Assembly: GCF_001729485.1 (NCBI RefSeq)
Contig: NZ_CP017157.1
Span: 5,270,001-5,334,000 of the forward strand
DNA from: Streptomyces lydicus
Lineage (GTDB): Bacteria; Actinomycetota; Actinomycetes; Streptomycetales; Streptomycetaceae
Direction: 5' to 3'
Length of the DNA: 64,000 nucleotides
In this document: piece by piece, positions 1-64,000 of the stretch
Numbering within the stretch: the first letter of the stretch is position 1
Layout: the number at the start of each line of letters is the position of its first letter
Notes under the pieces: generated by a model
What the model saw: only the letters and a program-made list of their open reading frames with translations
Told to the model about the DNA's origin: nothing
The model's database searches: none
Position numbers and translations under genes: made by a program

Positions 1-225
1 CAGACCAGCTCCGTCCTCGCCATGCGGGTCGGCGAGGAGAACCAGGGCGTGGTCGGGCTGCACCAGACCGGCATCCCGGACGAGTACCGGCCCGGACTCT
101 CGGTGCGCTTCATGGGCATCAACGACCAGGCCGTCATCAATTACCTGGTCAGCGCCTACTACTCGGCGGCCGTGCTGGTGCCGGACGCGCTGGGCATCCT
201 GGAGGACGTCGAGATCGGTCACTGA
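1..225 (+). CDS. Family 2 encapsulin shell protein, C-terminal fragment
   Basis: The frame is open from the first base and stops at 225, so only the last 74 residues are present. The segment [20 protein letters not shown], the following RFMGIN and the end [19 protein letters not shown] match my memory of the C-terminal region of family 2 encapsulins, the HK97-fold proteins that build protein nanocompartments in actinomycetes and cyanobacteria. In Streptomyces the 2B subtype carries a cyclic-nucleotide-binding-like domain and is usually linked to a terpene cyclase cargo such as 2-methylisoborneol synthase. That part and any cargo gene would lie upstream of the window, so subtype and cargo cannot be decided here. 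An internal ATG at 22 is not a start, because the homology runs through it. Confidence 0.8.
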
Positions 226-248
226 CGGCGGGCGCCGTCACCGGCCCC

Positions 249-297
249 GGTGCCGCGTCCGCGATCCGCCGTCAGAGCGGCGGACGCGGCACCCGGG
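249..297. terminator. Terminator hairpin after the encapsulin gene
   Basis: GGTGCCGCGTCCGC at 249-262 and GCGGACGCGGCACC at 280-293 form a perfect 14-bp stem. It can be extended by CCC (246-248) pairing with GGG (295-297) past one bulged C. It lies 23 bases after the encapsulin stop. No U-tract follows, as is usual in Streptomyces. Confidence 0.75.
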
Positions 298-470
298 TGA
301 CCTCCAATCAGGTATCCGCCCCCTCCTGACCTGGGCCGTTCCGTCTTTGGTCGAGCCATTGACGGCGCGGCCATTCCCTTGGCAGGGCGTGTCCTGTTGC
401 GCATGATGAACGCATCGCATGTGCGTGACATGTACGCGACCTCCCCCTCGGTCCCTTGTCAGGAGTTCAC

Positions 471-1112
471 ATGGAGCACGACCACCCCCGTCCGGCCCGC
501 CGACGTCTGCTCTCCGGTGCGGCCGCCCTCGCCGCCGCCGCGGCGCTCACCCCCCTCACGGCGGCCGCCGCCTCCCCCGCCCCGCGCCGCCGGACCGCCC
601 GCGGCGAGAGCGGCTACCCGCCCGTCCAGTGGGTGCCGGCCAGTACGGCCAACTACACCACCGCGGACCGGCCGGGCCGGTACCCGATCGAGATGGTCGT
701 GGTGCACGTGACCCAGGAGACCTATCCGGACACCCTCAGACTCTTCCAGGACCCGACCCACAAGGCGGCCGCGCACTACGTCGTGCGGTCGGCCGACGGA
801 CACATCGCCCAGTGCGTCAGCGAACGCAACGTCGCCTGGCACGCCGGGAACTGGGACTTCAACACCCGCAGCATCGGCATCGAGCACGAGGGCTGGATCG
901 ACGACCCGACGTGGTTCACCGACGTCCTGTACGAGCGGTCCGCCCGCCTCACCGCCGCCGTCTGCGCCCGCTACGGCATCCCCGTGGACCGCGAGCACAT
1001 CATCGGCCACGTCGAGGTGCCCGGCAGCGACCACACCGACCCGGGCGAGTACTGGGACTGGGCGCGCTACCTGCAGCTGGTCACCGAGGCTTCCTGGCGG
1101 TACACCGGATGA
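471..1112 (+). CDS. Exported N-acetylmuramoyl-L-alanine amidase (Amidase_2/PGRP fold)
   Basis: This 213-residue protein should cleave the bond between N-acetylmuramic acid and L-alanine in peptidoglycan outside the cell. Residues 10-36 form a signal with an arginine run (ARRRLLSG) followed by an alanine-rich hydrophobic stretch, suggesting Tat export. The mature part is a single Amidase_2 domain. Likely zinc ligands are H79 (VVVHVT), H180 (IIGH) and D190 (DHTDPG), with the 10-residue spacing seen in AmpD. WHAGNWDFNTRSIGIEHEGW is also typical of the family. I chose the ATG at 471 because AGGAG at 461-465 sits five bases upstream; an in-frame TTG at 456 has no such site. The gene is monocistronic, between the encapsulin terminator and the next exported enzyme. 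Confidence 0.9.
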   Translation: MEHDHPRPARRRLLSGAAALAAAAALTPLTAAAASPAPRRRTARGESGYPPVQWVPASTANYTTADRPGRYPIEMVVVHVTQETYPDTLRLFQDPTHKAAAHYVVRSADGHIAQCVSERNVAWHAGNWDFNTRSIGIEHEGWIDDPTWFTDVLYERSARLTAAVCARYGIPVDREHIIGHVEVPGSDHTDPGEYWDWARYLQLVTEASWRYTG

Positions 1113-1270
1113 CACCGGCGGTGCGGCGACACGACGGCCGTTCCACGGGTGTACAGATTCGCGACATCTCCGGGCGATAGTAAACAGGTCGTGGTGAACG
1201 TGGCGCGGTGAGCGGCGCGGAGCGAACGTCTTCGGCACCTGGGACAGCTGGCGTGACGTCAGGGGGGCTC

Positions 1271-2515
1271 ATGAAGCAGCGTTTCGGTCGGGTTCGCGTG
1301 GTGCTGACGGTGCTGGTCGCCTGGGGGGTGCTGGCCGGCGGAGCATGGGCCGGCGGCCCCACGGCCAGCGCCGTGGGCACCCCCCTCCACCGCTCCGGCG
1401 CCGTGACGCTGGCGCCGGGTGTGCGGTACGGGGAATTCCGGATGACGGTGCCGCGCGGCACCGTGCACGGGCATCTGCTGACGGTCGACCTGGCCGATCC
1501 GCGGGTCTCGGTGGATCTGCTGTACCCGGGCGCGGTCGGCGCCCGGCTGCCGGTGTCGGAGCTGGCCGGTGCGCGCGGCGCCGTGGCGGCCGTCAACGGC
1601 GACTTCTTCAACATCAGTGAGGGCCAGCACCCGGGCGTGGAGGCGACCGGCGCCTCGGTGGGTCCGGCGGTGGCCTCGGGCCACCCGCTGAAGGGCGCGG
1701 TGCCCGACGGGCAGCGCTTCGGACCGGCCATGCCGCCCGGCGCGACCACCGAGGACGTCATCGGCGTGGGCTACGACCGGCGGGCGCGGCTGGACCGGCT
1801 CGCGCTGCACGGCGTGGCACTGACCCCGGAGGGCGCCTGGCCGCTGGGCGGGCTGAACCAGTACGCGCTGCCGGTCGACGGCATCGGCGCGTACACCGCG
1901 CAGTGGGGCCCGACCTCGCGGGTGCGCGCCACCTGCGGCACGGACACCGACCGGGCGGCGCCGTGCAGCACGGACACCGCGGAGGTGACCGTGCGGCACG
2001 GCCGGGTGACCGCCTTCGACGAGCTGCCGGGCGCGGGCGGGGTGGACGCCGGAAGCGTGGTGCTGCTGGGCCGCGAGGAAGGGGCGCGACAGCTGCGCAC
2101 ACTGCGCCTCGGGGAGCCGGTGGGCGTCGGCTACCGGCTGGTCGGCCGGGGCCCGGGCCCGCTGCGGTTCGCGGTGGGCGGCTTCCCGATCGTGCGGGAC
2201 GCCGAGCCGGTGCCCGGCCTGGACACCGTGGCGGTGGCGGTGCGCACCTCCGCGGGGATCGGGGACCGTGGCCGGGTGCTGTACCTGATGGCGCTGGACG
2301 GGGCCCACGGAGCGGGGCAGACCGGCCTCACGGTACGCGAACTCGCCGATCTGATGGCCGAGTTGGGGGCCCAGGACGCGATGGATCTGGACGGCGGCGG
2401 GTCCTCGACGCTGGTGACCGACGACGACGGCACCGGGATCGTGGTACGTAACCATCCGTCGGGCGGGGCGGAGCGGCCGGTGGCCAATGCGATCGGGGTC
2501 TTCTCACCGGGGTGA
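1271..2515 (+). CDS. Exported phosphodiester glycosidase family protein (NAGPA/DUF2233)
   Basis: The protein has 414 residues with an N-terminal signal peptide (MKQRFGRVRVVLTVLVAWG). The NAGPA (DUF2233) fold is recognised from VAAVNGDFFNISEGQHPG near residues 110-130 and the C-terminal signature LDGGGSSTLVT near residue 380. The same fold occurs in the human enzyme that uncovers mannose-6-phosphate and in bacterial cell-envelope proteins. It probably hydrolyses a glycosidic phosphodiester or processes an envelope polymer outside the cell; the substrate is unknown. The start at ATG 1271 is supported by the purine run AGGGGGG at 1261-1267 and by the signal peptide beginning there. It is convergent with the small membrane protein at 2563-2757. 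Confidence 0.85.
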   Translation: MKQRFGRVRVVLTVLVAWGVLAGGAWAGGPTASAVGTPLHRSGAVTLAPGVRYGEFRMTVPRGTVHGHLLTVDLADPRVSVDLLYPGAVGARLPVSELAGARGAVAAVNGDFFNISEGQHPGVEATGASVGPAVASGHPLKGAVPDGQRFGPAMPPGATTEDVIGVGYDRRARLDRLALHGVALTPEGAWPLGGLNQYALPVDGIGAYTAQWGPTSRVRATCGTDTDRAAPCSTDTAEVTVRHGRVTAFDELPGAGGVDAGSVVLLGREEGARQLRTLRLGEPVGVGYRLVGRGPGPLRFAVGGFPIVRDAEPVPGLDTVAVAVRTSAGIGDRGRVLYLMALDGAHGAGQTGLTVRELADLMAELGAQDAMDLDGGGSSTLVTDDDGTGIVVRNHPSGGAERPVANAIGVFSPG

Positions 2516-2562
2516 GCGCTCCGCCCGGCCCGGCCCGCCGGGTCCCCGGCAGGCCGCCGAGG

Positions 2563-2757
2563 TCACGGGCGCACGCTGCTCACCACGTCGGCGGCGCCGG
2601 CCAGCCCCTGGTGGATGTCCGGGGCGAGGCTGCTGCTGGCCAGATAGAAGCCGAGCAGTGCGCACACCAGGGCGTGCGAGATCTTCAGCTTGCCGCTGCG
2701 CAGGAAGATCACGGTCAGCACGACCAGCAGCAGCACGACCGAGATGGAAATAGCCAT
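2563..2757 (-). CDS. Small membrane protein of unknown function
   Basis: This is a 64-residue protein. Residues 1-20 (MAISISVVLLLVVLTVIFLR) form one hydrophobic helix and residues 28-46 a second, weaker one, giving a two-helix membrane hairpin with the short segment SGKLK between them. GAGGAGG (complement of 2768-2774) lies ten bases before the ATG at 2757 and supports translation. I recall similar short proteins in Streptomyces genomes but know no function. It is transcribed alone, convergent with the phosphodiester glycosidase. Confidence 0.7.
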   Translation of the reverse strand: MAISISVVLLLVVLTVIFLRSGKLKISHALVCALLGFYLASSSLAPDIHQGLAGAADVVSSVRP

Positions 2758-2999
2758 GGGGCGGACACCTCCTCAACCGCCGCCCGAACAGGCGGCAATG
2801 GGTGGCCAGTTTGGCGTATTTCAGAGTATGTCCGGTTCGCGGACCGATACTCCGAAAGGGTGATCACTGCGGGTCACGAGAGGGAGCGGGATTTGGCCGT
2901 GACGTGGATCACACACCTCTCCGCAACGGAGGGTGCGGATTGACCGTCTTAGCGGCCGACATCCCCGCCCCGGCCCCCAGCTCAGACGGAAAGCCCGCC

Positions 3000-3902
3000 A
3001 TGCCCCGCACCCGCTCCCCCCGCCACCGGTCACCGTGGCCGCCGCGCCTCGCGCTCAGCCTGATCCCGGTGATCGGCGTCGGCGCGCTCACCGCCTGCGG
3101 AGGCGGCACGGCGTCGGCGGCCAGGGGCGAGCCGGTGAAGGTGACGCTGGGCGCGGCGAACGGCACCCGGACCGTGCGGGCCGGCGACAAGCTGAAGCTC
3201 ACCGCGGAGGGCGGGGTGCTGACCGAGGTGCGGGTCACCGACCCCAAGGGCCGGCCGGTGCCCGGCGGGCTGGGGGACGGCGGCGTGGTCTGGACGTCCA
3301 GCGCCAAGGCCGCGCCGGACACCAAGTACTCCATCGTCGCCCGGACCCGGAACGCCCAGGGCGGGCAGGCCGCGGCCAAGGAGTCACTGACCACCGCGAA
3401 GGCGGACAAACTCAACACACTGGTGGTCCACCCCGGCCGGCAGGGCGGGGTGGTCGGCGCCGAGCACCCGCTCACGATCACCTTCGACTTCCCGGTGACC
3501 GACCGGGCCGCGGTGGAGCGTCGGCTGAGCGTCACCAGCGACGACCTGGCGGCCGGGTCGTGGGGGTGGGCCACGGACGGCAGCGGCAAGGACCGGATCG
3601 ACTGGCTGCCCGCCCGGTCCCCGAAACCGGGCAGCCGGATCACCCTGCGAGCGGAACTGAACGGGGTGGACTCCGGCGACGGCCGTTACTTCGCCAAGGA
3701 CTATGACCTGAACTTCACCATCGGCCGGACTTGCACCGACTCGGATGCCGCACGGGTTTGTGGCAAGGTCCACGTGGGTGACCCCACCGTGGTCACCGCC
3801 TCCCTCGTCCGAGGGAATGACGATCAAACCGACGGGATCGGAGACTGGAATGGCGGCCGGTCCCCCCAGCAGCAAAACAGCGCCCTCGCGTCGAGCAGCT
3901 GA
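3000..3902 (+). CDS. Ig-like domain lipoprotein: L,D-transpeptidase lacking its catalytic domain
   Basis: This 300-residue protein has a lipoprotein signal (hydrophobic run then the lipobox-like LTAC). After it come two beta-rich segments typical of the Ig-like domains that precede the YkuD domain in actinobacterial L,D-transpeptidases, ending in DYDLNFTIGR. In family members the YkuD catalytic domain with its SHGC-type cysteine motif follows that point. Here the frame continues for only about 60 unrelated residues and stops at 3902. No cysteine catalytic motif is present, so cross-linking activity is not expected. It may be a pseudogene left by a deletion that joined it to the lysX upstream region, or a binding-only lipoprotein. 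The ATG at 3000 is chosen because it starts the signal peptide. Confidence 0.7.
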   Translation: MPRTRSPRHRSPWPPRLALSLIPVIGVGALTACGGGTASAARGEPVKVTLGAANGTRTVRAGDKLKLTAEGGVLTEVRVTDPKGRPVPGGLGDGGVVWTSSAKAAPDTKYSIVARTRNAQGGQAAAKESLTTAKADKLNTLVVHPGRQGGVVGAEHPLTITFDFPVTDRAAVERRLSVTSDDLAAGSWGWATDGSGKDRIDWLPARSPKPGSRITLRAELNGVDSGDGRYFAKDYDLNFTIGRTCTDSDAARVCGKVHVGDPTVVTASLVRGNDDQTDGIGDWNGGRSPQQQNSALASSS

Positions 3903-3924
3903 CCCCTTTCAGAGCCTAGTGTGA
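3850..3924 (+). CDS. Possible 24-codon leader ORF ahead of lysX
   Basis: An ATG at 3850, preceded by GGAG at about 3839-3842, opens a 24-codon frame that ends with TGA at 3922-3924, four bases before the lysX ATG. The peptide reads [10 protein letters not shown] then [14 protein letters not shown]. lysX itself has only a weak ribosome site (ACGGA), so translational coupling is conceivable. It overlaps the end of the truncated lipoprotein in another frame. Evidence is positional only. Confidence 0.2.
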
Positions 3925-3928
3925 CGGA

Positions 3929-6900
3929 ATGAGCACCGTGCAGGACCAGGATCAACTCACGGGGTGGCGGCGCTTTCGACGCCGCGTCCCCAATGGCTTC
4001 GCCATCGTCTTCAGCGTACTGGGGCTCTTCTGTGCCCTGACGGCGCTGATCGGCCCGCTCCGGCGCGGACTCCACCCGGTGATCTACTGGCTGGACACGC
4101 TCACGATCCCGGTGGCGCCGAACTTCGCCTACGCGGCGTTCCTCTTCCTTCTGGGTGCGGCGATGGCCGCCCGCAAGCGCGTGGCGCTGTGGTTCGTCGT
4201 GGCGTACATGGTGCTGGTCACCCTGGCCGACGCGCTGTTCCTGGCCGCCGGCTACTGGGAGTTCGCCTTCTCCCTGGTGCTGTGCGCCGGCGCGCTGGCG
4301 CTGCTGCTGGTCTCGCACCGCGAGTTCTACGCGATCACCCGGCGCGGCGCGTTCCTGCGTGCCATCGGGGTGCTGATCGGCGGGCTCGTGGCGGCGGTAC
4401 TGATCGGCTGGGGACTGGTGACGCTGGCGCCCGGCACGCTGGAGGTCGGCGGCGGCAACCGCCTGCTGTGGGCGGCCAACCGCGTGTGCGGCGGGCTGGT
4501 CGGCGGCCATCTGGTCGAGGGCCGTCCCCCGCACTGGACCAGCACCGTGCTGGGTCTGCTCGGTGCGCTGGCTCTGCTGAACGCCGCCGCCGCGCTGTTC
4601 CGTTCGCAGCGCATGGAGGCCGCGCTGCACGGCGACGAGGAGGACCGGATCCGGGCGCTGCTGGAGCGCTACGGCAGCCAGGACTCGCTCGGCTACTTCG
4701 CCAGCCGCCGCGACAAGGCCGTGGTCTTCTCCCCCAGCGGCAAGGCCGCCGTCACCTACCGCGTCGAGGCCGGGGTCTGCCTGGCCAGCGGTGACCCGGT
4801 CGGTGACCGTGAGGCGTGGACGCAGGCCATCGAGGCGTGGCTGGACGTCGCCGGACGGTACGGCTGGCAGCCGGCGGTCATGGGCGCGAGCGAGGGCGGC
4901 GCCAAGGCGTTCGCCCGCTGCGGACTGAACGCGCTGCAGCTCGGCGACGAAGCGATCCTGCACGTCAAGGACTTCGACCTGGACGGCCGGGAGATGCGGG
5001 TGACCCGCCAGGCCGTCAACCGCGTCGAGCGGGCCGGCGCCACCTTCCGCGTACGGCGGCACTCCGCGCTGACCGACGAGGAGATGCAGGAGGTCATCCA
5101 CCGGGCGGACGCCTGGCGGGACACCGAGACCGAGCGCGGCTTCTCGATGGCGCTGGACCGGCTGGGCGACCCGGCGGACGGCGACTGCCTGCTGGCCGAG
5201 GCGTTCGACGGGGACGGCAACATGATCGCGCTGCTGTCCTTCGTCCCCTGGGGCAAGGACGGCATCTCCCTGGACGTGATGCGCCGCGACCGCAGCGCGC
5301 CCAACGGCGTCATGGAGTTCATGGTCGCCCAGCTGTGCGCCCAGGCCGGGTCGCTCGGCGTGCACCGGATCTCGCTGAACTTCGCGGTGTTCCGCTCCGC
5401 CTTCGAGGAGGGCGCCCGGATCGGTGCCGGCCCGGTGCTGAAGTTCTGGCGCCGGCTGCTGCTGTTCTTCTCCAAGTGGTGGCAGCTGGAGGCGCTCTAC
5501 CGCTCCAACGCCAAGTACAACCCCGAGTGGTACCCGCGGTTCCTGTGCTACGCGGACGCCGGCGCGCTGGCCCGCATCGGTCTGGCCTCGGGCATCGCCG
5601 AGGGCTTCGTGGCCGTACCGAGCCTGGGCAAGCTGTGGGGCAAGGGCCACAAGAAGCGGCTGCTCGCGCCGGCGAGCACCGCGGGCCTGCCGTCGCTGGA
5701 CGAACTCGGCCTGGTGCAGGCGGCCCCGGCCACCGAGGAGGAGCTGCACGAGCAGGAACTGGCCGCGCTGCCCGAGCAGGTGCGGGTGCGCCACCGCAAG
5801 CTGGAGCGGCTGCGCGAGGCGGGCACCGACCCGTATCCGGTGGGCGTGCAGCGCACCCACACGCTGGGTGAGGTCCGCGCGGAGTACCCGGACCTGGCGT
5901 CCGGGGCGCGTACCGGCAAGTCCGTCAGTGTCGCCGGGCGGGTGCTGCTCACCCGGGACCACGGCGGGGTGCTCTTCGCGGTGCTGCGGGACTGGTCGGG
6001 CGATCTGCAGATCGCGCTGACCCGGGACGGCAGCGGCAAGGAACTGCTGGACCGCTTCGGCTCGGACATCGACCTCGGCGACCACGTCGAGGCCGAGGGC
6101 GAGATCGGCGCCAGCGACCGCGGTGAACTGACCGTCTTCGTCACGAACTGGCGGCTGACGGCCAAGTGCCTGCGGCCGCTGCCCGACAAGCGCCGCGGGC
6201 TGTCCGACCCGGAGGCCAAGGTCCGCCAGCGCTATGTGGACCTGGTCGTCTCGACGGACGCCCGGGAGAACGTGCGGGCGCGCAGCACGGCCGTCCAGGC
6301 GCTGCGCCAGGGGCTGATCGACCGGGGTTACCTGGAGGTCGAGACGCCGATGCTGCAGCAGATCCACGGCGGCGCCAACGCCCGCCCGTTCCACACCCAC
6401 ATCAACGCCTACGACCTCGACCTGTACCTGCGCATCGCGCCGGAGCTGTACCTCAAGCGGCTGTGCGTGGGCGGTATGGAGAAGGTCTTCGAGATGGGGC
6501 GGACCTTCCGCAACGAGGGCATCTCGTACAAGCACAACCCCGAGTTCACGATGCTGGAGGCGTACCAGGCGTTCGCCGACTACGACGTGATGCTCGACCT
6601 GACCCGGGAGCTGATCCAGGGGGCGGCGATCGCCGCGTTCGGCAGCGCGACCGCCCGCAAGGCGGATGCGAACGGGCGGCTGGTCGAGCACGACATCTCG
6701 GGGATCTGGCCGGTCAAGACCGTCTACGGGGCGATCTCCGAGGCGCTCGGCGAGGAGGTCGACGCGGACACCGAGGCGGACCGGCTGCGCCGGCTGTGCA
6801 ACGCCGCGGCGGTGCCGGTGAAGCCGGAGATGGGCCGCGGCGACATCGTGCTGGAGATGTACGAGCGCCTGGTGGAGGAGAAGACCCAGCTCCCCACGTT

Positions 6901-7246
6901 CTACAAGGACTTCCCCACCGATGTCTCGCCGCTGACCCGGCAGCACCGCAAGGACCCGCGGCTCGCCGAGCGCTGGGACCTGGTCGCGTTCGGCACCGAA
7001 CTGGGCACCGCCTACTCGGAGCTGACCGACCCGGTCGAGCAGCGCCGACGGCTGACCGCGCAGTCGCTGCTGGCGGCCGGCGGTGACCCGGAGGCGATGG
7101 AGCTGGACGAGGACTTCCTGCAGGCCCTCGAATACGCGATGCCGCCGACCGGTGGTCTGGGCATCGGCGTGGACCGGCTGGTGATGTTCCTGACCGGACT
7201 GTCGATCCGCGAGACGCTGCCGTTCCCGCTGGTACGGCGGCGCTGA
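3929..7246 (+). CDS. lysX: LysX: lysylphosphatidylglycerol synthase fused to lysyl-tRNA synthetase
   Basis: This 1105-residue fusion charges tRNA with lysine and transfers the lysine to phosphatidylglycerol, lowering membrane negative charge and raising resistance to cationic peptides. Residues about 20-225 hold six membrane helices. A DUF2156 aminoacyl-transferase domain follows at about 230-560 ([12 protein letters not shown] region). An OB-fold tRNA-binding domain lies around 660-760 ([16 protein letters not shown]). The class II synthetase core fills the rest, with motif 2 ([13 protein letters not shown]) and motif 3 ([15 protein letters not shown]). Length and domain order match mycobacterial LysX. 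The ATG at 3929 has only a weak ribosome site. The gene ends in a strong shared terminator, so it is probably transcribed alone or with the preceding frames. Confidence 0.95.
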
Positions 7247-7265
7247 CGGCGGACCGCGGCACACG

Positions 7266-7305
7266 ACGGCAGGGCCGGGACGCCTCCGCGTTCCGGCCCT
7301 GCCGT
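7266..7305. terminator. Bidirectional terminator between lysX and the CDF transporter
   Basis: ACGGCAGGGCCGG (7266-7278) pairs perfectly with CCGGCCCTGCCGT (7293-7305), a 13-bp stem around a 14-base loop that can be extended inward by two pairs. It lies between two convergent genes and can serve both. Confidence 0.85.
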
Positions 7306-7331
7306 GTGTCGTACGCGGCGGTGCGGGCCCG

Positions 7332-8378
7332 CTACCCGCCGCCCTCCTGCCGGCGCCGCTCCACCTTGCCGGCCAGGTCACGGCGGGACCGGCGGGCCCG
7401 CACCCGGTCGACGACCGACGCGTCCGTGACGTCGAGGAAGAGCTGGTCGAGCTCCCGCCACTTCGCGCGCAGCTCCTCCTTCGTCCGCACCAGCGCCTCT
7501 TCGACCTGTTCGCTGTCGAGCCCGGCCACCAGGTCGATACGGGCCGCGAGCATCACCGAGTCCGGGCCGAGCCGCATGGTCATGGCCCCGGTGACGGTGT
7601 CGATCTCCGGTTGGGCGTGCAGGAAGTCGATGACCTGCTGTTGCAGTTCGGGCGCCGCCGCCTCGCCGATCAGCTGGCCACGGGCGCTCTTGCCGAGGAC
7701 GAAGGCGACGTACACCAGCAGCGCGCCGATCAGCAGCGAGGCCCATGCCTCGTAGGCGGACTCGCCGGTGACCATGTGGAGCACCATGCCGCCGACGGCG
7801 AGCAGCACGCCGAGGCAGGCGGTGCTGTCCTCGGCCAGCACGGTCCGCAGGGTCGGGTCGTCGTTGATCCGTATCTCGCGCAGCATGCCGCGGTGGTGGG
7901 ACTTCGCCTGGGTGCGGACCTGTGAGAGGGCGCGCAGCAGCGAGGTGCCCTCGGCGAGCAGCGCGACGGCCAGGACGGCCAGGCCGACGAGATAGCCCTG
8001 CTGGGACTCGGACTGTCCCGCGCCGAACGCCTCGATGCCCTGGAAGAAGGAGAAGCAGCCGCCCGTGACGAAGATCCCGACGGCCGCGAGCAGCGACCAG
8101 AAGAAGCGTTCCTTGCCGTAGCCGAAGGGGTGGAGCGCGTCCGCCGGACGTGCGCTGCGTTTGAGGGCGGCCAGCAGGAAGACCTCGTTGAGGCTGTCGG
8201 CCACCGAGTGCGCGGCCTCGGACAGCAGCGCCGGCGAGCCGGCCACGGCCCCGCCGACCGCCTTCGCCACCGCGATGCCCAGGTTGGCGCCGAGCGCCAC
8301 CCAGACCGTCTTCCGGGTCTCCCCGTCCCGCTCGCCGGAGGCCGTGGTGTCCGTCCGACGCCCGCCTTCTTGGCTCAT
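7332..8378 (-). CDS. Cation diffusion facilitator (CDF) metal transporter
   Basis: This inner-membrane protein of 348 residues is expected to export divalent metal ions (zinc, cobalt, iron or manganese) in exchange for protons. It has about six membrane helices. CDF marks are the segment SEAAHSVADSLNEVFLLA, with His and Asp in the metal-binding helix, then HPFGYGKERFFW, and a second Asp-containing helix starting DSTACLGVLLAVGG. The C-terminal 90 residues form the cytoplasmic alpha/beta domain. I placed the start at the ATG at 8378. The frame is open further upstream, but that part is arginine-rich and shows no family similarity. The gene is divergent from the STAS gene and convergent with lysX. 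Confidence 0.88.
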   Translation of the reverse strand: MSQEGGRRTDTTASGERDGETRKTVWVALGANLGIAVAKAVGGAVAGSPALLSEAAHSVADSLNEVFLLAALKRSARPADALHPFGYGKERFFWSLLAAVGIFVTGGCFSFFQGIEAFGAGQSESQQGYLVGLAVLAVALLAEGTSLLRALSQVRTQAKSHHRGMLREIRINDDPTLRTVLAEDSTACLGVLLAVGGMVLHMVTGESAYEAWASLLIGALLVYVAFVLGKSARGQLIGEAAAPELQQQVIDFLHAQPEIDTVTGAMTMRLGPDSVMLAARIDLVAGLDSEQVEEALVRTKEELRAKWRELDQLFLDVTDASVVDRVRARRSRRDLAGKVERRRQEGGG

Positions 8379-8521
8379 GTCCGCCCCGTCCCCTTTTCCG
8401 GCCGTCGCTCCGACCTCCTCGCGGTTGCCCCGCGCCGCCCGCCTCATTCCTCCGCCGCGGGCGGTCCGGCGGCGGTGCACGTCCGGTCCCGGCCCCACCG
8501 GCGAGGGATGGCCGGACGTCT

Positions 8522-8546
8522 GACTGAAGTGGGAGCGAGGGGGTAC
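8522..8546 (+). promoter_or_regulatory. Candidate sigma-B-type stress promoter for the STAS gene
   Basis: GACT at 8522-8525, a 15-base spacer, then GGGTAC at 8541-8546 fits the Streptomyces sigma-B consensus GNNT-N14 to 16-GGGTAC/T. The -10 element lies 39 bases before the GTG start at 8586. The consensus is from memory of the literature; the match is seen directly. Confidence 0.6.
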
Positions 8547-8585
8547 ACGACGCCCGATGATCAATGACGGAGGGAGAGAACAGTC

Positions 8586-9032
8586 GTGAACGCCGAAGCG
8601 TTGAACGTCGAGGTGACCGTCGTCGATCCGGAGGTCGCGGTGGTGGCCGTGCAAGGGGATCTGGACGCGGACACCGGCACCTATCTGCACCACCAGCTCG
8701 CCAACCAGCTGGTGCACGGGCGCCGGCATCTCGTGCTGGACCTGCGGGCGGTGCCCTTCATGGACTCCTCGGGCCTGGGCATCATCATCCGCGCGATCAA
8801 TGACACCAAGCGGGTGGACGGGAGCGTGCGGCTGGCCGCCCTCGCCCCGGCTCTTCGGCGGCTGCTGGACCTGACCGGCATCAGTGTGACCACGCCCGTT
8901 CACGCGGACCCCGAGGAGGCCCTGGCGGCGATACCGCGGACGCCGCCGGCGCCCGCGGCGGCCGAGTCGGAGGGGGGCGCGTCCGCCGGCGCGGACCGTG
9001 CGGCCACCGGGCCGGTGCCCGGGTCCGGCTGA
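8586..9032 (+). CDS. STAS-domain anti-sigma factor antagonist (RsbV/BldG type)
   Basis: The protein has 148 residues, of which about 1-112 are a STAS domain. The phosphorylation motif FMDSSGLGII lies near residue 60; its serine is the usual target of an RsbW-type kinase. The unphosphorylated form would bind that kinase and free a sigma factor. Residues 118-148 are a Pro/Ala/Gly-rich tail that looks disordered. The GTG start at 8586 is preceded by GGAGGGAG about nine bases upstream. The gene sits under a candidate sigma-B promoter, upstream of a MarR gene, and within 4 kb of an RsbW-like kinase and a SpoIIE-like phosphatase, the three parts of a partner-switching system. Confidence 0.9.
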   Translation: MNAEALNVEVTVVDPEVAVVAVQGDLDADTGTYLHHQLANQLVHGRRHLVLDLRAVPFMDSSGLGIIIRAINDTKRVDGSVRLAALAPALRRLLDLTGISVTTPVHADPEEALAAIPRTPPAPAAAESEGGASAGADRAATGPVPGSG

Positions 9033-9213
9033 CCGGCTCCCGGTAGGGAGATGCCGTCCGGGCCATCAGAGATAGGGTTGGCCGCACAGGATGCTCGGTC
9101 CGCGCCCTGGGCGGGCCCGCGGTGAGCCGCCGGGTGCCGACCGCATGCTGTGGAGGCAGCACGCCGAGCGGGCTGCCGCGGTGGGTCGGACAACGCGGAT
9201 CGGAGCGGCGCTC

Positions 9214-9717
9214 ATGGGCGGTAAGGGCACACCCCCTGCCTCCTCGCAGGATGCGGCTCGCGCCGGGTCCGGGCTGATCGAATTGCTGGAGCTGCTGTGG
9301 GAACGGGGCCGGGACGCCATGGGCCCCTCCTCCGTACCGCCCTCGCAGCTGCGGGTGATGTACGTCCTGGACCGGGACGAAGGGATCAACCTGAGGATGC
9401 TCGGCGAGGTGCTGGGCGCGGCTCCCTCCGCGGTGAGCAGGCTGTGCGACCGCATGCAGGCGGCCGGTCTGGTGGAGCGGCACCCGAGTGCCGCCAGCCG
9501 CAGGGAGCTCGAACTGCGGCTGACCGGTCGCGGCCGGACCTATCTGGCGGACCTGCGGGCACACCGCGAGAACCTGCTGCTGACGACGATCGCGGCCATG
9601 ACACCGAGCGCGCGTGAGGCGCTGGCCGAGGGCCTGGCCGGGTTCGCCGAGGCGGCCGAGGGGCGTGACCACACCCCCGGCCGGCCGGTGCGCTCGCTCT
9701 GGACGCGGTCGGCCTGA
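9214..9717 (+). CDS. MarR family transcriptional regulator
   Basis: This is a 167-residue winged-helix regulator. The core is LRVMYVLDRDEGINLRMLGE followed by SAVSRLCDRMQAAGLVERH, the recognition helix, and then RRELELRLTGRGRTYL, the wing. A cysteine-free ligand pocket cannot be assigned. The ATG at 9214 is favoured because GGAG at 9202-9205 lies eight bases upstream; the frame is also open to an ATG at 9145. In Streptomyces such genes are often found next to STAS and phosphatase genes of the stress response. The 3' end is only 29 bases from the convergent phosphatase gene. Confidence 0.85.
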   Translation: MGGKGTPPASSQDAARAGSGLIELLELLWERGRDAMGPSSVPPSQLRVMYVLDRDEGINLRMLGEVLGAAPSAVSRLCDRMQAAGLVERHPSAASRRELELRLTGRGRTYLADLRAHRENLLLTTIAAMTPSAREALAEGLAGFAEAAEGRDHTPGRPVRSLWTRSA

Positions 9718-9746
9718 GGCCGCTGCGCCACGGGCGCGGCGACCGG

Positions 9747-10910
9747 CTACCGGCCGTGCCAGTCCAGGCAGACGACGAGGGCGTCGTCCTCCAGTGGCAC
9801 GGCGGCGCGATAGTCGCTCAGGTCGCGCAGTACGGCGCGGGGCACCTGGGACGGCGGCAGGAGGCTGTTCGCGGTCAGTGAGAGGGCGAGGGCGCGCTCG
9901 CCGTAGTGCTCCCCCGTCGGCGAGGCGGTCTCGTAGACGCCGTCGCTGCCGATGAGGAGCCGGTCACCGGGAAGTACCTGGAAGCGCTCGGCCACGTAGG
10001 CCGTCTCCTCGAACATGCCCAGGGGCAGTTGGGCGTCGAAGGGGACGGCCTCGACCTCGCGTCGGCGCATGCGCCACATGCGGGGCGAGCCGGCGTCGAC
10101 CGCTTCGACCTCACCGGTGGCCAGGTCGAAGCGCAGCAGCAGCACGGACGCGTACATGGCGCCGCGGTAGTGGGCGTAGACGGCCTGGTCGGCGAGGTAT
10201 GCCTGGTCGACGAGGTCGAGGCCGGCGCGACGGGCGTTGCGCAGCGCGTTGACGACGAGGTTGGTCAGCAGTGCCGCTTCGATGCCCTCGCCCATGCCGT
10301 TGGTGACCGTCAGGGTGAGGTGGTCGGCGGAGACCGACCAGTCGAAGTTGTCGCCGAAGATCGCGTACGCGGGTTCCAGGTGGGCGCCGAGGGAGAACTC
10401 CGGGCGCGCACAGGAGCGGCCGGGCAGGAGCTGCCACTGCATCTCGGCGGCGAGGGTGAGCCGGGAGGCGCGGCGGGCCAGGACGTAGAGGTCGGTATCG
10501 CGCTCCGCCACGAGGATCTCGTGGCCCAGCGCCTCGCAGACGTGGGCCATCTCCGGCAGCACCGCCTGGGTGTAGCGGTCGGCGGGCACCGTGACGGTGA
10601 GGACCCCCATGCGGTCGCCGCGGATGGTGACCGGCAGGTGGATCGTCGCGTCGGGAAGGCGGGAGCCGACCTCGACGAACGGCTCCTGGGTGCCGAAGGC
10701 ACGGCCCTGCGGGCTGCCGTTGATCGGCACCCCTTCGACGACGGAGCCGGGCGGCTCCACGGTCTGGAGGGTGGTCATGCCGTAGTCGGCCAGGCGGAGG
10801 ACGACCCGGTCCGCGCCGTGGCGCTCGCGCAGGAACTCGGCGACGACGTCGACGAGGGTGTGGGGTGCCGCGGCGCGCAGCGCCCGTTCGACGTCGGCGA
10901 CTCTTTCCAC
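9747..10910 (-). CDS. PP2C/SpoIIE-type protein serine phosphatase with N-terminal sensor domain
   Basis: This is a 387-residue protein. Residues about 1-150 resemble a GAF-like sensor (RVVLRLADYGMTTLQ region) and about 165-387 form a SpoIIE phosphatase domain. It should dephosphorylate STAS antagonists such as the neighbour at 8586. Metal-site marks are GDNFDW, GSDGVYE and the C-terminal DDALVV. The motif usually written D-x-x-G-H-G reads TNGMGEG here, so the expected aspartate is an asparagine. I recall this variant in other Streptomyces proteins, so it may be a subfamily feature, but activity should not be assumed. The start is GTG at 10910 with AGGA six bases upstream. The gene is divergent from the small hydrophobic protein. 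Confidence 0.85.
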   Translation of the reverse strand: MERVADVERALRAAAPHTLVDVVAEFLRERHGADRVVLRLADYGMTTLQTVEPPGSVVEGVPINGSPQGRAFGTQEPFVEVGSRLPDATIHLPVTIRGDRMGVLTVTVPADRYTQAVLPEMAHVCEALGHEILVAERDTDLYVLARRASRLTLAAEMQWQLLPGRSCARPEFSLGAHLEPAYAIFGDNFDWSVSADHLTLTVTNGMGEGIEAALLTNLVVNALRNARRAGLDLVDQAYLADQAVYAHYRGAMYASVLLLRFDLATGEVEAVDAGSPRMWRMRRREVEAVPFDAQLPLGMFEETAYVAERFQVLPGDRLLIGSDGVYETASPTGEHYGERALALSLTANSLLPPSQVPRAVLRDLSDYRAAVPLEDDALVVCLDWHGR

Positions 10911-11263
10911 TGATCCTGCTCTTCTCTTGACCGGTTCCAGGCTGTTGACGGGTGCACGGGTGCGGTCCCGGCGACTGGCCGCTCACGCGCCAACAGTTTC
11001 CATGTGGCAAAGATATCCCTGCCGCGGCCCCGGCGGGAAACCGCCCGGCGTCCGGGGCCGGCTCGTCGCCACGTCCGCGGCACCGCGCCGGACCGGCCGT
11101 TACGGTCGCCGGGCCCGACGGTACGCGCGCGCCCACCGGACCGTCGCCCCCGCACAGCACGCGGCGCGAATTTCATTCTGCCGCATTTGCCGTGACAAAC
11201 CTCGGACTTCGCATGAATGCCGGATCGAGGTGGGGGCACATGAGGCCATGGAGGTTGATAACT
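10911..11263. other. 353-base intergenic region between divergent stress genes
   Basis: This region must hold the promoters of the phosphatase (leftward) and the hydrophobic protein (rightward). Parts are poorer in GC than the surroundings, for example around 11000-11020 and 11165-11220. I found no sigma-B-type GNNT/GGGTA pair, no strong hairpin and no convincing reading frame. Confidence 0.4.
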
Positions 11264-11434
11264 ATGGTTCCGCTCCTTCTCGTTCTTCTTCTGGCCCTGC
11301 TGCTTTTCGGTGCGGGATTCGCTCTCAAGGCTTTGTGGATCGCCGCGGTGGTGGTGCTGGTCTTCTGGGCGCTGGGATTCGTCATGCGTTCGGCCGGTGC
11401 CGGCGGCCGACGCGGTCGGTGGTATCGCTGGTAA
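11264..11434 (+). CDS. Small hydrophobic membrane protein (56 residues)
   Basis: Translation gives MVPLLLVLLLALLLFGAGFA, then a second hydrophobic stretch (LWIAAVVVLVFWALGFVM) and a basic end GGRRGRWYRW. Two helices with a cytoplasmic basic tail are expected. Proteins with this pattern are common in Streptomyces and annotated only as hydrophobic protein; they often accompany general stress genes. GGAGG at 11250-11254 lies nine bases before the ATG at 11264, which decides the start although the frame is open much further upstream. Confidence 0.75.
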   Translation: MVPLLLVLLLALLLFGAGFALKALWIAAVVVLVFWALGFVMRSAGAGGRRGRWYRW

Positions 11435-11616
11435 CCGGTGTCCGGGTTCCCGGCCGCATTTCTCCGGGCCGCGCACCGGTCGGCCCGGACGCTCCGGTTG
11501 CGGGTTTCCGAATCTCGACAATGATGCTGTTCAGTGTCCGCGCTGCCATCGGCTGAGCACCTTACGGGCCGTGCCGCGGTGCGTCATCCGAACTGCCGGA
11601 CGGAAAGGGTTCCGCC

Positions 11617-11790
11617 ATGAGTGCTGGAGAAAAGGCAAAGGCCAAGGCCGAGCAACTGACCGGAAAGGTCAAGAAGGAGGCGGCACGGAGGGTCGACGAC
11701 GAGAGCGCAGCCGCCGAGGGCGCCGGTCGTAAGTCCAAGGGCGACCTCCGCCAGGCCAAGGAGAAGATCAAGGACGCGTTCAAGGACTGA
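11617..11790 (+). CDS. CsbD family stress protein (57 residues)
   Basis: Translation from ATG 11617 gives MSAGEKAKAKAEQLTGKVKK followed by a Lys/Asp/Ala-rich helical sequence ending QAKEKIKDAFKD. The pattern of repeated lysines with QLTGKVK and the closing DLRQAKEKIKDAFKD is that of CsbD-like proteins, small charged proteins strongly induced by sigma-B in Bacillus; their biochemical role is unknown. AAAGGG at 11604-11609 is seven bases upstream. The position between the hydrophobic protein and the RsbW-like kinase fits a stress regulon. Confidence 0.85.
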   Translation: MSAGEKAKAKAEQLTGKVKKEAARRVDDESAAAEGAGRKSKGDLRQAKEKIKDAFKD

Positions 11791-12003
11791 AGCGTGCACC
11801 AGCGGTGCGGGTGGGTGGCGTCGGCGCCGTCCGCCCGCACCGCTGCTGTGCGGGCGGCGTTTGTGGGGCGGCGTTTCCGGGCCCGTCGCGCCGCCGACCT
11901 ACCGGCGAGTACGCGGAAGTGCGGGATCGGGTGCACATTGTCGCGCGACCGGGGTACGCGACACCTCTGGAAGCCGGTTCGCACGCTGTGGAGGAGGTGA
12001 CGT

Positions 12004-12375
12004 GTGACACAGGTAGCGGAGCTGCCCGCCTCGGCCGCCGAGGCCCGGGATCACGTCCACGCCCTGATGGCCACCTGTCCCCGTCCCTGCGGCGAGGACG
12101 CGCTGACCGACGCCCTCCTGATCATCTCGGAGCTGGTCACCAACGCCGAGCGGCACGGCGGCGGGATGACCGGCTTCCGGGCCCGGGTCACGGAGGACCA
12201 CTTCGACGTCACCGTCGAGGACGCGAGCCCGGCCCACCCCACGCTGCCCGGCGAGCGCCCGGCGGGGTCCGTGGGCGGGTACGGCTGGCACCTGGTGCGC
12301 CGGCTGGCGACGTCCGTCGCCGTGACCCCGACCGCCCGGGGCAAGAGCATTCACGTGGGCCTGCGGCTCCGCTGA
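12004..12375 (+). CDS. RsbW-like anti-sigma factor / serine kinase (HATPase_c)
   Basis: This is a 123-residue GHKL ATPase. ELVTNAERHGG (about residues 43-53) is the N-box that binds Mg-ATP, VEDASP the G1 box, and GGYGWHLVRRL the G2 box. Proteins of this kind bind a sigma factor and phosphorylate a STAS antagonist, so the STAS protein at 8586 is a natural partner, with the phosphatase at 9747 as the reverse enzyme. No sigma factor gene lies in the window. The GTG at 12004 follows a strong ribosome site (GGAGGAGG) about six bases upstream. The gene ends at a bidirectional terminator. Confidence 0.88.
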   Translation: MTQVAELPASAAEARDHVHALMATCPRPCGEDALTDALLIISELVTNAERHGGGMTGFRARVTEDHFDVTVEDASPAHPTLPGERPAGSVGGYGWHLVRRLATSVAVTPTARGKSIHVGLRLR

Positions 12376-12384
12376 GCCGGGCGC

Positions 12385-12428
12385 GCGCGGGGCCCGGCCC
12401 GCCTCGTGGGCGGCGCCGGGCCCCGCGC
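12385..12428. terminator. Bidirectional terminator after the RsbW-like gene
   Basis: GCGCGGGGCCCGGC (12385-12398) and GCCGGGCCCCGCGC (12415-12428) form a perfect 14-bp stem with a 16-base loop. It lies between two convergent genes. Confidence 0.8.
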
Positions 12429-12436
12429 CCCGCGCG

Positions 12437-13279
12437 TCAGACCTTCCGCCAGCGGGCCATCGCGAAGGAGAACAGCCCGAAGAGGGCGAGGCCCGCCGCG
12501 ATCAGGGCCAGCAACCAGGGGCCGGCCGGCGTGTCGGCGAAGGAGCGGAGCGTGTCGTCCATGCCCTTGGCGCGGCCCGGGTCGTGCCGGACCGCGGCCG
12601 TGACGGCGAAGGCGCCGGCCGCCGCGAACACGCAGCCGCGGGCCACCCCGCCGGACACCCCGAGCACATCGACGAGCTGCCGGCTGCGCCGGGACAGCGC
12701 GTCCCGCCGGAGGTTCTTGTGGAAGGTGCGCAGCAGGGCCCGCACCGCGATGCCCACGCCGACCGCGGCCACGCCCGCCCCGGCGGCCGCGACCAGCCAC
12801 GGGCCGCCGGGCAGCTCCAGCGCGGCGGCGGTCGCGTCCCGGGACTGCCGGTCGCTCGCCCCGCTCCCGTCGCCCTTGCTGCCCGCGGCGAAGGCGAGGA
12901 CGGAGCTCGACACCGTGGCGTAGAAGAGAAAACGGCCGAGGGCGAGCAGTCGCTGCGCGGGCTTGTGGCCGTCCGGGCCCGAGGCGCCGAAGAGCGCCTC
13001 CGAGAGGCGCCACAGCGCCATGCCCGCCAGTCCGAGACCGAGCGCCCACAGCGAGGGGGTGCCGAGCGGCCGGCCGGCGACCTCCGCCAGCGCCCCGCCC
13101 CGGTCGGCCTGGCCACCGGAGTCGCCGAACGCGATCCGCAGGGCCAGGACGCCGACGAGGAGGTAGATCACGCCCCGTGCCACGAAGCCGCAGCGCGCCG
13201 CGACCCGGAGCGCGGGGCTGTGCGCACCTCGCCGGGCCGTACGGCGGCCCGCGCGCCGTATCGGAAGTGTCGCGTCCAT
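12437..13279 (-). CDS. DUF1206 integral membrane protein
   Basis: The protein has 280 residues and about six membrane helices in three repeated pairs. Each repeat has the DUF1206 pattern of an aromatic-glycine helix (VARGVIYLLVGVLALRIAFG in the first) followed by a loop and a second helix (LWALGLGLAGMALWRLSEAL). The third repeat ends in LFGLFSFAMARWRKV. The function of DUF1206 is unknown; it is frequent in actinobacteria near stress genes. The start at ATG 13279 is set by GGAGG (complement) six bases upstream; the frame is open a further 23 codons without similarity. Confidence 0.82.
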   Translation of the reverse strand: MDATLPIRRAGRRTARRGAHSPALRVAARCGFVARGVIYLLVGVLALRIAFGDSGGQADRGGALAEVAGRPLGTPSLWALGLGLAGMALWRLSEALFGASGPDGHKPAQRLLALGRFLFYATVSSSVLAFAAGSKGDGSGASDRQSRDATAAALELPGGPWLVAAAGAGVAAVGVGIAVRALLRTFHKNLRRDALSRRSRQLVDVLGVSGGVARGCVFAAAGAFAVTAAVRHDPGRAKGMDDTLRSFADTPAGPWLLALIAAGLALFGLFSFAMARWRKV

Positions 13280-13367
13280 CGATGCCTCCAGAAGGGCCTT
13301 TCCCCGGTGTCGGGGTGCCTTCCGTTTGCCCTCGGACGCGCGGGGCATTCCCGGCGGTTCGCGGGTG

Positions 13368-13721
13368 TCACACGAGCGGGAACCCGCCGAAATACATTCC
13401 GACCTGGTGCAGGTACGCGTCCCTTGAGGCGAAATCCTCGTCCTGGAAAACCGGGGCGTTCTTGATCTCGTCCCGGGTGCGGCCGAGGTAGATTTTCTGT
13501 TCGTCCTGATCGATTCCGGTCACCGTGCCGGCGGGCACCACGACGCGCCTGCCGAGAATCCACGGGCCCGTGTCGACGACGAGGTGCGCGGCGTCCACCT
13601 CGTCGGAATGCTTGTCGACCTTGCCGACGCTGCCGTCCAGCGCCTCGACGCGGTATCCCACGAGATGGGTGCCCGCCTCGTATCCGACGTCGGGCAGGTA
13701 TCCCCAGATATTGGCAGTCAT
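13368..13721 (-). CDS. PRC-barrel domain protein
   Basis: This is a 117-residue soluble protein. The N-terminal half (HLVGYRVEALDGSVGKVDKH, then VDTGPWILGRRVVVPAGTV) is a PRC-barrel, the small beta-barrel first seen in the photosynthetic reaction centre H subunit and in RimM. The C-terminal part IYLGRTRDEIKNAPVF is typical of the stress-induced actinobacterial subgroup. The start at ATG 13721 has AAAGGA upstream. It is probably expressed with the DUF1206 gene 88 bases downstream. Exact function is unknown. Confidence 0.85.
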   Translation of the reverse strand: MTANIWGYLPDVGYEAGTHLVGYRVEALDGSVGKVDKHSDEVDAAHLVVDTGPWILGRRVVVPAGTVTGIDQDEQKIYLGRTRDEIKNAPVFQDEDFASRDAYLHQVGMYFGGFPLV

Positions 13722-13859
13722 GCTTGTCCTTTCTGCCGGCGAAAAGCGTTCGCCGTGCCGATCACCGCGACATTCCCCGGGTGCCCCGAAGCCGGTGGAC
13801 AAAACAAAGGGGCGCGTGGAATCGCCGCCCACCGGCCGGGGCCCGTCGCGGGACGCGGC

Positions 13860-14903
13860 TCAACCCGCGTGCAGCGCCTCGGGGTTGGCGCAGTGCACCA
13901 GCGGCTCGCCGCGCAGATGACGGCCGACCTCCTCGGCGACGATCCGGGCGGCCTTGTGCGCGACCTGCTGGCTGCCGCCCGCGATGTGCGGGGTGAGGAC
14001 GACGCCGGGGGCGGTCAGCAGCCGGTGGCCGGCGGGCAGCGGCTCCTCGGGGAAGACGTCGAAGCCGGCGCCGGCCAGCTGTCCCGCGTCCAGGGCGTCG
14101 CAGACCGCGTCGTAGTCGAGCAGCGCGCCCCGGGCGCAGTTGACCAGGACCGAGCCGCGCGGCATCGCGGCGAGCTGCGCGCGGCCGATCATGCCGGTGG
14201 TCTCCTCGGTGACCCGCGCGTGCAGCGAGACGATCCGGGACCGGGTCAACAGCTCGTCGAGCGGGACCTGTTCGGCGATGCCGGCCAGCGCCTCGGGGCG
14301 GACGTAGGGGTCGTGGACGAGGACCCGGGCGCCCATCGCGGCGAGGACCGTGGCGACCCGGCTGCCGATGGCGCCGAAGCCGATCAGGCCGACGGTGGCG
14401 CCGTCGATCTCGATGCCGCAGTTGTCGTAGTCGTAGTAGTCCCCGCGCCAGACGCCGCGCCGCAGGTCGGTGTGGGTGTCGCCGACGCCGCGGGCCGCGG
14501 CGAGCAGCAGGGTGAGGGTGTGTTCCGCGGTGGCGGTGGCGTTGCGGCCGGGGGCGTGGCAGACCGGGACGCCGTACCGGGTGGCGGCGTCGAGGTTGGC
14601 GTTGACGGGGCCGCCGCGGCTGGTGCAGAACAGCTTCAGGTCGGGGCAGTTGGCGAGGATGCGCTCGGTGAGCGGGCCGTGCTCGGTGACGCAGATCTCG
14701 ACGCCCTGGAGGGCCTCGATCATCCCGTCCTCGGTGCCGGACGCCTCGATGACCTCGGCGACCGGGCCGAAGGGGGTGTGCGGCCAGTCGAAGCGGATCT
14801 CCCGTACGTCCAGCGGAATGTCCCCGGCGGCCGTGCGCACGGCCTCGGTGAACAGGCCGGGGCGGATGAAGTGGTTGCCGGCGGCGAGGACGGTGGTGCT
14901 CAT
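13860..14903 (-). CDS. D-2-hydroxyacid dehydrogenase, last gene of the polyol/sugar operon
   Basis: This is a 347-residue NAD-dependent dehydrogenase of the D-3-phosphoglycerate dehydrogenase superfamily. The Rossmann motif GLIGFGAIGSRVATVLAAMG lies near residue 165. Catalytic residues are the arginine in NCARGALLD, the glutamate in FDVFPEEP and the histidine in TPHIAGGS. The reaction would interconvert a D-2-hydroxyacid and a 2-ketoacid; the specific substrate is not evident. It is last in a five-gene operon with a polyol permease, two FGGY kinases and a histidine phosphatase, 40 bases after the phosphatase gene, so its substrate is probably an acid made from the imported compound. ATG 14903 has CAGGAG upstream. 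Confidence 0.85.
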   Translation of the reverse strand: MSTTVLAAGNHFIRPGLFTEAVRTAAGDIPLDVREIRFDWPHTPFGPVAEVIEASGTEDGMIEALQGVEICVTEHGPLTERILANCPDLKLFCTSRGGPVNANLDAATRYGVPVCHAPGRNATATAEHTLTLLLAAARGVGDTHTDLRRGVWRGDYYDYDNCGIEIDGATVGLIGFGAIGSRVATVLAAMGARVLVHDPYVRPEALAGIAEQVPLDELLTRSRIVSLHARVTEETTGMIGRAQLAAMPRGSVLVNCARGALLDYDAVCDALDAGQLAGAGFDVFPEEPLPAGHRLLTAPGVVLTPHIAGGSQQVAHKAARIVAEEVGRHLRGEPLVHCANPEALHAG

Positions 14904-14943
14904 GAGGGCTTCGTCTCCTGAGGGGTTGCGGAGGGCGGCGTGG

Positions 14944-15570
14944 TCAGCGGAGGGCGGGGGCCCGGGTCGGCGCGGGGGCGTTGAAGCTGAGCAGTGCGGT
15001 CTGCCCGTGCTCGATGCGGATCTCGGTGAGCGCGCCGTTGTCGAGCCGGGGGAAGACCCGGCGGTAGTCGGCCAGCGGGATGCCCAGCAGATGGCAGAGC
15101 AGGACGCGTACGAGGGTGGAGTGGGCGACCACCAGGACCCGGCCGCGGGGTTGTTCGCGGGCGATGTCGGCGAGCGCCCCGGCGGCGCGTTCGGCGGCGT
15201 GCCGGGGGTGTTCGCCGTCGGGCAGATGGTGGTCGACGGGGTCGGCGAGGAAGGCGGCCAGCCGGTCCGGGAAGCGCTCGCGCATCTCGTCCCTGGTCAG
15301 CCCCTCGCCCTGGCCGAAGTCCACCTCGTAGAGCCGCTCGTCGAGGTGCGGGGTCAGTCCGCAGGCCGCGGCGGCGGGAGCGGCGGTGAGCCGGGCGCGG
15401 GAGAGCGGGGAGCTCCAGACGGCGCTGAGGCCGGCGGTGGCGGCCCAGGTGGCGAGGGCGGCGGCCTGTTCGCGGCCGTGGCCGGTGAGCGGCACGTCGG
15501 TGCGGCCGGCGTAGCGGTTCTCGGCGTGCCAGACGGTCTCGCCGTGGCGTACGAGGATGAAGTCGGTCAC
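14944..15570 (-). CDS. Histidine phosphatase family protein (phosphoglycerate mutase-like)
   Basis: This 208-residue enzyme has the family signature LVRHGETVW at residues 6-14, with the histidine that carries the phosphate. An arginine follows in SSPLSRARLTA and the second catalytic histidine is in VVAHSTLVRV. It resembles small-molecule phosphatases more than cofactor-dependent mutases. The GTG start at 15570 overlaps the stop of the upstream kinase (GTGA), and AGGAGGG lies about eight bases upstream, so translation is coupled to the kinase. In this operon it may remove phosphate from a pathway intermediate made by one of the kinases. Confidence 0.85.
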   Translation of the reverse strand: MTDFILVRHGETVWHAENRYAGRTDVPLTGHGREQAAALATWAATAGLSAVWSSPLSRARLTAAPAAAACGLTPHLDERLYEVDFGQGEGLTRDEMRERFPDRLAAFLADPVDHHLPDGEHPRHAAERAAGALADIAREQPRGRVLVVAHSTLVRVLLCHLLGIPLADYRRVFPRLDNGALTEIRIEHGQTALLSFNAPAPTRAPALR

Positions 15571-17081
15571 TGTGCTGCCCTCCTGCGGGCGTGGTCGGCC
15601 ACTGCCTGGCCGAGCCAGCCGCGGCGGGTGAGTTCGTCGATGAAGCGGAGGTGGACCGGGCCGTAGCGGGCGGTGCGGTCCGGCCGGGGTGCGATCTCCC
15701 GGTCGATGCGGACCATGGCGGCGGCCGCTTCCCGCAGGCCGGTACCCGAGGAGGTGGCGGCGAGCACGGCCATGCCCACCGCGCTCTCGGCCTGGTGCGG
15801 CAGCCGTACGGGGCGGCCGAGGACGTCGGCGCGCAGTTGGTTCCAGTAGGTGTTGCGGGCGCCGCCGCCGGTGAGGGTGAGCGGGCCGTCGACGGGTGCG
15901 CCCAGGTGGTCGAGGTGGTCGAAGCAGAGCCGTTCGAGGCAGGCCACGCCGAGGAGGCAGGCGTGGAACTCGGCGGCGCGGGTGGGGGTGTCGCCCAGGA
16001 CGAAGGGTTCGGCGCCGGGGGCGCGGAAGGGGAAGCGTTCGCCGCCGGCCGAGACCAGCGGGTAGGCGACCGCGTCCGGGTCCAGGGCCGCGGCCCGCGC
16101 GGTGAGGGCGTCCAGGTCGGCGCCGGGGAAGCGCTGGGTGAGGATGCCGGCGCCGCTGCTGGAGGCGCCGCCCGGCAGCCAGTTGTCGCCCGGTCCGCGG
16201 TGGCAGTAGACGACGCCCGCCGGGTCGCGGACCAGGTGCGGGCTGCTGCCCTTGAGGACGAGGGTGGTGCCGAGCACCGCGTTCCAGGAGCCCGGCGCCA
16301 GGGCTCCGGCGCCGATCTGCGCGGCGCAGCCGTCGGTCATCCCGGCGACGACGGTGGTGCCCTCGGGGATGCCGGTGGCCGCGGCGGCCCGGGCGCACAC
16401 CGCGCCGAGCACGGTCCCGGGACGGACGACCTCGGGCAACAGGCTTGCGGGCACGCCGAGTTCGGCCATCACCTGCTCCGGCCAGCGCTCCGCCACGAGG
16501 TGGTAGCCGGTCTTGAGGGCGTGGCTGGCGTCGCTCGCCGCCTGACGGCCCGTCAGGCGCCAGGTGATCAGGTCGACCTGGTGCAGCAGCCGGGCACCGG
16601 CCGGGGGCCGGCCGGCGTCCTCCAGCAGCGCCACGAGCTTGGGCAGCGCCCAGGACGGCTGCATGCTGCGGTAGCCCAGCTCCTGCCAGACGTCCGCCCC
16701 GGCGGCGTTCACGGCGGCGGCCCGGGGGCCGGCGCGCCCGTCGTCGTACATCAGCCCCGGGGTGAGCGGGGTGCCGTGGGCGTCGGCGAGCAGGATCGTG
16801 CCGGAGGTGCCGTCCACGGCCAGCCCGCGGACCTGCCGGGGATCGAGGCCGGTCAGGGCCTTGCGGCAGGCGGCGGACAGCGCGCCCCACCACTCCTCGG
16901 AGTCCTGCTCGTGCCGGTTGCCGTCGCGCCGGCTGGTCAGCGGGCGGGTGGCGGTGGCGAGGACCCGGCCGGTGCCGTCGACGGCGGCGCAGCGTGCGCT
17001 CTGGGTACCGAGGTCGAGGCCGAGCCAGATGCCGTCGAGGGGGGTGGCCGGGGTGCCGCGGGGGCGGTGCGGGTCAGTCAA
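15567..17081 (-). CDS. FGGY carbohydrate kinase, D-ribulose kinase-like
   Basis: The protein has 504 residues in two actin-like ATPase domains. GLDLGTQSARCAAVD (about 21-35) is the phosphate-1 loop. VDGTSGTILLAD near 89-100 and LMYDDGRAG at 110-118 resemble the bacterial and plant D-ribulose kinase (XK-1-like) group. The catalytic aspartate is probably D250 in AGMTDGCAAQ, and GGGARNTYWNQ is the C-terminal adenosine site. I chose a TTG start at 17081: GGAGG (complement of 17087-17091) is five bases upstream and no ATG or GTG lies nearby before the homologous region. It overlaps the preceding kinase by eight bases. The ribulose assignment rests on motif memory and is tentative. Confidence 0.82.
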   Translation of the reverse strand: MTDPHRPRGTPATPLDGIWLGLDLGTQSARCAAVDGTGRVLATATRPLTSRRDGNRHEQDSEEWWGALSAACRKALTGLDPRQVRGLAVDGTSGTILLADAHGTPLTPGLMYDDGRAGPRAAAVNAAGADVWQELGYRSMQPSWALPKLVALLEDAGRPPAGARLLHQVDLITWRLTGRQAASDASHALKTGYHLVAERWPEQVMAELGVPASLLPEVVRPGTVLGAVCARAAAATGIPEGTTVVAGMTDGCAAQIGAGALAPGSWNAVLGTTLVLKGSSPHLVRDPAGVVYCHRGPGDNWLPGGASSSGAGILTQRFPGADLDALTARAAALDPDAVAYPLVSAGGERFPFRAPGAEPFVLGDTPTRAAEFHACLLGVACLERLCFDHLDHLGAPVDGPLTLTGGGARNTYWNQLRADVLGRPVRLPHQAESAVGMAVLAATSSGTGLREAAAAMVRIDREIAPRPDRTARYGPVHLRFIDELTRRGWLGQAVADHARRRAAQ

Positions 17082-18684
17082 GGGTTCCTCCAGGGGCGGT
17101 ACGGGGGGTTGCCGCGGGGTCGACGGGGTTGCCGGTGGCCTCGGCCGCCCGTCGGGCGTTCCCCGGGCGGGCGGCGCCGCCGGGCCGCGCCGCCGCGGCT
17201 TCGGGCCACCGCGCGCGGCCGCGCCAGCCGGCCTCGCGGGCGAGCCCGCGCCACCCGAGGAAGTCCTCGTAAAGCGCGGCGTAGAACTCCGCCCGCGTCG
17301 GGTCCGGCTGCCAACTGCGCTGCATCCGGACGTACTTGGCGGCCGCGCTGTGCATGCTGGTCTCGGCCCCGGTGCGGACGAGACCGGTGAGGAAGGCGCC
17401 CTTGGCACCGAGTTCGGTGTCGCCGGAGCGGGCGGTGGGCACACCCGTGGCGTCCGCGATCAGTGCGCACCAGGCGTCGCTGTTGGCCCCGCCGCCGCAC
17501 AGCCGCAGCTCGCCGACGTCCGTGCGGGCCGCGGCCAGCGCGTCGCGCAGGACCAGCGAGAGCCCGTCGAAGACGGCGCGTGCCAGGTCGGCGGGGGTGT
17601 GCTCCAGGGACAGGCCCCAGAAGGAGCCACGGGCCCCCGGGTCGAGGAACGGGGCGCGCTCGCCGGCCGGCGAGAGGTACGGCAGGAACATCAGGCCGCG
17701 GGCGCCGGGCTCCGATTCGAAGGCCAGTTGTGCCAGCTCGGGCGGTCCGGGCAGGTGCAGCAGCCGGGCCGCCCAGCCGAGCACCTCGGCGCCGTTGAGG
17801 GTGGGGAAGGCCCGCAGCACGCGTTCGCGGCCGCGGTAGGCGATGTGGATGCCGGACGGCTCGCCGTCGGTGTCGATGTGGGTACGGACGATCTCGGTGC
17901 ACAGCGTGGTGCCGAGGATGGCGCACGCCTGGCCGGGGTTGACCACGCCCACGCCGCGGGCGGTGGAGGCGATGTCGTAGGGCGCCATCACGACCGGGAG
18001 CCCGGCGGGCAGGCCGAGTTCGGCGGCGGCCCGGCTGGTCATCTCGGCGATCCGCTGCGACTCCCCCAGGACGGTGGGCAGCAGCCGTTCGTAGGCGCCG
18101 AGGCCGAACAGGTCGAGGATGGCGGGGTCGTAGGCGCCGGTGGCGTGGTCGAGGAACGGGGCGGAGGCGTCGGATTCATCGGTCGCGCGGACCCCGGTGA
18201 ACCGCAGGAAGAGCCAGCCGGCGGCGGTGAGCGAGGTGGCGGAGCGGGCCAGCCGCCCGGGGTCGTGCGCGGCGAGCCAGCTGAAGAGGGCGTTGGGCAT
18301 CCCGGCGCAGGTCAGCGACCCGTTGCGGCGGAACGCGGCCTCCAGGACGCCCTCGCGCTGCCAGGCGGTCAGCTGGTCGCCGGCGCGGCCGTCGGACCAC
18401 AGGATGGCGGGCCCGGTGGGCCGGCCGCGGTCGTCGACGAACCAGGCGCCGTCGCCCTGGGCGGTGAAGGACACCAGCCAGACCGGGTCGGTCAGCCCGT
18501 CCAGCACGGTGCGGACGGTGTGCACGACGGCGTTCCAGACGGCGTCCATGTCCTGTTCGGCCCAGCCGGGGTGCGGGCGCAGCACCTCGGTGGTCCGGCG
18601 GGCGACGGCGATCTCGGTGCCCTGGTCGTCGAAGACCACGGACTTGATCACCGTGGTGCCGACGTCGACGGTCAGTACGGACAT
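17074..18684 (-). CDS. FGGY carbohydrate kinase, erythritol/polyol kinase-like
   Basis: The protein has 536 residues. VDVGTTVIKSVVFDDQG at 6-22 is the phosphate loop. TAQGDGAWFVDDRG near 74-87 and ILWSDGRAG at 94-102 resemble erythritol kinase (EryA) and its relatives. The catalytic aspartate is probably D237 (APYDIAS), and CGGGANSDAW is the late glycine-rich motif. The last ~45 residues are Ala/Pro/Gly/Arg-rich without domain similarity and overlap the start of the next gene. It is 13 bases downstream of the permease gene, with GAAAGG as ribosome site. It probably phosphorylates the imported polyol or its ketose. Its low similarity to the neighbouring kinase argues against recent duplication. 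Confidence 0.82.
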   Translation of the reverse strand: MSVLTVDVGTTVIKSVVFDDQGTEIAVARRTTEVLRPHPGWAEQDMDAVWNAVVHTVRTVLDGLTDPVWLVSFTAQGDGAWFVDDRGRPTGPAILWSDGRAGDQLTAWQREGVLEAAFRRNGSLTCAGMPNALFSWLAAHDPGRLARSATSLTAAGWLFLRFTGVRATDESDASAPFLDHATGAYDPAILDLFGLGAYERLLPTVLGESQRIAEMTSRAAAELGLPAGLPVVMAPYDIASTARGVGVVNPGQACAILGTTLCTEIVRTHIDTDGEPSGIHIAYRGRERVLRAFPTLNGAEVLGWAARLLHLPGPPELAQLAFESEPGARGLMFLPYLSPAGERAPFLDPGARGSFWGLSLEHTPADLARAVFDGLSLVLRDALAAARTDVGELRLCGGGANSDAWCALIADATGVPTARSGDTELGAKGAFLTGLVRTGAETSMHSAAAKYVRMQRSWQPDPTRAEFYAALYEDFLGWRGLAREAGWRGRARWPEAAAARPGGAARPGNARRAAEATGNPVDPAATPRTAPGGTLD

Positions 18685-18697
18685 CAGTGCGCGCCTT

Positions 18698-19999
18698 TCA
18701 CGCCGGTGCCGAGGCGGCGGCGGTCGCGGAGCCGGGGTCCGCGGCGGCGGCCCGGGCCGTCCCCGCCTCGTCCGGCAGCTGGAGGAAGTGGGCGAGCAGG
18801 AAGCTCACCGCGTACATCCCCGCGAAGATCCAGATGACCCCTTCGACGCCGAGCGGGCCGACGAAGACCGCGACGACGGCCGGGCCGACGAAGGTGCTGG
18901 CGCCCGCGCCCAGGTTGAGGGCGGCCAGCGCCTGCCCCTGGTGCTTCGGCTCCAGCGTGGGCACCAGCGCTGAAAGCGGGACATAACCTGCCAGCGTAGC
19001 GCCGTAGAAGGCGGCGACGAGGAGGGCGAGCGGGAAGTTCGGGCCCGCGACGTGCGGGACGTAGAAGAGCAGCAGGGTGCTCACCGTGCAGCCGGCACCG
19101 CCGAACCAGGCGATGGTGCGGCGCCAGCCGAGGCGGTCGCCGACCACGCCGAACAGCAGGTTGGCGAAGATGTTGGTGGCGAACATCGCGCTGAGCAGGT
19201 GCAGCCACTGGGTGAGGCTGAAGCCGACGGTCCTGGTGAAGTGGATCGGCATGATCACGAAGAAGCCGAACTGCGAGGCTGTGTTGATGACGCGGACGAG
19301 GGAGCCCACCCCGACCCGGGGGTTGCGCCACAGCACGGTGACACTGCCGACCAGCGTGGCCAGCGGCCCGTCCCCGGCGCGCGGCCGCCGGCCGCCGTGG
19401 TCGTCGCGGACCAGCAGCAGGGCGATCAGTCCGCCCGCGGCGACCAGGGCCAGCGCGGCCCACAGGGTGGCGTAGGAGCCGATCCGCGGGATGAGTCCGC
19501 TGGCGACGAGCGAGCCGAGGGTGGGCAGCCCGCCGGTGAAGGCGAACCAGAACCACCCCATGGCGGTGCCCAGCCGGGCCCGCGGCGCGACCCCGGCGAT
19601 CCAGACCAGGAAGCCGTACGCGAACAGCGGGTAGCCCAGGCCGCGCAGCCCGTAGCTGATCATCATCAGCGGGTAGCCGGCCAGCGGGATCGCCGCGGTC
19701 AGGAAGAGCAGCTGGAAGACGGCCCAGATGGCCAGGCCGGTCCACATCACGCGGCGCGGGCCCCAGAGGTCGGAGAGCACCCCGGAGAGCCAGGCGGCGA
19801 GGCCGGCCGCGATGCCGTAGACGGTGAAGAGCAGCGCGACCCGGGACTCCGAGACGCCCCGGTCGATGAGGTACGGCGACAGGTAGCCGGACTCGACCCC
19901 GTCTCCGATCATGAAGAGGAGGAGTCCGAGGTATCCCCAGGCGAGGGTCGGCGGGATGCCCAGGCGGGTGATCAGCGAACGCGGCGGAGAGTTCGTCAT
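18698..19999 (-). CDS. MFS polyol permease (RbtT/DalT-like)
   Basis: This is a 433-residue twelve-helix transporter. The start of helix 1 (WGYLGLLLFMIGDGVESGYL), the segment GLRGLGYPLFAYGFLVWI in helix 4-5, GTAMGWFWFAFTGG, and the cytoplasmic VRVINTASQFGFFVIMPIHF match the ribitol/D-arabinitol permeases RbtT and DalT closely as I remember them. It should import a polyol by proton symport. First gene of the catabolic operon; ATG 19999 is preceded by AAAGGGAG. The promoter and operator should lie in the 249-base gap shared with the divergent DeoR gene. Confidence 0.88.
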   Translation of the reverse strand: MTNSPPRSLITRLGIPPTLAWGYLGLLLFMIGDGVESGYLSPYLIDRGVSESRVALLFTVYGIAAGLAAWLSGVLSDLWGPRRVMWTGLAIWAVFQLLFLTAAIPLAGYPLMMISYGLRGLGYPLFAYGFLVWIAGVAPRARLGTAMGWFWFAFTGGLPTLGSLVASGLIPRIGSYATLWAALALVAAGGLIALLLVRDDHGGRRPRAGDGPLATLVGSVTVLWRNPRVGVGSLVRVINTASQFGFFVIMPIHFTRTVGFSLTQWLHLLSAMFATNIFANLLFGVVGDRLGWRRTIAWFGGAGCTVSTLLLFYVPHVAGPNFPLALLVAAFYGATLAGYVPLSALVPTLEPKHQGQALAALNLGAGASTFVGPAVVAVFVGPLGVEGVIWIFAGMYAVSFLLAHFLQLPDEAGTARAAAADPGSATAAASAPA

Positions 20000-20174
20000 C
20001 GAATCTCCCTTTCTGCGGCGGCGGCAGGAGGGGTGAGGGGTGGGAACGGAGCGATGGAACAGCCGCGCAGAATCGGGCGTCAATGGCCGGTGGAATCTTC
20101 GCACCGAAGCCATGACCAGCCATGTTGCGTCCCACCGGAACCGCATGTGGACACCGCGGCCGCCGCGCGCGCAG

Positions 20175-20193
20175 TGTTAAATCCGTGCGAACA
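20175..20193. promoter_or_regulatory. Candidate DeoR operator between regulator and polyol operon
   Basis: TGTT (20175-20178) and AACA (20190-20193) form an inverted repeat with an 11-base spacer inside an unusually AT-rich patch (TGTTAAATCCGTGCGAACA). It lies about 55 bases before the DeoR start and 175 bases before the permease start. The short arms make this a weak call. Confidence 0.3.
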
Positions 20194-20248
20194 TAACGCG
20201 GCGAATTCACCGGGTGGACGGGGCGGCGCCGGCGGAGGGAGCGGAGCG

Positions 20249-21031
20249 ATGGACCGGGTCGAGGCCCAGGAGGAGCGGCGGCGCCGGATGCGCGAGACCG
20301 TCATCGCCCGCGGTTTCGTGCGCACCGCGGATCTCGCGGAGGAGTTCGGCATCAGTCTGATGACCGCGCACCGGGACCTGGACGCCCTCCAGGCGCAGGG
20401 CTGGCTGCGCAAGGTCCGCGGCGGCGCGACCGGACTGCCCTCGGCTCAGTTCCACGGCAGCGTCGCGGAGCGGATGGCGACCATGGCACAGACCAAGCAG
20501 CAGCTGGCGCGGGCCGCCGCGACGCTGCTGGTCCCCGGCCAGTCGGTGCTGCTCGACGACAGCACGACCTGTCTGCTGCTGGCGCACCAGGCCGCGGAGC
20601 ACTCCCCGCTGACCGTGCTCACCAACTCGCTGCCGGCCATCACCACCCTGGCCAAGGAGCCCGGCATCTCCCTGATCACCCTGGGCGGCGCCTACTTCCC
20701 CGCGTACGACGCCTTCATGGGGCCGCACACCGCCGACGCGGTGCGGGCGTTCCGCGCCGATGTCCTCTTCATGTCGACCACCGCCGTGACCAACGGCCGC
20801 TGCTACCACACGTCACCGGAGACCGTGCAGGTCAAGCGCGCCATGATGGAGAGCGCCGGGCGGCGCATCCTGGTCGCGGACCACACCAAGTTCGCCAAGG
20901 GCGGCCTGTACGCGCTGGCGCCGCTGACCGACTTCGACCTGCTGATCGTCGACGACGGCCTGCCGGCGGAACACCTGCGCCGGATACGGGCGGCCGGTAC
21001 CGAGGTGCTGGTGGTACCGGCCCGCCCGTAG
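20249..21031 (+). CDS. DeoR family transcriptional regulator of the polyol operon
   Basis: This is a 260-residue protein. Residues about 6-60 are the DeoR winged helix (FVRTADLAEEFGISLMTAHR, then KVRGGA). The C-terminal DeoRC sensor domain has LLDDSTTCLLLAH and ILVADHTKFAKGGL, the usual sugar-phosphate pocket motifs. Family members repress sugar operons and are released by a phosphorylated intermediate, which here would be a kinase product. Divergent from the five-gene operon, with GGAGGGAGCGGAGCG before the ATG at 20249. Confidence 0.9.
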   Translation: MDRVEAQEERRRRMRETVIARGFVRTADLAEEFGISLMTAHRDLDALQAQGWLRKVRGGATGLPSAQFHGSVAERMATMAQTKQQLARAAATLLVPGQSVLLDDSTTCLLLAHQAAEHSPLTVLTNSLPAITTLAKEPGISLITLGGAYFPAYDAFMGPHTADAVRAFRADVLFMSTTAVTNGRCYHTSPETVQVKRAMMESAGRRILVADHTKFAKGGLYALAPLTDFDLLIVDDGLPAEHLRRIRAAGTEVLVVPARP

Positions 21032-21053
21032 GGCGCTGTGTGCCCGGCGGCGG

Positions 21054-21369
21054 TCAGACGAAGGCGCTCTCCCCCGTGATGGCCCTGCCGACGATGAGGG
21101 TGTTCATCTCGCGGGTGCCCTCGAAGGAGTAGCTGGCCTCGGCGTCGGCGAAGAAGCGGGCGACGTCGTAGTCGAGGAGGATGCCGTTGCGGTTGCCGTT
21201 GCCGTTGCCGCCGAACATCTCCCGGCTCCAGGCCACCACTTCACGCATCCGGGCGTGACGAACGCGTTGGCCGGCGAGGAGTGACCAGGAGGTCCTGCAC
21301 CATCCGGAAGCGGGCGATCGGGCGGCCTTCGGCAACCGCCACGAAGTAGCGCAGGTGCAGCATGTCCAC
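21054..21369 (-). pseudogene. Decayed remnant: LysR start joined to an acyl-CoA dehydrogenase 3' end
   Basis: Reading leftward from GTG 21369, the first codons give [14 protein letters not shown], the usual N-terminus of LysR regulators. The same frame then runs into [13 protein letters not shown], which resembles an acyl-CoA dehydrogenase, and soon stops. In a second frame the sequence [35 protein letters not shown] and [16 protein letters not shown], ending at 21054, is the C-terminus of a glutaryl-CoA-type dehydrogenase. So a frameshift and a loss of roughly 40-50 residues separate two dehydrogenase pieces, fused to a regulator start. A GGCAAC-type repeat near 21184-21210 has inserted extra Gly-Asn residues at the normally short GGNGILL motif. 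No function is expected. Confidence 0.7.
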
Positions 21370-21385
21370 GGAGCCACCGTATCCG

Positions 21386-21859
21386 TCAGTCCCCGGTGAG
21401 ACCGAGCAGTGAGGGGTCCTCGGCCAGCTCGCGGAAGGCCGCCCGCGGGTCCTTGAGCAGCTTGCGCTCGGTGAGGTCCAGCAGCCCGCACACCGCGCTC
21501 ACCTCGGCGGCCACCGTCCCGTCCGTCCTGCGTACGGTCTGCTCGATCCGGAAGGTCTTGCCCTCGCCCCACACGAAGGCGCAGCTCACCTCGACCTCGT
21601 CGCCGGCCCGCAGCTCCCGCCGGTAGCGGATGGTGGTCTCGACGGTCACCGGGCCGATCCGCCGGTCCACCATGGTGCTCTGCCGGATGCCGCTCGCCTG
21701 CAGCAGCGACCAGCGGGCGTGCTCGGCGTACTGGAGGTAGACGCTCTGGTTGAGATGGCCCTGGGTGTCCGTCTCGTAGCCGCGGACGGTGACGGCGACC
21801 GCGAACTCCTCCGCCGCTCCCTCCGAGGTGGCTCCTGCCGCTGCTGCCGCGTCTGTCAC
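21386..21859 (-). CDS. Acyl-CoA thioesterase, 4HBT/YbgC-like hot-dog fold
   Basis: This is a 157-residue single-domain protein. [20 protein letters not shown] near residues 25-45 is the hot-dog core, with the aspartate and the helix-leading histidine used by YbgC-type thioesterases. [15 protein letters not shown] is the central strand pair. It would hydrolyse a short or aromatic acyl-CoA. The GTG at 21859 follows GGGAG. It lies directly upstream of the acyl-CoA dehydrogenase remnant, so it may once have belonged to a fatty-acid or aromatic acyl-CoA locus. Confidence 0.85.
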
Positions 21860-21974
21860 GTCGTTGTCTCCCGCTCCCCCATGAGCGCGGGTCGCACTCG
21901 GGCGCCCGCGCCTCTCCAGCCACTTGCTTCACATCGTAGGCCGGTGGCCACGGACCGGGCGGCGGCGGTGGCCG

Positions 21975-23204
21975 TCAGGGACTGCCCGTCTTCAGCCGCA
22001 GGTTCCACTTGGCCAGCGCCTCGCCCACCGGCTGGAAGATGGTGATGGTGCCGCCGCCGAAGTTTCCGCACGTCGCGGCGCCACCGCCGGAGTGCACGCC
22101 GATGGCCATCGGGGCGTTGGGCTGGGTGACGTACGAGCCGCCCGAATCGCCGGGCGCGGAGCAGGCGTTGGTGTACGAGAGTCCGTCGATGACGACGGTG
22201 CCGTAGTCCACGGTCTGGTCGGCCCGGGTGATCTCGCCGCAGTGCCAGCCGCTGGACTGGCCGGAGTGGCAGATGGACATGCCGGTCAGGCCCTCCTGCG
22301 AGCCGGTGACCGGCACCGGGGCACCGCCCTGACCGGCCACGGCCGGGCTGAGCGTCCAGCCCGGCTGGTCCACCGCGACCAGCCCGTAGTCGCCCTCGCG
22401 CCCGTTGACGCTGTGCACCCCGCCCTGGTTGGAGGTCCCCAGCCGGCTGCCGTCCTTGCCGTACGCGGCCTGGTCCGGGGTGCGGGTGCAGTGACCGGCC
22501 GTCAGGAAGCCCTGGAAGTTGCCCGGCCCGGTCACCGAGAAGCCGACGGAGCAGATGCCTTCGCTGCCGGGCATCCAGCGTTCGCCGCCGATGACCGTGC
22601 CGTCCTGCTGGCGCGGCGACTGGGCGCTGCGCTCCACGGTGACCGGGACCCCGGCCCGCCCGCCGAGGGCCCGCACGGTCTTCTCGAAGGCGTCGGTCCG
22701 CGCGGTGCGCCGGGTGCGGTCGATGCGGATCACCACCCCGTTGGCGCGCTCGTCCACCCCCCAGCCGGTGACGCCGGGCACGCCCTTGCCGACCCGGCCG
22801 TTGATCCGGCGCACCAGCGCGCTGAGCACCGCGCGGCTGTGCCGGACGGTCTTGGGCAGCGCGCCGAGGGCTCGGACCCGCTGGGCGTCGGCGGGCCCGG
22901 TGACCGCGACGACGAGCCTGCCGCTCGCCTTGTCGAACCACATCCCGGCGGGTGGGGCGGCCAGGGCCCGGCGTACCGCGGCCGCGGCCCGGTGCGCGTC
23001 GGCCTCCTGGGCGAGCCTGGTGCGCACCTGCTCGGCGGTGAGTCCGAGGTCCCGGCGCATCGCGTCGAGCATGCCGCGGGGCGAGGGCTGGGGCGTCGGC
23101 TCGTGCTGCGGCACGGCGCGCGCCGGGCTGAGCGGGCCGACGGCCGCCAAGGCGGCGGCGACGGTCAGGCCACACAGCGCGGCCTTGCGGTTGCGGCGTT
23201 CCAT
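21975..23204 (-). CDS. Secreted streptogrisin-type S1 serine protease with prodomain
   Basis: This is a 409-residue preproprotein. Residues 1-30 are a Sec signal (KAALCGLTVAAALAAVGPLS). About 40-205 is an alpha-lytic-type prodomain (DLGLTAEQVRTRLAQEADAH). The chymotrypsin-fold protease follows. The catalytic triad is His in FLTAGHCT, Asp in GDYGLVAVD and Ser in SAPGDSGGSYV. Cysteines flank the His and Ser as in streptogrisins. The prodomain acts as folding chaperone and is removed autocatalytically in this family. ATG 23204 has GAGGAG upstream. It is divergent from the protein at 23308. Confidence 0.92.
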   Translation of the reverse strand: MERRNRKAALCGLTVAAALAAVGPLSPARAVPQHEPTPQPSPRGMLDAMRRDLGLTAEQVRTRLAQEADAHRAAAAVRRALAAPPAGMWFDKASGRLVVAVTGPADAQRVRALGALPKTVRHSRAVLSALVRRINGRVGKGVPGVTGWGVDERANGVVIRIDRTRRTARTDAFEKTVRALGGRAGVPVTVERSAQSPRQQDGTVIGGERWMPGSEGICSVGFSVTGPGNFQGFLTAGHCTRTPDQAAYGKDGSRLGTSNQGGVHSVNGREGDYGLVAVDQPGWTLSPAVAGQGGAPVPVTGSQEGLTGMSICHSGQSSGWHCGEITRADQTVDYGTVVIDGLSYTNACSAPGDSGGSYVTQPNAPMAIGVHSGGGAATCGNFGGGTITIFQPVGEALAKWNLRLKTGSP

Positions 23205-23307
23205 CGGGGGGCTCCTCGCGGTGTCGAGTGCACGTCGGTGCGGTCCGTCGAGCGTGCGCGACACCGGGGCGGGCGGCACGGGGAGGGATTCCCCGCATGA
23301 TGGGAGC

Positions 23308-23850
23308 GTGACGCCCGATCCCGGATCCCAAGTCCCCGCCGCCCACGGCCCGGTAGCGTTCGGGCAGCTGCCGACGGCGCTGCGCAAAGTGACCTACTCG
23401 GGCGCCCGCCATCCGGGAGCGGCAACACCTGAATGCCCGTCACACGGGCCGGAGGGGGCGCCCGGTGACGCCGGTCCGGCCGCGGCGGGCGCCCTCGCCG
23501 ACCTGGCCCGGGGTGCCAACTGCCAGCGCTACGCCTACGCCGTGCTGCGCCACTTCGGCCTGCCGGTCCCGCCGTTGCGCTCGGCGGAGCTGTGGGCGGA
23601 CGAGCGGGCGACCGTGCGGGCCGGTGCGCCGCGGCCGCTGGACCTGGTGCTGTTCGACGCCGGTCCGGCCGCGGGCCGGCCCGAGGGCTACGGCGCCCAC
23701 GTGGGCGTCCACCTGGGGCCCGACCAGGTGCTGCACCTGTGCCGGGAGGTCGGCCGGCCCGCCGTGTGGCGGTACGCGGACTTCGCGGCGCGGGCCCGCT
23801 ACGCGCGGCGGCTGGGGTTCAAGCGGGTGCGGCAGGGCGCGGGCCGCTGA
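23308..23850 (+). CDS. Conserved protein of unknown function, possibly NlpC/P60-like
   Basis: This is a 180-residue protein. Its conserved half begins ADLARGANCQRYAYAVLRHF and includes SAELWADE, DLVLFDAG, GAHVGVHLGPDQVLHLCRE and a closing GFKRVR. The order Cys (NCQRYA) then His (GAHVGVHLG) is that of NlpC/P60 cysteine peptidases, but no signal peptide is present, so a cell-wall role is doubtful. The N-terminal 50 residues look unstructured. The start is uncertain: GTG 23308 is in frame but its ribosome site is poorly spaced. Confidence 0.6.
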   Translation: MTPDPGSQVPAAHGPVAFGQLPTALRKVTYSGARHPGAATPECPSHGPEGAPGDAGPAAAGALADLARGANCQRYAYAVLRHFGLPVPPLRSAELWADERATVRAGAPRPLDLVLFDAGPAAGRPEGYGAHVGVHLGPDQVLHLCREVGRPAVWRYADFAARARYARRLGFKRVRQGAGR

Positions 23851-23897
23851 GCGGACCGGGCGCGAACCGCTGAGCCTGCTCGTGGCGAGCCGCGCGC

Positions 23898-23940
23898 GGG
23901 CCGGTGCGGCGGCCGGTCGCCGGTCCGCCGGCACCGGCCC
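23898..23940. terminator. Probable bidirectional terminator between convergent genes
   Basis: GGGCCGGTGCGGCGG (23898-23912) pairs with CCGCCGGCACCGGCCC (23925-23940) with a single bulged base and a 12-base loop. Confidence 0.65.
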
Positions 23941-23960
23941 GGGAGCCCGGGGCCGGGGGC

Positions 23961-25325
23961 TCAGAAGCCGCCGTCGCCGCCCCCGCCGAAGCCGCCTCCG
24001 TCGAAGCCTCCGCCGTCACCGAAGCCGCCGCCGAACCCGCCCCCGAAGTCATCGGGGTTGAAGTCGGAGCCGGAGAAGTCGCCGCCGTCGGCGCCCCCGG
24101 GGCCGCCGAAGTCCGCGCCGTAGGCGGGAGACGACATCATCATGTTGCCGAGCAGCGTGCCGACCAGGAGACCGGGCAGCAGACCGCCGCCGAAGTAGCC
24201 GCCGGCCCAGGGGCCGTAGGCCGGACCCGCGTCCCAGTACGGGCGGTCGCCACTCTCGGTGCGGACGGTGCGGGCCAGCGGCTCCCGGCCGTCGTCCAGC
24301 CGGCTCTTGTCCGCAGCACAGACCGGAACGGTCCGCGCCGCGCCGCCGGCCGGGGCCCACTGGACGTCGACGACGGACGGACCGTGCCGCGGGTCGAAGA
24401 AGCACGGCAGCCGGCGCTCGGGCAGCGGCCGGCCCTCGCGCCGCGCGGCCAGGGTGACCAGCGAGAACCGGCCGTCCTCCAGCGCCTTGGTCACCGCCTG
24501 CACGTCACCGGGGTGTTCGGCCGCCGCCATCGCCGACTTGGCCGACTCGTAGGCGTCCAGCGCATGGCTGTAGTCCGCGCGCATCGCGTCGTCCGCGCCG
24601 GGCTCACCGGGGTTGAAGTCGAGCCGGTCCAGTTCCTCGCCGAAGGCGGTGATGTCCTCGTCGACGACGACCCGCAGGTCCTCCAGCGCGGCCCGCTCCT
24701 CCTCGGCCCGCCGCTTGCGGTTGCGGCGGACCAGGGCGTACGCGCCCCCGCCGCCCACGACCAGCAGGACGCCCAGGCCGATCGCCGTGCCGGTGTCGAC
24801 GCCGGAGTCGCCGGTGCTGCCCCAGGAGTCGGGGGCGTGGCCGTTCGCCGACCGGACCGCCGAGTCGACGAAGCTGTTCAGGCGCTCGTTGACCGTCGGG
24901 TACTGGGAGCGCTTGACCGAGCCGACGAGGTTCTGCACCGAGCTGCGCGGCATCACCCGGGGGTCGGCGCCGGCGTTGAAGCCGTCGCCGAGTTCGACCG
25001 CGTAGACGCCGCTGATGCCGACCTTGGTCCGCAGATCCCGCAGCAGCGTGCCGGGCCGGTACTCGGCGGCGCGCGGCAGCACGGCGACGAAGACCGGCTT
25101 GTCCGCGTCCTTGATCTTCTTGGCCAGGGCATCGGCCTGGGCGGCGGAGAGCTGGCCGGAGGCGCGCGGATCGACGTAGACCGGGCCCTTCTCCAGGGCG
25201 GCCGCCGCGTCGTCGAGGCCGCCCGCGGCCCGGGCGCCGGGCGCCAGCAGGGCGGCCACCGCCAGCAGCGCGGCGACCAACAGCACGACCGGTCCGATCA
25301 GCCCACGACGAGTTGCGGTGTTCAT
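23961..25325 (-). CDS. Membrane protein with glycine-rich C-terminus, unknown function
   Basis: The protein has 454 residues. A signal peptide or anchor (VVLLVAALLAVAALLA) is followed by an extracytoplasmic alpha/beta domain of about 130 residues (PVYVDPRASGQLSAAQADAL) similar in style to TPM-fold domains. A membrane helix lies near 170-190 (GTAIGLGVLLVVGGGGAYAL), then a basic patch (RRNRKRRAEEER) and a charged helical domain. The end is a hydrophobic Gly/Tyr/Phe stretch and repeated GGGF units. I recall homologues in Streptomyces without assigned role. ATG 25325 is taken because the signal peptide begins there. Confidence 0.7.
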   Translation of the reverse strand: MNTATRRGLIGPVVLLVAALLAVAALLAPGARAAGGLDDAAAALEKGPVYVDPRASGQLSAAQADALAKKIKDADKPVFVAVLPRAAEYRPGTLLRDLRTKVGISGVYAVELGDGFNAGADPRVMPRSSVQNLVGSVKRSQYPTVNERLNSFVDSAVRSANGHAPDSWGSTGDSGVDTGTAIGLGVLLVVGGGGAYALVRRNRKRRAEEERAALEDLRVVVDEDITAFGEELDRLDFNPGEPGADDAMRADYSHALDAYESAKSAMAAAEHPGDVQAVTKALEDGRFSLVTLAARREGRPLPERRLPCFFDPRHGPSVVDVQWAPAGGAARTVPVCAADKSRLDDGREPLARTVRTESGDRPYWDAGPAYGPWAGGYFGGGLLPGLLVGTLLGNMMMSSPAYGADFGGPGGADGGDFSGSDFNPDDFGGGFGGGFGDGGGFDGGGFGGGGDGGF

Positions 25326-25528
25326 GGGTTCGACGCTACCCGAACGGCACTTTCCAGACATCACCGGTCCGGTGATCGTTCCCGCCCGGCCGCCGGGATT
25401 CTCTCCCGTCACCGAGGGCCTGTCGCGCCGGAAATGACCATCCAGGTGATCGCTCAGCGCGTCGTTTTTGGCGTCCCGAGTGCCGGGGATGTTCCGGCTC
25501 GTCCCTCCCCCGAGGAAACGAGGAGACG

Positions 25529-26068
25529 ATGTCCAGGGCCGCTTCGATGGCCACCAATCTGGCCGTCGCCGTCGCCGCCACCGCCGTCGGCTGCACGGTG
25601 GTCGTCACTCTCACCCCCACGCATCCCGCCCCCGACCCGGTCAGGCCGGCGGCCCGCAGCGCCCTGGCCGCGGCGACCGGACACCCCGGCGCGGCGGCGC
25701 GGGCCGCGACCTCCGCGCTCGGCGCGGGTATGTCGGACCCCGACGCCGAGCTGCTCGCCACGCCCGTGACGGGCCGGATCGAGGTGACCGCGCCGCAGCC
25801 CGGGGTGAACTTCAAGTCGAACGGCAGCTCCGTCGTGGCCTGGACGAACACCACGGGCCAGCAGGTGGACATCTGGCTGAACGCGGACATGGGTCACGGC
25901 CGCACCCAGCGGATGGGACTGGTCGCGACCAAGGCGGGCGCCGGCCGCACCGGCGAGGCGATCGTGACGCTGCCCCGGGTGCCGCCGGGCCCGCACTACT
26001 TCCTGGAAGTGGTGGCCGGTGACGGCGCGGTCCGCGGCTTCAGCCGGACCTTCGCCGTCACCGAATGA
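25529..26068 (+). CDS. Exported protein with a beta-sandwich domain, unknown function
   Basis: This is a 179-residue protein. Residues about 8-30 form a signal peptide or anchor (LAVAVAATAVGCTVVVTLTP); a cysteine within it could be a lipid site but the surrounding lipobox is poor. After an Ala-rich linker, residues about 80-179 (GRIEVTAPQPGVNFKSNGSS, AWTNTTGQQVDIWL, VPPGPHYFLEVV, FSRTFAVTE) look like a Kre9/KNH-type or Ig-like beta-sandwich. AGGAG lies just before the ATG at 25529. It is convergent with the acyl-CoA dehydrogenase operon, 13 bases apart. Confidence 0.65.
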   Translation: MSRAASMATNLAVAVAATAVGCTVVVTLTPTHPAPDPVRPAARSALAAATGHPGAAARAATSALGAGMSDPDAELLATPVTGRIEVTAPQPGVNFKSNGSSVVAWTNTTGQQVDIWLNADMGHGRTQRMGLVATKAGAGRTGEAIVTLPRVPPGPHYFLEVVAGDGAVRGFSRTFAVTE

Positions 26069-26081
26069 CCGGCGGCGCCCT

Positions 26082-27239
26082 CTAGGGCGCGTCCAGCCCG
26101 ACCAGCCCGGCGAGCGCCTCCCGGTGCCGGCCCGGCGACCCGAGCGCGAGCTCATCGCTCTTGGCCCGCTTGAGGAAGAGGTGCGCCGGGTGTTCCCACG
26201 TCATCCCGATGCCGCCGTGCAGCTGGACGCACTCCTCGGCGGCACGCACCGCGACCGGCCCGCAGTACGCCTGGGCGACCGCCACCGCCACCGCGGCGTC
26301 GGGACTGCCGGTGGCCAGCGCGTCCGCGGCGTTGCGGGCGGCGGCGCGGGCCGAGGCGACCTCCAGCCACAGGGCGGCCATCCGGTGCTTGAGCGCCTGG
26401 AACGAACCGACGGGGCGGCCGAACTGGGTGCGCTCGGCGGTGTGCCGCACGGTCTCGGCCAGACACCACTCGGCGACGCCCAGCTGCTCGGAGGCGAGCA
26501 GCCCGGCGCCGGTGAGCAGGGCGCGGTCGACCGCCGCGCGGGCGCGGTCCCCGGCGGCCAGGAGGCGGCCCCGGGCGCCGTCGAGGGTGAGGTGCCCCAG
26601 GGGGCGGGTGAGGTCGAGCGGGGTGACGGTCCCGGTGCGGACGCCGTCCGCGGCGGCCTCGACCGCGTGCAGCTCCGGACCGTCCGGCCCCTGCGCCGGC
26701 ACGAGCAGCAGCTCGGCGGCCGCGGCATCGGCGACCGAGGTCACCCGGCCGGTCAGCACGCCGGCCGCGTCGGCCCGTACGGCCGGCTCCGGCCGCCCGC
26801 CCGGTGCGGTCGGCAGCGGGACGGCGAGCACCGCGACGGTGCGGCCCTCGGCGAGCGCGGTGAGCGGTGCGGCGGCCTCCGGCCGGTCGTGATCGAGCGC
26901 GAGCAGCGCGGTCACCGCGATGACCGCGCTGGTCAGGTACGGGACGGGCGCGACCGAGCGGCCCAGTTCCTCCAGCACGACGGCGGCCTCACGGGTGCTC
27001 GCGCCCGCCCCGCCGAGCTTCTCCGGCACCAGCAGCCCCGCGGTGCCGATATCGGCGGCGAGCGCCCGCCACAGCCCGGTGTCATAGGGGACGTCCGACT
27101 CCAGGCCGGCGAGCACGGTGGCCGGGTCGCAGCGGTCGGCGAGCAGCGACCGGACGGCGGCGCGCAGCGCGTCCTCGTCCTCGGAGTAGAGGAGGTCGGG
27201 GTCGGGCGTGGGGGCGGCCGGGCGGGTCTCGGCGGTCAT
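26082..27239 (-). CDS. Acyl-CoA dehydrogenase (small-subunit-like, FadE type)
   Basis: This is a 385-residue flavoprotein. The N-terminal all-helical domain, a degenerate middle beta-domain and the C-terminal helical domain with ERTQFGRPVGSFQALKHRMA and CVQLHGGIGMTWEHPAHLFL are typical. The middle domain is rich in alanine and lacks the usual FAD-stacking WI(T/S) motif. This is common for the non-catalytic or auxiliary member of the heterotetrameric acyl-CoA dehydrogenases that actinobacteria encode as adjacent pairs. Its ATG (27239) overlaps the stop of the partner gene by four bases (ATGA), so the two are translated together. Confidence 0.85.
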   Translation of the reverse strand: MTAETRPAAPTPDPDLLYSEDEDALRAAVRSLLADRCDPATVLAGLESDVPYDTGLWRALAADIGTAGLLVPEKLGGAGASTREAAVVLEELGRSVAPVPYLTSAVIAVTALLALDHDRPEAAAPLTALAEGRTVAVLAVPLPTAPGGRPEPAVRADAAGVLTGRVTSVADAAAAELLLVPAQGPDGPELHAVEAAADGVRTGTVTPLDLTRPLGHLTLDGARGRLLAAGDRARAAVDRALLTGAGLLASEQLGVAEWCLAETVRHTAERTQFGRPVGSFQALKHRMAALWLEVASARAAARNAADALATGSPDAAVAVAVAQAYCGPVAVRAAEECVQLHGGIGMTWEHPAHLFLKRAKSDELALGSPGRHREALAGLVGLDAP

Positions 27240-28420
27240 CGGGGGAGGTCCTTCCACGCGACGTCCTTGTCGGTGCGCGGCTCGGGCGGCAGACCCAGCA
27301 CGCGTTCGGCGACGATGTTGAGCAGCACTTCGGAGGTGCCTCCTTCGATGGAGTTCCCCTTGGCGCGCAGATAGCGGTAGCCGGCCTCGCGTCCGGTGAA
27401 GTCGACGCCGTCGGGGCGGCGCATCGTCCAGTCGTCGTAGGTCAGTCCGTCCTCCGCGAGGAACTCCACCTCCCAGCCGCTGATCTCCTGGGCGAGGCGG
27501 GCGAAGGCCAGCTTCATGCCGCTGCCCTCGGGGCCGGGCTGGCCCTTGGTGAGCTGCTGGCGCAGCCGCTCGCCGGTGAGCCGGGCGACCTCGGCGTCCA
27601 CCCACAGCTTCAGCAGCCGCTGGTGCAGGTCGTGGGTGCGCAGTGCGGGGCGGGCGCGCCAGTCGGCGGCGGCGACGCCAATCATCCCGCCCTCGCGGGG
27701 GATGCGGGCGCCGCCGATGGCGACCCGCTCGTTCATCAGCGTGGTCTGGGCGACCTTCCAGCCCTCGCCGACCGCGCCGAGGCGGTGGGCGTCGGGGATC
27801 CGGACTCCGGTGAGGAAGACCTCGTTGAACTCGGCCTCGCCGGTGATCTGCCGCAGCGGCCGCACCTCGACGCCGGGGTCGGTCATGTCGCAGACGAAGT
27901 AGCTGATGCCGCGGTGCTTGGGCACATCGGGGTCGGTGCGGGCGATCAGGATGGCCCAGCGGGCCAGGTGCGCGCTGGACGTCCAGACCTTCTGCCCGTC
28001 GACGACCCAGCCGCCCTCGTCGTCCCGTACCGCGCGGGTCGCCAGCGCCGCCAGGTCGGAGCCGGCGCCCGGCTCGCTGAAGAGCTGGCACCACACTTCC
28101 TCGCCGGTCCACAGGGGGCGCAGGAAGCGCTGCTGCTGCTCGTCGGTGCCGAACCGGAGGAGGGTGGGCGCGGCCATGCCGAGGCCGATGCCGATCCGGC
28201 CGGGGTCGTTGTCGGGGGCGCCGGCGGCGGCCAGTTCCGCGTCCACCACCGCCTGCAGGGACCGCGGCGCGTCCAGCCCGCCGAGACCGGCCGGGAAGTG
28301 GACCCAGGCGAGTCCGGCGTCGAAGCGGGCGCGGAGGAACTCCAGCCGGTCGGTGGTGGCGGGCGGGTGCGCGGCCAGCAGTTCGGCGGTGCGGCGGCGC
28401 AGGTCCTGGGCGTCGGTCAT
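27236..28420 (-). CDS. Acyl-CoA dehydrogenase (large-subunit-like partner)
   Basis: The protein has 394 residues. QLFSEPGAGSDLAALATRAV and VDGQKVWTSSAHLARWAILI are the substrate and FAD-binding middle-domain motifs, intact here unlike in the downstream partner. YLRAKGNSIEGGTSEVLLNI is the C-terminal motif. It probably oxidises a branched, steroid-derived or aromatic acyl-CoA as a heterotetramer with the neighbour. It overlaps the quinone oxidoreductase stop by four bases, so the three genes form one coupled unit. Substrate cannot be deduced. Confidence 0.88.
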   Translation of the reverse strand: MTDAQDLRRRTAELLAAHPPATTDRLEFLRARFDAGLAWVHFPAGLGGLDAPRSLQAVVDAELAAAGAPDNDPGRIGIGLGMAAPTLLRFGTDEQQQRFLRPLWTGEEVWCQLFSEPGAGSDLAALATRAVRDDEGGWVVDGQKVWTSSAHLARWAILIARTDPDVPKHRGISYFVCDMTDPGVEVRPLRQITGEAEFNEVFLTGVRIPDAHRLGAVGEGWKVAQTTLMNERVAIGGARIPREGGMIGVAAADWRARPALRTHDLHQRLLKLWVDAEVARLTGERLRQQLTKGQPGPEGSGMKLAFARLAQEISGWEVEFLAEDGLTYDDWTMRRPDGVDFTGREAGYRYLRAKGNSIEGGTSEVLLNIVAERVLGLPPEPRTDKDVAWKDLPR

Positions 28421-29415
28421 CGGGTGGCCTCCGCTCCGGGGACCACCACGAGCCGGCCGACGGAGGTGCCGTCGGCGACCCGCTGCACGGCCTCGGCGGC
28501 CTCCGCCAGCGGCACCCGTCCGCCGATCAGCGGCTTGATCACGCCCTGTGCGGCGAGCTTGGTCAGCTCCTCGTGGCAGGCGTCGACGGCGGCCGGGTCC
28601 TTGGTGTTGTACAGGCCCCAGTGGAGGCCCAGGATCGCGTAGTTCTTCACCAGGGCGTGGTTGAGCGCCGGGCTGGGGATGCTGCCGCCGGCGAAGCCGA
28701 CGACGACGATGCGGCCCTCGAAGGCGATGCACTTGACGGACTTGGCGTACGCGTCGCCGCCCACGGGGTCGTAGACGACGTCCGCGCCGCGGCCGCCGGT
28801 GGCCTCCTTGACGGCGGCGACGAGGTCGTCGGAGCGCCGGTCCAGGACCAGGTCACAGCCGAGTTCGCGGGCGGTGCGGGCCTTGTCCGCGCCGCCCACG
28901 ACGCCGATGACCTGCGCGCCGGCGGCCTTGCCGAGTTGGACGGCGGCGCTGCCGACGCCCCCGGCCGCGGCGTGCACCAGCAGCGTCTCGCCCGCCTGGA
29001 GACGGGCCCTGCGGTGCAGTCCGAACCAGCCGGTCTGGTAGCCGATGTGGAGTGCGGCGGCCTCGGCGTCGTCGAGGGCCTCGGGGGCGGGGCGGACCGT
29101 CGCCGCGTCGACGACCGCGAGCTCGGCGAAACCGCCGTCCGGCAGCGGCGGCTGGGCCAGCACCCGTGCGCCCACCTCGCCGGCCGCGCCGTCCCCCGCG
29201 GCGAGCACCTCACCGCAGATCTCCACGCCCGGGGTGAAGGGCAGCGGCGGCCGGACCTGGTAGTGGCCCCGGCACAGCAGCGCGTCGGGGAAGTTGACGT
29301 TGGCGGCCCGCACCCGCAGCAGCAGCTGCCCCGGCCCCGGCTGGGGGTCCGGCACCTCCTCCAGCCGCATCACTTCACGCGGCTCTCCGTTCGCGTGTAC
29401 GCGCCATGCCTTCAC
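28417..29415 (-). CDS. NADPH:quinone oxidoreductase-like MDR family protein
   Basis: This is a 332-residue zinc-free medium-chain dehydrogenase. ANVNFPDALLCRGHYQVRPP and FTPGVEICGEV are the N-terminal GroES-like domain. VHAAAGGVGSAAVQLGKAAG is the NADP-binding motif, and LPLAEAAEAV-like sequence closes the fold. No zinc-site cysteine cluster is present. It probably reduces a quinone or an alpha,beta-unsaturated acyl compound related to the acyl-CoA dehydrogenases it is coupled to. The GTG at 29415 follows GGAGG; the homology begins exactly there (VKAWRVHANGE). Confidence 0.87.
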   Translation of the reverse strand: MKAWRVHANGEPREVMRLEEVPDPQPGPGQLLLRVRAANVNFPDALLCRGHYQVRPPLPFTPGVEICGEVLAAGDGAAGEVGARVLAQPPLPDGGFAELAVVDAATVRPAPEALDDAEAAALHIGYQTGWFGLHRRARLQAGETLLVHAAAGGVGSAAVQLGKAAGAQVIGVVGGADKARTARELGCDLVLDRRSDDLVAAVKEATGGRGADVVYDPVGGDAYAKSVKCIAFEGRIVVVGFAGGSIPSPALNHALVKNYAILGLHWGLYNTKDPAAVDACHEELTKLAAQGVIKPLIGGRVPLAEAAEAVQRVADGTSVGRLVVVPGAEATR

Positions 29416-29480
29416 CTGGTGCCTCCAGTGACCTTGGATACGCGGGTGGGGCGGAGGGCGCACCGGCCCTCGCCAGCGAC

Positions 29481-29498
29481 ATACTAAGCGGTCGGTAT
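29481..29498. promoter_or_regulatory. Imperfect palindrome over the -10 of the oxidoreductase operon
   Basis: ATACTAAGCGGTCGGTAT (29481-29498) has ATAC/GTAT outer arms and resembles TetR-family operators of actinobacterial fatty-acid genes. Read leftward it contains TAGTAT, a good -10 element for the operon starting at 29415. No TetR gene is nearby; the divergent regulator is XRE-type. Confidence 0.45.
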
Positions 29499-29567
29499 CC
29501 GGTACGGAACCGTCTCCGTCGAGTCTTGGCCACCTCGTCCGCCCCGGCCCCGCCCGCCCGCTCCCCC

Positions 29568-29588
29568 GACCCTGGTACTGACAGGGTC
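29568..29588. promoter_or_regulatory. Candidate operator of the XRE/MmyB-type regulator
   Basis: GACCCTG (29568-29574) and CAGGGTC (29582-29588) are perfect 7-bp inverted arms around GTACTGA. A second, overlapping repeat CTGAC-AGG-GTCAG spans 29578-29590. The site is 37-57 bases before the regulator start, a natural place for autorepression. Confidence 0.55.
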
Positions 29589-29624
29589 AGGCTGCCGCCC
29601 GCCCGATGGCGGAGACTGGCCGGC

Positions 29625-30521
29625 ATGGACGCACCCGCCACGGACTCCCCCAACGCGCTGGGAGACTTTCTGCGCACCCGCCGCGCCCGGCTCCGGCCCG
29701 AGGACGTCGGAGTGGTCCCCTACGGGGCGCGGCGCCGGGTCCCGGGCCTGCGCCGCGAGGAGCTGGCGCAGCTCGCCGGGGTCAGCGTCGCGTACTACAC
29801 CCGTCTCGAACAGGGCCAGAGCCACAACGCCTCGGAGGGGGTGCTGGACGCGCTGGCCCGCGCACTGCGGCTGACCGCGGACGAGCGCGCCCATCTGCGC
29901 GCACTGGCCCGGCCCGCCCGGGCCCGCCGCCGCCCGGCGGTACGCCACGACAAGGCCCGCCCCGGGGTACGGCAGTTGCTCGCCGCCGTGCCGGGCGTGC
30001 CGGCCGTCGCGCTCGGGCCGCGGTTCGAGATCCTCGCGTGGAACCGCCTGGGGCACGCCCTGCTCGCCGGGCACCTCGACGCCGACAGCCCCGACCGCCC
30101 GTTGGACCGTCCCAACGCGCAGCGGATGCTCTTCCTCGACCCGCACACCCGGGAGCTGTACCCGGACCGGGACGAGGAGGTCCGGCGCGCCGTCTCCGCC
30201 CTGCGGGTGGCCGCCGGCCAGCACCCCGACGATCCGCAACTCACCGAGCTGATCGGCGAGTTGTCGATGAAGTCCACCGAGTTCGCCGCCCTGTGGTCCC
30301 GGCACGTGGTGCGCAACTGCACCTTCGGCACCAAGAAGTTCCACCATCCGCTGGTGGGCGGACTGGAGCTGGATTTCGAGATGCTGCGGACGCCGGACGG
30401 CTCCGGGCAGGGCGTGCTGATGTACACCGCCGCGGAGGGCTCGCCGTCCGAGGCGGCGCTACGCCTGCTCGCCGCCGAGCGCGGACCAGAACTCCGGGTC
30501 CTCGAACCCGAGCGCCCATAG
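29625..30521 (+). CDS. XRE-family regulator with MmyB-like ligand-binding domain
   Basis: The protein has 298 residues. The helix-turn-helix near residues 30-70 (GLRREELAQLAGVSVAYYTR and LEQGQSHNASEGVLDALARA) is typical of the MmyB group. The C-terminal domain starts about residue 100 with the conserved AVALGPRFEILAWNRLGHAL and continues FLDPHTRELYPD and NCTFGTKKFHHPLVGGLELD, a fold reported to bind a fatty-acid-like ligand in this family. It is divergent from the acyl-CoA dehydrogenase operon, which it probably controls. Its last 63 bases overlap the 3' end of the convergent GH18 gene. Confidence 0.9.
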   Translation: MDAPATDSPNALGDFLRTRRARLRPEDVGVVPYGARRRVPGLRREELAQLAGVSVAYYTRLEQGQSHNASEGVLDALARALRLTADERAHLRALARPARARRRPAVRHDKARPGVRQLLAAVPGVPAVALGPRFEILAWNRLGHALLAGHLDADSPDRPLDRPNAQRMLFLDPHTRELYPDRDEEVRRAVSALRVAAGQHPDDPQLTELIGELSMKSTEFAALWSRHVVRNCTFGTKKFHHPLVGGLELDFEMLRTPDGSGQGVLMYTAAEGSPSEAALRLLAAERGPELRVLEPERP

Positions 30522-31535
30522 GCCGGTCCCCCGCACCCCGTACTTCCGCAGCAGCGGCAACTGGGCCCGCACGCCCCGGGCGTCCTGGTACCAGACCTCG
30601 TGCGGCACGCCGTCCTTCTCGTAGACGAAGTGCGGGGTGCCCGACACCTGGTCGAAGAGGTACTCGGCGCCCGCCCGCTCGCGCAGCGCCTCGGCCTCCT
30701 TCCAGGTCAGGTGGGCGGCGTGGCCCTTGACCCCGGTGACCCAGTCCCAGCCGTAGCCCGGGAAGGCCACCTCGATCTTGTGCCGGGGGATGGTGTCGGT
30801 GGCGTAGCGCAGGAACTCGTCGTACCAGTCCCGGGAGGACAGCGGGCCCGCCTCGCCGCCGGACCAGTGCAGGTCATAGCCCATGATCCGGACCCGGTCG
30901 GCGTACCGGCCGAGCTTCTCGTAGTCGAACGCCGTGCCGGACCCGCGGACCCGGGCGAGCACGGTGACCACGCACTGCTTGTCGCGGGCGTGCAGCCGGG
31001 CGCACAGCTGCTTGACGAGCGCGTTGTAGCCGGTGCGGACGCGCTCGCGGGCCTCCTTGTCCCCGGTGAGCGCCATCGCTTCGTAGTCCAGGTCGAGGCC
31101 GTCGTACGCGCGGCTCGCCACCAGGTCGAGCAGGGTGTCCACGTGCAGCCGCCGCCGCTCGGGGTCGTGCATCAGGGCGGCCATCTTCTCGGCGCCGAGC
31201 GTCTCGGTCACCGTCGGCACGACCTCGATCCCGGCGTCGTGCAGCCCGTTGATGATGCGGCGCCGGCCCGCCCCCTGGTGGCCGGTGACGACGTCGTCGG
31301 ACGAGGTCTGGTACCAGAAGGGGCTGACGGTGTGCAGTTGGGAGGCGTGCCGCAGGGCGTCGCGGTAGGCGGCGTCGACGTCGCCCCAATAGGGCAGCCA
31401 GGCCGAGACGGTGCGCCCGCGGGCCCTGGGGGACGCGGCGGCCGCGGCGGCCGGGGCGAGCGGCCCGGCCAGCACCGCGAGGGCCAGCAGAAGCGCGAGG
31501 ACGGCACGCTTCCGGGTTCCGGAGGGGTGATCCAT
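30459..31535 (-). CDS. Exported GH18 family glycoside hydrolase
   Basis: The protein has 358 residues with a signal peptide (AVLALLLALAVLAGPLAPAA). The TIM-barrel motif DGLDLDYE at 145-152 matches DxxDxDxE with catalytic Glu 152. VRIMGYDLHWSGGEAGP and GLWALGFEDP are later barrel strands. The closest style is the spore-lytic or cortical-fragment group of GH18 (YaaH/SleL-like) rather than classical chitinases, so the substrate may be N-acetylglucosamine in peptidoglycan or chitin oligomers. ATG 31535 begins the signal peptide. The conserved C-terminus runs into the XRE gene on the other strand, so the overlap appears real. Confidence 0.87.
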   Translation of the reverse strand: MDHPSGTRKRAVLALLLALAVLAGPLAPAAAAAASPRARGRTVSAWLPYWGDVDAAYRDALRHASQLHTVSPFWYQTSSDDVVTGHQGAGRRRIINGLHDAGIEVVPTVTETLGAEKMAALMHDPERRRLHVDTLLDLVASRAYDGLDLDYEAMALTGDKEARERVRTGYNALVKQLCARLHARDKQCVVTVLARVRGSGTAFDYEKLGRYADRVRIMGYDLHWSGGEAGPLSSRDWYDEFLRYATDTIPRHKIEVAFPGYGWDWVTGVKGHAAHLTWKEAEALRERAGAEYLFDQVSGTPHFVYEKDGVPHEVWYQDARGVRAQLPLLRKYGVRGTGLWALGFEDPEFWSALGGEQA

Positions 31536-31605
31536 GCCCCGAGCGTCACCCGGGGCGGTCACTGACGCATCGTCAAACCGGCCGAACGGGGCGGCCGTCG
31601 CGCAC

Positions 31606-31785
31606 TCAGGGGACATCCGCCCCCGCGGACGGCTCCGCGGCCCCGGCCCGTCGGCGGCGGCGGCGCCGGGAGCGGAGCGCGGCCCCCAGACCGGCGGCCA
31701 CCGCCGCCGCCACGAGTTGCGCGGGGAGCTGTGTGAGCAGACCGTGTGCGAGTTCGGACAGCAGGTGGTTGAGTTGGCGGGACAT
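31606..31785 (-). CDS. Small basic protein of unknown function (59 residues)
   Basis: Translation gives MSRQLNHLLSELAHGLLTQL, a short hydrophobic segment (VAAAVAAGLGAAL), then eight arginines among nine residues and an acidic end GADVP. A single amphipathic or membrane helix with a basic anchor is likely. GAAAG lies before the ATG at 31785. No family recognised; a real but unassigned small gene, or a chance frame. Confidence 0.45.
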   Translation of the reverse strand: MSRQLNHLLSELAHGLLTQLPAQLVAAAVAAGLGAALRSRRRRRRRAGAAEPSAGADVP

Positions 31786-31957
31786 GGTGTGCTTTCTGAC
31801 GGGCCGGAAGGGGACTGTCGGGCACCCCGGTCGCCAGGGGGCGCCGCGACAACGTGGGGACCACGGTGTCCCGGCTCCCCCCGGCCGATCCACTTGTCCG
31901 GGCCCGCGCGGGAACAAACCCGGACAAGCAAGCCGCGGGAGAGGACGGGCACGCGCG

Positions 31958-33766
31958 ATGGGCGGGGGAAGAAGGACACGGCCCTGGGGGCCGCTGCGGG
32001 GCGCTTCGGAGCGGGACAACCAGCTGGCGGACACGCTGCGCCGCTGGCTCGACGCGGCCGGGCTGAAGGTCGACGACCTGCGGGCCTGTCTGCGGCCGGA
32101 GCACTTCGTCAGTCAGACCGTGCCGTCCCGCACCACCGTGTCGGACCGGCTGGCCGGTGTGAACCTGCAGTGGGACTTCGTGGAGGCGGTGGCGGACGCC
32201 TGCTCCGGCGACGCCCGGCAGTGCGCCCGGCTGCTCGCCGAGGCACGGACGCTTCTCGCCCGGCTGCCCGCGGCGGCCCCGCCCGGTGGCGCCGACCGCC
32301 CGCCGGCGGCCGCACCGGAGCCGGAGCGGCGCGAGTCCCCGGAACGGACCGCGGAGCTGGTGGCGGCGCAGCGGCAGGCACTGGCCCTCTCCGACAAGCT
32401 GTTACGGGCGATGGAACGCTCCGCCGAGCTGGAGCAGGCCCGTAACAGCGCCAACCACATGGTGCTGATCCTGCTGGCCATGGTCGACACGCTGCGGCGC
32501 GACATCGCGACGCTGACCGCCGAGCGGGAACGGGTGCGCGCCGCCCGGAAGGACCAGGAGCTGCTCCGCGTCCGGGAGCGCCTCCAGCGCAGCGAGACGC
32601 AGCGGTCCACGGCGGAATCGGAACTGACCCGGGCCCGCGCCGAGCGGGAGAAGGCCGACCGGCTGGCGGAGCGGGCCGCCGAGCAGGTACGGGCCCTGCG
32701 GGCGGAACTCGACGGCCTGCGCGGCCGGCCCGGGGAGCCGGCGCCGCCCGCCGCCCGGCCCGCCGGGCCGGCGGACGCGGGCGACGACATCGACCGCGCA
32801 CTCTTCAAGGCCGCGCGGACCCTGGACGGCGAGGCCGACCATCTCCAGCGGCTCGCGGCCGGGCTGCCCGGCGGTGACGCCCCGGACATCCCCGCCACCT
32901 GGGACGACGGCCCGGACATCGTCCCGGACAACTCGGCCGGCAGCGGTCCGGCACCGGCGGGCCCGGTCGACTCCGGCGCGGACGCGGGAGACGCGTTGTC
33001 CGGGCGCGCGACCGGACAAGTGGCCCCGGGCCGCCCCGGGGCCGGCCAGGAGGTCACCGCCCCCGCGCCGGAACGGGTGCGGGCCGGCGACCGGGAGGAC
33101 CTGCACAGCGCCTTCCGGTCCATCGGCCGGAACGGGTCCGCCGACGAAGTGCTGGCGCTGGTACGGGCGCTCGCGCCGGAGGACGCGCACCCGCTGCTGG
33201 CCGCGGTCGGCGGGGCCCGGCCCGCCAAGCCGTTCCGCGAGGTGCTGGACACCCTGCGGGCCGCCGGCCGCGACGCGGAGGTCCGTCAGATCCTCACCGC
33301 GGTGGGCCGGCACCGGGCGGCGCGGGAATTCCCGCTGGTCTTCTCGGCCCTGAAAGGGGGGCGGCACGACGCCGCACGGCCCTTCGCCCAGGAGCGCGAC
33401 ATCCAATGGGTGCTGGAGAGCCTGGTCCGGGAGCGTCCGGGCGAGGTGCAGGCCGTCTTCGACCGGCTCGTGCTCACCAGGAGGGACCACGAGGCGGACT
33501 GGCTGTGGCGTCTCGCCCGCCCCGTGGTGGCCCTGACGCCCCGGGGCGGCACCGCGCCGGCGCCCCCTGCCCCCGCGCCGGACACCACCGCCGCCGACTG
33601 GTTCGCGCCGCGCCGCCCGATCGGTGACCCGAGCCGGTCCCGGGAACCCGCACCGGTGGAGACCACCCTGACCACCCGGATCAAAATCAACATCCCGGGA
33701 ACCCGCCCCGTTCCGCCCGTCGTCGTACGGAAGCCGGCGGACCGCCGCGACGCCGGCACCGGGTGA
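31958..33766 (+). CDS. HTH and coiled-coil protein of unknown function, with a TTA codon
   Basis: This is a 602-residue protein. Residues about 20-100 form a helix-turn-helix-like domain seen in many Streptomyces regulators (LADTLRRWLDAAGLKVDDLR, then VPSRTTVSDRLAGVNLQWDF, then VEAVADACSG). Residues about 130-265 are a long coiled coil rich in Glu, Arg and Leu. Residues 265-375 are a Pro/Ala/Gly linker, and about 375-530 is a helical repeat region (ADEVLALVRALAPEDAH). No catalytic motif is visible. Codon 149 (32402-32404) is TTA, the rare leucine codon read by the bldA tRNA in Streptomyces, so translation may be limited to late growth. The start is uncertain; ATG 31958 is the first before the domain. 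Confidence 0.75.
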   Translation: MGGGRRTRPWGPLRGASERDNQLADTLRRWLDAAGLKVDDLRACLRPEHFVSQTVPSRTTVSDRLAGVNLQWDFVEAVADACSGDARQCARLLAEARTLLARLPAAAPPGGADRPPAAAPEPERRESPERTAELVAAQRQALALSDKLLRAMERSAELEQARNSANHMVLILLAMVDTLRRDIATLTAERERVRAARKDQELLRVRERLQRSETQRSTAESELTRARAEREKADRLAERAAEQVRALRAELDGLRGRPGEPAPPAARPAGPADAGDDIDRALFKAARTLDGEADHLQRLAAGLPGGDAPDIPATWDDGPDIVPDNSAGSGPAPAGPVDSGADAGDALSGRATGQVAPGRPGAGQEVTAPAPERVRAGDREDLHSAFRSIGRNGSADEVLALVRALAPEDAHPLLAAVGGARPAKPFREVLDTLRAAGRDAEVRQILTAVGRHRAAREFPLVFSALKGGRHDAARPFAQERDIQWVLESLVRERPGEVQAVFDRLVLTRRDHEADWLWRLARPVVALTPRGGTAPAPPAPAPDTTAADWFAPRRPIGDPSRSREPAPVETTLTTRIKINIPGTRPVPPVVVRKPADRRDAGTG

Positions 33767-33782
33767 GCGACGAGTGCGGCAC

Positions 33783-33808
33783 GGTACGGCAGTCTGTTGC
33801 GCCGTACC
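33783..33808. terminator. Hairpin after the HTH/coiled-coil gene
   Basis: GGTACGGC (33783-33790) and GCCGTACC (33801-33808) make a perfect 8-bp stem with a 10-base loop, 17 bases after the stop. The stem is short for a Streptomyces terminator. Confidence 0.4.
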
Positions 33809-33837
33809 CTCCGGATCAAGGATGAGGAGCGAGTCCC

Positions 33838-34434
33838 ATGCGCATCGTGGTCAGTGAATTCATGAGCCTGGACGGCGTCGTGCAGGCCCCGGGCGGGCCC
33901 GAGGAGGACACCGACGGCGGCTTCGCCCACGGCGGCTGGTCGCACCGGTTCTTCGACCCGGAGGTGATGGGTCCGGCCATCGGTGAGGCGATGAGCAAGG
34001 CCGAGGCGCTGCTCTTCGGACGCCGCACCTGGCAGACGATGGCCGCGGCGTGGCCCGATCGGGCCGGCGACCCGTTCGCCGACCAGATGAACGCCATCCC
34101 GAAGTACGTGGTGTCCGACACCCTCGGCGATGACGAGCTGACCTGGAACAACACCACCCGCATCGCGGGCAGCGCGGTCCTTGGCAGACTCCGGGAGCTG
34201 CGCGCGACGGAGGGTGGTGACCTGTCGGTCCTGGGGAGCCCCACCCTCGTGCGGAGCCTGCTGCGCGAGGGCCTGGTCGACGAGCTGATGCTCATGATCA
34301 TGCCGGTGGTCCTCGGCGGCGGGAAGAGGATCTTCCCCGAGGACGGCGTGCTGCACACCCTGGAGCTGGTCTCCGCGGTCACCGGCAGCACGGGCGTGCA
34401 GGTGTGCACCTACCGGCCGGCCGCCGAGGGGTGA
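33838..34434 (+). CDS. Dihydrofolate reductase / RibD C-terminal domain family protein
   Basis: The protein has 198 residues. It starts MRIVVSEFMSLDGVVQAPGG, the family's first strand. LLFGRRTWQTMAAAWP and PKYVVSDTL follow, then GGDLSVLGSPTLVRSLLREG and DELMLMIMPVVLGGGKRIFP. This is an NADPH-dependent reductase fold shared by RibD and DHFR, but this stand-alone group rarely acts in folate or riboflavin synthesis and its substrate is unknown. GAGGAG lies eight bases before the ATG. Confidence 0.88.
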   Translation: MRIVVSEFMSLDGVVQAPGGPEEDTDGGFAHGGWSHRFFDPEVMGPAIGEAMSKAEALLFGRRTWQTMAAAWPDRAGDPFADQMNAIPKYVVSDTLGDDELTWNNTTRIAGSAVLGRLRELRATEGGDLSVLGSPTLVRSLLREGLVDELMLMIMPVVLGGGKRIFPEDGVLHTLELVSAVTGSTGVQVCTYRPAAEG

Positions 34435-34471
34435 CCGGGGCGGGGGCGGCCCGGAACGCCACCGCGTCGCG

Positions 34472-35116
34472 TCATACCGCCGGCGCGTTCTGCCGCCGCC
34501 CCTCGCCGGGCACCCCGGGCCCGGTGGCCTCGATCCGGCCCGCCGCGATGCCCTCCGCGAGGGACAGCCGGCCGTCCGCGACGGCCGCGCAGGTCGCGGT
34601 GTCCAGGCGCAGCCGGACGTCGGGGTGCGCGGCGGGGCCCTCCGCGTAGCCGGGGTCCGCGCCGTCGAGGCGGAGGTGGAACTCCCCCTCGTCCAGCGCG
34701 ATGTCGACCACCGCGACGCCTTCCGGGAAGTGTCCGGCGAGCCGTGCGAGGAGCGGCACCGCGAACCAGTGGGCGCGCACCGCGTCGGTCGGCCGCTTCT
34801 CGTCCAGCGCGGGGGCACCCCAGTCGGCGAGCGCGGCGAGGGCGGGCAGCAGGGCGCGGCCGCGGGCGGTGAGTTCGTAGACGTACGCGGCTCCGGGCGG
34901 GGCGAGCCGGCGGCGGGTGACCAGCTCGTCCCGTTCCATGTCCTTCAGGCGGGAGGCGAGCATGTCGGTGCTGACGCCCGGCAGGTCGGCGTGCAGATCG
35001 GTGTAGCGCCGGGAGCCGCCCAGCAGTTCCCGGACGATCAGGAGCGTCCAGCGGTCGCCGACGGCGTCCAGGGCTCGGGCGACGGCGCAGTACTGGTCAT
35101 AACTTCGGCGCGGCAT
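34472..35116 (-). CDS. HxlR family transcriptional regulator with C-terminal extra domain
   Basis: This is a 214-residue protein. Residues about 1-95 are the HxlR winged helix (CAVARALDAVGDRWTLLIVR, GSRRYTDLHADLPGVSTDML, and ELTARGRALLPALAALADWG). Residues 110-214 form a second domain resembling SCP2-type sterol-carrier sequences (VVDIALDEGEFHLRLDGADP), an architecture known in actinobacteria and suggesting a lipophilic effector. Divergent from alaA, with an array of CCAAGT half-sites between them. ATG 35116 is chosen because CxVARALD-type sequence follows directly. Confidence 0.9.
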   Translation of the reverse strand: MPRRSYDQYCAVARALDAVGDRWTLLIVRELLGGSRRYTDLHADLPGVSTDMLASRLKDMERDELVTRRRLAPPGAAYVYELTARGRALLPALAALADWGAPALDEKRPTDAVRAHWFAVPLLARLAGHFPEGVAVVDIALDEGEFHLRLDGADPGYAEGPAAHPDVRLRLDTATCAAVADGRLSLAEGIAAGRIEATGPGVPGEGRRQNAPAV

Positions 35117-35145
35117 GACACCAGCATAGACAGAAGTTGGACTTT

Positions 35146-35172
35146 CCAAGTGGCCACTTGGTAAAACCAAGT
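35146..35172. promoter_or_regulatory. Palindromic operator array between HxlR gene and alaA
   Basis: CCAAGTGGCCACTTGG (35146-35161) is a perfect 16-bp palindrome. Its right half ACTTGG (35156-35161) also pairs with CCAAGT at 35167-35172 across TAAAA. Three half-sites thus lie in 27 bases between divergent start codons, as expected for a dimeric HxlR regulator controlling both genes. Confidence 0.75.
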
Positions 35173-35231
35173 AGGGTGTTGACGACGTGCTGCCGCGCCG
35201 CGCGGTGAGCGAGGGACCGGGAGGCCGCCGC

Positions 35232-36443
35232 ATGCAGTTCAAGCAGTCCAGCAAGATGGCCGACGTCTGCTACGAGATCCGCGGGCCGGTGATCGAGCAC
35301 GCGGACGCGCTGGAGGAGGCCGGCCACAGCGTGCTGCGGCTGAACACCGGCAATCCGGCGCTGTTCGGCTTCGAGTGCCCCGAGGAGATCCTCCAGGACG
35401 TGATGCGCAACCTCTCCCGCGCGCACGGCTACACGGAGTCCCGCGGCATCCTCTCGGCCCGGCGCGCGGTGGCCCAGCACTACCAGCAGAACGGGCTGCC
35501 GGACGTCGACGTCGACGACATCTATCTCGGCAACGGCGTCTCGGAACTCGTCTCGATGGCGGTGCAGGCGCTCCTCGACGACGGCGACGAGGTGCTGATC
35601 CCGGCCCCCGACTTCCCCCTGTGGACCGCGGTCACCACGCTGGCCGGCGGCAAGGCCGTGCACTACCTGTGCGACGAGTCCGCCGACTGGCTGCCGGACC
35701 TCGACGACCTCGCCTCGAAGATCACCGACCGGACCCGGGCGATGGTCATCATCAACCCCAACAACCCCACCGGCGCCGTCTACCCCCGCGAGCTGCTGGA
35801 GGGCATGCTCGACCTCGCCCGGCGCCACCAGCTGATGGTCTTCGCCGACGAGATCTACGACCGGATCCTCTACGACGACGAGGTCCACCACCACGCCGCG
35901 GTGGTCGCCCCCGACCTGGTGTGCCTGACCTTCAGCGGACTGTCCAAGTCCTACCGCGTGGCCGGCTTCCGCTCCGGCTGGCTGGTGGTCTCCGGCCCCA
36001 AGCAGCACGCCGCCGACTACCTGGAGGGCCTGGGCACCCTCGCCTCCATGCGGCTGTGCCCGAACGCGCCCGCGCAGTACGCCATCCAGGCGGCGCTCGG
36101 CGGCCGGCAGTCCATCAAGGACCTGGTGCTGCCCGGCGGCCGGCTGCGCGAACAGCGGGACGTGGCCTGGGAGCGGCTCAACGAGATCCCGGGCGTCTCC
36201 TGCGTCAAGCCCAGGGGCGCGCTCTACGCCTTCCCGCGCCTCGACCCCGCCGTACACAAGATCCACGACGACGAGAAGTTCGTGCTGGACCTGCTCCTGC
36301 GGGAGAAGATCCAGGTCGTCCAGGGCACCGGCTTCAACTGGCCGCGCCCCGACCACTTCCGCGTGCTCACCCTGCCGCACGCCGACGACCTCGACGCGGC
36401 GATCAGCCGGATCGGCCGCTTCCTGGCGGGCTACCGCCAGTAG
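35232..36443 (+). CDS. alaA: Alanine-synthesising PLP aminotransferase (AlaA-like)
   Basis: This is a 403-residue class I aminotransferase that converts pyruvate and glutamate to alanine. The sequence is strikingly close to E. coli AlaA as I remember it, for example VCYEIRGPV, IYLGNGVSELVSMA, INPNNPTGAVY, VFADEIYDRILYDD and the end WPRPDHFRVLTLPHADDL. The PLP lysine is in SGLSKSYRVAGFRSGW. ATG 35232 has GGGAGG eight bases upstream. The HxlR operator array lies just upstream, so it is probably regulated by the divergent gene. It precedes the ergothioneine operon but 313 bases separate them. Confidence 0.92.
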   Translation: MQFKQSSKMADVCYEIRGPVIEHADALEEAGHSVLRLNTGNPALFGFECPEEILQDVMRNLSRAHGYTESRGILSARRAVAQHYQQNGLPDVDVDDIYLGNGVSELVSMAVQALLDDGDEVLIPAPDFPLWTAVTTLAGGKAVHYLCDESADWLPDLDDLASKITDRTRAMVIINPNNPTGAVYPRELLEGMLDLARRHQLMVFADEIYDRILYDDEVHHHAAVVAPDLVCLTFSGLSKSYRVAGFRSGWLVVSGPKQHAADYLEGLGTLASMRLCPNAPAQYAIQAALGGRQSIKDLVLPGGRLREQRDVAWERLNEIPGVSCVKPRGALYAFPRLDPAVHKIHDDEKFVLDLLLREKIQVVQGTGFNWPRPDHFRVLTLPHADDLDAAISRIGRFLAGYRQ

Positions 36444-36756
36444 GGCCCGCCGTCCCGCTCCCGGACCCGCCCCCGCACCCCTCTCCGGCTCACCCCAACG
36501 GCGGTACGCCGTTCCCGCCCCCGTCCGCCGCCCGCCGGCCAGGTCAGGGGGCGCGCGAGCGGGCAGGAAGGCCGTCCTGGCGGCAGGAGGGCGCCGCGGT
36601 ACCGTGGAGGAGTCCCTCACTCCGGACCGGCCGGTCTCCCCGCGTCGGCCCGCCCGGCGCCCTCGGTCCGGCCGACGCGCCCTTGAGCGCACGGCGCGCA
36701 GCCGATTAGGTGGAGGGCGGCAATCCTGCCGCGACCCCACGAGGGAGAGGGATTCC
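36444..36756. other. 313-base intergenic region upstream of egtA
   Basis: This holds the egtA promoter. A possible housekeeping promoter is TTGAGC (36683-36688) and TTAGGT (36706-36711) with a 17-base spacer, 45 bases before the egtA ATG; the -10 match is modest. The rest is C-rich. I saw no strong hairpin, operator palindrome or reading frame of merit. Confidence 0.35.
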
Positions 36757-38037
36757 ATGCCCGTACGGCCTGCAGTCACGGAAGCGGAACTCGAAGCGCA
36801 TCTGCACGGCATATGCTTCAAGACGGGCCCGCCACGCCGTATCGGCGTCGAGATCGAATTCCTGGTCCACGACGCGCGCAACCCCCGATGTCCGGTCGAA
36901 CCCGACCGGCTGCACGAAGCCGCCGACGCGCTGCGCGCACTGCCCCTCCGCTCCCTGCTGACCTTCGAACCCGGCGGTCAGCTGGAACTGAGTTCGCAGC
37001 CCGCCGCCTCCCTGACCGAGTGCATCGAGTCCGTGACGGCCGACCTCGCACTGGTACGCCCCGCCATGCTGGCGCGGGGCCTGGGGATGGCCGGCCACGG
37101 TCACAACCCGTGGCACCCACCACGCCGGGTACTGACCGACCCCCGCTACAACGCCATGGAGGCGTACTTCGACCGCTGGGGCTCCGCCGGGCGGTCCATG
37201 ATGTGCGCCACCGCGTCCGTGCAGGTGTGCGTGGACGCCGGGTACGACGAGCCGGGACCGCTCGGGCACGGCCGGCGCTGGCTGCTGGCCCACCTGCTGG
37301 GCGCGGTGCTGGCCGCGGCCTTCGCCAATTCGCCGACCAGCGAGGGCTGCCCCACCGGCTACCGCACCACCCGCCAGCTCATCTGGTCCCAGCTCGACCC
37401 GGACCGTACGCTCGCGCCGCCGCTGGGACCGGACCCGCGCACCGCGTGGGCCCGCTACGTCCTGGACGCCCCCGTGATGTGCATCCGCACCGACGACGGG
37501 CCCTGGGACGCGCCGGAGGGGCTCACCTTCCGGGACTGGGTCCGTACCGGCGTGCCCCGGCCCCCCACCCAGGAGGACCTCGACTACCACCTCACCACGC
37601 TCTTCCCGCCCGTACGGCCGCGCGGCCATCTGGAGCTGCGCATGATCGACGCCCAGTCCGGCGACGCCGGGTGGGTGGTGCCGCTGGCCGTGACCGCCGC
37701 GCTGTTCGACGACCCGGAGGCCGCCGAGCGCGCCTACCGCACGGTCAAGGCGCTGGCCGAGACGGCGGGTCCGCGGCCGGCGCCGCGCAATCCGCTGTGG
37801 CGGCGGGCCGCCCGCGGGGGGCTGACCGATCCGGAGCTGCACGCCGCGGCGGTGGCGTGTTTCGCCGCGGCCGAGGAGGCGCTGCCGCGGCTCGGCGCCT
37901 CCCCGGAGGTGCGTGCGGCGGTCGCGGGGTTCACCGAGCGCTATGTGGCGCGCGGCCGCTGTCCCGCGGACGACCACCTCGATGCCCTGTACACCGCGGA
38001 GAGCGACGACCTCATTCCTGGGAAGGACAGCCAGTGA
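36757..38037 (+). CDS. egtA: Glutamate-cysteine ligase EgtA (ergothioneine synthesis)
   Basis: This is a 426-residue ATP-dependent ligase that joins glutamate and cysteine, giving the gamma-glutamylcysteine used by EgtB. Family motifs are RRIGVEIEFLVHD near residue 30, FEPGGQLELSSQP, MCATASVQVCVD, LAAAFANSPTSEG and RGHLELRMIDAQSG, as in GCS2-type ligases. GAGGGAGAGG precedes the ATG at 36757, which decides the start against upstream in-frame GTG codons. It is the first gene of a four-gene operon; its stop overlaps the egtB start. Confidence 0.93.
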   Translation: MPVRPAVTEAELEAHLHGICFKTGPPRRIGVEIEFLVHDARNPRCPVEPDRLHEAADALRALPLRSLLTFEPGGQLELSSQPAASLTECIESVTADLALVRPAMLARGLGMAGHGHNPWHPPRRVLTDPRYNAMEAYFDRWGSAGRSMMCATASVQVCVDAGYDEPGPLGHGRRWLLAHLLGAVLAAAFANSPTSEGCPTGYRTTRQLIWSQLDPDRTLAPPLGPDPRTAWARYVLDAPVMCIRTDDGPWDAPEGLTFRDWVRTGVPRPPTQEDLDYHLTTLFPPVRPRGHLELRMIDAQSGDAGWVVPLAVTAALFDDPEAAERAYRTVKALAETAGPRPAPRNPLWRRAARGGLTDPELHAAAVACFAAAEEALPRLGASPEVRAAVAGFTERYVARGRCPADDHLDALYTAESDDLIPGKDSQ

Positions 38038-39353
38038 CCATCGATCCCGAGCTCCTCCGTGAGCGGGCGGCCTCGGCACTGCTCGCCGCCCGCGACCGCA
38101 CCCACCTGCTGACCACCTGCGTCGAGCACCCCGATCTCGTCGCCCAGCACTCCCCGCTGATGTCCCCGCTGGTGTGGGACCTGGCGCACATAGGCAACCA
38201 GGAGGAGCAGTGGCTGCTGCGCACCGTCGGCGGCCGTGAGGCGCTGCGGCCGGACATCGACTCCGTCTACGACGCCTTCGAGCATCCGCGCGCCGCACGC
38301 CCCTCGCTGCCGCTGCTGGCGCCGGACGAGGCGCACGGCTATGTCGCCGAGGTCCGCGGCCGGGTGCTGGACATCCTCGAACGCGCCCCGCTGCACGGCG
38401 GTCCGCTGCTGGACTCCGGCTTCGCCTTCGGCATGATCGCCCAGCACGAGCAGCAGCACGACGAGACCATGCTCATCACGCACCAGCTGCGCCGCGGGCC
38501 CGCCGTGCTCACCGCGCCCGAGCCGCCGCCCCTCTCCGACGAAATCATCCCGGCCGAGGTGCTCGTCCCCGGCGGGCCGTTCCTCATGGGGACGTCCACC
38601 GAGCCCTGGGCACTGGACAACGAACGGCCCGCGCACCGCCGCCTGGTACCCGCCTTCCTGATCGACACCACACCGGTCAGCAACGGCGCCTACCAGCGGT
38701 TCATCGAGGCCGGCGGCTACGACGACCCGCGCTGGTGGGAGCCGGCGGGCTGGGCGCAGGTGCAGGAGCACAAGCTGCGGGCCCCGCTGTTCTGGAAGCG
38801 GGACGGCGGCCAGTGGCTGCGCCGGCGGTTCGGCGTGACCGAGCCGGTGCCGCCGGACGAGCCGGTGCTGCACGTCAGCTGGTACGAGGCGGACGCCTAC
38901 GCCCGCTGGGCGGGCCGGCGGCTGCCCACCGAGGCCGAGTGGGAGAAGGCCGCCCGCCACGACCCGGCGACCGGCCGGGCCATGCGCTATCCCTGGGGTG
39001 ACGAGGACCCCACTCCGGCGCACGCCAACCTCGGCCAGCGGCATCTGCGGCCGGCCGCGATCGGCAGCTACCCCGACGGCCAGTCGCCGCTCGGCGTACG
39101 CCAGTTGATCGGCGACGTGTGGGAGTGGACGGCGAGCGACTTCCTGCCCTACCCGGGCTTCGCCGCGTTCCCCTACCGGGAGTACTCGGAAGTGTTCTTC
39201 GGCGACGGGCACAAGGTGCTGCGCGGCGGGTCGTTCGCGGTCGACCCGGTCGCCTGCCGGGGCACCTTCCGCAACTGGGACCTGCCGGTCCGGCGGCAGA
39301 TCTTCTCCGGGTTCCGCACCGCCAGGGACGCCGACCCGATGGCGGAAGCATGA
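38034..39353 (+). CDS. egtB: Ergothioneine sulfoxide synthase EgtB
   Basis: This is a 439-residue iron enzyme that couples gamma-glutamylcysteine (or cysteine) to hercynine with oxygen. The N-terminal DinB-like domain holds the three iron-binding histidines, H52 (WDLAHIGNQE), H138 and H142 (AQHEQQHDETM), positions close to those of mycobacterial EgtB. The C-terminal FGE-sulfatase domain starts about residue 175 (VPGGPFLMGTSTEPWALDNE) and ends RQIFSGFRTARD. The GTG at 38034 overlaps the egtA stop (GTGA), with GGAAGGA upstream, so translation is coupled. Confidence 0.95.
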   Translation: MTIDPELLRERAASALLAARDRTHLLTTCVEHPDLVAQHSPLMSPLVWDLAHIGNQEEQWLLRTVGGREALRPDIDSVYDAFEHPRAARPSLPLLAPDEAHGYVAEVRGRVLDILERAPLHGGPLLDSGFAFGMIAQHEQQHDETMLITHQLRRGPAVLTAPEPPPLSDEIIPAEVLVPGGPFLMGTSTEPWALDNERPAHRRLVPAFLIDTTPVSNGAYQRFIEAGGYDDPRWWEPAGWAQVQEHKLRAPLFWKRDGGQWLRRRFGVTEPVPPDEPVLHVSWYEADAYARWAGRRLPTEAEWEKAARHDPATGRAMRYPWGDEDPTPAHANLGQRHLRPAAIGSYPDGQSPLGVRQLIGDVWEWTASDFLPYPGFAAFPYREYSEVFFGDGHKVLRGGSFAVDPVACRGTFRNWDLPVRRQIFSGFRTARDADPMAEA

Positions 39354-39381
39354 GGCCCGCGACCCGGGAGGCGAGCAGCTG

Positions 39382-40137
39382 ATGTGCCGTCATATCGCTT
39401 ATCTGGGGCCGGAGATACCCTTCGGCCAGATCGTGCTGGATCCCCCGCACAGCCTGTACCGGCAGTCGTGGGCGCCGCGGCGCCAGCGGTACGGCACGGT
39501 CAACGCGGACGGGTTCGGCGTCGGCTGGTACGCACCGGGCGACCCGGTGCCCGCCCGCTACCGGCGGGCCGGCCCGATCTGGGCCGACGAGCAACTTCCG
39601 GACCTGGCACGGGTGGTGCGCACCGGCGCGCTGCTGGCCGCCGTACGGGACGCCACCGTGGCCGGGGCCGATGCCGAGGCGGCCGCCGCGCCGTTCGCCG
39701 CCGGGCGCTACCTCTTCAGCCACAACGGCGCGGTGACCGGCTGGCCGGACTCCCTGGCGCCGCTGGCCGCCGAGCTGCCACCGGCGGAGCTGCTGCGGCT
39801 CCAGGCGCGCTGCGACGCGGCGTTCGTGTGGGCGCTGGTCCGGCACCGGCTGACGCGCGGCGACGAGCCCGGCGAGGCGCTGGCCGAAACGGTCACCTCC
39901 GTCGCCGCGGCCGCCCCCGGCTCCCGGCTCAACCTGCTACTGACCGACGGCACCTCCATCACCGCCACGACCTGGGGCGACACCCTGTTCCACCTGGCCG
40001 TTCCCGGCGGTGGCCGGGTTGTCGCCGCGGAGCCGTACGACGATTCCCCCCACTGGACCGAGGTCCCCGACCGCACCCTGCTGCGCGCCACCCGGACCGA
40101 AGTCCACCTCACCCCGCTCAAGGAGCCCGCCACGTGA
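39382..40137 (+). CDS. egtC: Gamma-glutamyl-hercynylcysteine sulfoxide hydrolase EgtC
   Basis: This 251-residue class II glutamine amidotransferase-fold hydrolase removes the gamma-glutamyl group after the EgtB step. The catalytic cysteine is residue 2 (MCRHIAYLGP), exposed after removal of methionine. NADGFGVGWYAPGDPVPARY and YLFSHNGAVTGWPDSL are the other active-site segments. GGGAGG lies about 10 bases before the ATG at 39382, 28 bases after egtB. Confidence 0.94.
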   Translation: MCRHIAYLGPEIPFGQIVLDPPHSLYRQSWAPRRQRYGTVNADGFGVGWYAPGDPVPARYRRAGPIWADEQLPDLARVVRTGALLAAVRDATVAGADAEAAAAPFAAGRYLFSHNGAVTGWPDSLAPLAAELPPAELLRLQARCDAAFVWALVRHRLTRGDEPGEALAETVTSVAAAAPGSRLNLLLTDGTSITATTWGDTLFHLAVPGGGRVVAAEPYDDSPHWTEVPDRTLLRATRTEVHLTPLKEPAT

Positions 40138-41096
40138 GCCCCCTCAGCATCACCCGCACCCTCCCTGCCGACGCCACCGCGGCCGCGCTGCGCGCCGATG
40201 TTGCCCAGGGACTGTCCCGTACCCCCAAGCAGCTGCCGCCCAAGTGGTTCTACGACGCCCGCGGCAGCGAGCTGTTCGAAGAGATCACCAAACTTCCCGA
40301 CTACTACCCGACCCGCGCCGAGCGGGAGATCCTGCTCACCCGCGCCGACCACATCGCCGCGGCCACCAACGCGCGCACGCTGATCGAGCTGGGCTCCGGG
40401 TCCTCCGACAAGACCCGCCACCTCATCGGCGCGCTGACCGGCCTGCAGACCTATGTGCCCGTCGACGTCAGCGAGTCCGCGCTGGCCGCGGCGGGCGAGG
40501 CACTGCTCGCCGAGCACCCCGGGCTCACCGTGCACGCCCTGGTCGCCGACTTCCAGCAGGGCCTCGCGCTGCCCGACACGCCCGGCCCGCGGCTGCTCGC
40601 CTTCCTCGGCGGCACCCTGGGGAACCTGCTGCCCGACGAGCGCGCCGCGTTCCTGCACGCCGTGCACGCCGCGCTCTCCCCGGGGGACGCCCTGCTGCTC
40701 GGCACCGACCTCGTCAAGGACGAGGCCACGCTGGTGGCGGCGTACGACGATCCGCAGGGAGTGACGGCCGCGTTCAACAAGAACGTGCTCCAGGTCATCA
40801 ACCGTGAGCTGGGCGGCGACTTCGACCCCGCGGACTTCGACCACGTCGCGCTGTGGAACGCCGAGCACGAGTGGATCGAGATGCGGCTGCGGGCCCGCAA
40901 GGAGCTGACCGTCAAGATTCCCGGCGTGGATCTGGCGGCGACCTTCGCGGCCGGTGAGGACGTACGCACCGAGATCTCGGCGAAGTTCCGCGAGGACGGC
41001 GTACGCACCGAACTCGCCGCGGCCGGTATGGAGTTGACCAATTGGTGGACGGACAGCGCGGACCGCTTCGCGCTGTCGCTGTCGTTCCGCGCCTGA
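40134..41096 (+). CDS. egtD: L-histidine N-alpha-methyltransferase EgtD
   Basis: This 320-residue SAM-dependent enzyme trimethylates histidine to hercynine, the first committed step of ergothioneine synthesis. Motifs are LPPKWFYDARGSELFEEITK and LPDYYPTRAEREIL near residues 35-65, the SAM site LIELGSGSSDKTRHLI, and FLGGTLGNL. NKNVLQVINRELGGDFD and the final WWTDSADRFALSLS are also typical. The GTG at 40134 overlaps the egtC stop. A strong terminator follows 16 bases after the gene. Confidence 0.95.
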   Translation: MSPLSITRTLPADATAAALRADVAQGLSRTPKQLPPKWFYDARGSELFEEITKLPDYYPTRAEREILLTRADHIAAATNARTLIELGSGSSDKTRHLIGALTGLQTYVPVDVSESALAAAGEALLAEHPGLTVHALVADFQQGLALPDTPGPRLLAFLGGTLGNLLPDERAAFLHAVHAALSPGDALLLGTDLVKDEATLVAAYDDPQGVTAAFNKNVLQVINRELGGDFDPADFDHVALWNAEHEWIEMRLRARKELTVKIPGVDLAATFAAGEDVRTEISAKFREDGVRTELAAAGMELTNWWTDSADRFALSLSFRA

Positions 41097-41112
41097 CCGT
41101 TCCCGTCGTTTC

Positions 41113-41144
41113 CGGCCGGTGTGCCTCTCGGCACGCCGGCCGGG
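41113..41144. terminator. Terminator of the egtABCD operon
   Basis: CCGGCCGGTGTGCC (41113-41126) pairs over 14 positions (one G-U) with GGCACGCCGGCCGG (41131-41144) around a TCTC tetraloop. It is the tightest hairpin in this part of the window. Confidence 0.85.
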
Positions 41145-41240
41145 TGTCATGTCCGCGGCCGGTGTGGTTCCATGCCTCGACCGCAGCGGCGCACCGGCAT
41201 GCCGGTGTGCCGCACGCAGACTCGACGGCAGGGGAAGCGG

Positions 41241-42191
41241 ATGGGGCAGGGGCCGGGAACGGGGCTGGATCGACGGGGGTTCCTCAGAGGGGCGGCCGGG
41301 CTGTCGGCCGCCGGCGTGCTGGCGGGGCTGGGCAGCGGGGCCGTCACGGCGCAGGCCGCGGTCCGCCGGCGGGCGGCACCCGCCGCACTCTCCGTACAGG
41401 ACTGGATGTCGGCGCTCCCGGACAGCACGCCCGTCCAGCGCCTCACGATCCCCGGCACCCATGACTCCGGCGCCCGGATCGGCGGCCCCTGGGTCGCCTG
41501 CCAGAACACCGCCGTCGACGCCCAACTCGCCTCCGGCATCCGCTTCCTGGACGTCCGCTGCCGGGCCGTCGACAATGTCTTCGCCATCCATCACGGCGCC
41601 TTCTACCAGCAGCTGATGTTCGGCGACGTGCTCAACGCCTGCCGGGCGTTCCTCCAGGCGCACCCCACGGAAACCGTGCTGATGCGGGTCAAGCAGGAGT
41701 ACTCCGAGGTCAGCGCCGAGGAGTTCCGCCGGATCTTCACCCTTTACCTGGACGACAAGGGCTACCGTCCGCTCTTCCGGCTGGACGGCGGCCTGCCGGC
41801 CCTCGGCCAGGCACGCGGGAAGGTCGTCCTGCTGGCGGACTCCGACGGCCTGGGCGGCGTCCGCTACGGCGACCCGCAGCTGTTCGACATCCAGGACGAC
41901 TACATGGCGGAGCCGTTCGGGAAGTGGCCCAAGGTCGAGGCCCAGTTCCGCAAGGCCGCCGGCCAGCCCGGCAAGCTGTTCGTCAACTACGTCAGCACCG
42001 CCGCGCTGCTCCCCCCGCGCTCCAACGCCGACCGCCTCAACCCCCAGGTCAAGGGGCTCCTGGAGGGCTCGGAGGGCAGCTCGTGGACGGGGCTGGGCAT
42101 CGTGCCGATGGACTTCCCGAACGAGTTCGGGCTGGCGGAGACGCTGATCCGGCACAACGTGGCGGGGAGCCGGGTGCGGCTGACGCCGTGA
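41241..42191 (+). CDS. Tat-exported phosphatidylinositol-specific phospholipase C
   Basis: This is a 316-residue enzyme. Residues about 8-40 carry a twin-arginine signal (LDRRGFLRGAAGLSAAG). The PI-PLC X-domain follows with the two catalytic histidines in TIPGTHDSGA and FAIHHGAFYQQ; LDVRCRAVD and TVLMRVKQEY are neighbouring strands. The reaction is release of inositol phosphate from phosphatidylinositol, a major actinobacterial lipid. ATG 41241 has AGGGGAA upstream and starts the signal; upstream in-frame ATG codons lack one. A hairpin follows the gene. Confidence 0.9.
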   Translation: MGQGPGTGLDRRGFLRGAAGLSAAGVLAGLGSGAVTAQAAVRRRAAPAALSVQDWMSALPDSTPVQRLTIPGTHDSGARIGGPWVACQNTAVDAQLASGIRFLDVRCRAVDNVFAIHHGAFYQQLMFGDVLNACRAFLQAHPTETVLMRVKQEYSEVSAEEFRRIFTLYLDDKGYRPLFRLDGGLPALGQARGKVVLLADSDGLGGVRYGDPQLFDIQDDYMAEPFGKWPKVEAQFRKAAGQPGKLFVNYVSTAALLPPRSNADRLNPQVKGLLEGSEGSSWTGLGIVPMDFPNEFGLAETLIRHNVAGSRVRLTP

Positions 42192-42201
42192 CCGGGCGCC
42201 G

Positions 42202-42232
42202 GGGCCGGCCGGGAATGTCACCCGACCGGCCC
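42202..42232. terminator. Terminator after the Tat-exported PI-PLC gene
   Basis: GGGCCGGCCGGG (42202-42213) pairs with CCCGACCGGCCC (42221-42232) with one mismatch and a 7-base loop. Confidence 0.65.
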
Positions 42233-42395
42233 AGTGCCCGCCCGCCCGGTCCGCGCGGCTCGGCCCGCGGGCGTCCCGTACCGGCCTGCCGGGCATCGCG
42301 GCAGGCCACCACCACCCCGCCCTTCGGGCTTCGGGTGCGCTGATCCGCCCGGGTGACCCAACCAAGACGCGCCGCCCTGCATCAGACTGGGTGAA

Positions 42396-43562
42396 ATGTC
42401 TGGTTCCGGCGCCGTCCCGGCGTACGAGGGGGCGCCGCCGGCTGATGCGGCGAGGCGGCTGTTGGTGGAGACGAGCGAACGCGGGACCGCGACGGCGGGG
42501 AACGCGGGCGGTGCGGCCGACGCCACCGGGGCGTGGGCGGGCGACTGCCCCGTCCCCGGCGCGCCGGCCTGCACCGGGCGCGGCCGGCCCGGCGTTCCGC
42601 TGCGGGCGACCCTGGCGCTCGGTGCGCTCACGGTCGTCATGGGCAGCACGGTGCTGGCGCTGGGCGCTCCGCCGCGCGAGCCGTACCTGGCCGCCGGGGA
42701 CAGCGCCACCGGCTCGTACCTCACCACCCGCGCCGACGGCGACCAGGCCGCCGCCGCGGTGCTCGCCGGCCCGTACGAGGAGGTGGCGGGGCCGCCGGTG
42801 GCGGCGCGCCGCGGCGGCGGGCGGGCGGCCGCGGCGTCCCCGCCCTCCTCCCGGCCCCTGGTGGCCGCCGCGGCGGCCCCCTCGCCGGCCATCGGCGCGC
42901 TCTTCTCCCCCGGCGACGACGGCGATCCGGCCCACCACTGCACCGCGAGCGTGGTGCACTCCCCCGCGGGCGACCTCGTCGTCACGGCCGCGCACTGCGT
43001 GCACGACGGCGGCTTCCGCACCCGGCTGGTGTTCGTGCCCGGGCTGCACGACCGGATCGCGCCGTACGGCCTGTGGGTGCCCGCCCGCGTCCTCGTCGAT
43101 CCGCGGTGGATCAGCGACCGGGACCCCGATCACGACGTGGCCTTCCTGCGCATGCGCAGAGCCGGCCGGGTCGGCGGCCGGATAGAGGACCTCACCGGCG
43201 CCGAACGGATCCGCTTCGACGCCCCGGCCGGGCGCCCCGCGCTGCTGACCGGCTACCCCGCCGACCAGGAGACCCCGGTCAGCTGCCGGCACACCGCGGA
43301 CGCCGAAGGACCGGCCCAACTGCGCTTCGACTGCGCCGGGTTCCCCAACGGCACCAGCGGCGGGCCGATGCTCACCGACGTCGACCCGGGCACCGGCACC
43401 GGCACCCTGATCGGGGTGGTCGGCGGCCTCGACGAGGGCGGCGACGACCTCACCTCGTACAGCAGCCGTTTCGGCAAGGACATCGCCGCGCTCTACCGCC
43501 GTGCGACCGCGGAACCGGCCCCCACGCCGGCCGTCAGGCCCCGCGCGGAACCACGGTCTTGA
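42396..43562 (+). CDS. Membrane-anchored trypsin-like serine protease
   Basis: The protein has 388 residues. About 66 N-terminal residues, Ala/Gly-rich and without a classical signal, precede a membrane helix (RATLALGALTVVMGSTVLAL near 70-90). A disordered Ala/Pro stretch follows, then the protease domain from about residue 165. The triad is His in VVTAAHCVHD, Asp in DHDVAFLRMR and Ser in FPNGTSGGPML, with a G-T-S-G-G-P form of the serine motif. It is probably an outward-facing quality-control or processing protease. ATG 42396 is preceded by GGGTGA. The last 29 bases overlap the convergent phosphodiesterase gene. Confidence 0.87.
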   Translation: MSGSGAVPAYEGAPPADAARRLLVETSERGTATAGNAGGAADATGAWAGDCPVPGAPACTGRGRPGVPLRATLALGALTVVMGSTVLALGAPPREPYLAAGDSATGSYLTTRADGDQAAAAVLAGPYEEVAGPPVAARRGGGRAAAASPPSSRPLVAAAAAPSPAIGALFSPGDDGDPAHHCTASVVHSPAGDLVVTAAHCVHDGGFRTRLVFVPGLHDRIAPYGLWVPARVLVDPRWISDRDPDHDVAFLRMRRAGRVGGRIEDLTGAERIRFDAPAGRPALLTGYPADQETPVSCRHTADAEGPAQLRFDCAGFPNGTSGGPMLTDVDPGTGTGTLIGVVGGLDEGGDDLTSYSSRFGKDIAALYRRATAEPAPTPAVRPRAEPRS

Positions 43563-44568
43563 GCACCGACGGCAGCGGGTACCAGTCCGCGGTGGCGAAA
43601 CTGGCGTGCGCCGCCGCGAGTTGGCCGACCCGGGCCAGTGCCTGCGCCTCGGTCGGGCGGGTGCCGTCGATGACCGGCGGCACGTTGTGCGCGTCGGTCA
43701 TGATGAGGAGGTAGTGGCGGGTGTCGTACCAGGCGGTGTCGATGGAGCCGTTCAGGTACGTCGCGGCATCACCGTCGAACACCACGAACCACGGGCGCAG
43801 CGCCGGGTCCGCATAGCGCTCACGCGGGTCGCCGGGGGCCGCCCCGTGCACCGCGGGAAACGCCGTCGACTGCGCCAGCTTCCCCTGCGCCGCCAGATTC
43901 TTCAGGTGCGTCGCGTACTCGACGTCCGTCCACAGCTTGTCGAAGGGATTGCTCTCCTCGACCGTGCCCGGTATGAGCTCGAAGAGGAACTTCCCCGCGA
44001 GGTCGGCGCGCGCGGGCCACCCGCCGGCCCGCACCGCCTCGTCGGGCGTGGCGTGCCCGGCCGTGAGGTCACCCGGTCCGTAGACCGCGTCACCCAGCTT
44101 CTGCCGCACCAGCGCGTCGAACTCGGCCGGACCGCGCCCGCCCTTGGCGTTGAAGCCGTCCTTCATCTCGACCTTGAGCAGGACGGGCCGGTGGCCGGGG
44201 TGCGCGTCGTGCCAGGCCCGCAGATCGGCGAGGCAGCCGGCGAAGTCCTCGTTGCGGTCCTTGGTCCGCAGCTCGGACGCCTTGGCGGCACCCTCGCAGT
44301 TGTTGTTGTTCCCGAGCGGGTTGCTGTGCGACACCCGCCAACTGCGGCCCAGCCCGTTGGACCAGAGGTCGAGTTCGAGCAGCGCGGCTCCGGAGTCCAG
44401 CGCGTCCGCGAAGTACGGGTACTTTTCCTTGTCGTAGGCGTTGTGGACGCCCACGGACGTGCTGGTGCCGTATGTCAGGGGGACCGGCTGGGCGCCCGCC
44501 GGGCCGCTCACGGCCATCACCGCCGCCGCCGCGGCGGCCACCGTCCCCACGCACCGCTTACCGTTCAT
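43534..44568 (-). CDS. Exported Ca2+-dependent PI-PLC-like phosphodiesterase
   Basis: The protein has 344 residues with a Sec signal (CVGTVAAAAAAVMAVSGPAG). SVGVHNAYDKEKYPYFADAL carries the first catalytic histidine, LLELDLWSNGLGRSWRVSHS the metal ligands and second histidine, and PVLLKVEMKDGFN a further strand; this is the calcium-dependent phosphoinositide PLC group (DUF-type PI-PLC-C1). It belongs to a different branch from the enzyme at 41241. ATG 44568 starts the signal. It is divergent from the DUF2165 gene over an inverted repeat. Confidence 0.85.
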   Translation of the reverse strand: MNGKRCVGTVAAAAAAVMAVSGPAGAQPVPLTYGTSTSVGVHNAYDKEKYPYFADALDSGAALLELDLWSNGLGRSWRVSHSNPLGNNNNCEGAAKASELRTKDRNEDFAGCLADLRAWHDAHPGHRPVLLKVEMKDGFNAKGGRGPAEFDALVRQKLGDAVYGPGDLTAGHATPDEAVRAGGWPARADLAGKFLFELIPGTVEESNPFDKLWTDVEYATHLKNLAAQGKLAQSTAFPAVHGAAPGDPRERYADPALRPWFVVFDGDAATYLNGSIDTAWYDTRHYLLIMTDAHNVPPVIDGTRPTEAQALARVGQLAAAHASFATADWYPLPSVLKTVVPRGA

Positions 44569-44619
44569 GAGCCCCGCTTCCCTAGGTCCTCGGCCGCCCG
44601 GCAGTCACCCGAACGTGAA

Positions 44620-44645
44620 ATCGACCGGTCGGTCATCCGGTCGAT
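44620..44645. promoter_or_regulatory. 9-bp inverted repeat between divergent genes, TetR-operator-like
   Basis: ATCGACCGG (44620-44628) and CCGGTCGAT (44637-44645) are perfect inverted arms separated by TCGGTCAT. The ACCGGTCGGT core is common in TetR-family operators. It lies 51 bases before the phosphodiesterase start and 95 before the DUF2165 start. No regulator gene is adjacent. Confidence 0.5.
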
Positions 44646-44740
44646 CGGGCAGCAGCGTACGGGACTTGTGGGCGGGCGGACGTCAGGCCGGGTGGCGAGT
44701 AGGCAAAGATCGGACAACGTAACCGACTTGAGGAGGACCC

Positions 44741-45319
44741 ATGTCCGAGACGTCCACGCCCCCGCACACCAGTGGCCGGATTCTGCACACCGGCGACCGG
44801 ATACCGCGCACCGGCCTGACGTTGGCGGCGGCCGTGCTCACCGGAACCGTCGCGCTCGTCATCGCCCTTGTCGCCTTGGGCAACATCACCGACTTCGGCA
44901 CCAATCAGCAGTTCGTCCGCCACGTGCTGGCCATGGACACCACGTTCAAGGACCCGGACCTGATGTGGCGGGCCATCACCTCGCACACCCTGCAGGACGC
45001 CGCCTACCTTGCGATCATCGCCTGGGAGACGCTCGCCGCACTGCTGCTGCTCGCGGGCACCGCACTGTGGGCCGTCGGCCTGCGCAACGGCCGCCTCGCC
45101 CGGGCCCGGTTGCTGAGCACCCTCGGCCTGCTGATGATCGTCCTGCTCTTCGGCGCCGGCTTCCTCGCCATCGGCGGCGAGTGGTTCGCCATGTGGCAGT
45201 CCAAGACCTGGAACGGGCTGGAGGCGGCGACCCGCAATCTCACCCTCGCCGGGATCGCGCTGCTCGTCGTCCACCTCCCGGGCACGACCGCGCCCCGCCA
45301 CGGCGAGCACGACGCCTGA
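44741..45319 (+). CDS. DUF2165 family membrane protein
   Basis: This is a 192-residue protein with four membrane helices. The DUF2165 pattern is seen in VALGNITDFGTNQQFVRHVL and MDTTFKDPDLMWRAITSHTL between helices 1 and 2, then helix 2 (AYLAIIAWETLAALLLLAGT), helix 3 (STLGLLMIVLLFGAGFLAIG) and helix 4. GGEWFAMWQS before the last helix is also conserved. The function is unknown. AGGAGG lies five bases before the ATG at 44741. Confidence 0.85.
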   Translation: MSETSTPPHTSGRILHTGDRIPRTGLTLAAAVLTGTVALVIALVALGNITDFGTNQQFVRHVLAMDTTFKDPDLMWRAITSHTLQDAAYLAIIAWETLAALLLLAGTALWAVGLRNGRLARARLLSTLGLLMIVLLFGAGFLAIGGEWFAMWQSKTWNGLEAATRNLTLAGIALLVVHLPGTTAPRHGEHDA

Positions 45320-45358
45320 CGACACCCGGGCGGCCACGGACCACCGGAGCCAACGGGC

Positions 45359-46027
45359 TCAGAACTCTTCGAAGAACCCCTCGATCTCCTCGAAAACCAT
45401 TCGCCAGAAAGGCGATTCATCGACCGTCGCGTCGTGGCGGCGCATGCGTGCACGCAGCGCTGCCACCGCGGCGCGTGCGACCGCCTCGTCGCCCGACACC
45501 AGCTCGCCCGCCCGCCCGGCTATCAGCCCGAGAAGGACGGCCAGGTCCGGCAGTGACCAGGCCGCGGCGCCCTTGAAGCCGGCACCGTGGTCCCAGCCGT
45601 TGGGGTCGTAGTGGTCGATGCCGCCGCTGCTCGCGTCGAGCATCAGCATCTGGTCGCCCCACGTGCCGACGCAGAAGCAGAAGTTCACCGGGGGCGAGTC
45701 GTCGTCCGGGTAGCGGTTGCCGTACAACTCGTCGGCGTCGAAAGGGTCCAGGGCCTCGCCGTCGTCCGCCCGCAGATGCGTGGTGTCGAAGCCGATGACG
45801 TCGAGCATCACCGCGGGAAATCCGACGGTGGTCAGGAACTCCCGCGTTTCGGCATGGGTCAGCTCCTCGGGCAGCTCGGACCCGGCCGGCCGCCACAGGG
45901 CGTCCGCCCCGAACCGGGCCGCCAGCCAGGCCGCGTCCGGCACCAGCGGTGCGTCGTCGGCCGGCGCCCCGCCGGTGCCGCTCGTTCCGGTCGTGCCCGG
46001 CAGCCCGGGCGTCGCCGTCTCCGCCAT
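45359..46027 (-). CDS. SUKH-4-like (SMI1/KNR4) immunity-type protein
   Basis: The protein has 222 residues. After about 30 disordered residues, the SUKH-type core shows AAWLAARFGADALWRPAGSE, LPEELTHAETREFLTTVGFP and VNFCFCVGTWGDQMLMLDAS. SUKH proteins are best known as immunity partners of polymorphic toxins, but stand-alone members are frequent in Streptomyces. No toxin gene with a recognisable secretion or nuclease domain is adjacent. The C-terminal 50 residues are helical and acidic (FWRMVFEEIEGFFEEF). ATG 46027 has GGAGCGG upstream. Confidence 0.75.
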   Translation of the reverse strand: MAETATPGLPGTTGTSGTGGAPADDAPLVPDAAWLAARFGADALWRPAGSELPEELTHAETREFLTTVGFPAVMLDVIGFDTTHLRADDGEALDPFDADELYGNRYPDDDSPPVNFCFCVGTWGDQMLMLDASSGGIDHYDPNGWDHGAGFKGAAAWSLPDLAVLLGLIAGRAGELVSGDEAVARAAVAALRARMRRHDATVDESPFWRMVFEEIEGFFEEF

Positions 46028-46110
46028 CGTTCCGCTCCCCCGCGTAGCGAGCGGCGTGCTCCGCCGCTCTCCCTGCACACAGCAGACCACAGGGGTCTGA
46101 CAACGCGGCC

Positions 46111-47289
46111 TCACCAGTCGATGCGGTAGCCCGTCAGCCAGTTGTCGGTGCCCGCGCCGTCGCCGCGCTCGCTGCCCCCGGGGCGGGAGGGGCGGCCGGG
46201 GGTGCCCGAAGCGGTGAGCTTGGCCATGCCGGCGCTGGCCGCGACGACCTTCTCCACCCGGTCCCTGCGCAGCTTCTCGTACGCGCGGAAGGCGCTCCGC
46301 GGATCGGGCCGGTCACGCAGGCACCTGGCCAGCACGACACCGTCCTCGATGGCCATGGACGCACCCTGTGCGGCGTTGGGCGCGGCGGCGTGGGCGGCAT
46401 CGCCGAGCACGACCATGGTGTCGGTGTGCCAGGTCGGCGTGGTGGCGATGTCGTACGCGTTGGAGGCGATGATCCGGTCGCCGGTGGCGCGGACGAGGGT
46501 GGCGGCCACCGTGTCGTCGTCGGCGAAGAGCTCCGCGACCCGGGTGCGCCAGGCGTCGGGAGGGGTGGCCGGGAGGGTGGCGCGGTCCAGTTCCGTGCCG
46601 GGCACGTTGGCGAACCACCAGACCTCGCCGTCGGGGGCCCGGGTGCAGCCGAAGAAGGCCCGCTTGCCGAAGATCATGGTGTAGGTGTCCGGCGAGAGCG
46701 GGACGTCGGCGGCGTCACGGGTGTAGCCGCAGACCGTGTTCTGGCCGGTGTAACGCGGCCGCGGCGCGGCGGGGTCGATGAGGGTACGGGTGACGGAGTG
46801 CAGGCCGTCCGCGCCGATGAGGAGGTCGCCCTCGGCGCTGCTGCCGTCGGCGAAGCCGGCGACCACCCGCTTGCCGCCGGCCGTCCCCACGGTTTCCGCT
46901 CCGACCAGCCGCTTCCCGTGCCGTACCGGAATCCCGCGGCGCGCCGCCTCGGCGTGCAGCACCTGGTAGAGGGTGGCCCGCCGCAGGGTGCGCGGGCCGA
47001 GGCCGTCGCCCTGTTCGGTGCCCGCGATGGGGCGTTCGCCCAGGCGTGCGCCGTCGTTGCCGTAGAACTCCACCCGCCGGGCCGGGAAGGAATGGCCGAC
47101 GACGGGGCCGTGTGCGTCGATCACCCGCAGCGCCTCCAGGCCGTTGGCGAAGACGGTGAGGAAGGCGCCGACGTCGTCCGCGCCGGTCGGGTACGCCTCG
47201 AAGACCTCCGAGGTGACGCCCGCCTTCTGCAGAGCCATCGCGGTCACCGCCCCCGCGATGCCGCCTCCGATGATCAGGGCTTTGGTCAT
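46111..47289 (-). CDS. FAD-dependent monooxygenase (PHBH fold)
   Basis: This is a 392-residue aromatic-hydroxylase-type flavoprotein. LIIGGGIAGAVTAMALQKAG (5-24) is the FAD Rossmann motif, LLIGADGLHSVTR the second (DG) motif and VVLGDAAHAAAPNAAQGASM the GD motif. The order and length fit single-component monooxygenases acting on phenolic or antibiotic-like substrates, or a TetX-like enzyme; no substrate can be named. A glycine-rich purine stretch (GGGGGGAAA) precedes the ATG at 47289. It is divergent from the methyltransferase gene at 47505, which might modify a related product, although that is only a positional inference. Confidence 0.87.
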   Translation of the reverse strand: MTKALIIGGGIAGAVTAMALQKAGVTSEVFEAYPTGADDVGAFLTVFANGLEALRVIDAHGPVVGHSFPARRVEFYGNDGARLGERPIAGTEQGDGLGPRTLRRATLYQVLHAEAARRGIPVRHGKRLVGAETVGTAGGKRVVAGFADGSSAEGDLLIGADGLHSVTRTLIDPAAPRPRYTGQNTVCGYTRDAADVPLSPDTYTMIFGKRAFFGCTRAPDGEVWWFANVPGTELDRATLPATPPDAWRTRVAELFADDDTVAATLVRATGDRIIASNAYDIATTPTWHTDTMVVLGDAAHAAAPNAAQGASMAIEDGVVLARCLRDRPDPRSAFRAYEKLRRDRVEKVVAASAGMAKLTASGTPGRPSRPGGSERGDGAGTDNWLTGYRIDW

Positions 47290-47504
47290 GCCGATGTTTC
47301 CCCCCACTCGGGCCGCCGGCCGGGCCACGGCCGACGGCGTCGCGGCCCCGGTGGCCGCACCGTCCACCTTGGCCCCGACACCCCGGAAGATCCAGCCCGC
47401 CCCCGGCCCTGGCGCGGGGTGCGGCCGGGGTGGCCGGTTCCGTGCCCCGGGAGCCGTCCGGCGTTCCTGGAGCGCGGGCCGCCCCCTCCCGCTACGGTCT
47501 CCGG

Positions 47505-48149
47505 ATGACCGAACTCGACACCGTGCGTGCCACCCGCGAGGCGTACGACGCCATCGCCGCCGTCTACGCGCAGAAGTTCCACGACTTCCTGCACGACCGT
47601 CCTTTGGAGCGGGCGCTCCTGGACGCCTTCGCGGAGTTGGTGCGGACGAGCGGCGGCGGGGTCGCGGACCTCGGCTGCGGGCCGGGCCAGGTCACCGCGC
47701 ATCTCCACGGGCTGGGCCTGGATGCCTTCGGGGTCGACGCCTCCCCCGTGATGGTCGAGCTCGCCCGCGAGGCCGGCCCCGGGCTGCGGTTCGAGGTCGG
47801 CTCGATGGCCGCGCTGGACATCGAGGACGGCGCGCTGGGCGGGGTGCTCTCGCGGTGGTCCGTCATCCACACCCCGCCGCGGGACCTGCCCGCCGTCCTG
47901 GCCGAGATCGCCCGGGTGCTGGCTCCCGGCGGGCACGCGTTGATCGCGTTCCCCGCCACGGACGGCGCCCACATCGAGACGGAGTCCTACGACCACGCGG
48001 TGGTGACGGCCTACCGCTGGTCCCCCGATCGTTTCGCCGAACTCCTGCGCGCGCACGGACTGACCGAGTCGGCCCGCCTGGTGATCGAGCCGAAACCCAC
48101 TGACCGGCGGCAGTTCCGGGAGGTCCAGCTCCTCGCACGCAAGGCGTAG
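47505..48149 (+). CDS. Class I SAM-dependent methyltransferase
   Basis: This is a 214-residue protein. VADLGCGPGQVTAHLHGLGL near residues 52-71 is the SAM site, VDASPVMVELAREAG the second loop, and VLAEIARVLAPGGHALIAFP the fifth strand region. It is a Methyltransf_11/25-type small-molecule enzyme of unknown substrate. The ATG at 47505 is weakly marked. A compound terminator separates it from the convergent P450 gene. Confidence 0.87.
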   Translation: MTELDTVRATREAYDAIAAVYAQKFHDFLHDRPLERALLDAFAELVRTSGGGVADLGCGPGQVTAHLHGLGLDAFGVDASPVMVELAREAGPGLRFEVGSMAALDIEDGALGGVLSRWSVIHTPPRDLPAVLAEIARVLAPGGHALIAFPATDGAHIETESYDHAVVTAYRWSPDRFAELLRAHGLTESARLVIEPKPTDRRQFREVQLLARKA

Positions 48150-48198
48150 ACCGGGGAGCCGCTCGGCCGATCACGTGACCGCACCGGCTCGGACCGTG

Positions 48199-48252
48199 GG
48201 TCCACCGCCCCGGCGGGCGGTGGACCACCCCGGGTGGCCCGCCCGCCGGGGC
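48199..48252. terminator. Compound terminator with two mutually exclusive stems
   Basis: GGTCCACCGCCC (48199-48210) pairs perfectly with GGGCGGTGGACC (48215-48226) around CGGC. Alternatively GCCCCGGCGGGC (48207-48218) pairs perfectly with GCCCGCCGGGGC (48241-48252). Both stems are 12 bp and share bases, so only one can form at a time. The element lies between convergent genes. Confidence 0.8.
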
Positions 48253-48259
48253 GGCTTCG

Positions 48260-51200
48260 TCAGCCCGCCGCGTAGACGTCCTCGATGTAGCGGCCGGCGG
48301 CGGTCAGTTCGCGGAGCCAGGCTTCGGACTCCTGGGCGGAGGCGCCGGTGTGCGCGGCGTGCAGGTCGCGGAAGGCGGCCCGGACACCGGGAGCCATCCG
48401 GCTGCCGTCGCCGCAGACGTACACCCGCGCCCCGGCCTGCAGCAGTTCCCACACCTCCGCGGCCTCGGCGGCGATCCGGTGCTGGACGAAGCGGTGACCG
48501 TTCTCCGGGCGGGCGCTGAAGACGGGGCGGACGGAGACGGCGCCGGCGGCCTCGGCGGCGGCGAACTCCTCGGCGTGCAGGAAGTCACCGGCCGGGTCGT
48601 CGCAGCCGAAGTAGAGCCGGGCGGGGGCGCGCCGGTCCGCGGCGACGCGGTCGGCGACGGCGCCGCGGAAGGGCGCGAGGCCGGTGCCCGCGGCGACCAG
48701 GATGACCGGGGTGTCGTCGGCCGGGTCGATGCGGAACGCCTCCCGGCAGGGCTGGACACGGGCCAGGACGGTGTCGCCGGGCCGCAGGGTGTGCAGATGC
48801 GTCGAGCCGGTGCCGCCGGGCAGCAGAGAGACCATCAGGTCGGCGTGCCGGGGGTCGGTGGCGGGCGAGGAGGACACGGAGTAGTGCCGGACGCGCAGCG
48901 GCGGCAGCAGTTCCAGGATCGTCGGCCAGGCGAGGGCCCCGCGCAGCGCCGGGTGCGCCTCGATCAGCTCGACGAGGGTGCGCGGATCGTCCGCGGCGAG
49001 GGATTCCAGGGCGTTCCGCTCCGGCGGGCAGGGGTTGTGCGCCGCGAGCACCGCGACCTGGCCCGCGGTTGGACGGTCACCCAACTCCAGTTGATGGGTG
49101 AGCAGTTGGCGTACGGTCAGCGGCCGGTCGACGGGCAGGGTGTCGCGTCCGGGGCGGCGGCCGGAGTGCAGGGCGAGGACGGTGTCGAGGTCGACGCCGA
49201 GGGCCCGGGCGGCCCGCTCGACGGCGTCCGGGGTGTTGGCCGGCAGCACGGCCAGGTGGTCGGCGGTGCGGTAGGTGACGCCGGCCGGCAGGGCGAGCCG
49301 CAGGAAGCGCTTGGGCCGCGGCCACTCCTGGGCGGTCAGGTCGTGGGCCTCGGTGACGGTCATCGGGGTGAGGCCGTGCCGGGCGGCGAGGGCGTCGAGC
49401 GGGCCGCCGGTGACCTCGGTGACGGTGTAGCCGGTGTCCTCGTCGTCCGGTGCGCTCGCGCCGACGCTGGCCGGGTCGCCGTAGCGGATCAGCAGCTGGG
49501 TGCGCAGCGACGCGGCGAACTGCTTGACGGTGCCGCCCAGGTCGCCCGAGGCGTCGGCCTCGGCGCGGGGCAGCAGCCGGTGTCCGCCGAGGGCGTCGAG
49601 CCGGTCGTCGATGAGGGTCGGTACGTGCTGGTAGGTGGCCGCCCAGTTGCGGTCGCCGACGCCGAGGACGGCGAACGGCAGGCCCGTGGCGGCGCCGTCC
49701 GGTGCGGTCCTCAGCCACTGGACGAAGGCGGCCGCGTCGTCGGTGGGCTGGCCGTTGTAGGAGGCGGCGACGATGACGACGGGCCGGTCGTCGGGCAGCT
49801 GCCCGGCGTACGCGTCGAGCGGCGCGACGTCGGCGGCGAAGCCCAGGCCGGTGGCCTCGTCGGCGAGCCGCGCGGCGAACTCCCGGCAGGTGCCGTAGTT
49901 GCTGCCGTGCAGGAGCAGCAGGCCGGTGCCCTGGGGGACGCGGGTCGGCAGCCCGTCGTCGGCCGCGGGGGCGTCCGCGGCGCCGGCGGCGGTGCCGGGG
50001 AGCAGGGCCAGCGCGGCGCGGACGGCCACCCGGTCGGCGGGGGTACGGGCGGCGAGGGTGAGGGTGAACCCTTCGGGCTTGAGGGTCAGCGTCTCCTTGA
50101 TCTGCAGCCGGTAGTCGCCGTGGTCGATCAGCCGGTAGCGGTGGGCGAGCAGGGCGAGCAGCATGGTCGCCTCGTGCAGCGCGAACTGCCGCCCGATGCA
50201 GGCGCGTTCACCGGTGCCGAACGGCTTGTACGCGTGCGGCGAGCGGGCCGCCTCGGCCTCGGGGCTGAAGCGGGAGGGGTCGAACAGCTCGGGGTTGTCA
50301 CCCCACACGGGGTCGCGGTGCAGCATCGGGGTGAGCACGGTGACGAGGTCTCCGGCCTTGAGCGGGTAGCGGCCGCCGAGCAGGGTGTCCTCCCTGGCCT
50401 GGCGGCTGAAGGCGGCGGCGGTCGGCCACAGCCGGAGTGCCTCGTTGAGCACCTGCCGGGTGAAGGGGAGCCGGCCGATGTCCTCGAAGGAGGGGTCGGG
50501 ATCGGCCTGGTCGCCCCACAGTTCGTCCGCCTCGCGCTGGACCATGCGCAGCGCCAGCGGGTCCTTCAGCAGGTGGTGCAGGGCGAAGGAGAGGGCGCCC
50601 GAGGTGGTTTCGTGGCCGGCGATCAGGAAGGTGATGACCTGGTTGCGGATGTTGGCGAGATCCAGGGTGGGGCCGCTCGCCTCCGTGCCCTCGCCCTGCG
50701 TGCGGGCGCCGAGCATCAGGCCCAGCAGGTCGTCCTCGCCCGTCTCGCCGCTCGCCGTGCGGGCGGCGATGACCTCGTCGACGACGGAGGCGAGGTAGTC
50801 CGCGTCGGCCCGGAAGGCCGCGTCCTCCGCCGAGTGGTCGGCGTGCGGGTCCCGGGCGAACTTCTTCCCGCTCCACTGCAGGCAGCGCACCATCGCCTCG
50901 ACGAACGGGTGCGCGCTGTCGCCGCGGGAGAAGGACTCGAAGTCGAAGCCGAAGCCGGCGAGCCCGATGGTGTCCAGCGTCATCCGGGTCATGTCCTCGG
51001 CGACCTGGGCGGGTGTGCCGTCGGCGACCCGGCGGTCCCAGTTGGCCATGACGCGGCGGGCCACCTTGAGCATCGCCGGGTGGTACGTGCGCATCGAGCC
51101 GAGCGCGAAGGCCGGCATCAGGACCTCGTGCGCCTTGGCCCAGTTCGGCTCGTCGTTGTAGGCGGTGAACAGACCGTCACCGGCGAACTCCCTGACGTTC

Positions 51201-51445
51201 TCCAGGACCACCGAGACGCCCTTGGCGAAGCGCGTTTCGTCAGCGACCTCGGTGACCAGGTCGAGGGAGGTCACGAACAGCGTCTCGCGGTCGCCGAGCT
51301 TGCGCCTGAAGACCGGGCCGTGGATCCGGGCGAGGTCCATGGCCTGCTGGATGGGCGTCGAGGTGACGCCGGCCGCCGTGATGTCGGCGACGGGTATGCC
51401 GTCGGCGGCGCGTTCGTCACTGGGAAGCGCGATGGTGTCGGTCAT
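48260..51445 (-). CDS. Self-sufficient cytochrome P450/NADPH-P450 reductase, CYP102 type
   Basis: This 1061-residue fusion hydroxylates fatty-acid-like substrates using NADPH without separate redox proteins. The heme domain spans about 1-460: oxygen-binding AGHETTS at 276-282, EALR at 335-338, and heme-ligand Cys 416 in FGTGERACIGR. A flavodoxin-like FMN domain starts near 500 (LLLLHGSNYGTCREFA). The FAD/NADPH reductase domain has RHYSVSSSPA, GTGLAPFRGAV, RLYFGCDDP and the end RYIEDVYAAG. Length and order match Bacillus P450 BM3 and Streptomyces CYP102B/D enzymes. The ATG at 51445 is the natural N-terminus, although GGAG is only two bases upstream. It is divergent from a PAS-HTH regulator. 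Confidence 0.95.
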   Translation of the reverse strand: MTDTIALPSDERAADGIPVADITAAGVTSTPIQQAMDLARIHGPVFRRKLGDRETLFVTSLDLVTEVADETRFAKGVSVVLENVREFAGDGLFTAYNDEPNWAKAHEVLMPAFALGSMRTYHPAMLKVARRVMANWDRRVADGTPAQVAEDMTRMTLDTIGLAGFGFDFESFSRGDSAHPFVEAMVRCLQWSGKKFARDPHADHSAEDAAFRADADYLASVVDEVIAARTASGETGEDDLLGLMLGARTQGEGTEASGPTLDLANIRNQVITFLIAGHETTSGALSFALHHLLKDPLALRMVQREADELWGDQADPDPSFEDIGRLPFTRQVLNEALRLWPTAAAFSRQAREDTLLGGRYPLKAGDLVTVLTPMLHRDPVWGDNPELFDPSRFSPEAEAARSPHAYKPFGTGERACIGRQFALHEATMLLALLAHRYRLIDHGDYRLQIKETLTLKPEGFTLTLAARTPADRVAVRAALALLPGTAAGAADAPAADDGLPTRVPQGTGLLLLHGSNYGTCREFAARLADEATGLGFAADVAPLDAYAGQLPDDRPVVIVAASYNGQPTDDAAAFVQWLRTAPDGAATGLPFAVLGVGDRNWAATYQHVPTLIDDRLDALGGHRLLPRAEADASGDLGGTVKQFAASLRTQLLIRYGDPASVGASAPDDEDTGYTVTEVTGGPLDALAARHGLTPMTVTEAHDLTAQEWPRPKRFLRLALPAGVTYRTADHLAVLPANTPDAVERAARALGVDLDTVLALHSGRRPGRDTLPVDRPLTVRQLLTHQLELGDRPTAGQVAVLAAHNPCPPERNALESLAADDPRTLVELIEAHPALRGALAWPTILELLPPLRVRHYSVSSSPATDPRHADLMVSLLPGGTGSTHLHTLRPGDTVLARVQPCREAFRIDPADDTPVILVAAGTGLAPFRGAVADRVAADRRAPARLYFGCDDPAGDFLHAEEFAAAEAAGAVSVRPVFSARPENGHRFVQHRIAAEAAEVWELLQAGARVYVCGDGSRMAPGVRAAFRDLHAAHTGASAQESEAWLRELTAAGRYIEDVYAAG

Positions 51446-51488
51446 GTCTCCAGCGTGAGGGGCCCGGCGTGCGTCCGGTGACCGGGCA

Positions 51489-51506
51489 ACTGCATGATTG
51501 TGCAGT
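51489..51506. promoter_or_regulatory. Inverted repeat between CYP102 and its divergent regulator
   Basis: ACTGCA (51489-51494) and TGCAGT (51501-51506) are perfect 6-bp inverted arms separated by six bases, 44 bases before each of the two start codons (51445 and 51551). A T-run follows at 51507-51513, rare in this GC-rich sequence. The central position suggests an operator for the PAS-HTH protein. Confidence 0.6.
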
Positions 51507-51550
51507 GTTTTTTCGCTGCTCGCTCTTGCGCGCGGACCGGGGATGAGGCA

Positions 51551-52273
51551 ATGGATGACGGGATGCACGACGGGACTGCCTGCGGTGGGCCGGACGCGGG
51601 GGCACCGGCCCTCGGCACGCCGTTCCACCGGAGCGGGGACGCCGACCCGGCCGGCCCGTACGCGGACGGCCCCTGGCGCAACTACTTCCTGATTCTGCTG
51701 GACCGGATCCCGACGCCGATCGCGGTGTGCCGGGCGGACGGCGTGGTGCTGATCGCCAATCCGGCGATGGCCGGGCAGTGGGGCGTGGCGCCCGGGCAGC
51801 TGCGGGGCCGCAATCTGCTGGACCTGTTCCGGCCGCGGGACGAGGCGCAGCTGATCCGGATCGCGGACGCGGTGCGGCTGGGCCGCCGGTCGCGCTATCC
51901 GGTGGAGGTGCACTGGCGGTCCGCGTCCGACGGGTCCGAGCGGGAGGGGGAGCTGACGGTGGATCCGGTCGGTGACCCCACCGTGCAGCCGCCCGCGCTG
52001 CTGGCGCTGCTGCGGGTCCGGGAGACGGCTCCGCCGCCGGCGCCGCCGCGGGGGACGGCGAGCCCCGTGGAGGCGCGGATCCTGGCGCTGGCGGCCGGCG
52101 GCGCCACCACGGCGTCGATCGGTACCGCCCTGGGTCTGACGGTTGACGGGGTGAATTACCACCTCACCCGGCTGGCGCGGCGCTGGCGGGTGCAGGGCCG
52201 TGCGGCGCTGGTGGCGAAGGCGTACGTCCTGGGAGTGCTCTCGCCGGAGAGCTGGCCGCCGGCTCCGGCGTGA
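51551..52273 (+). CDS. PAS-domain regulator with LuxR-like helix-turn-helix
   Basis: The protein has 240 residues. A PAS fold lies about 45-150 (FLILLDRIPTPIAVCRADGV, LIANPAMAGQWGV, LRGRNLLDLFRPRDEAQL). The C-terminal domain has VEARILALAAGGATTASIGT and LGLTVDGVNYHLTRLARRW, a LuxR/GerE-type helix-turn-helix in which the second helix reads DGVNYHLT. A small hydrophobic effector bound by the PAS pocket would fit control of the divergent fatty-acid-type P450. ATG 51551 with GAGG upstream is preferred to an in-frame ATG at 51494, which lies inside the inverted repeat. Confidence 0.83.
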   Translation: MDDGMHDGTACGGPDAGAPALGTPFHRSGDADPAGPYADGPWRNYFLILLDRIPTPIAVCRADGVVLIANPAMAGQWGVAPGQLRGRNLLDLFRPRDEAQLIRIADAVRLGRRSRYPVEVHWRSASDGSEREGELTVDPVGDPTVQPPALLALLRVRETAPPPAPPRGTASPVEARILALAAGGATTASIGTALGLTVDGVNYHLTRLARRWRVQGRAALVAKAYVLGVLSPESWPPAPA

Positions 52274-52368
52274 CGGGCGGCGACCGTCCGCCGGGGGCCG
52301 GGGCCGCGGCGCGCGGCGGCCCCGGCCCGGGGGAACGCCGGCACGGGTGTGCGGATAACCTCCGTGGT

Positions 52369-52830
52369 GTGGAGGAGAACGCAGCCGCGCAGTTCGAGCG
52401 CGGAACGGACGGCCCGAAGGTGATCGTCGTCGGCATCGACGGCTCCGACTCGTCCTGGCGCGCCGCGGCGTACGCGGCGGGGCTGGCCCGGCGCCAGGCG
52501 TCGAAGCTGGTCCTGGTCTACGTCCAGCCGGTGCTGCCGGCCGGGGCCGCGATGGGCGCGCCGGTGGCCGACGCCACGAACGAGGTGGCCGAGGAGCTGA
52601 TGGCGGAGATCCGCAAGGCGACCGAGCGGCTCCAGGGGATATACGAGGTCCGCTGGGAGTTCCACACGCTGCGCGGCGATCCGTACAACGGCATGGTGCA
52701 GATGGCCGACGACCTCAAGGCCGACGCGGTGGTGGTCGGCGCCTCGGAGTCGGCCGGGCACCGCATCATGGGCTCGGTCGCGGTCCGGCTGGTCAAGGCC
52801 GGGCGCTGGCCGGTGACCGTGGTCCCGTAG
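52369..52830 (+). CDS. Universal stress protein (UspA family)
   Basis: This is a 153-residue single-domain protein. VIVVGIDGSDSSWRAAAYAA near residues 19-38 is the first strand. DLKADAVVVGASESAGHRIM and GSVAVRLVKAGRWPVTVVP carry the ATP-site glycines (G-x2-G-x9-G-S/T type, here GASESAGHRIMGSVA). GTG 52369 has no clear ribosome site. The sequence GATAAC at about 52354-52359 is a plausible -10 whose start point would fall on or next to the GTG, so the mRNA may be leaderless. It is upstream of the dodecin gene on the same strand. Confidence 0.88.
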   Translation: MEENAAAQFERGTDGPKVIVVGIDGSDSSWRAAAYAAGLARRQASKLVLVYVQPVLPAGAAMGAPVADATNEVAEELMAEIRKATERLQGIYEVRWEFHTLRGDPYNGMVQMADDLKADAVVVGASESAGHRIMGSVAVRLVKAGRWPVTVVP

Positions 52831-52917
52831 GGCGGTGCTCCGCTGGTGGGGCGGGCCACCCTGAGGCACGGTGGGAGATGGACGGGCGGAGCGCCGCCCC
52901 GGCCGAGGGAGACCACC

Positions 52918-53133
52918 GTGACCGACCGCACGTACCGCGTGACCGAGATCGTGGGGACGTCCCAGCAGAGCGTGGACGCCGCGATCAGGAACGGCGTCAA
53001 GCGCGCCTCGCAGACCCTGCGCAACCTCGACTGGTTCGAGATCACCCAAGTGCGCGGGCACCTCGTCGACGGCGAAATCGATCACTACCAGGTCGGTCTG
53101 AAGGTCGGCTTCCGGCTGGAGGACGCCGACTGA
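52918..53133 (+). CDS. Dodecin, flavin-binding storage protein
   Basis: This is a 71-residue protein. TYRVTEIVGTSQQSVDAAIR, RASQTLRNLDWFEITQVRGH and IDHYQVGLKVGFRLED are nearly the textbook dodecin sequence; the tryptophan in LDWFE stacks on flavin. Dodecins form twelve-subunit shells that bind riboflavin, FMN or FAD and buffer free flavin. The GTG at 52918 follows GAGGGAGA. Its place near a large flavoprotein (CYP102) is noted, but no functional link is shown. Confidence 0.94.
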   Translation: MTDRTYRVTEIVGTSQQSVDAAIRNGVKRASQTLRNLDWFEITQVRGHLVDGEIDHYQVGLKVGFRLEDAD

Positions 53134-53275
53134 CCGGGCCGATTGCCACCCCTCCCGTGTATCTCTCCCGGCGAGTCCTGGCCCTACTAGGGAGTCGCCT
53201 TCCTCCGGGGCCCGTGAGGGTCCATGATGATCCGCCGTCGGACCACGACGGAGTGACCCTACGGAGGGATGACGC

Positions 53276-54703
53276 ATGGGGCTGCGCGCGGGACACGGCG
53301 TACTGCGCCGCAAACCGATCGAACACATCGAAGAGGCGGAAGGTTCCGCGAGCCAGCAGCTCACCCGGGCGCTCGGTCTGTGGCAGCTGACCGCCATCGG
53401 AGTCGGCGGCATCATCGGCGCCGGCATCTTCACCCTGGCGGGCACCGTCGCGAACGAGAAGGCCGGGCCCGCGGTCCTGATCTCCTTTCTCGTCGCGGGT
53501 ATCGCGAGTGCCGCCGCGGCCTTTTCGTACGCGGAATTCGCCGGACTGATCCCGAAGGCCGGCTCGGCCTACACCTATGGCTATGCGGTGCTCGGGGAAG
53601 TGGCGGGCTGGTTCATCGGCTGGGACCTGCTGCTCGAATACACCGCGATCGTCGCGGTGGTCGCCATCGGCATCTCCGGCTACTTCGGCTTTCTGCTCGG
53701 TGAGATCGGGGTCGATCTGCCCGCCTGGATGCTGGGGGCGCCGGGGACCGGTCCGGGGCACCGCGTCGACCTCTTCGCGGCGGCGCTCTGCCTGCTGATC
53801 GCCTATCTGCTGACCCTGGGCATCAAGAACGCCGCGCGCTTCGAGACCATCGTGGTGGGCCTGAAGGTCCTGGTGGTCGTGGTGGTCATCGCGGTCGGCT
53901 TCTTCCACATCAACACGGCGAATTACCACCCCTTCTTCCCGTTCGGGGTGACCGGCGCGTTCACCGGTGCGGCCACCGTCTTCTTCGCGGTCTTCGGCTA
54001 TGACGCGATGAGCACCGCGGCCGAGGAGTCGAAGGACGCCCAGCGCCACATGCCGAAGGCCATCATGTATTCGCTGGCGATCTCGATGGTGCTGTACGTG
54101 CTGGCGTGCCTGGTGCTGACGGGTATGCAGAACTACAAGCACATCGACCCGGAGAGCGGCTTCTCGTCGGCGTTCAAATCGGTGGGCCTGACCGGCCTCG
54201 CGGACGTCATCGCGGTCGGCGCGATCATCGGCATCCTGACCGTGATGTTCACCTTCATGCTCGGCGTGACCCGGGTCTGGTTCTCGATGAGCCGGGACGG
54301 TCTGCTGCCGAAGTGGTTCGCGAAGACCAGCCCCACCCACCACGTGCCGACCCGGGTGACCTGGATCGTCGGCGTGGCCTCCGCGGTCATCGCGGGCTTC
54401 CTGCCCATCGGTGAGGCCGCGGAGCTGACGAACATCGGCATTCTGCTGGCGTTCGTGGTGGTCTGCGTCGCGGTGATCGTCCTGCGCTACAAGCGCCCCG
54501 AGCTCCCGCGCACCTTCCGCACACCGGGCATGCCCGTGGTGCCGGCGATCGGCGTCTGCTTCTCGATCTGGCTGATCACGTTCCTGGCGTGGCAGACCTG
54601 GGTGCGCTTCGTCGTCTGGTTCCTCGTCGGCATGGTCATCTACTTCACGTACTCCTACCGGCACTCGAACCTGGCGCGGGAACCGCAGGAGGAGGCCGGG
54701 TGA
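53276..54703 (+). CDS. APC-family cationic amino acid permease
   Basis: This is a 475-residue twelve-helix transporter of the CAT group. IGVGGIIGAGIFTLAGTVAN in helix 1 has the GxG substrate motif; FSYAEFAGLIPKAGSAYTYG and FFAVFGYDAMSTAAEESKDA in helices 3 and 6 are hallmark APC motifs. TRVWFSMSRDGLLPKWFAKT follows helix 8. It probably imports arginine, lysine or a related amino acid with protons. ATG 53276 has GGAGGGA upstream. A 24-base hairpin follows the gene. Confidence 0.92.
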   Translation: MGLRAGHGVLRRKPIEHIEEAEGSASQQLTRALGLWQLTAIGVGGIIGAGIFTLAGTVANEKAGPAVLISFLVAGIASAAAAFSYAEFAGLIPKAGSAYTYGYAVLGEVAGWFIGWDLLLEYTAIVAVVAIGISGYFGFLLGEIGVDLPAWMLGAPGTGPGHRVDLFAAALCLLIAYLLTLGIKNAARFETIVVGLKVLVVVVVIAVGFFHINTANYHPFFPFGVTGAFTGAATVFFAVFGYDAMSTAAEESKDAQRHMPKAIMYSLAISMVLYVLACLVLTGMQNYKHIDPESGFSSAFKSVGLTGLADVIAVGAIIGILTVMFTFMLGVTRVWFSMSRDGLLPKWFAKTSPTHHVPTRVTWIVGVASAVIAGFLPIGEAAELTNIGILLAFVVVCVAVIVLRYKRPELPRTFRTPGMPVVPAIGVCFSIWLITFLAWQTWVRFVVWFLVGMVIYFTYSYRHSNLAREPQEEAG

Positions 54704-54738
54704 GCCGGTCCGTGGCTCTTTGACGGGCGGTCATCGGG

Positions 54739-54762
54739 GCCGGCGGGAGTTGTCCCGCCGGC
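54739..54762. terminator. Bidirectional terminator after the permease gene
   Basis: GCCGGCGGGA (54739-54748) and TCCCGCCGGC (54753-54762) form a perfect 10-bp stem with a GTTG loop, between convergent genes. Confidence 0.8.
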
Positions 54763-54840
54763 TCCTTGACGTCAGGCCGTCACGCCGTCAGCCCGTCGCA
54801 CCCGGTGCCGTGCGGTGAACGGGCGCCCGGCCGTCGCGGG

Positions 54841-55317
54841 TCAGAAGACGAACGGGCCCGGGGTCTGTGCCGAGGTGGCCTTGCAGGTGGCCGTGATGCC
54901 GAAGACCACGACCTTCAGGGATGCGGCTTGCAGACTGTCGCCGGCGGCGACCGTACCGTTGAGCGGACCCGTGGAGACCGCGCTGCCGGCCGGGATCGCC
55001 GGGTTGGCGCTGCCGCTGAACTGGGTCGTTCCCGAGCCGTTCTTGGTGAGCGTCAGCGTGGACTTGACCGTACGCGCGCCTATGTTGATCGGCGAGGTGA
55101 TCGCCGACGTGGACACGCTGATCGTGGCGGCCGTGCCGTTCTGGGTGGCGGTGAGCGTCGCCGTACCCGAGCCGTAGGAACCGCAGTCGAACGAGAGGGT
55201 GGCGGTGCCGGGTGTCACCGCGGTCGCGGCCGGTGCCAGGGCGAGTGTGCCCGCGGCGGCCAACGCGAGGCCGAGCGCCGTGCCTGTGCCGTACGTGCGC
55301 GATCTGTCATGTCTCAT
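54841..55317 (-). CDS. Secreted beta-rich protein of unknown function
   Basis: The protein has 158 residues with a Sec signal (TALGLALAAAGTLALAPAAT). The mature part is rich in Thr, Ser, Gly and Ala with alternating hydrophobic residues (TATLSFDCGSYGSGTATLTA), which suggests a beta-sandwich. Two cysteines near the ends (FDCGS and ATCKAT) could form a disulfide. It resembles small exported actinobacterial proteins of unknown role. ATG 55317 is the start of the signal. The 293 bases upstream contain no other gene that I can support. Confidence 0.65.
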   Translation of the reverse strand: MRHDRSRTYGTGTALGLALAAAGTLALAPAATAVTPGTATLSFDCGSYGSGTATLTATQNGTAATISVSTSAITSPINIGARTVKSTLTLTKNGSGTTQFSGSANPAIPAGSAVSTGPLNGTVAAGDSLQAASLKVVVFGITATCKATSAQTPGPFVF

Positions 55318-55610
55318 GGGGACCGCCTTCGTGAGGGGGGTGGCAGGCCCGTGACACCGTCGTCGAGGGGGACGCGAGGGAACGACAGGCGCCACGCGGG
55401 GCCCGGTCCGGGGCCCGTGCCGAACACCGCCGGATCCGACGGGACCCGGGGGATCCGCTCCGGAACCACCGGACCTGACGGGCAATCAGCGACCTGGAAT
55501 CGCGACCCATTGAGGCACGCGCCCCATGAGAGAGCAAGGCGAACGGCCCATGATTTTTGGCATGGCTGCGCCAATGCGACGGGAACCGGCCGCGGGACCG
55601 CGCCCCTCGT

Positions 55611-56579
55611 TCAGCCGCCGCTCCGGGGCCCGCGAAGCACCCTCCGGATCCGGCGCACCCACCGGCGCGGCGGCCCACCGAGCCGGTGCCGCCACAGCCA
55701 CCACGGCAGCCGGCGCCGGGGCACGTACGCCCAGAGGTCGTCGTCCGCCTCGCCGCCGCGCGGGCAGCGGCGCAGCAGGTCCAGGCAGCGCCGGTCGACG
55801 GTGCGGTGCAGCCGCGCGGTGTGCGCGAGGGCGACGACGCCTTGATGGCGCAGGCGCGGGTCCGACGACGCCAGCGCGCGGTCCAGGGCACGCGCGACCC
55901 TGGGGAGGACGGCGGTCGCATCGGGGTGGGTGAGGGCGAGCCCGATGACGGCGACCCCGACCAGCTCCTCACCCCGCTCGAAGGCCGCGTCGACCTCTTC
56001 GGGCCGGTCGGTGCCGAGCAGCGCGGAGCTGTCCTGCCAGTTCATGCCCCGCCCGGACGCCGCCCGGGAGAGGAGGAACTCCCGCCGCCCTGCGGCCAGT
56101 TGCCGTCCGCTCGCCTCTCCCCCGGCGGCGTCGCCCCGGGAGAGACGGTGGCTCAGCTCCAGATGGTCCCAGACCCGCCGCGGGTCCGCGGCATCACCAC
56201 CGGCCCCGGCCCGGCCGTCGACGATCTCGCGGCAGACGGCCGCGAGCGGGGACGGGTCCGCGCCCCGCGCATGGATGCGGGCGAACGCCTCGCCGGGTCC
56301 GGGGCCGAGGTCGCAGCGCCGTAGGAAGGCGAGGGTGCGGGTGTCGGCGGCGGTGAGCCGGCCGTCGAGGTGGCCCCAGGCCAGTTCGGGCGCCTCCAGG
56401 GCCACCGCGTACCGGACGAACTCGGCGGGAATCGGCGGCGGCACGGAACCGGGCTCACCGGCCGGCGGCACGGCGAGGTCCTCGTCGGGCGGCGGAAGGG
56501 CCGCGACCCCGTCGGGCGGCGGCGCGCCGGCGGCCTCGCCGCGGGGCTGCGGGGCGGTGGCGTCGTCGGGCGAGGGCAT
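55611..56579 (-). CDS. Conserved protein of unknown function, helical
   Basis: This is a 322-residue protein. The N-terminal 50 residues are Pro/Ala-rich and disordered. The middle holds FVRYAVALEAPELAWGHLDG and RTLAFLRRCDLGPGPGEAFA. A HEAT-like helical pair follows (DPRLRHQGVVALAHTARLHR, then VDRRCLDLLRR), of a type I associate with Streptomyces immunity-like proteins. It ends in a Trp/Arg-rich basic tail (LPWWLWRHRLGG). No catalytic residues or membrane helices are evident. ATG 56579 is the first start in frame. It is divergent from the GH92 gene. Confidence 0.6.
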   Translation of the reverse strand: MPSPDDATAPQPRGEAAGAPPPDGVAALPPPDEDLAVPPAGEPGSVPPPIPAEFVRYAVALEAPELAWGHLDGRLTAADTRTLAFLRRCDLGPGPGEAFARIHARGADPSPLAAVCREIVDGRAGAGGDAADPRRVWDHLELSHRLSRGDAAGGEASGRQLAAGRREFLLSRAASGRGMNWQDSSALLGTDRPEEVDAAFERGEELVGVAVIGLALTHPDATAVLPRVARALDRALASSDPRLRHQGVVALAHTARLHRTVDRRCLDLLRRCPRGGEADDDLWAYVPRRRLPWWLWRHRLGGPPRRWVRRIRRVLRGPRSGG

Positions 56580-56632
56580 CCGGGGAGCCTACCGAGGGGC
56601 CGGCGGCCCACCGGAGCCACCCGCCCCACCTC

Positions 56633-56684
56633 TTGACGCGAACCTGACCAACCTCAAGAATGAGCGCGCTTTGACAACGTTGTC
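56633..56684 (+). promoter_or_regulatory. GH92 promoter with LacI-type operator
   Basis: TTGACG (56633-56638) and AAGAAT (56656-56661) are -35 and -10 elements with a 17-base spacer, predicting transcription from about 56668. GACAACGTTGTC (56673-56684) is a perfect 12-bp palindrome just downstream, the half-site and CG centre seen in LacI-family operators. A bound repressor would block initiation. The ATG is 27 bases further on. Confidence 0.75.
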
Positions 56685-56710
56685 GGCCCACCTTCCGGAG
56701 GTCCGGATCC

Positions 56711-59098
56711 ATGCCTTGGCTCAGTCGTACCCGGCTGCGTACCGCGGGCGCGGTGCTGGCGGCCGCGCTCGTCGGGGGCGCGCTCACGGCCCCGGCCGCA
56801 GCGGCCGCGCCGCCCGCCGGCGGCCCGCTCACCGACCTGGTCAACCCCTTCATCGGCAGCCGGAACGACGGCAACACCTACCCGGGCGCCGCCGTGCCGT
56901 TCGGCATGGTGCAGCTCTCCCCGGACACCGGCCACACCACCGGCTACGGCTACGACGACGACCACATCCGCGGCTTCAGCTCAGTGCACATCTCCGGCGT
57001 CGGCTGCGGGCTCGGCGGCGATCTGCCGGTGCTGCCCACCACGGGCGACATCACCGAGACCGACTATGCGAAGTACGCGGCCGGCTACCGCCACGACGAC
57101 GAGTCGGCCCGGCCGGGCTACTACCGCGTCGGACTGACGTCGTACGGCGGCATCACCGCCGAGCTGACCGCCACCGCCCGCACCGGCAAGCAGCGCTACA
57201 CCTTCCCGGCCACCGACAAGGCCAATGTGCTGCTCAACGCCGGCCAGTCGCTGCACAGGACGGTCTCCACCCGGGTCGAGGTGCTGGACTCCCGCACCAT
57301 CCGCACCGCGATCACCGGCCGCGGCTTCTGCCAGGACACCGAGCCGTACACCGTCTACACCGTCACCCGCTTCGACCGGCCGTTCACGTCGTACGGGACG
57401 TGGGACGGCGACACCGTGACGGCCGGGTCCAAGGGCTCCACGGCCACCGGCCGGCACGGCGCCTACGCCCGCTTCGACACCCGCAAGGACCGTACGGTCG
57501 AGGCGACCACCGCGCTCAGCTACGTCGACGCGGCGGGCGCCGCCCGCAACCTGCGGGCCGAGGGCGGCCGTTCCTTCGACCGGACGAAGGCCGCGGCCGA
57601 CGCGGCGTGGGAGCGGCGGCTGGAGCTGGTACGGGCCCGCGGCGGCGACCGTACGCTGCGCCGGACCTTCTACTCCTCGCTCTACCGTTCCTTCCTCGCG
57701 CCGAACGTCGGCAGCGACGTGGACGGCCGCTACACCGGCTGGGACCAAAAGGTGCACCGGACCGCCGACTTCGGGGGCTCCGCCTACTACCAGAACTGGT
57801 CGCTGTGGGACACCTACCGCACCCAGGCGCAGCTGCTGGCGCTGCTGGCGCCGCGGGAGTCACGCGACATGGCGCTGTCGGTGCTGCGGATCGACAAGGA
57901 GGGCGGCTGGCTGCCCAAGTGGGGCTACGGAACGGTCGAGACGAACATCATGACCGGCGACCCGGTCACCCCGTTCCTCACCAACGCTTATCAGCAGGGG
58001 CTGCTGGCGGGCCACGAGGAGGAGGCGTACGCGGCGCTGAGGAAGAACGCCGACGGGGTGCCGCCGGCCGGTTCACCGGCCGTCGGGCGGGAGGCCAACG
58101 CGCCGTACCTGAAGGACGGGTTCGCCCCGTACGTCAAGGGCCGCCCGCATCAGAAGCCCGGCGACTCGGACTTCGAGCACGGCGCCTCGGCGACCCTCGA
58201 ATACGCCCTGTCGGACGCGATGCTGGGGCAGATGGCGCGGGATCTGGGGCATGACGCGGACGCCGACCGGTACGCGGCCCGGGCGCAGAACTACCGCAGG
58301 ATCTTCGACGGTTCGACCGGCTTCTTCCGGGCCCGCGACGAGCACGGCGCCTTCACCGGGCCGGCCGACCCGGCCAGGAGCGAGGGCTTCCACGAGGGCA
58401 CGTCCTGGCAGTACCAGTGGCTGGTGCCGCAGGACCTGCCGGGGATGCTGAAGCTGATCGGCGGCAAGGACAGGGCCGACGAGCGCCTCGACTCCTTCTT
58501 CGCCTATCCGCAGTTGCTGAAGGACCCGGCGAGGACCGCCCGCGAGGTGTGGGTCAACGGGCCGTACGACTACTACAACGCGGACAAGTACAACCCGCAG
58601 AACGAGCCCGATCTGATCGCCCCGTACACCTATCTCTCCACCGGTCGTCCCTGGAAGACGACGGATGTGGTGCACGCGGCACTGACCCTGTTCACCGACA
58701 CCCCGACCGGTATGACCGGCAACGACGATCTGGGGACGATGTCGGCGTGGATGGTGCTCTCGTCGATCGGGGTGTTCCCCGTGCAGCCGGGTACCGACAG
58801 CTGGGGGCTGAGCACCCCGGTCTTCGAGCGGGTGGATCTGACGCTGGACCGGCGGTACTACCCGGGCGGGCACTTCACCGTCACGGCACCCGGTACGTCC
58901 TCGGCCCACCGGTACGTCCAGTCGGTCCGGCTGGACGGCGCCGGCCGGGACCGGACGTATCTGACCACCGATGAGCTGCGCGCGGGGCACGAACTGGCCT
59001 TCACCGTGGGAGCCGAACCGTCCGGCTGGGGCACCGGCGAGGGTGCCGCGCCACCACCGGTGGGCACGGCGGCCGGGGCCGGGAGTCCGCGGCGCTGA
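56711..59098 (+). CDS. Exported GH92 alpha-mannosidase
   Basis: This is a 795-residue calcium-dependent enzyme of glycoside hydrolase family 92, which removes mannose from alpha-linked mannans and N-glycans. A Sec signal covers residues about 1-36. The family start DLVNPFIGSRNDGNTYPGAA is followed by FGMVQLSPDTG and GYGYDDDHIRGFSSVHISGV. The catalytic (alpha/alpha)6 domain has NWSLWDTYRTQAQLLALLAP, GGWLPKWGYG and GNDDLGTMSAWMVLSSIGVF. GGAGG precedes the ATG at 56711. It appears to be transcribed alone under a LacI-type operator, so mannan- or mannose-dependent induction is likely. Confidence 0.93.
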   Translation: MPWLSRTRLRTAGAVLAAALVGGALTAPAAAAAPPAGGPLTDLVNPFIGSRNDGNTYPGAAVPFGMVQLSPDTGHTTGYGYDDDHIRGFSSVHISGVGCGLGGDLPVLPTTGDITETDYAKYAAGYRHDDESARPGYYRVGLTSYGGITAELTATARTGKQRYTFPATDKANVLLNAGQSLHRTVSTRVEVLDSRTIRTAITGRGFCQDTEPYTVYTVTRFDRPFTSYGTWDGDTVTAGSKGSTATGRHGAYARFDTRKDRTVEATTALSYVDAAGAARNLRAEGGRSFDRTKAAADAAWERRLELVRARGGDRTLRRTFYSSLYRSFLAPNVGSDVDGRYTGWDQKVHRTADFGGSAYYQNWSLWDTYRTQAQLLALLAPRESRDMALSVLRIDKEGGWLPKWGYGTVETNIMTGDPVTPFLTNAYQQGLLAGHEEEAYAALRKNADGVPPAGSPAVGREANAPYLKDGFAPYVKGRPHQKPGDSDFEHGASATLEYALSDAMLGQMARDLGHDADADRYAARAQNYRRIFDGSTGFFRARDEHGAFTGPADPARSEGFHEGTSWQYQWLVPQDLPGMLKLIGGKDRADERLDSFFAYPQLLKDPARTAREVWVNGPYDYYNADKYNPQNEPDLIAPYTYLSTGRPWKTTDVVHAALTLFTDTPTGMTGNDDLGTMSAWMVLSSIGVFPVQPGTDSWGLSTPVFERVDLTLDRRYYPGGHFTVTAPGTSSAHRYVQSVRLDGAGRDRTYLTTDELRAGHELAFTVGAEPSGWGTGEGAAPPPVGTAAGAGSPRR

Positions 59099-59195
59099 GC
59101 GGGGCTCCCCGTCGCCCGCCGGCCGGTGGCGCGGGGCGCGGCCGGCCCGCGGGCGGACGGGGCGAAGGGGGTCCGTGCGAGGGGCGGGGCGGTCG

Positions 59196-59408
59196 TCAGC
59201 CCTGCAGCGCCTGCCAGAACTCGTCGAAGGACATGGTGCCGTCGCTGTTGGCGTCCTTGGACTTGATGACCGCCTCGGCGACCGGGCCGGTGACGAACGG
59301 GTCGCCCATCTCGGCCATCGCACGCTTGAACTCGTCCGGCGTGACCTGACCGTCGCCGTCCGCGTCGTACCGGCTGAACGTCGCCCTGGCCTCGTTGATG
59401 TCTGCCAT
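59196..59408 (-). CDS. EF-hand calcium-binding protein (70 residues)
   Basis: There are two EF-hand loops: DADGDGQVTPDE (about residues 15-26), a complete 12-residue loop with acidic positions 1, 3, 5 and 12, and DANSDGTMSFDE (about 52-63). Both have glycine at position 6. The protein resembles the small Streptomyces calcium sensors such as CabC, which affect spore germination and aerial hyphae. ATG 59408 follows a G-rich site. It lies downstream of the UvrA-like gene on the same strand, separated by 82 bases. Confidence 0.9.
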   Translation of the reverse strand: MADINEARATFSRYDADGDGQVTPDEFKRAMAEMGDPFVTGPVAEAVIKSKDANSDGTMSFDEFWQALQG

Positions 59409-59490
59409 GGGAGGTGCCCCCTTCGTGGTGCTGCGCAGTGCTGCGCGGTGCTGTTGCCCGTGGATCTGACCTGCGTACATTAGCGGACCC

Positions 59491-61944
59491 TCATACCGCG
59501 CCCGGCTGCCCCCTCCGACGGGCGAGATAGCGGGCGGTACGGCTGCCCGGGGCGGCGGCGACCTCGGCGGGGGTGCCGGCCGCCACGATCCGGCCGCCGT
59601 CCGCGCCGCCGCCCGGCCCGAGGTCGATGACGTGGTCGGCGCCGGCGACCACACCCATGTCGTGCTCGACGACGACCACGGTGTGGCCGGCGTCCACCAG
59701 GCCGTGCAGCTGGCGCATCAGCACCTCGGTGTCGGCGGGGTGCAGTCCGGTGGTGGGCTCGTCGAGGAGGTAGAGGGTGTGGCCGCGGCGGGTGCGCTGG
59801 AGTTCGGCGGCGAGCTTGATCCGCTGGGCCTCGCCGCCGGACAGCTCGGTCGCGGGCTGGCCGAGCCGGAGGTAGCCGAGTCCGACGTCCTGGAGGGTGC
59901 GGAGACTGCGGGCGGCGGCCGGGAGGTCGGTGAGGAACCCGGCGGCGTCGTCCACGGTCATGGCGAGGACGTCGGCGACGGTGCGGCCGCGGTAGGTGAT
60001 CTGGAGGGTCTCGGGGTTGTAGCGGGCGCCGTGGCAGTCCGTGCAGGGCGCGTAGGTGCCGGGGAGGAAGAGGAGTTCCACGGCGACGAAGCCCTCCCCC
60101 TGGCAGGTCTCGCAGCGGCCGCCGGCGACGTTGAAGGAGAACCGTCCGGCGGTGTAGCCGCGGGCCCGGGCCTCGTCGGTGGCGGCGAAGACCTTGCGCA
60201 CCGCGTCGAACAGGCCGGTGTAGGTGGCGAGGTTGGAGCGCGGGGTGCGGCCGATCGGCTTCTGGTCGACGCGGACCAGCCGGTCGACGGCCGCCAGGCC
60301 CTCGGCCCCGTCGAGCTGCGGGCGGGCGGTCGGCCCGGTGTCGGCGGCGTCCTCGTCGGTCTCGGTCCGGCCGGCGCCCAGGTGGTCCCGTACGGCTTCC
60401 GCGAGGACGCGGGTGACCAGCGTCGTCTTGCCCGATCCGGAGACGCCGGTGACGGCGGTGAAGACGCCGAGCGGGAACGTGGCGTCCAGTCCGCGCAGAT
60501 TGTGCAGGGTGGCGCCGCGCAGGGTCACCGCTCCGGAGGGGCTGCGCGGGGTGCGCGCGGCGGGCGGCTCGGTGGCGAAGAGGTAGCGGCGGGTGGCGGA
60601 TGCCTCGGCGTCGGCGAGGGCGGCGACCGGGCCGCTGTGCAGCACCCGGCCGCCGTGTTCCCCGGCGCGTGGCCCGACGTCCACGATCCAGTCGGCGCGC
60701 CGGACCACGTCCATGTCGTGTTCGACGACGAAGAGCGAGTTGCCCGCTTCCTTGAGCCGGCCGAGCACGGTGAGCAGGGACTCCGTGTCGGCGGGGTGCA
60801 GGCCGGCGGACGGCTCGTCCAGGACGTAGACGACGCCGAAGAGGCCGGAGCGCAGCTGGGTGGCCAGCCGCAGCCGTTGCAGCTCGCCCGCGGAGAGGGT
60901 GGGTGAGGGCCGGTCCGTGCTCAGGTAGCCCAGGCCCAGTTCGGTGAGCACCTCGATCCGGGCCACCAGGTCGCGGGCGAGCGTCGGGGCCGCCTCGTCG
61001 TCCGTCCGCGCGGCGGTGGGGCGGAGCAGCTCGGCGAGGGCGCCGAGCGGCATCCCCGCGAGGGTGGCGATGTCCTGGCCCGCGAAGGTGACGGCGAGCG
61101 CTTCGGGGCGCAGCCGTCGTCCGCCGCAGACGGGGCAGGGCTCGGCGGTCATGAAGCCCTGGACGCGTTTGCGCAGCGCCTCGCTCTTGGAGTCGGCGAA
61201 GGTGTGCAGGACGTAGCGCTTGGCGCTCATGTAGCGGCCCTGGTAGGGGCGCTGGATGCGGCCGGCCTCGCGGACGGGGTGGACGGTGACGACGGGCTCC
61301 TCGTCGGTGAACAGGATCCAGTCGCGGTCGGCCTGCGGCAGTTCGCGCCACGGCCGGTCGATGTCGTGGCCGAGGGCGGCGAGGATGTCGCGGAGGTTCT
61401 TGCCCTGCCAGGCGCCGGGCCAGGCGGCGACGGCGCCCTCGCGGACGGAGCGGGCCGGGTCGGGGACGAGGGAGTCCTCGGTGACCCGGTGGACGGTGCC
61501 CAGGCCGTGGCATTCCGGGCAGGCACCGGCCGCGGTGTTGGGCGAGAAGGCGTCGGAGTCGAGCCGTTCCGTCGTGCCTTCCGGGTAGGTGCCGGCCCGG
61601 GAGAACAGCATCCGCAGGGTGTTGGAGAGGGTGGTGACGGTGCCGACGGAGGAGCGTGAGGTGGGTGCGGAGCGCCGCTGTTCCAGGGCGACGGCCGGCG
61701 GCAGCCCGGTGATGTCCTCGACCTTGGGCGCGCCGACCTGGTGGATCAGCCGCCGGGCGTACGGGGCCACCGACTCGAAGTAGCGGCGCTGCGCCTCGGC
61801 GTAGAGGGTGCCGAAGGCGAGGGAGGACTTGCCCGATCCGGACACCCCGGTGAACGCGACCAGCGCGTCCCTCGGGATGTCCACATCGCAGTTGCGGAGG
61901 TTGTGTTCACGGGCGCCGCGCACCCGTACGTACGAGTCGGCCAT
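59491..61944 (-). CDS. UvrA-like ABC-ATPase (short UvrA2/drug-resistance type)
   Basis: The protein has about 817 residues, shorter than repair UvrA (about 950). Walker A motifs are GVSGSGKS at 33-40 and [12 protein letters not shown] in the second half; ABC signatures are [15 protein letters not shown] and [15 protein letters not shown]. Zinc modules have [24 protein letters not shown] and [10 protein letters not shown]. The UvrB-binding insertion appears reduced, as in the UvrA2/DrrC class that protects producers from DNA-binding antibiotics. ATG 61944 has GGAGGG directly adjacent with no spacing, so the in-frame GTG at 61962 is a possible alternative. The gene lies downstream of the P450 redox genes on the same strand. 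Confidence 0.87.
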
Positions 61945-61984
61945 CCCTCCATGATCGGGCACGGTCCGGGGTGGCCGGGTACCG

Positions 61985-63340
61985 TCAGCCGGCCGCCGTG
62001 GCGGCGGCGATCCGTTCGCGGGCCTCCTCCCAGGGCAGCGGGTCGGCCACGACGGCCCGCAGGGCGCGGATCTGGCGCGGCGGGAGCCCGGCCGCCAGGA
62101 CGCCGACGGCGCGCCCCTCGCGGCCGTAGAGCGCGAGGATCCGCCGCCCGGCCCGGTCCCGTACGGGTGTCTCGACCCGGTCGGCGCCCGCGGTCAGCCC
62201 GTACGCCTGGATCTTGAGGTCGTACTGGTCGGACCAGAAGTACGGCACGGGGGCGAAGGGGCGGCGCTCCGGGGCGGGGGTGCCGTCCCCGGTCCCGGTG
62301 GGGCCGTCCGCGGCGAGTTCGGCGAGCAGGTTGCGGGCGGCGGCCATGCCCTGCTCGGTGGCGTTCATCCGGTGCTCGAAGCGCAGCGGGCGGCCGTGGG
62401 CGGGGTGGTCCCAGCGGGCCACGTCGCCCGCGGCGTAGACGCCGGGGGCGGCGGCGCAGTACGCGTCGCAGCGCAGCCCGTCGGTGGTGTCCAGCGCGGG
62501 GTCGGTGAGCCAGTCGACGGCCGGGCGGGAGCCGATGGCCACCAGCACGGTGTCGGCGGGCAGCCGGGTGCCGCCCGCCGCGCCCCCGCTCGCGGAGGTA
62601 CTCCCAGGGGCCAGTCGTACGGCGGTGACCTGCGGGCCACGGCCGTCGCCCGGGTCCGTGGTGTCGAAGCCTTCGACGGTGCCGGTGAGCAGGCGCACGC
62701 CCCGGTCCCGGTGCTCCTCGGCCAGCAGGGTGCCGACGTCGGTGCCGACGGCGGCGGCCATCGGGGTCCCCTCGATGCCGACGACGGTGACCTCGTGCCC
62801 CAACTCCCGTGCCACGGCCGCCGCTTCGCAGCCGAGCACGCCGTTTCCGACGATCACCAGTCGCCGGGTGCCTCCCCCGCCGGCTACGCCCTCACCGGCG
62901 GGGGTACCCCCCTTGGTCAGCCGGCCGCGCAGCGCCAGCGCGTCGTCGAGGGTGCGTAGGGTGTGGACGCCGGTGAGGCGGTCGGTGCCGGGCAGCGTCC
63001 GGGCCGCGACGCCGGTCGCGATGACGACTCCGGCGCAGGCGAGGCTCTCCGCCCCGTCGAGGGTGAGCGTGCGGGTGGCCACGTCGAGGCCGGTGGCCCG
63101 GGTGCCCAGGCGCAGGTCCAGGTCGAGCGGGGCGAGTTGTTCCTCGGTGCGCAGGCGCAGTTTCTCCGGCTCCCAGGCTCCGTGCAGCAGCTGCTTGGAC
63201 AACGGCGGCCGGTCGTACGGTAGATGGGGCTCCGCACCGATGAGGGTGAGCGGGCCGCGCCAGCCGGAGCGGCGCAGCGTCTCGGCCGCGGCGAGGCCGG
63301 CGGCCGAGGCTCCGACCACGGCGATCGGGCGGGCGGTCAC
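61985..63340 (-). CDS. NAD(P)H-ferredoxin reductase (FAD-dependent, P450 partner)
   Basis: This is a 451-residue oxygenase-coupled reductase. IAVVGASAAGLAAAETLRRS at 6-25 is the FAD site, LPYDRPPLSKQLL the family mark, LVIVGNGVLGCEAAAVAREL the NAD(P) site, and VYAAGDVARWDHP the late FAD loop. An insertion of about 12 Gly/Ala-rich residues precedes the NAD motif. It should pass electrons to the ferredoxin, whose stop it overlaps: GTG 63340 with the ferredoxin stop at 63337 (GTGA). The two genes are co-translated. Confidence 0.9.
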   Translation of the reverse strand: MTARPIAVVGASAAGLAAAETLRRSGWRGPLTLIGAEPHLPYDRPPLSKQLLHGAWEPEKLRLRTEEQLAPLDLDLRLGTRATGLDVATRTLTLDGAESLACAGVVIATGVAARTLPGTDRLTGVHTLRTLDDALALRGRLTKGGTPAGEGVAGGGGTRRLVIVGNGVLGCEAAAVARELGHEVTVVGIEGTPMAAAVGTDVGTLLAEEHRDRGVRLLTGTVEGFDTTDPGDGRGPQVTAVRLAPGSTSASGGAAGGTRLPADTVLVAIGSRPAVDWLTDPALDTTDGLRCDAYCAAAPGVYAAGDVARWDHPAHGRPLRFEHRMNATEQGMAAARNLLAELAADGPTGTGDGTPAPERRPFAPVPYFWSDQYDLKIQAYGLTAGADRVETPVRDRAGRRILALYGREGRAVGVLAAGLPPRQIRALRAVVADPLPWEEARERIAAATAAG

Positions 63341-63531
63341 GCGTGTACCTCGATCACGGCGGCCGGGCAGATGGCGGCCGCCTCGCGCACCGCGTCGTGC
63401 TGTGCGGCGGGCGGTGCCGCGTCGAGCAGGACGACCACGCCGTCCTCGTCGCGCTGGTCGAAGACCTCGGGGGCGATCAGCACGCACTGGCCGGCGGCGC
63501 AGCACTTGTCGGCATCGAGGGTGATCTTCAT
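63337..63531 (-). CDS. 3Fe-4S ferredoxin of a P450 system
   Basis: This is a 64-residue protein. DADKCCAAGQCVLIAPEVFD contains the first cysteines (C-x5-C type with an alanine between, so a 3Fe-4S cluster) and AAICPAAVIEV the last. These small ferredoxins sit next to CYP105-type P450 genes and reduce them. ATG 63531 begins the homology. It lies 98 bases downstream of the P450 stop and overlaps the reductase gene. Confidence 0.92.
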   Translation of the reverse strand: MKITLDADKCCAAGQCVLIAPEVFDQRDEDGVVVLLDAAPPAAQHDAVREAAAICPAAVIEVHA

Positions 63532-63629
63532 GGCAGTGGGCTCCATAAGCTGTGGGGCGGGAAGTTGCGGGCGGACCGCGGTCCGGCGGCCGGGCCCGGG
63601 GTCACGATCACCCGGCGGCGGGTGCGTTG

Positions 63630-64000
63630 TCACCAGGTGACGGGCAGTGCGTGGCAGCCGTAGATCGACATATCGGTGCGGAAGGGGATTTCCTCCACCG
63701 GTACCGCGGGCCGCATCGCCGGGAAGCGGCGCAGCAACGTCCCCAGGACGACCTGGAGTTCGACGCGGGCCAGCGCCTGCCCGAGGCACTGGTGGATGCC
63801 GTAGCCGAAGGCGACGTGGTGCTGGGCGTTGGGGCGGCAGACGTCGAGCCGGTCGGCGTCGGCGAAGACGCTCTCGTCGCGGTTGCCGGAGGGTACGGCC
63901 ACCACGACGCCCTCGCCGGCCCGGATGAGGTGCCCGTCGACCTCGACGTCGGCGGTGGCGACCCGGCGCGGGCCGTTGCGGATGATGCTGTGGAAGCGCA
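63630..64000 (-). CDS. Cytochrome P450, CYP105-like, C-terminal part (cut by window edge)
   Basis: The last 123 codons are visible. Reading leftward, RFHSIIRNGPRRVATADVEV begins the window edge, followed by AVPSGNRDESVFADADRLDV and the heme loop HVAFGYGIHQCLGQALARVE with its cysteine ligand. The end is MSIYGCHALPVTW. This matches CYP105 C-termini, which in Streptomyces act on macrolides, vitamin D and xenobiotics. With the ferredoxin and reductase it completes a class I P450 chain. The substrate cannot be told from this fragment. Confidence 0.9.
   Translation of the reverse strand, partial: RFHSIIRNGPRRVATADVEVDGHLIRAGEGVVVAVPSGNRDESVFADADRLDVCRPNAQHHVAFGYGIHQCLGQALARVELQVVLGTLLRRFPAMRPAVPVEEIPFRTDMSIYGCHALPVTW

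What the first reader, a model, noticed from the sequence alone, without database searches (positions are those of the whole stretch)
13860..21031. Unusual polyol catabolic operon with two different FGGY kinases, a phosphatase and a D-2-hydroxyacid dehydrogenase
The five genes are tightly packed (overlaps of 4 and 8 bases, gaps of 13 and 40) and face a DeoR regulator. The permease resembles RbtT/DalT. One kinase looks like erythritol/polyol kinases, the other like D-ribulose kinase. No polyol dehydrogenase of the usual SDR or MDR type is present; the only oxidoreductase is of the phosphoglycerate dehydrogenase type, and a histidine phosphatase is coupled to the second kinase. A route using two phosphorylations or a phosphorylation/dephosphorylation step would be new to me. 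This is the strongest candidate for an undescribed pathway.
Basis: partly seen in the sequence, partly recalled or inferred. Interest (0 to 1): 0.8.

Follow-up and report, generated by a model that had tools for sequence, protein, structure and literature searches.

The report
Sugar-alcohol operon with phosphate relay
A Streptomyces gene cluster appears to break down a sugar alcohol, probably ribitol, by adding a phosphate, oxidising the molecule, removing the phosphate and adding one back at the other end; the chemistry is inferred, although related genes are known to be involved in ribitol use in a root-nodule bacterium.

Summary
The operon is real and correctly described: divergent DeoR regulator, RbtT/DalT-family permease, FGGY kinases K1 and K2, histidine phosphatase PH, and a 2-hydroxyacid-dehydrogenase-type oxidoreductase DH. 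It is conserved: 69 of 80 named K1 loci carry all four enzymes; in 297 Streptomycetaceae genomes DH (63 genomes), K2 (64) and PH (66) coincide in 63. Five Streptomycetaceae loci carry, with K1 and DH, an unrelated phosphatase (HAD) and second kinase (Dak type) plus an RpiB-type isomerase: same roles, other proteins. K1 falls in the erythritol-kinase/L-xylulokinase clade; K2 is D-ribulose-kinase-like. The Sinorhizobium erythritol/adonitol/L-arabitol locus holds EryA, a DH homologue (by position RbtA), a K2 homologue (RbtB) and a HAD phosphatase (RbtC); published genetics link lalA-rbtABC to adonitol (ribitol) and L-arabitol, not erythritol. Best reading: ribitol -> ribitol-1-P (K1) -> ribulose-1-P (DH) -> ribulose (PH) -> ribulose-5-P (K2). 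The gene set and its conservation are shown; every reaction is inferred. I rate it a new variant of a known kind.

The parts
20249..21031 (+). DeoR/GlpR-family regulator, divergent from the operon
   Evidence: HTH_DeoR and DeoRC; a homologue passes the threshold in 75 of 80 named loci
20176..20210 (.). Conserved 35-base element in the regulator-permease gap (gtgaattcgccgcgttatgttcgcacggatttaac, read on the minus strand), with GTTA...TAAC ends; candidate regulator site
   Evidence: Stands out in the alignment of 28 intergenic stretches, the window's among them; no binding test
18698..19999 (-). RbtT/DalT/CsbX-family MFS permease
   Evidence: TIGR00897 559 bits, cut-off 375; searches missed it because I gave a wrong frame
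17074..18684 (-). K1, FGGY kinase; proposed polyol (ribitol) 1-kinase
   Evidence: FGGY domains; in the EryA/LyxK clade, GD at the first two signature positions as in EryA
15567..17081 (-). K2, FGGY kinase; proposed D-ribulose 5-kinase
   Evidence: Best solved-structure match is the SePSK entry 5htn, 168.6 bits; clade with the S. meliloti kinase that is RbtB by position, 100/100
14944..15570 (-). PH, histidine phosphatase; proposed ribulose-1-phosphate phosphatase
   Evidence: His_Phos_1; R8, H9, R58, E82, H150 invariant in 11 relatives
13860..14903 (-). DH, 2-hydroxyacid-dehydrogenase-family oxidoreductase; proposed NAD-dependent ribitol-1-phosphate 2-dehydrogenase
   Evidence: 2-Hacid_dh domains; R258, E287, H306, D198 (full-length numbers) invariant in 13 relatives from bacteria and archaea (where numbering is one lower)

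Best explanation
A polyol-catabolic operon that works as a phosphate relay. The permease imports a sugar alcohol, most likely ribitol. K1 phosphorylates it at one end (ribitol-1-phosphate). DH oxidises the hydroxyl next to the phosphate with NAD to give D-ribulose-1-phosphate. PH removes that phosphate; hydrolysis would also pull the unfavourable NAD-linked oxidation. K2 phosphorylates D-ribulose at C5, giving D-ribulose-5-phosphate for the pentose phosphate pathway. DeoR controls it. Shown: gene set, families, conserved catalytic residues, co-occurrence, rearrangement and partner changes. Inferred: every reaction, the order of steps and the substrate.
For: (1) Linkage: DH, K2 and PH coincide in 63 of 297 genomes; DH never without K2 or PH there; one genome has K2 and three have PH without DH. 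Of 64 DH loci other than the window's, K1 lies within 9 kb in 62 (next gene in 48), and a phosphatase plus a second kinase in 58. (2) Roles kept with other proteins: five loci have K1 and DH with a HAD phosphatase, a Dak-type kinase and RpiB (L118, L128, L132, L141; L151 also has PH and K2). (3) K1 lies in a clade with EryA and LyxK (20 rows, 92/96), apart from XylB, RhaB, FucK and GlpK. EryA of S. meliloti serves erythritol, adonitol and L-arabitol. (4) The S. meliloti-type locus has the order eryA, DH homologue, fucA, eryB, a second aldolase-fold gene, K2 homologue, HAD phosphatase, eryC; matched with the published gene list these are rbtA, lalA, rbtB, rbtC. (5) In 12 of 12 annotated loci outside Actinomycetota that I opened, the FGGY-DH pair has an annotated aldolase or class II aldolase-family gene beside it, which fits a ketose-1-phosphate intermediate. 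(6) Transport: RbtT/DalT family; other Streptomyces loci carry a binding protein 45% identical to the Gemmobacter homologue of MptA whose best solved relative is named sorbitol-binding. (7) K2 is closest to SePSK, which has D-ribulose kinase activity.
Against: No enzyme of this set has been assayed. I know of no 2-hydroxyacid dehydrogenase-family enzyme shown to oxidise a polyol phosphate. S. meliloti carries the GlpD-type EryB beside RbtA, and the 2013 table lists EryB in genomes thought to use only adonitol/L-arabitol and lists Mesorhizobium ciceri with RbtB and RbtC but no RbtA, so RbtA need not be the dehydrogenase there. FucA is reported as not needed for any of the three polyols, which weakens the aldolase argument. 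Seven of 80 named loci have K1, K2 and PH but no full DH. All five genomes with HAD-Dak loci also carry K2 and PH, so the HAD-Dak module is an extra locus rather than a clean replacement. K1 may lie nearer LyxK than EryA (open fork). The co-occurrence statistics are not corrected for kinship.
Confidence: 0.6

Rival explanations
1. Same relay, other substrate: a tetritol (erythritol or threitol) or another pentitol; K2 would then be an erythrulose-type kinase using a housekeeping RpiB elsewhere in the genome.
For: The related L118-type loci carry a Dak-type kinase and an isomerase that scores over RPI_actino and matches the DerI model below its cut-off; EryA-type kinases accept erythritol, adonitol and L-arabitol.
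Against: K2 is D-ribulose-kinase-like; L151 carries both the K2-PH and the Dak-HAD-RpiB modules, which suggests different ketoses; rbtABC are reported as not involved in erythritol use.
Confidence: 0.2
2. A sugar-acid pathway: DH acts as an ordinary 2-hydroxyacid dehydrogenase or 2-keto acid reductase on an aldonate-type substrate or product, and the kinases act on acids.
For: All family matches of DH are to enzymes acting on 2-hydroxy acids and its catalytic residues are intact.
Against: Permease and binding proteins are of polyol or pentose types; Dak-type kinase and RpiB in related loci act on ketoses; DH passes no curated NCBIfam cut-off.
Confidence: 0.1
3. Two parallel substrates plus repair: K1 and K2 serve different substrates, and PH only removes wrongly phosphorylated by-products.
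For: In G171 a K1-K2-PH-DeoR set stands without an adjacent DH (L117) while DH lies in another locus.
Against: Strict coincidence of DH, K2 and PH in 63 genomes; three different kinds of phosphatase in the same kind of locus.
Confidence: 0.1

Closest known systems
Sinorhizobium meliloti eryA + rbtABC (adonitol part of the erythritol/adonitol/L-arabitol locus)
   Same: EryA-type kinase, 2-hydroxyacid dehydrogenase homologue (by position RbtA, 43%), K2 homologue (RbtB, 35%) and a phosphatase gene in one polyol locus
   Different: Phosphatase is HAD-IIA, not histidine type; ABC transporter MptABCDE instead of MFS; eryB, lalA and eryC are also there; the gene names rest on order and elimination
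Klebsiella/E. coli C-type ribitol and D-arabitol operons (recalled)
   Same: RbtT/DalT-family permease and a ketopentose kinase of the FGGY family
   Different: Those oxidise the free polyol with a polyol dehydrogenase and use one kinase; here no such dehydrogenase, two kinases and a phosphatase
Brucella/Rhizobium erythritol pathway (eryABC, tpiB, rpiB)
   Same: Polyol kinase first, then oxidation to a ketose-1-phosphate (recalled; erythrulose-1-phosphate intermediates in the passages)
   Different: GlpD-type EryB, epimerase and isomerases in place of DH, phosphatase and second kinase
Mycolicibacterium smegmatis tetritol pathways
   Same: Ketose kinase late in the route; Dak-type kinase and RpiB-type isomerase appear in the L118-type loci (identity of the M. 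smegmatis kinases as Dak type is recalled)
   Different: Oxidation before phosphorylation, no phosphatase (passages)
Haloarchaeal non-carboxylating pentose bisphosphate pathway
   Same: A phosphatase makes ribulose-1-phosphate, which an aldolase cleaves; so that intermediate exists in catabolism (passages)
   Different: Starts from nucleosides via bisphosphates, no FGGY kinases

Membership tests
S. meliloti-type eryA-rbtABC adonitol module | EryA-type polyol kinase | tested here: met
   K1 in the EryA/LyxK clade (92/96); GD signature as in EryA; 32% identity to EryA of S. meliloti
S. meliloti-type eryA-rbtABC adonitol module | RbtA-type 2-hydroxyacid dehydrogenase homologue | tested here: met
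   43% identity over 338 residues; name assigned by gene order
S. meliloti-type eryA-rbtABC adonitol module | RbtB-type FGGY kinase | tested here: met
   35% identity, four-row clade at 100/100
S. meliloti-type eryA-rbtABC adonitol module | RbtC-type HAD-IIA phosphatase | tested here: not met
   The window has a histidine phosphatase instead; RbtC by position is TIGR01459 HAD-IIA
S. meliloti-type eryA-rbtABC adonitol module | Needed for growth on adonitol | not testable with these tools
   Needs mutants
Classical ribitol/D-arabitol operon (rbt/dal) | RbtT/DalT-family permease | tested here: met
   TIGR00897 559 bits against 375
Classical ribitol/D-arabitol operon (rbt/dal) | Polyol dehydrogenase acting on the free polyol | tested here: not met
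   Only a 2-hydroxyacid dehydrogenase-type gene in the operon
Erythritol pathway (ery) | GlpD-type EryB and the EryC/TpiB/RpiB isomerases | tested here: not met
   None in the window operon; no GlpD-type hit near any of the 64 DH loci
Curated xylulokinase/ribulokinase/gluconokinase families (NCBIfam) | Score over the curated cut-off | tested here: not met
   Best is XylB: K1 241 bits, K2 172 bits, cut-off 380
Histidine phosphatase branch 1 | His_Phos_1 domain with RHG motif and conserved active-site R, E, H | tested here: met
   roles of the residues recalled
D-2-hydroxyacid dehydrogenase family | NAD-binding and catalytic domains with catalytic R, E, H | tested here: met
   roles recalled
D-2-hydroxyacid dehydrogenase family | Oxidises a 2-hydroxy acid | not testable with these tools
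   Needs enzyme assay

The most novel reading that the evidence does not exclude
A general catabolic strategy for sugar alcohols: an EryA-type kinase and a 2-hydroxyacid-dehydrogenase-type enzyme turn the polyol into a ketose-1-phosphate by NAD-linked oxidation of a polyol phosphate with no carboxylate; this is then either cleaved by an aldolase, or dephosphorylated and re-phosphorylated at the other end by exchangeable phosphatase-kinase pairs (His/FGGY, HAD/Dak, HAD-IIA/FGGY), costing two ATP per polyol.
Probability: 0.42. Interest if true: 0.75.

Novelty: new variant of a known kind. Interest (0 to 1): 0.6.

Why it matters
If right, it gives a role to every gene of a set found in about a fifth (63 of 297) of sampled Streptomycetaceae genomes, proposes what rbtA, rbtB and rbtC do in rhizobia, adds polyol phosphates to the substrates of one of the best-studied dehydrogenase families, and shows phosphate being moved along a sugar by a phosphatase and a second kinase where other organisms use isomerases. 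Four assays and one deletion in a laboratory strain would decide it.

Tried and rejected
Considered and dropped: 2-ketogluconate-type acid pathway (transporters and ketose enzymes do not fit); bisphosphate pathway in which K2 phosphorylates an already phosphorylated sugar (not needed once the Sinorhizobium locus was recognised; not excluded by a test); two independent substrates with a repair phosphatase (kept as a rival). The PDB search with the permease found nothing. Paper searches returned no paper; others returned lists in which I saw no description of this operon or of the relay. Only open-licence PMC papers are searched; the key 2012 paper (Geddes and Oresnik) and Barbier 2014 are not held, so I cannot say the chemistry is absent from print. 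The phylum-wide K1 search hit 10 of 396 genomes at E 1e-60, the window's own genome among them. In the phylum-wide DH search 28 of 396 genomes matched at E 1e-80, 8 of them above the score gap.

Slips: searches used a wrong frame for the permease (corrected). In alignment A2 the window DH lacks its first residue and numbering is one lower. L167 had no DH called by my gene finder and was counted from the middle of its stretch. My gene caller is home-made; many neighbour genes stayed unidentified, so I do not claim that no other oxidoreductase is conserved there.
Full report
What is there. The window lies in an 8.2 Mb single-contig genome whose closest named relative of this operon is Streptomyces lydicus (97-98% for K1). 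The operon reads, on the minus strand, permease, K1, K2, PH, DH, with a DeoR gene facing it. The permease is RbtT/DalT/CsbX family. K1 and K2 are FGGY kinases that pass no curated NCBIfam cut-off. K2 is closest among solved structures to SePSK, for which D-ribulose kinase activity was reported (PMC4880283, passages read). PH and DH have intact conserved residues.

How conserved it is. A scan of one genome per species gave 251 confirmed K1 relatives, of which the best 80 were kept. Of these 80, 69 have K1, K2, PH and DH within the fetched stretch, 68 in the same order and orientation and one rearranged (L095); seven have K1, K2 and PH but no or only partial DH (L063, L065-L068, L071, L090); three end at the contig edge; one (L084) has broken K1 and K2 frames. 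The genera include Streptomyces, Hoyosella, Streptoalloteichus, Longimycelium, Glycomyces, Amycolatopsis, Prauserella, Arthrobacter, Nonomuraea and others. The transporter changes while the enzymes stay: MFS, MFS fused to a HAD phosphatase (Pfam check on L072 and L078), or a CUT2 ABC importer with a XylF-like binding protein.

Anchoring on DH alone. A profile of 13 DH relatives (A2) shows a gap between this subfamily (438 bits and more) and other 2-hydroxyacid dehydrogenases (306 and less) in 297 Streptomycetaceae genomes: 63 genomes, 65 loci. I fetched the 62 loci not yet held and added L115 and L118; the window's own locus is left out, giving 64. K1 lies within 9 kb in 62, directly beside DH in 48; a phosphatase and a second kinase lie within 9 kb in 58. 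The six others: L148 (PH just beyond 9 kb), L149, L150 and L115 (the fetched stretch ends at K2), L162 (contig end), and L142, a true miss in a genome that has a complete second locus, L121. K1 is missing near DH in L178 and L182 (the latter at a contig end). Profiles of K2 and PH searched in the same 297 genomes gave 64 and 66 genomes; all three coincide in 63, K2 without DH in one (at a lower score) and PH without DH in three. Kinship was not corrected for. At phylum level eight of 396 genomes lie above the gap for DH.

The roles are filled by unrelated proteins. L118, L128, L132, L141 and L151 carry, with K1 and DH, a HAD phosphatase whose best model is hexitol phosphatase HxpB (below its cut-off), a dihydroxyacetone-kinase-family kinase (above cut-off) and an RpiB-type isomerase (above the RPI_actino cut-off, also matching D-erythrulose-4-phosphate isomerase below cut-off) (L118 tested; the others by similarity). 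L116, from another family, has K1, DH, a HAD-IIA phosphatase, RpiB and another FGGY kinase. In the DH tree the HAD-Dak loci sit inside the clade of PH-K2 loci and the label needs two changes (only three rows after thinning, weak statistics). Against a simple swap: the five genomes also carry K2 and PH, so these are additional loci, perhaps for a ketose of another length.

What K1 does. In a tree of 29 FGGY kinases K1 falls with EryA of Rhizobium, LyxK of E. coli and kinases of other DH loci (20 rows, 92/96), away from XylB, RhaB, FucK and GlpK; within that clade its place between EryA and LyxK is open. At the five specificity positions of Zhang et al. 2011 (PMC3245297, passages read) K1 reads GDGDC, EryA GDCDV, LyxK GKGDV, XylB MHGDV, RhaB GVFDL, FucK GVFDI, K2 SGSDV. 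This favours a polyol kinase over a ketose-1-kinase.

The Sinorhizobium key. L102 and its relatives L194 and L195 have the order transporter, eryA-type kinase, DH homologue, FucA-type aldolase (absent in L195, S. fredii NGR234), GlpD-type gene, second aldolase-fold gene, K2 homologue, HAD-IIA phosphatase, isomerase, DeoR, TIM. Geddes et al. [quoted passage not shown] By order and elimination rbtA is the DH homologue, rbtB the K2 homologue and rbtC the HAD phosphatase. I could not see the paper's figure; the naming is mine. The primary 2012 paper is not held.

Mechanism. EryA-type kinase first, then oxidation next to the phosphate, is the known logic of the erythritol route (erythrulose-1-phosphate intermediates; PMC10733421 and PMC12780249, passages). 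Replacing EryB by DH and the epimerase and isomerase steps by a phosphatase and a second kinase gives the relay proposed here, and for ribitol it ends directly in D-ribulose-5-phosphate. LalA, of an aldolase/4-epimerase fold, would join L-arabitol to the same line (inference). Outside Actinomycetota, 12 of 12 annotated loci with an FGGY-DH pair that I opened have an annotated aldolase or class II aldolase-family gene beside it, of several families (L101-L105, L109, L184-L189; chosen by me from longer hit lists, not at random), and Halapricum pairs a K1-like kinase with an aldolase and GlpABC instead of DH. These fit a ketose-1-phosphate intermediate, but the finding that fucA is dispensable in S. 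meliloti warns against reading too much into them.

What remains open. No reaction is shown. EryB beside RbtA in Sinorhizobium, the lack of RbtA in Mesorhizobium ciceri in the published table, and the DH-less Streptomyces loci all leave room for DH doing something else. I put the relay with a polyol, most likely ribitol, at 0.6.

Noticed in passing
G000:C1:5265109-5265621 (about 4.4 kb before the window start): Another FGGY C-terminal domain in a 922-aa open frame; about a third identical to K2 over part of its length.
   Followed up: no
L072 5865-7946; L078 6025-8001; also L076, L077, L081: RbtT-type permease of 655-694 aa carrying a C-terminal HAD hydrolase domain (Pfam run on L072 and L078 only).
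   Followed up: partly
L063, L066, L067, L068, L071: In the S. violaceusniger group DH is absent or truncated, and a glycosidase-like gene (my reading of the sequence) with a CUT1 ABC importer lies beyond the regulator.
   Followed up: no
L104, L105, L187, L188: Rhodobacterales cluster of CoA transferases, DH homologue, aldolase, FGGY kinase, acetolactate-synthase-like enzyme and molybdopterin oxidoreductase; substrate unknown.
   Followed up: no
L109, L189: Haloarchaeal trio of class II fructose-bisphosphate aldolase, FGGY kinase and DH homologue.
   Followed up: no
L178 (G404): K2, DeoR and PH face DH and a class II aldolase homologue, with no K1 found nearby.
   Followed up: no
L111, L113: K2-PH-DH in the window's order within a larger cluster that also has a K1 homologue, two aldolase-type genes and, in L113, an MDR dehydrogenase.
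   Followed up: partly
L086: Contig labelled Verrucomicrobiota MAG with a K1-K2-PH-DH set 56-61% identical to the window's; possibly a misassigned actinobacterial contig.
   Followed up: no
L102 13584-14102: The HAD-IIA frame ends early in this S. meliloti record, while L194 and L195 have 281-aa versions.
   Followed up: partly
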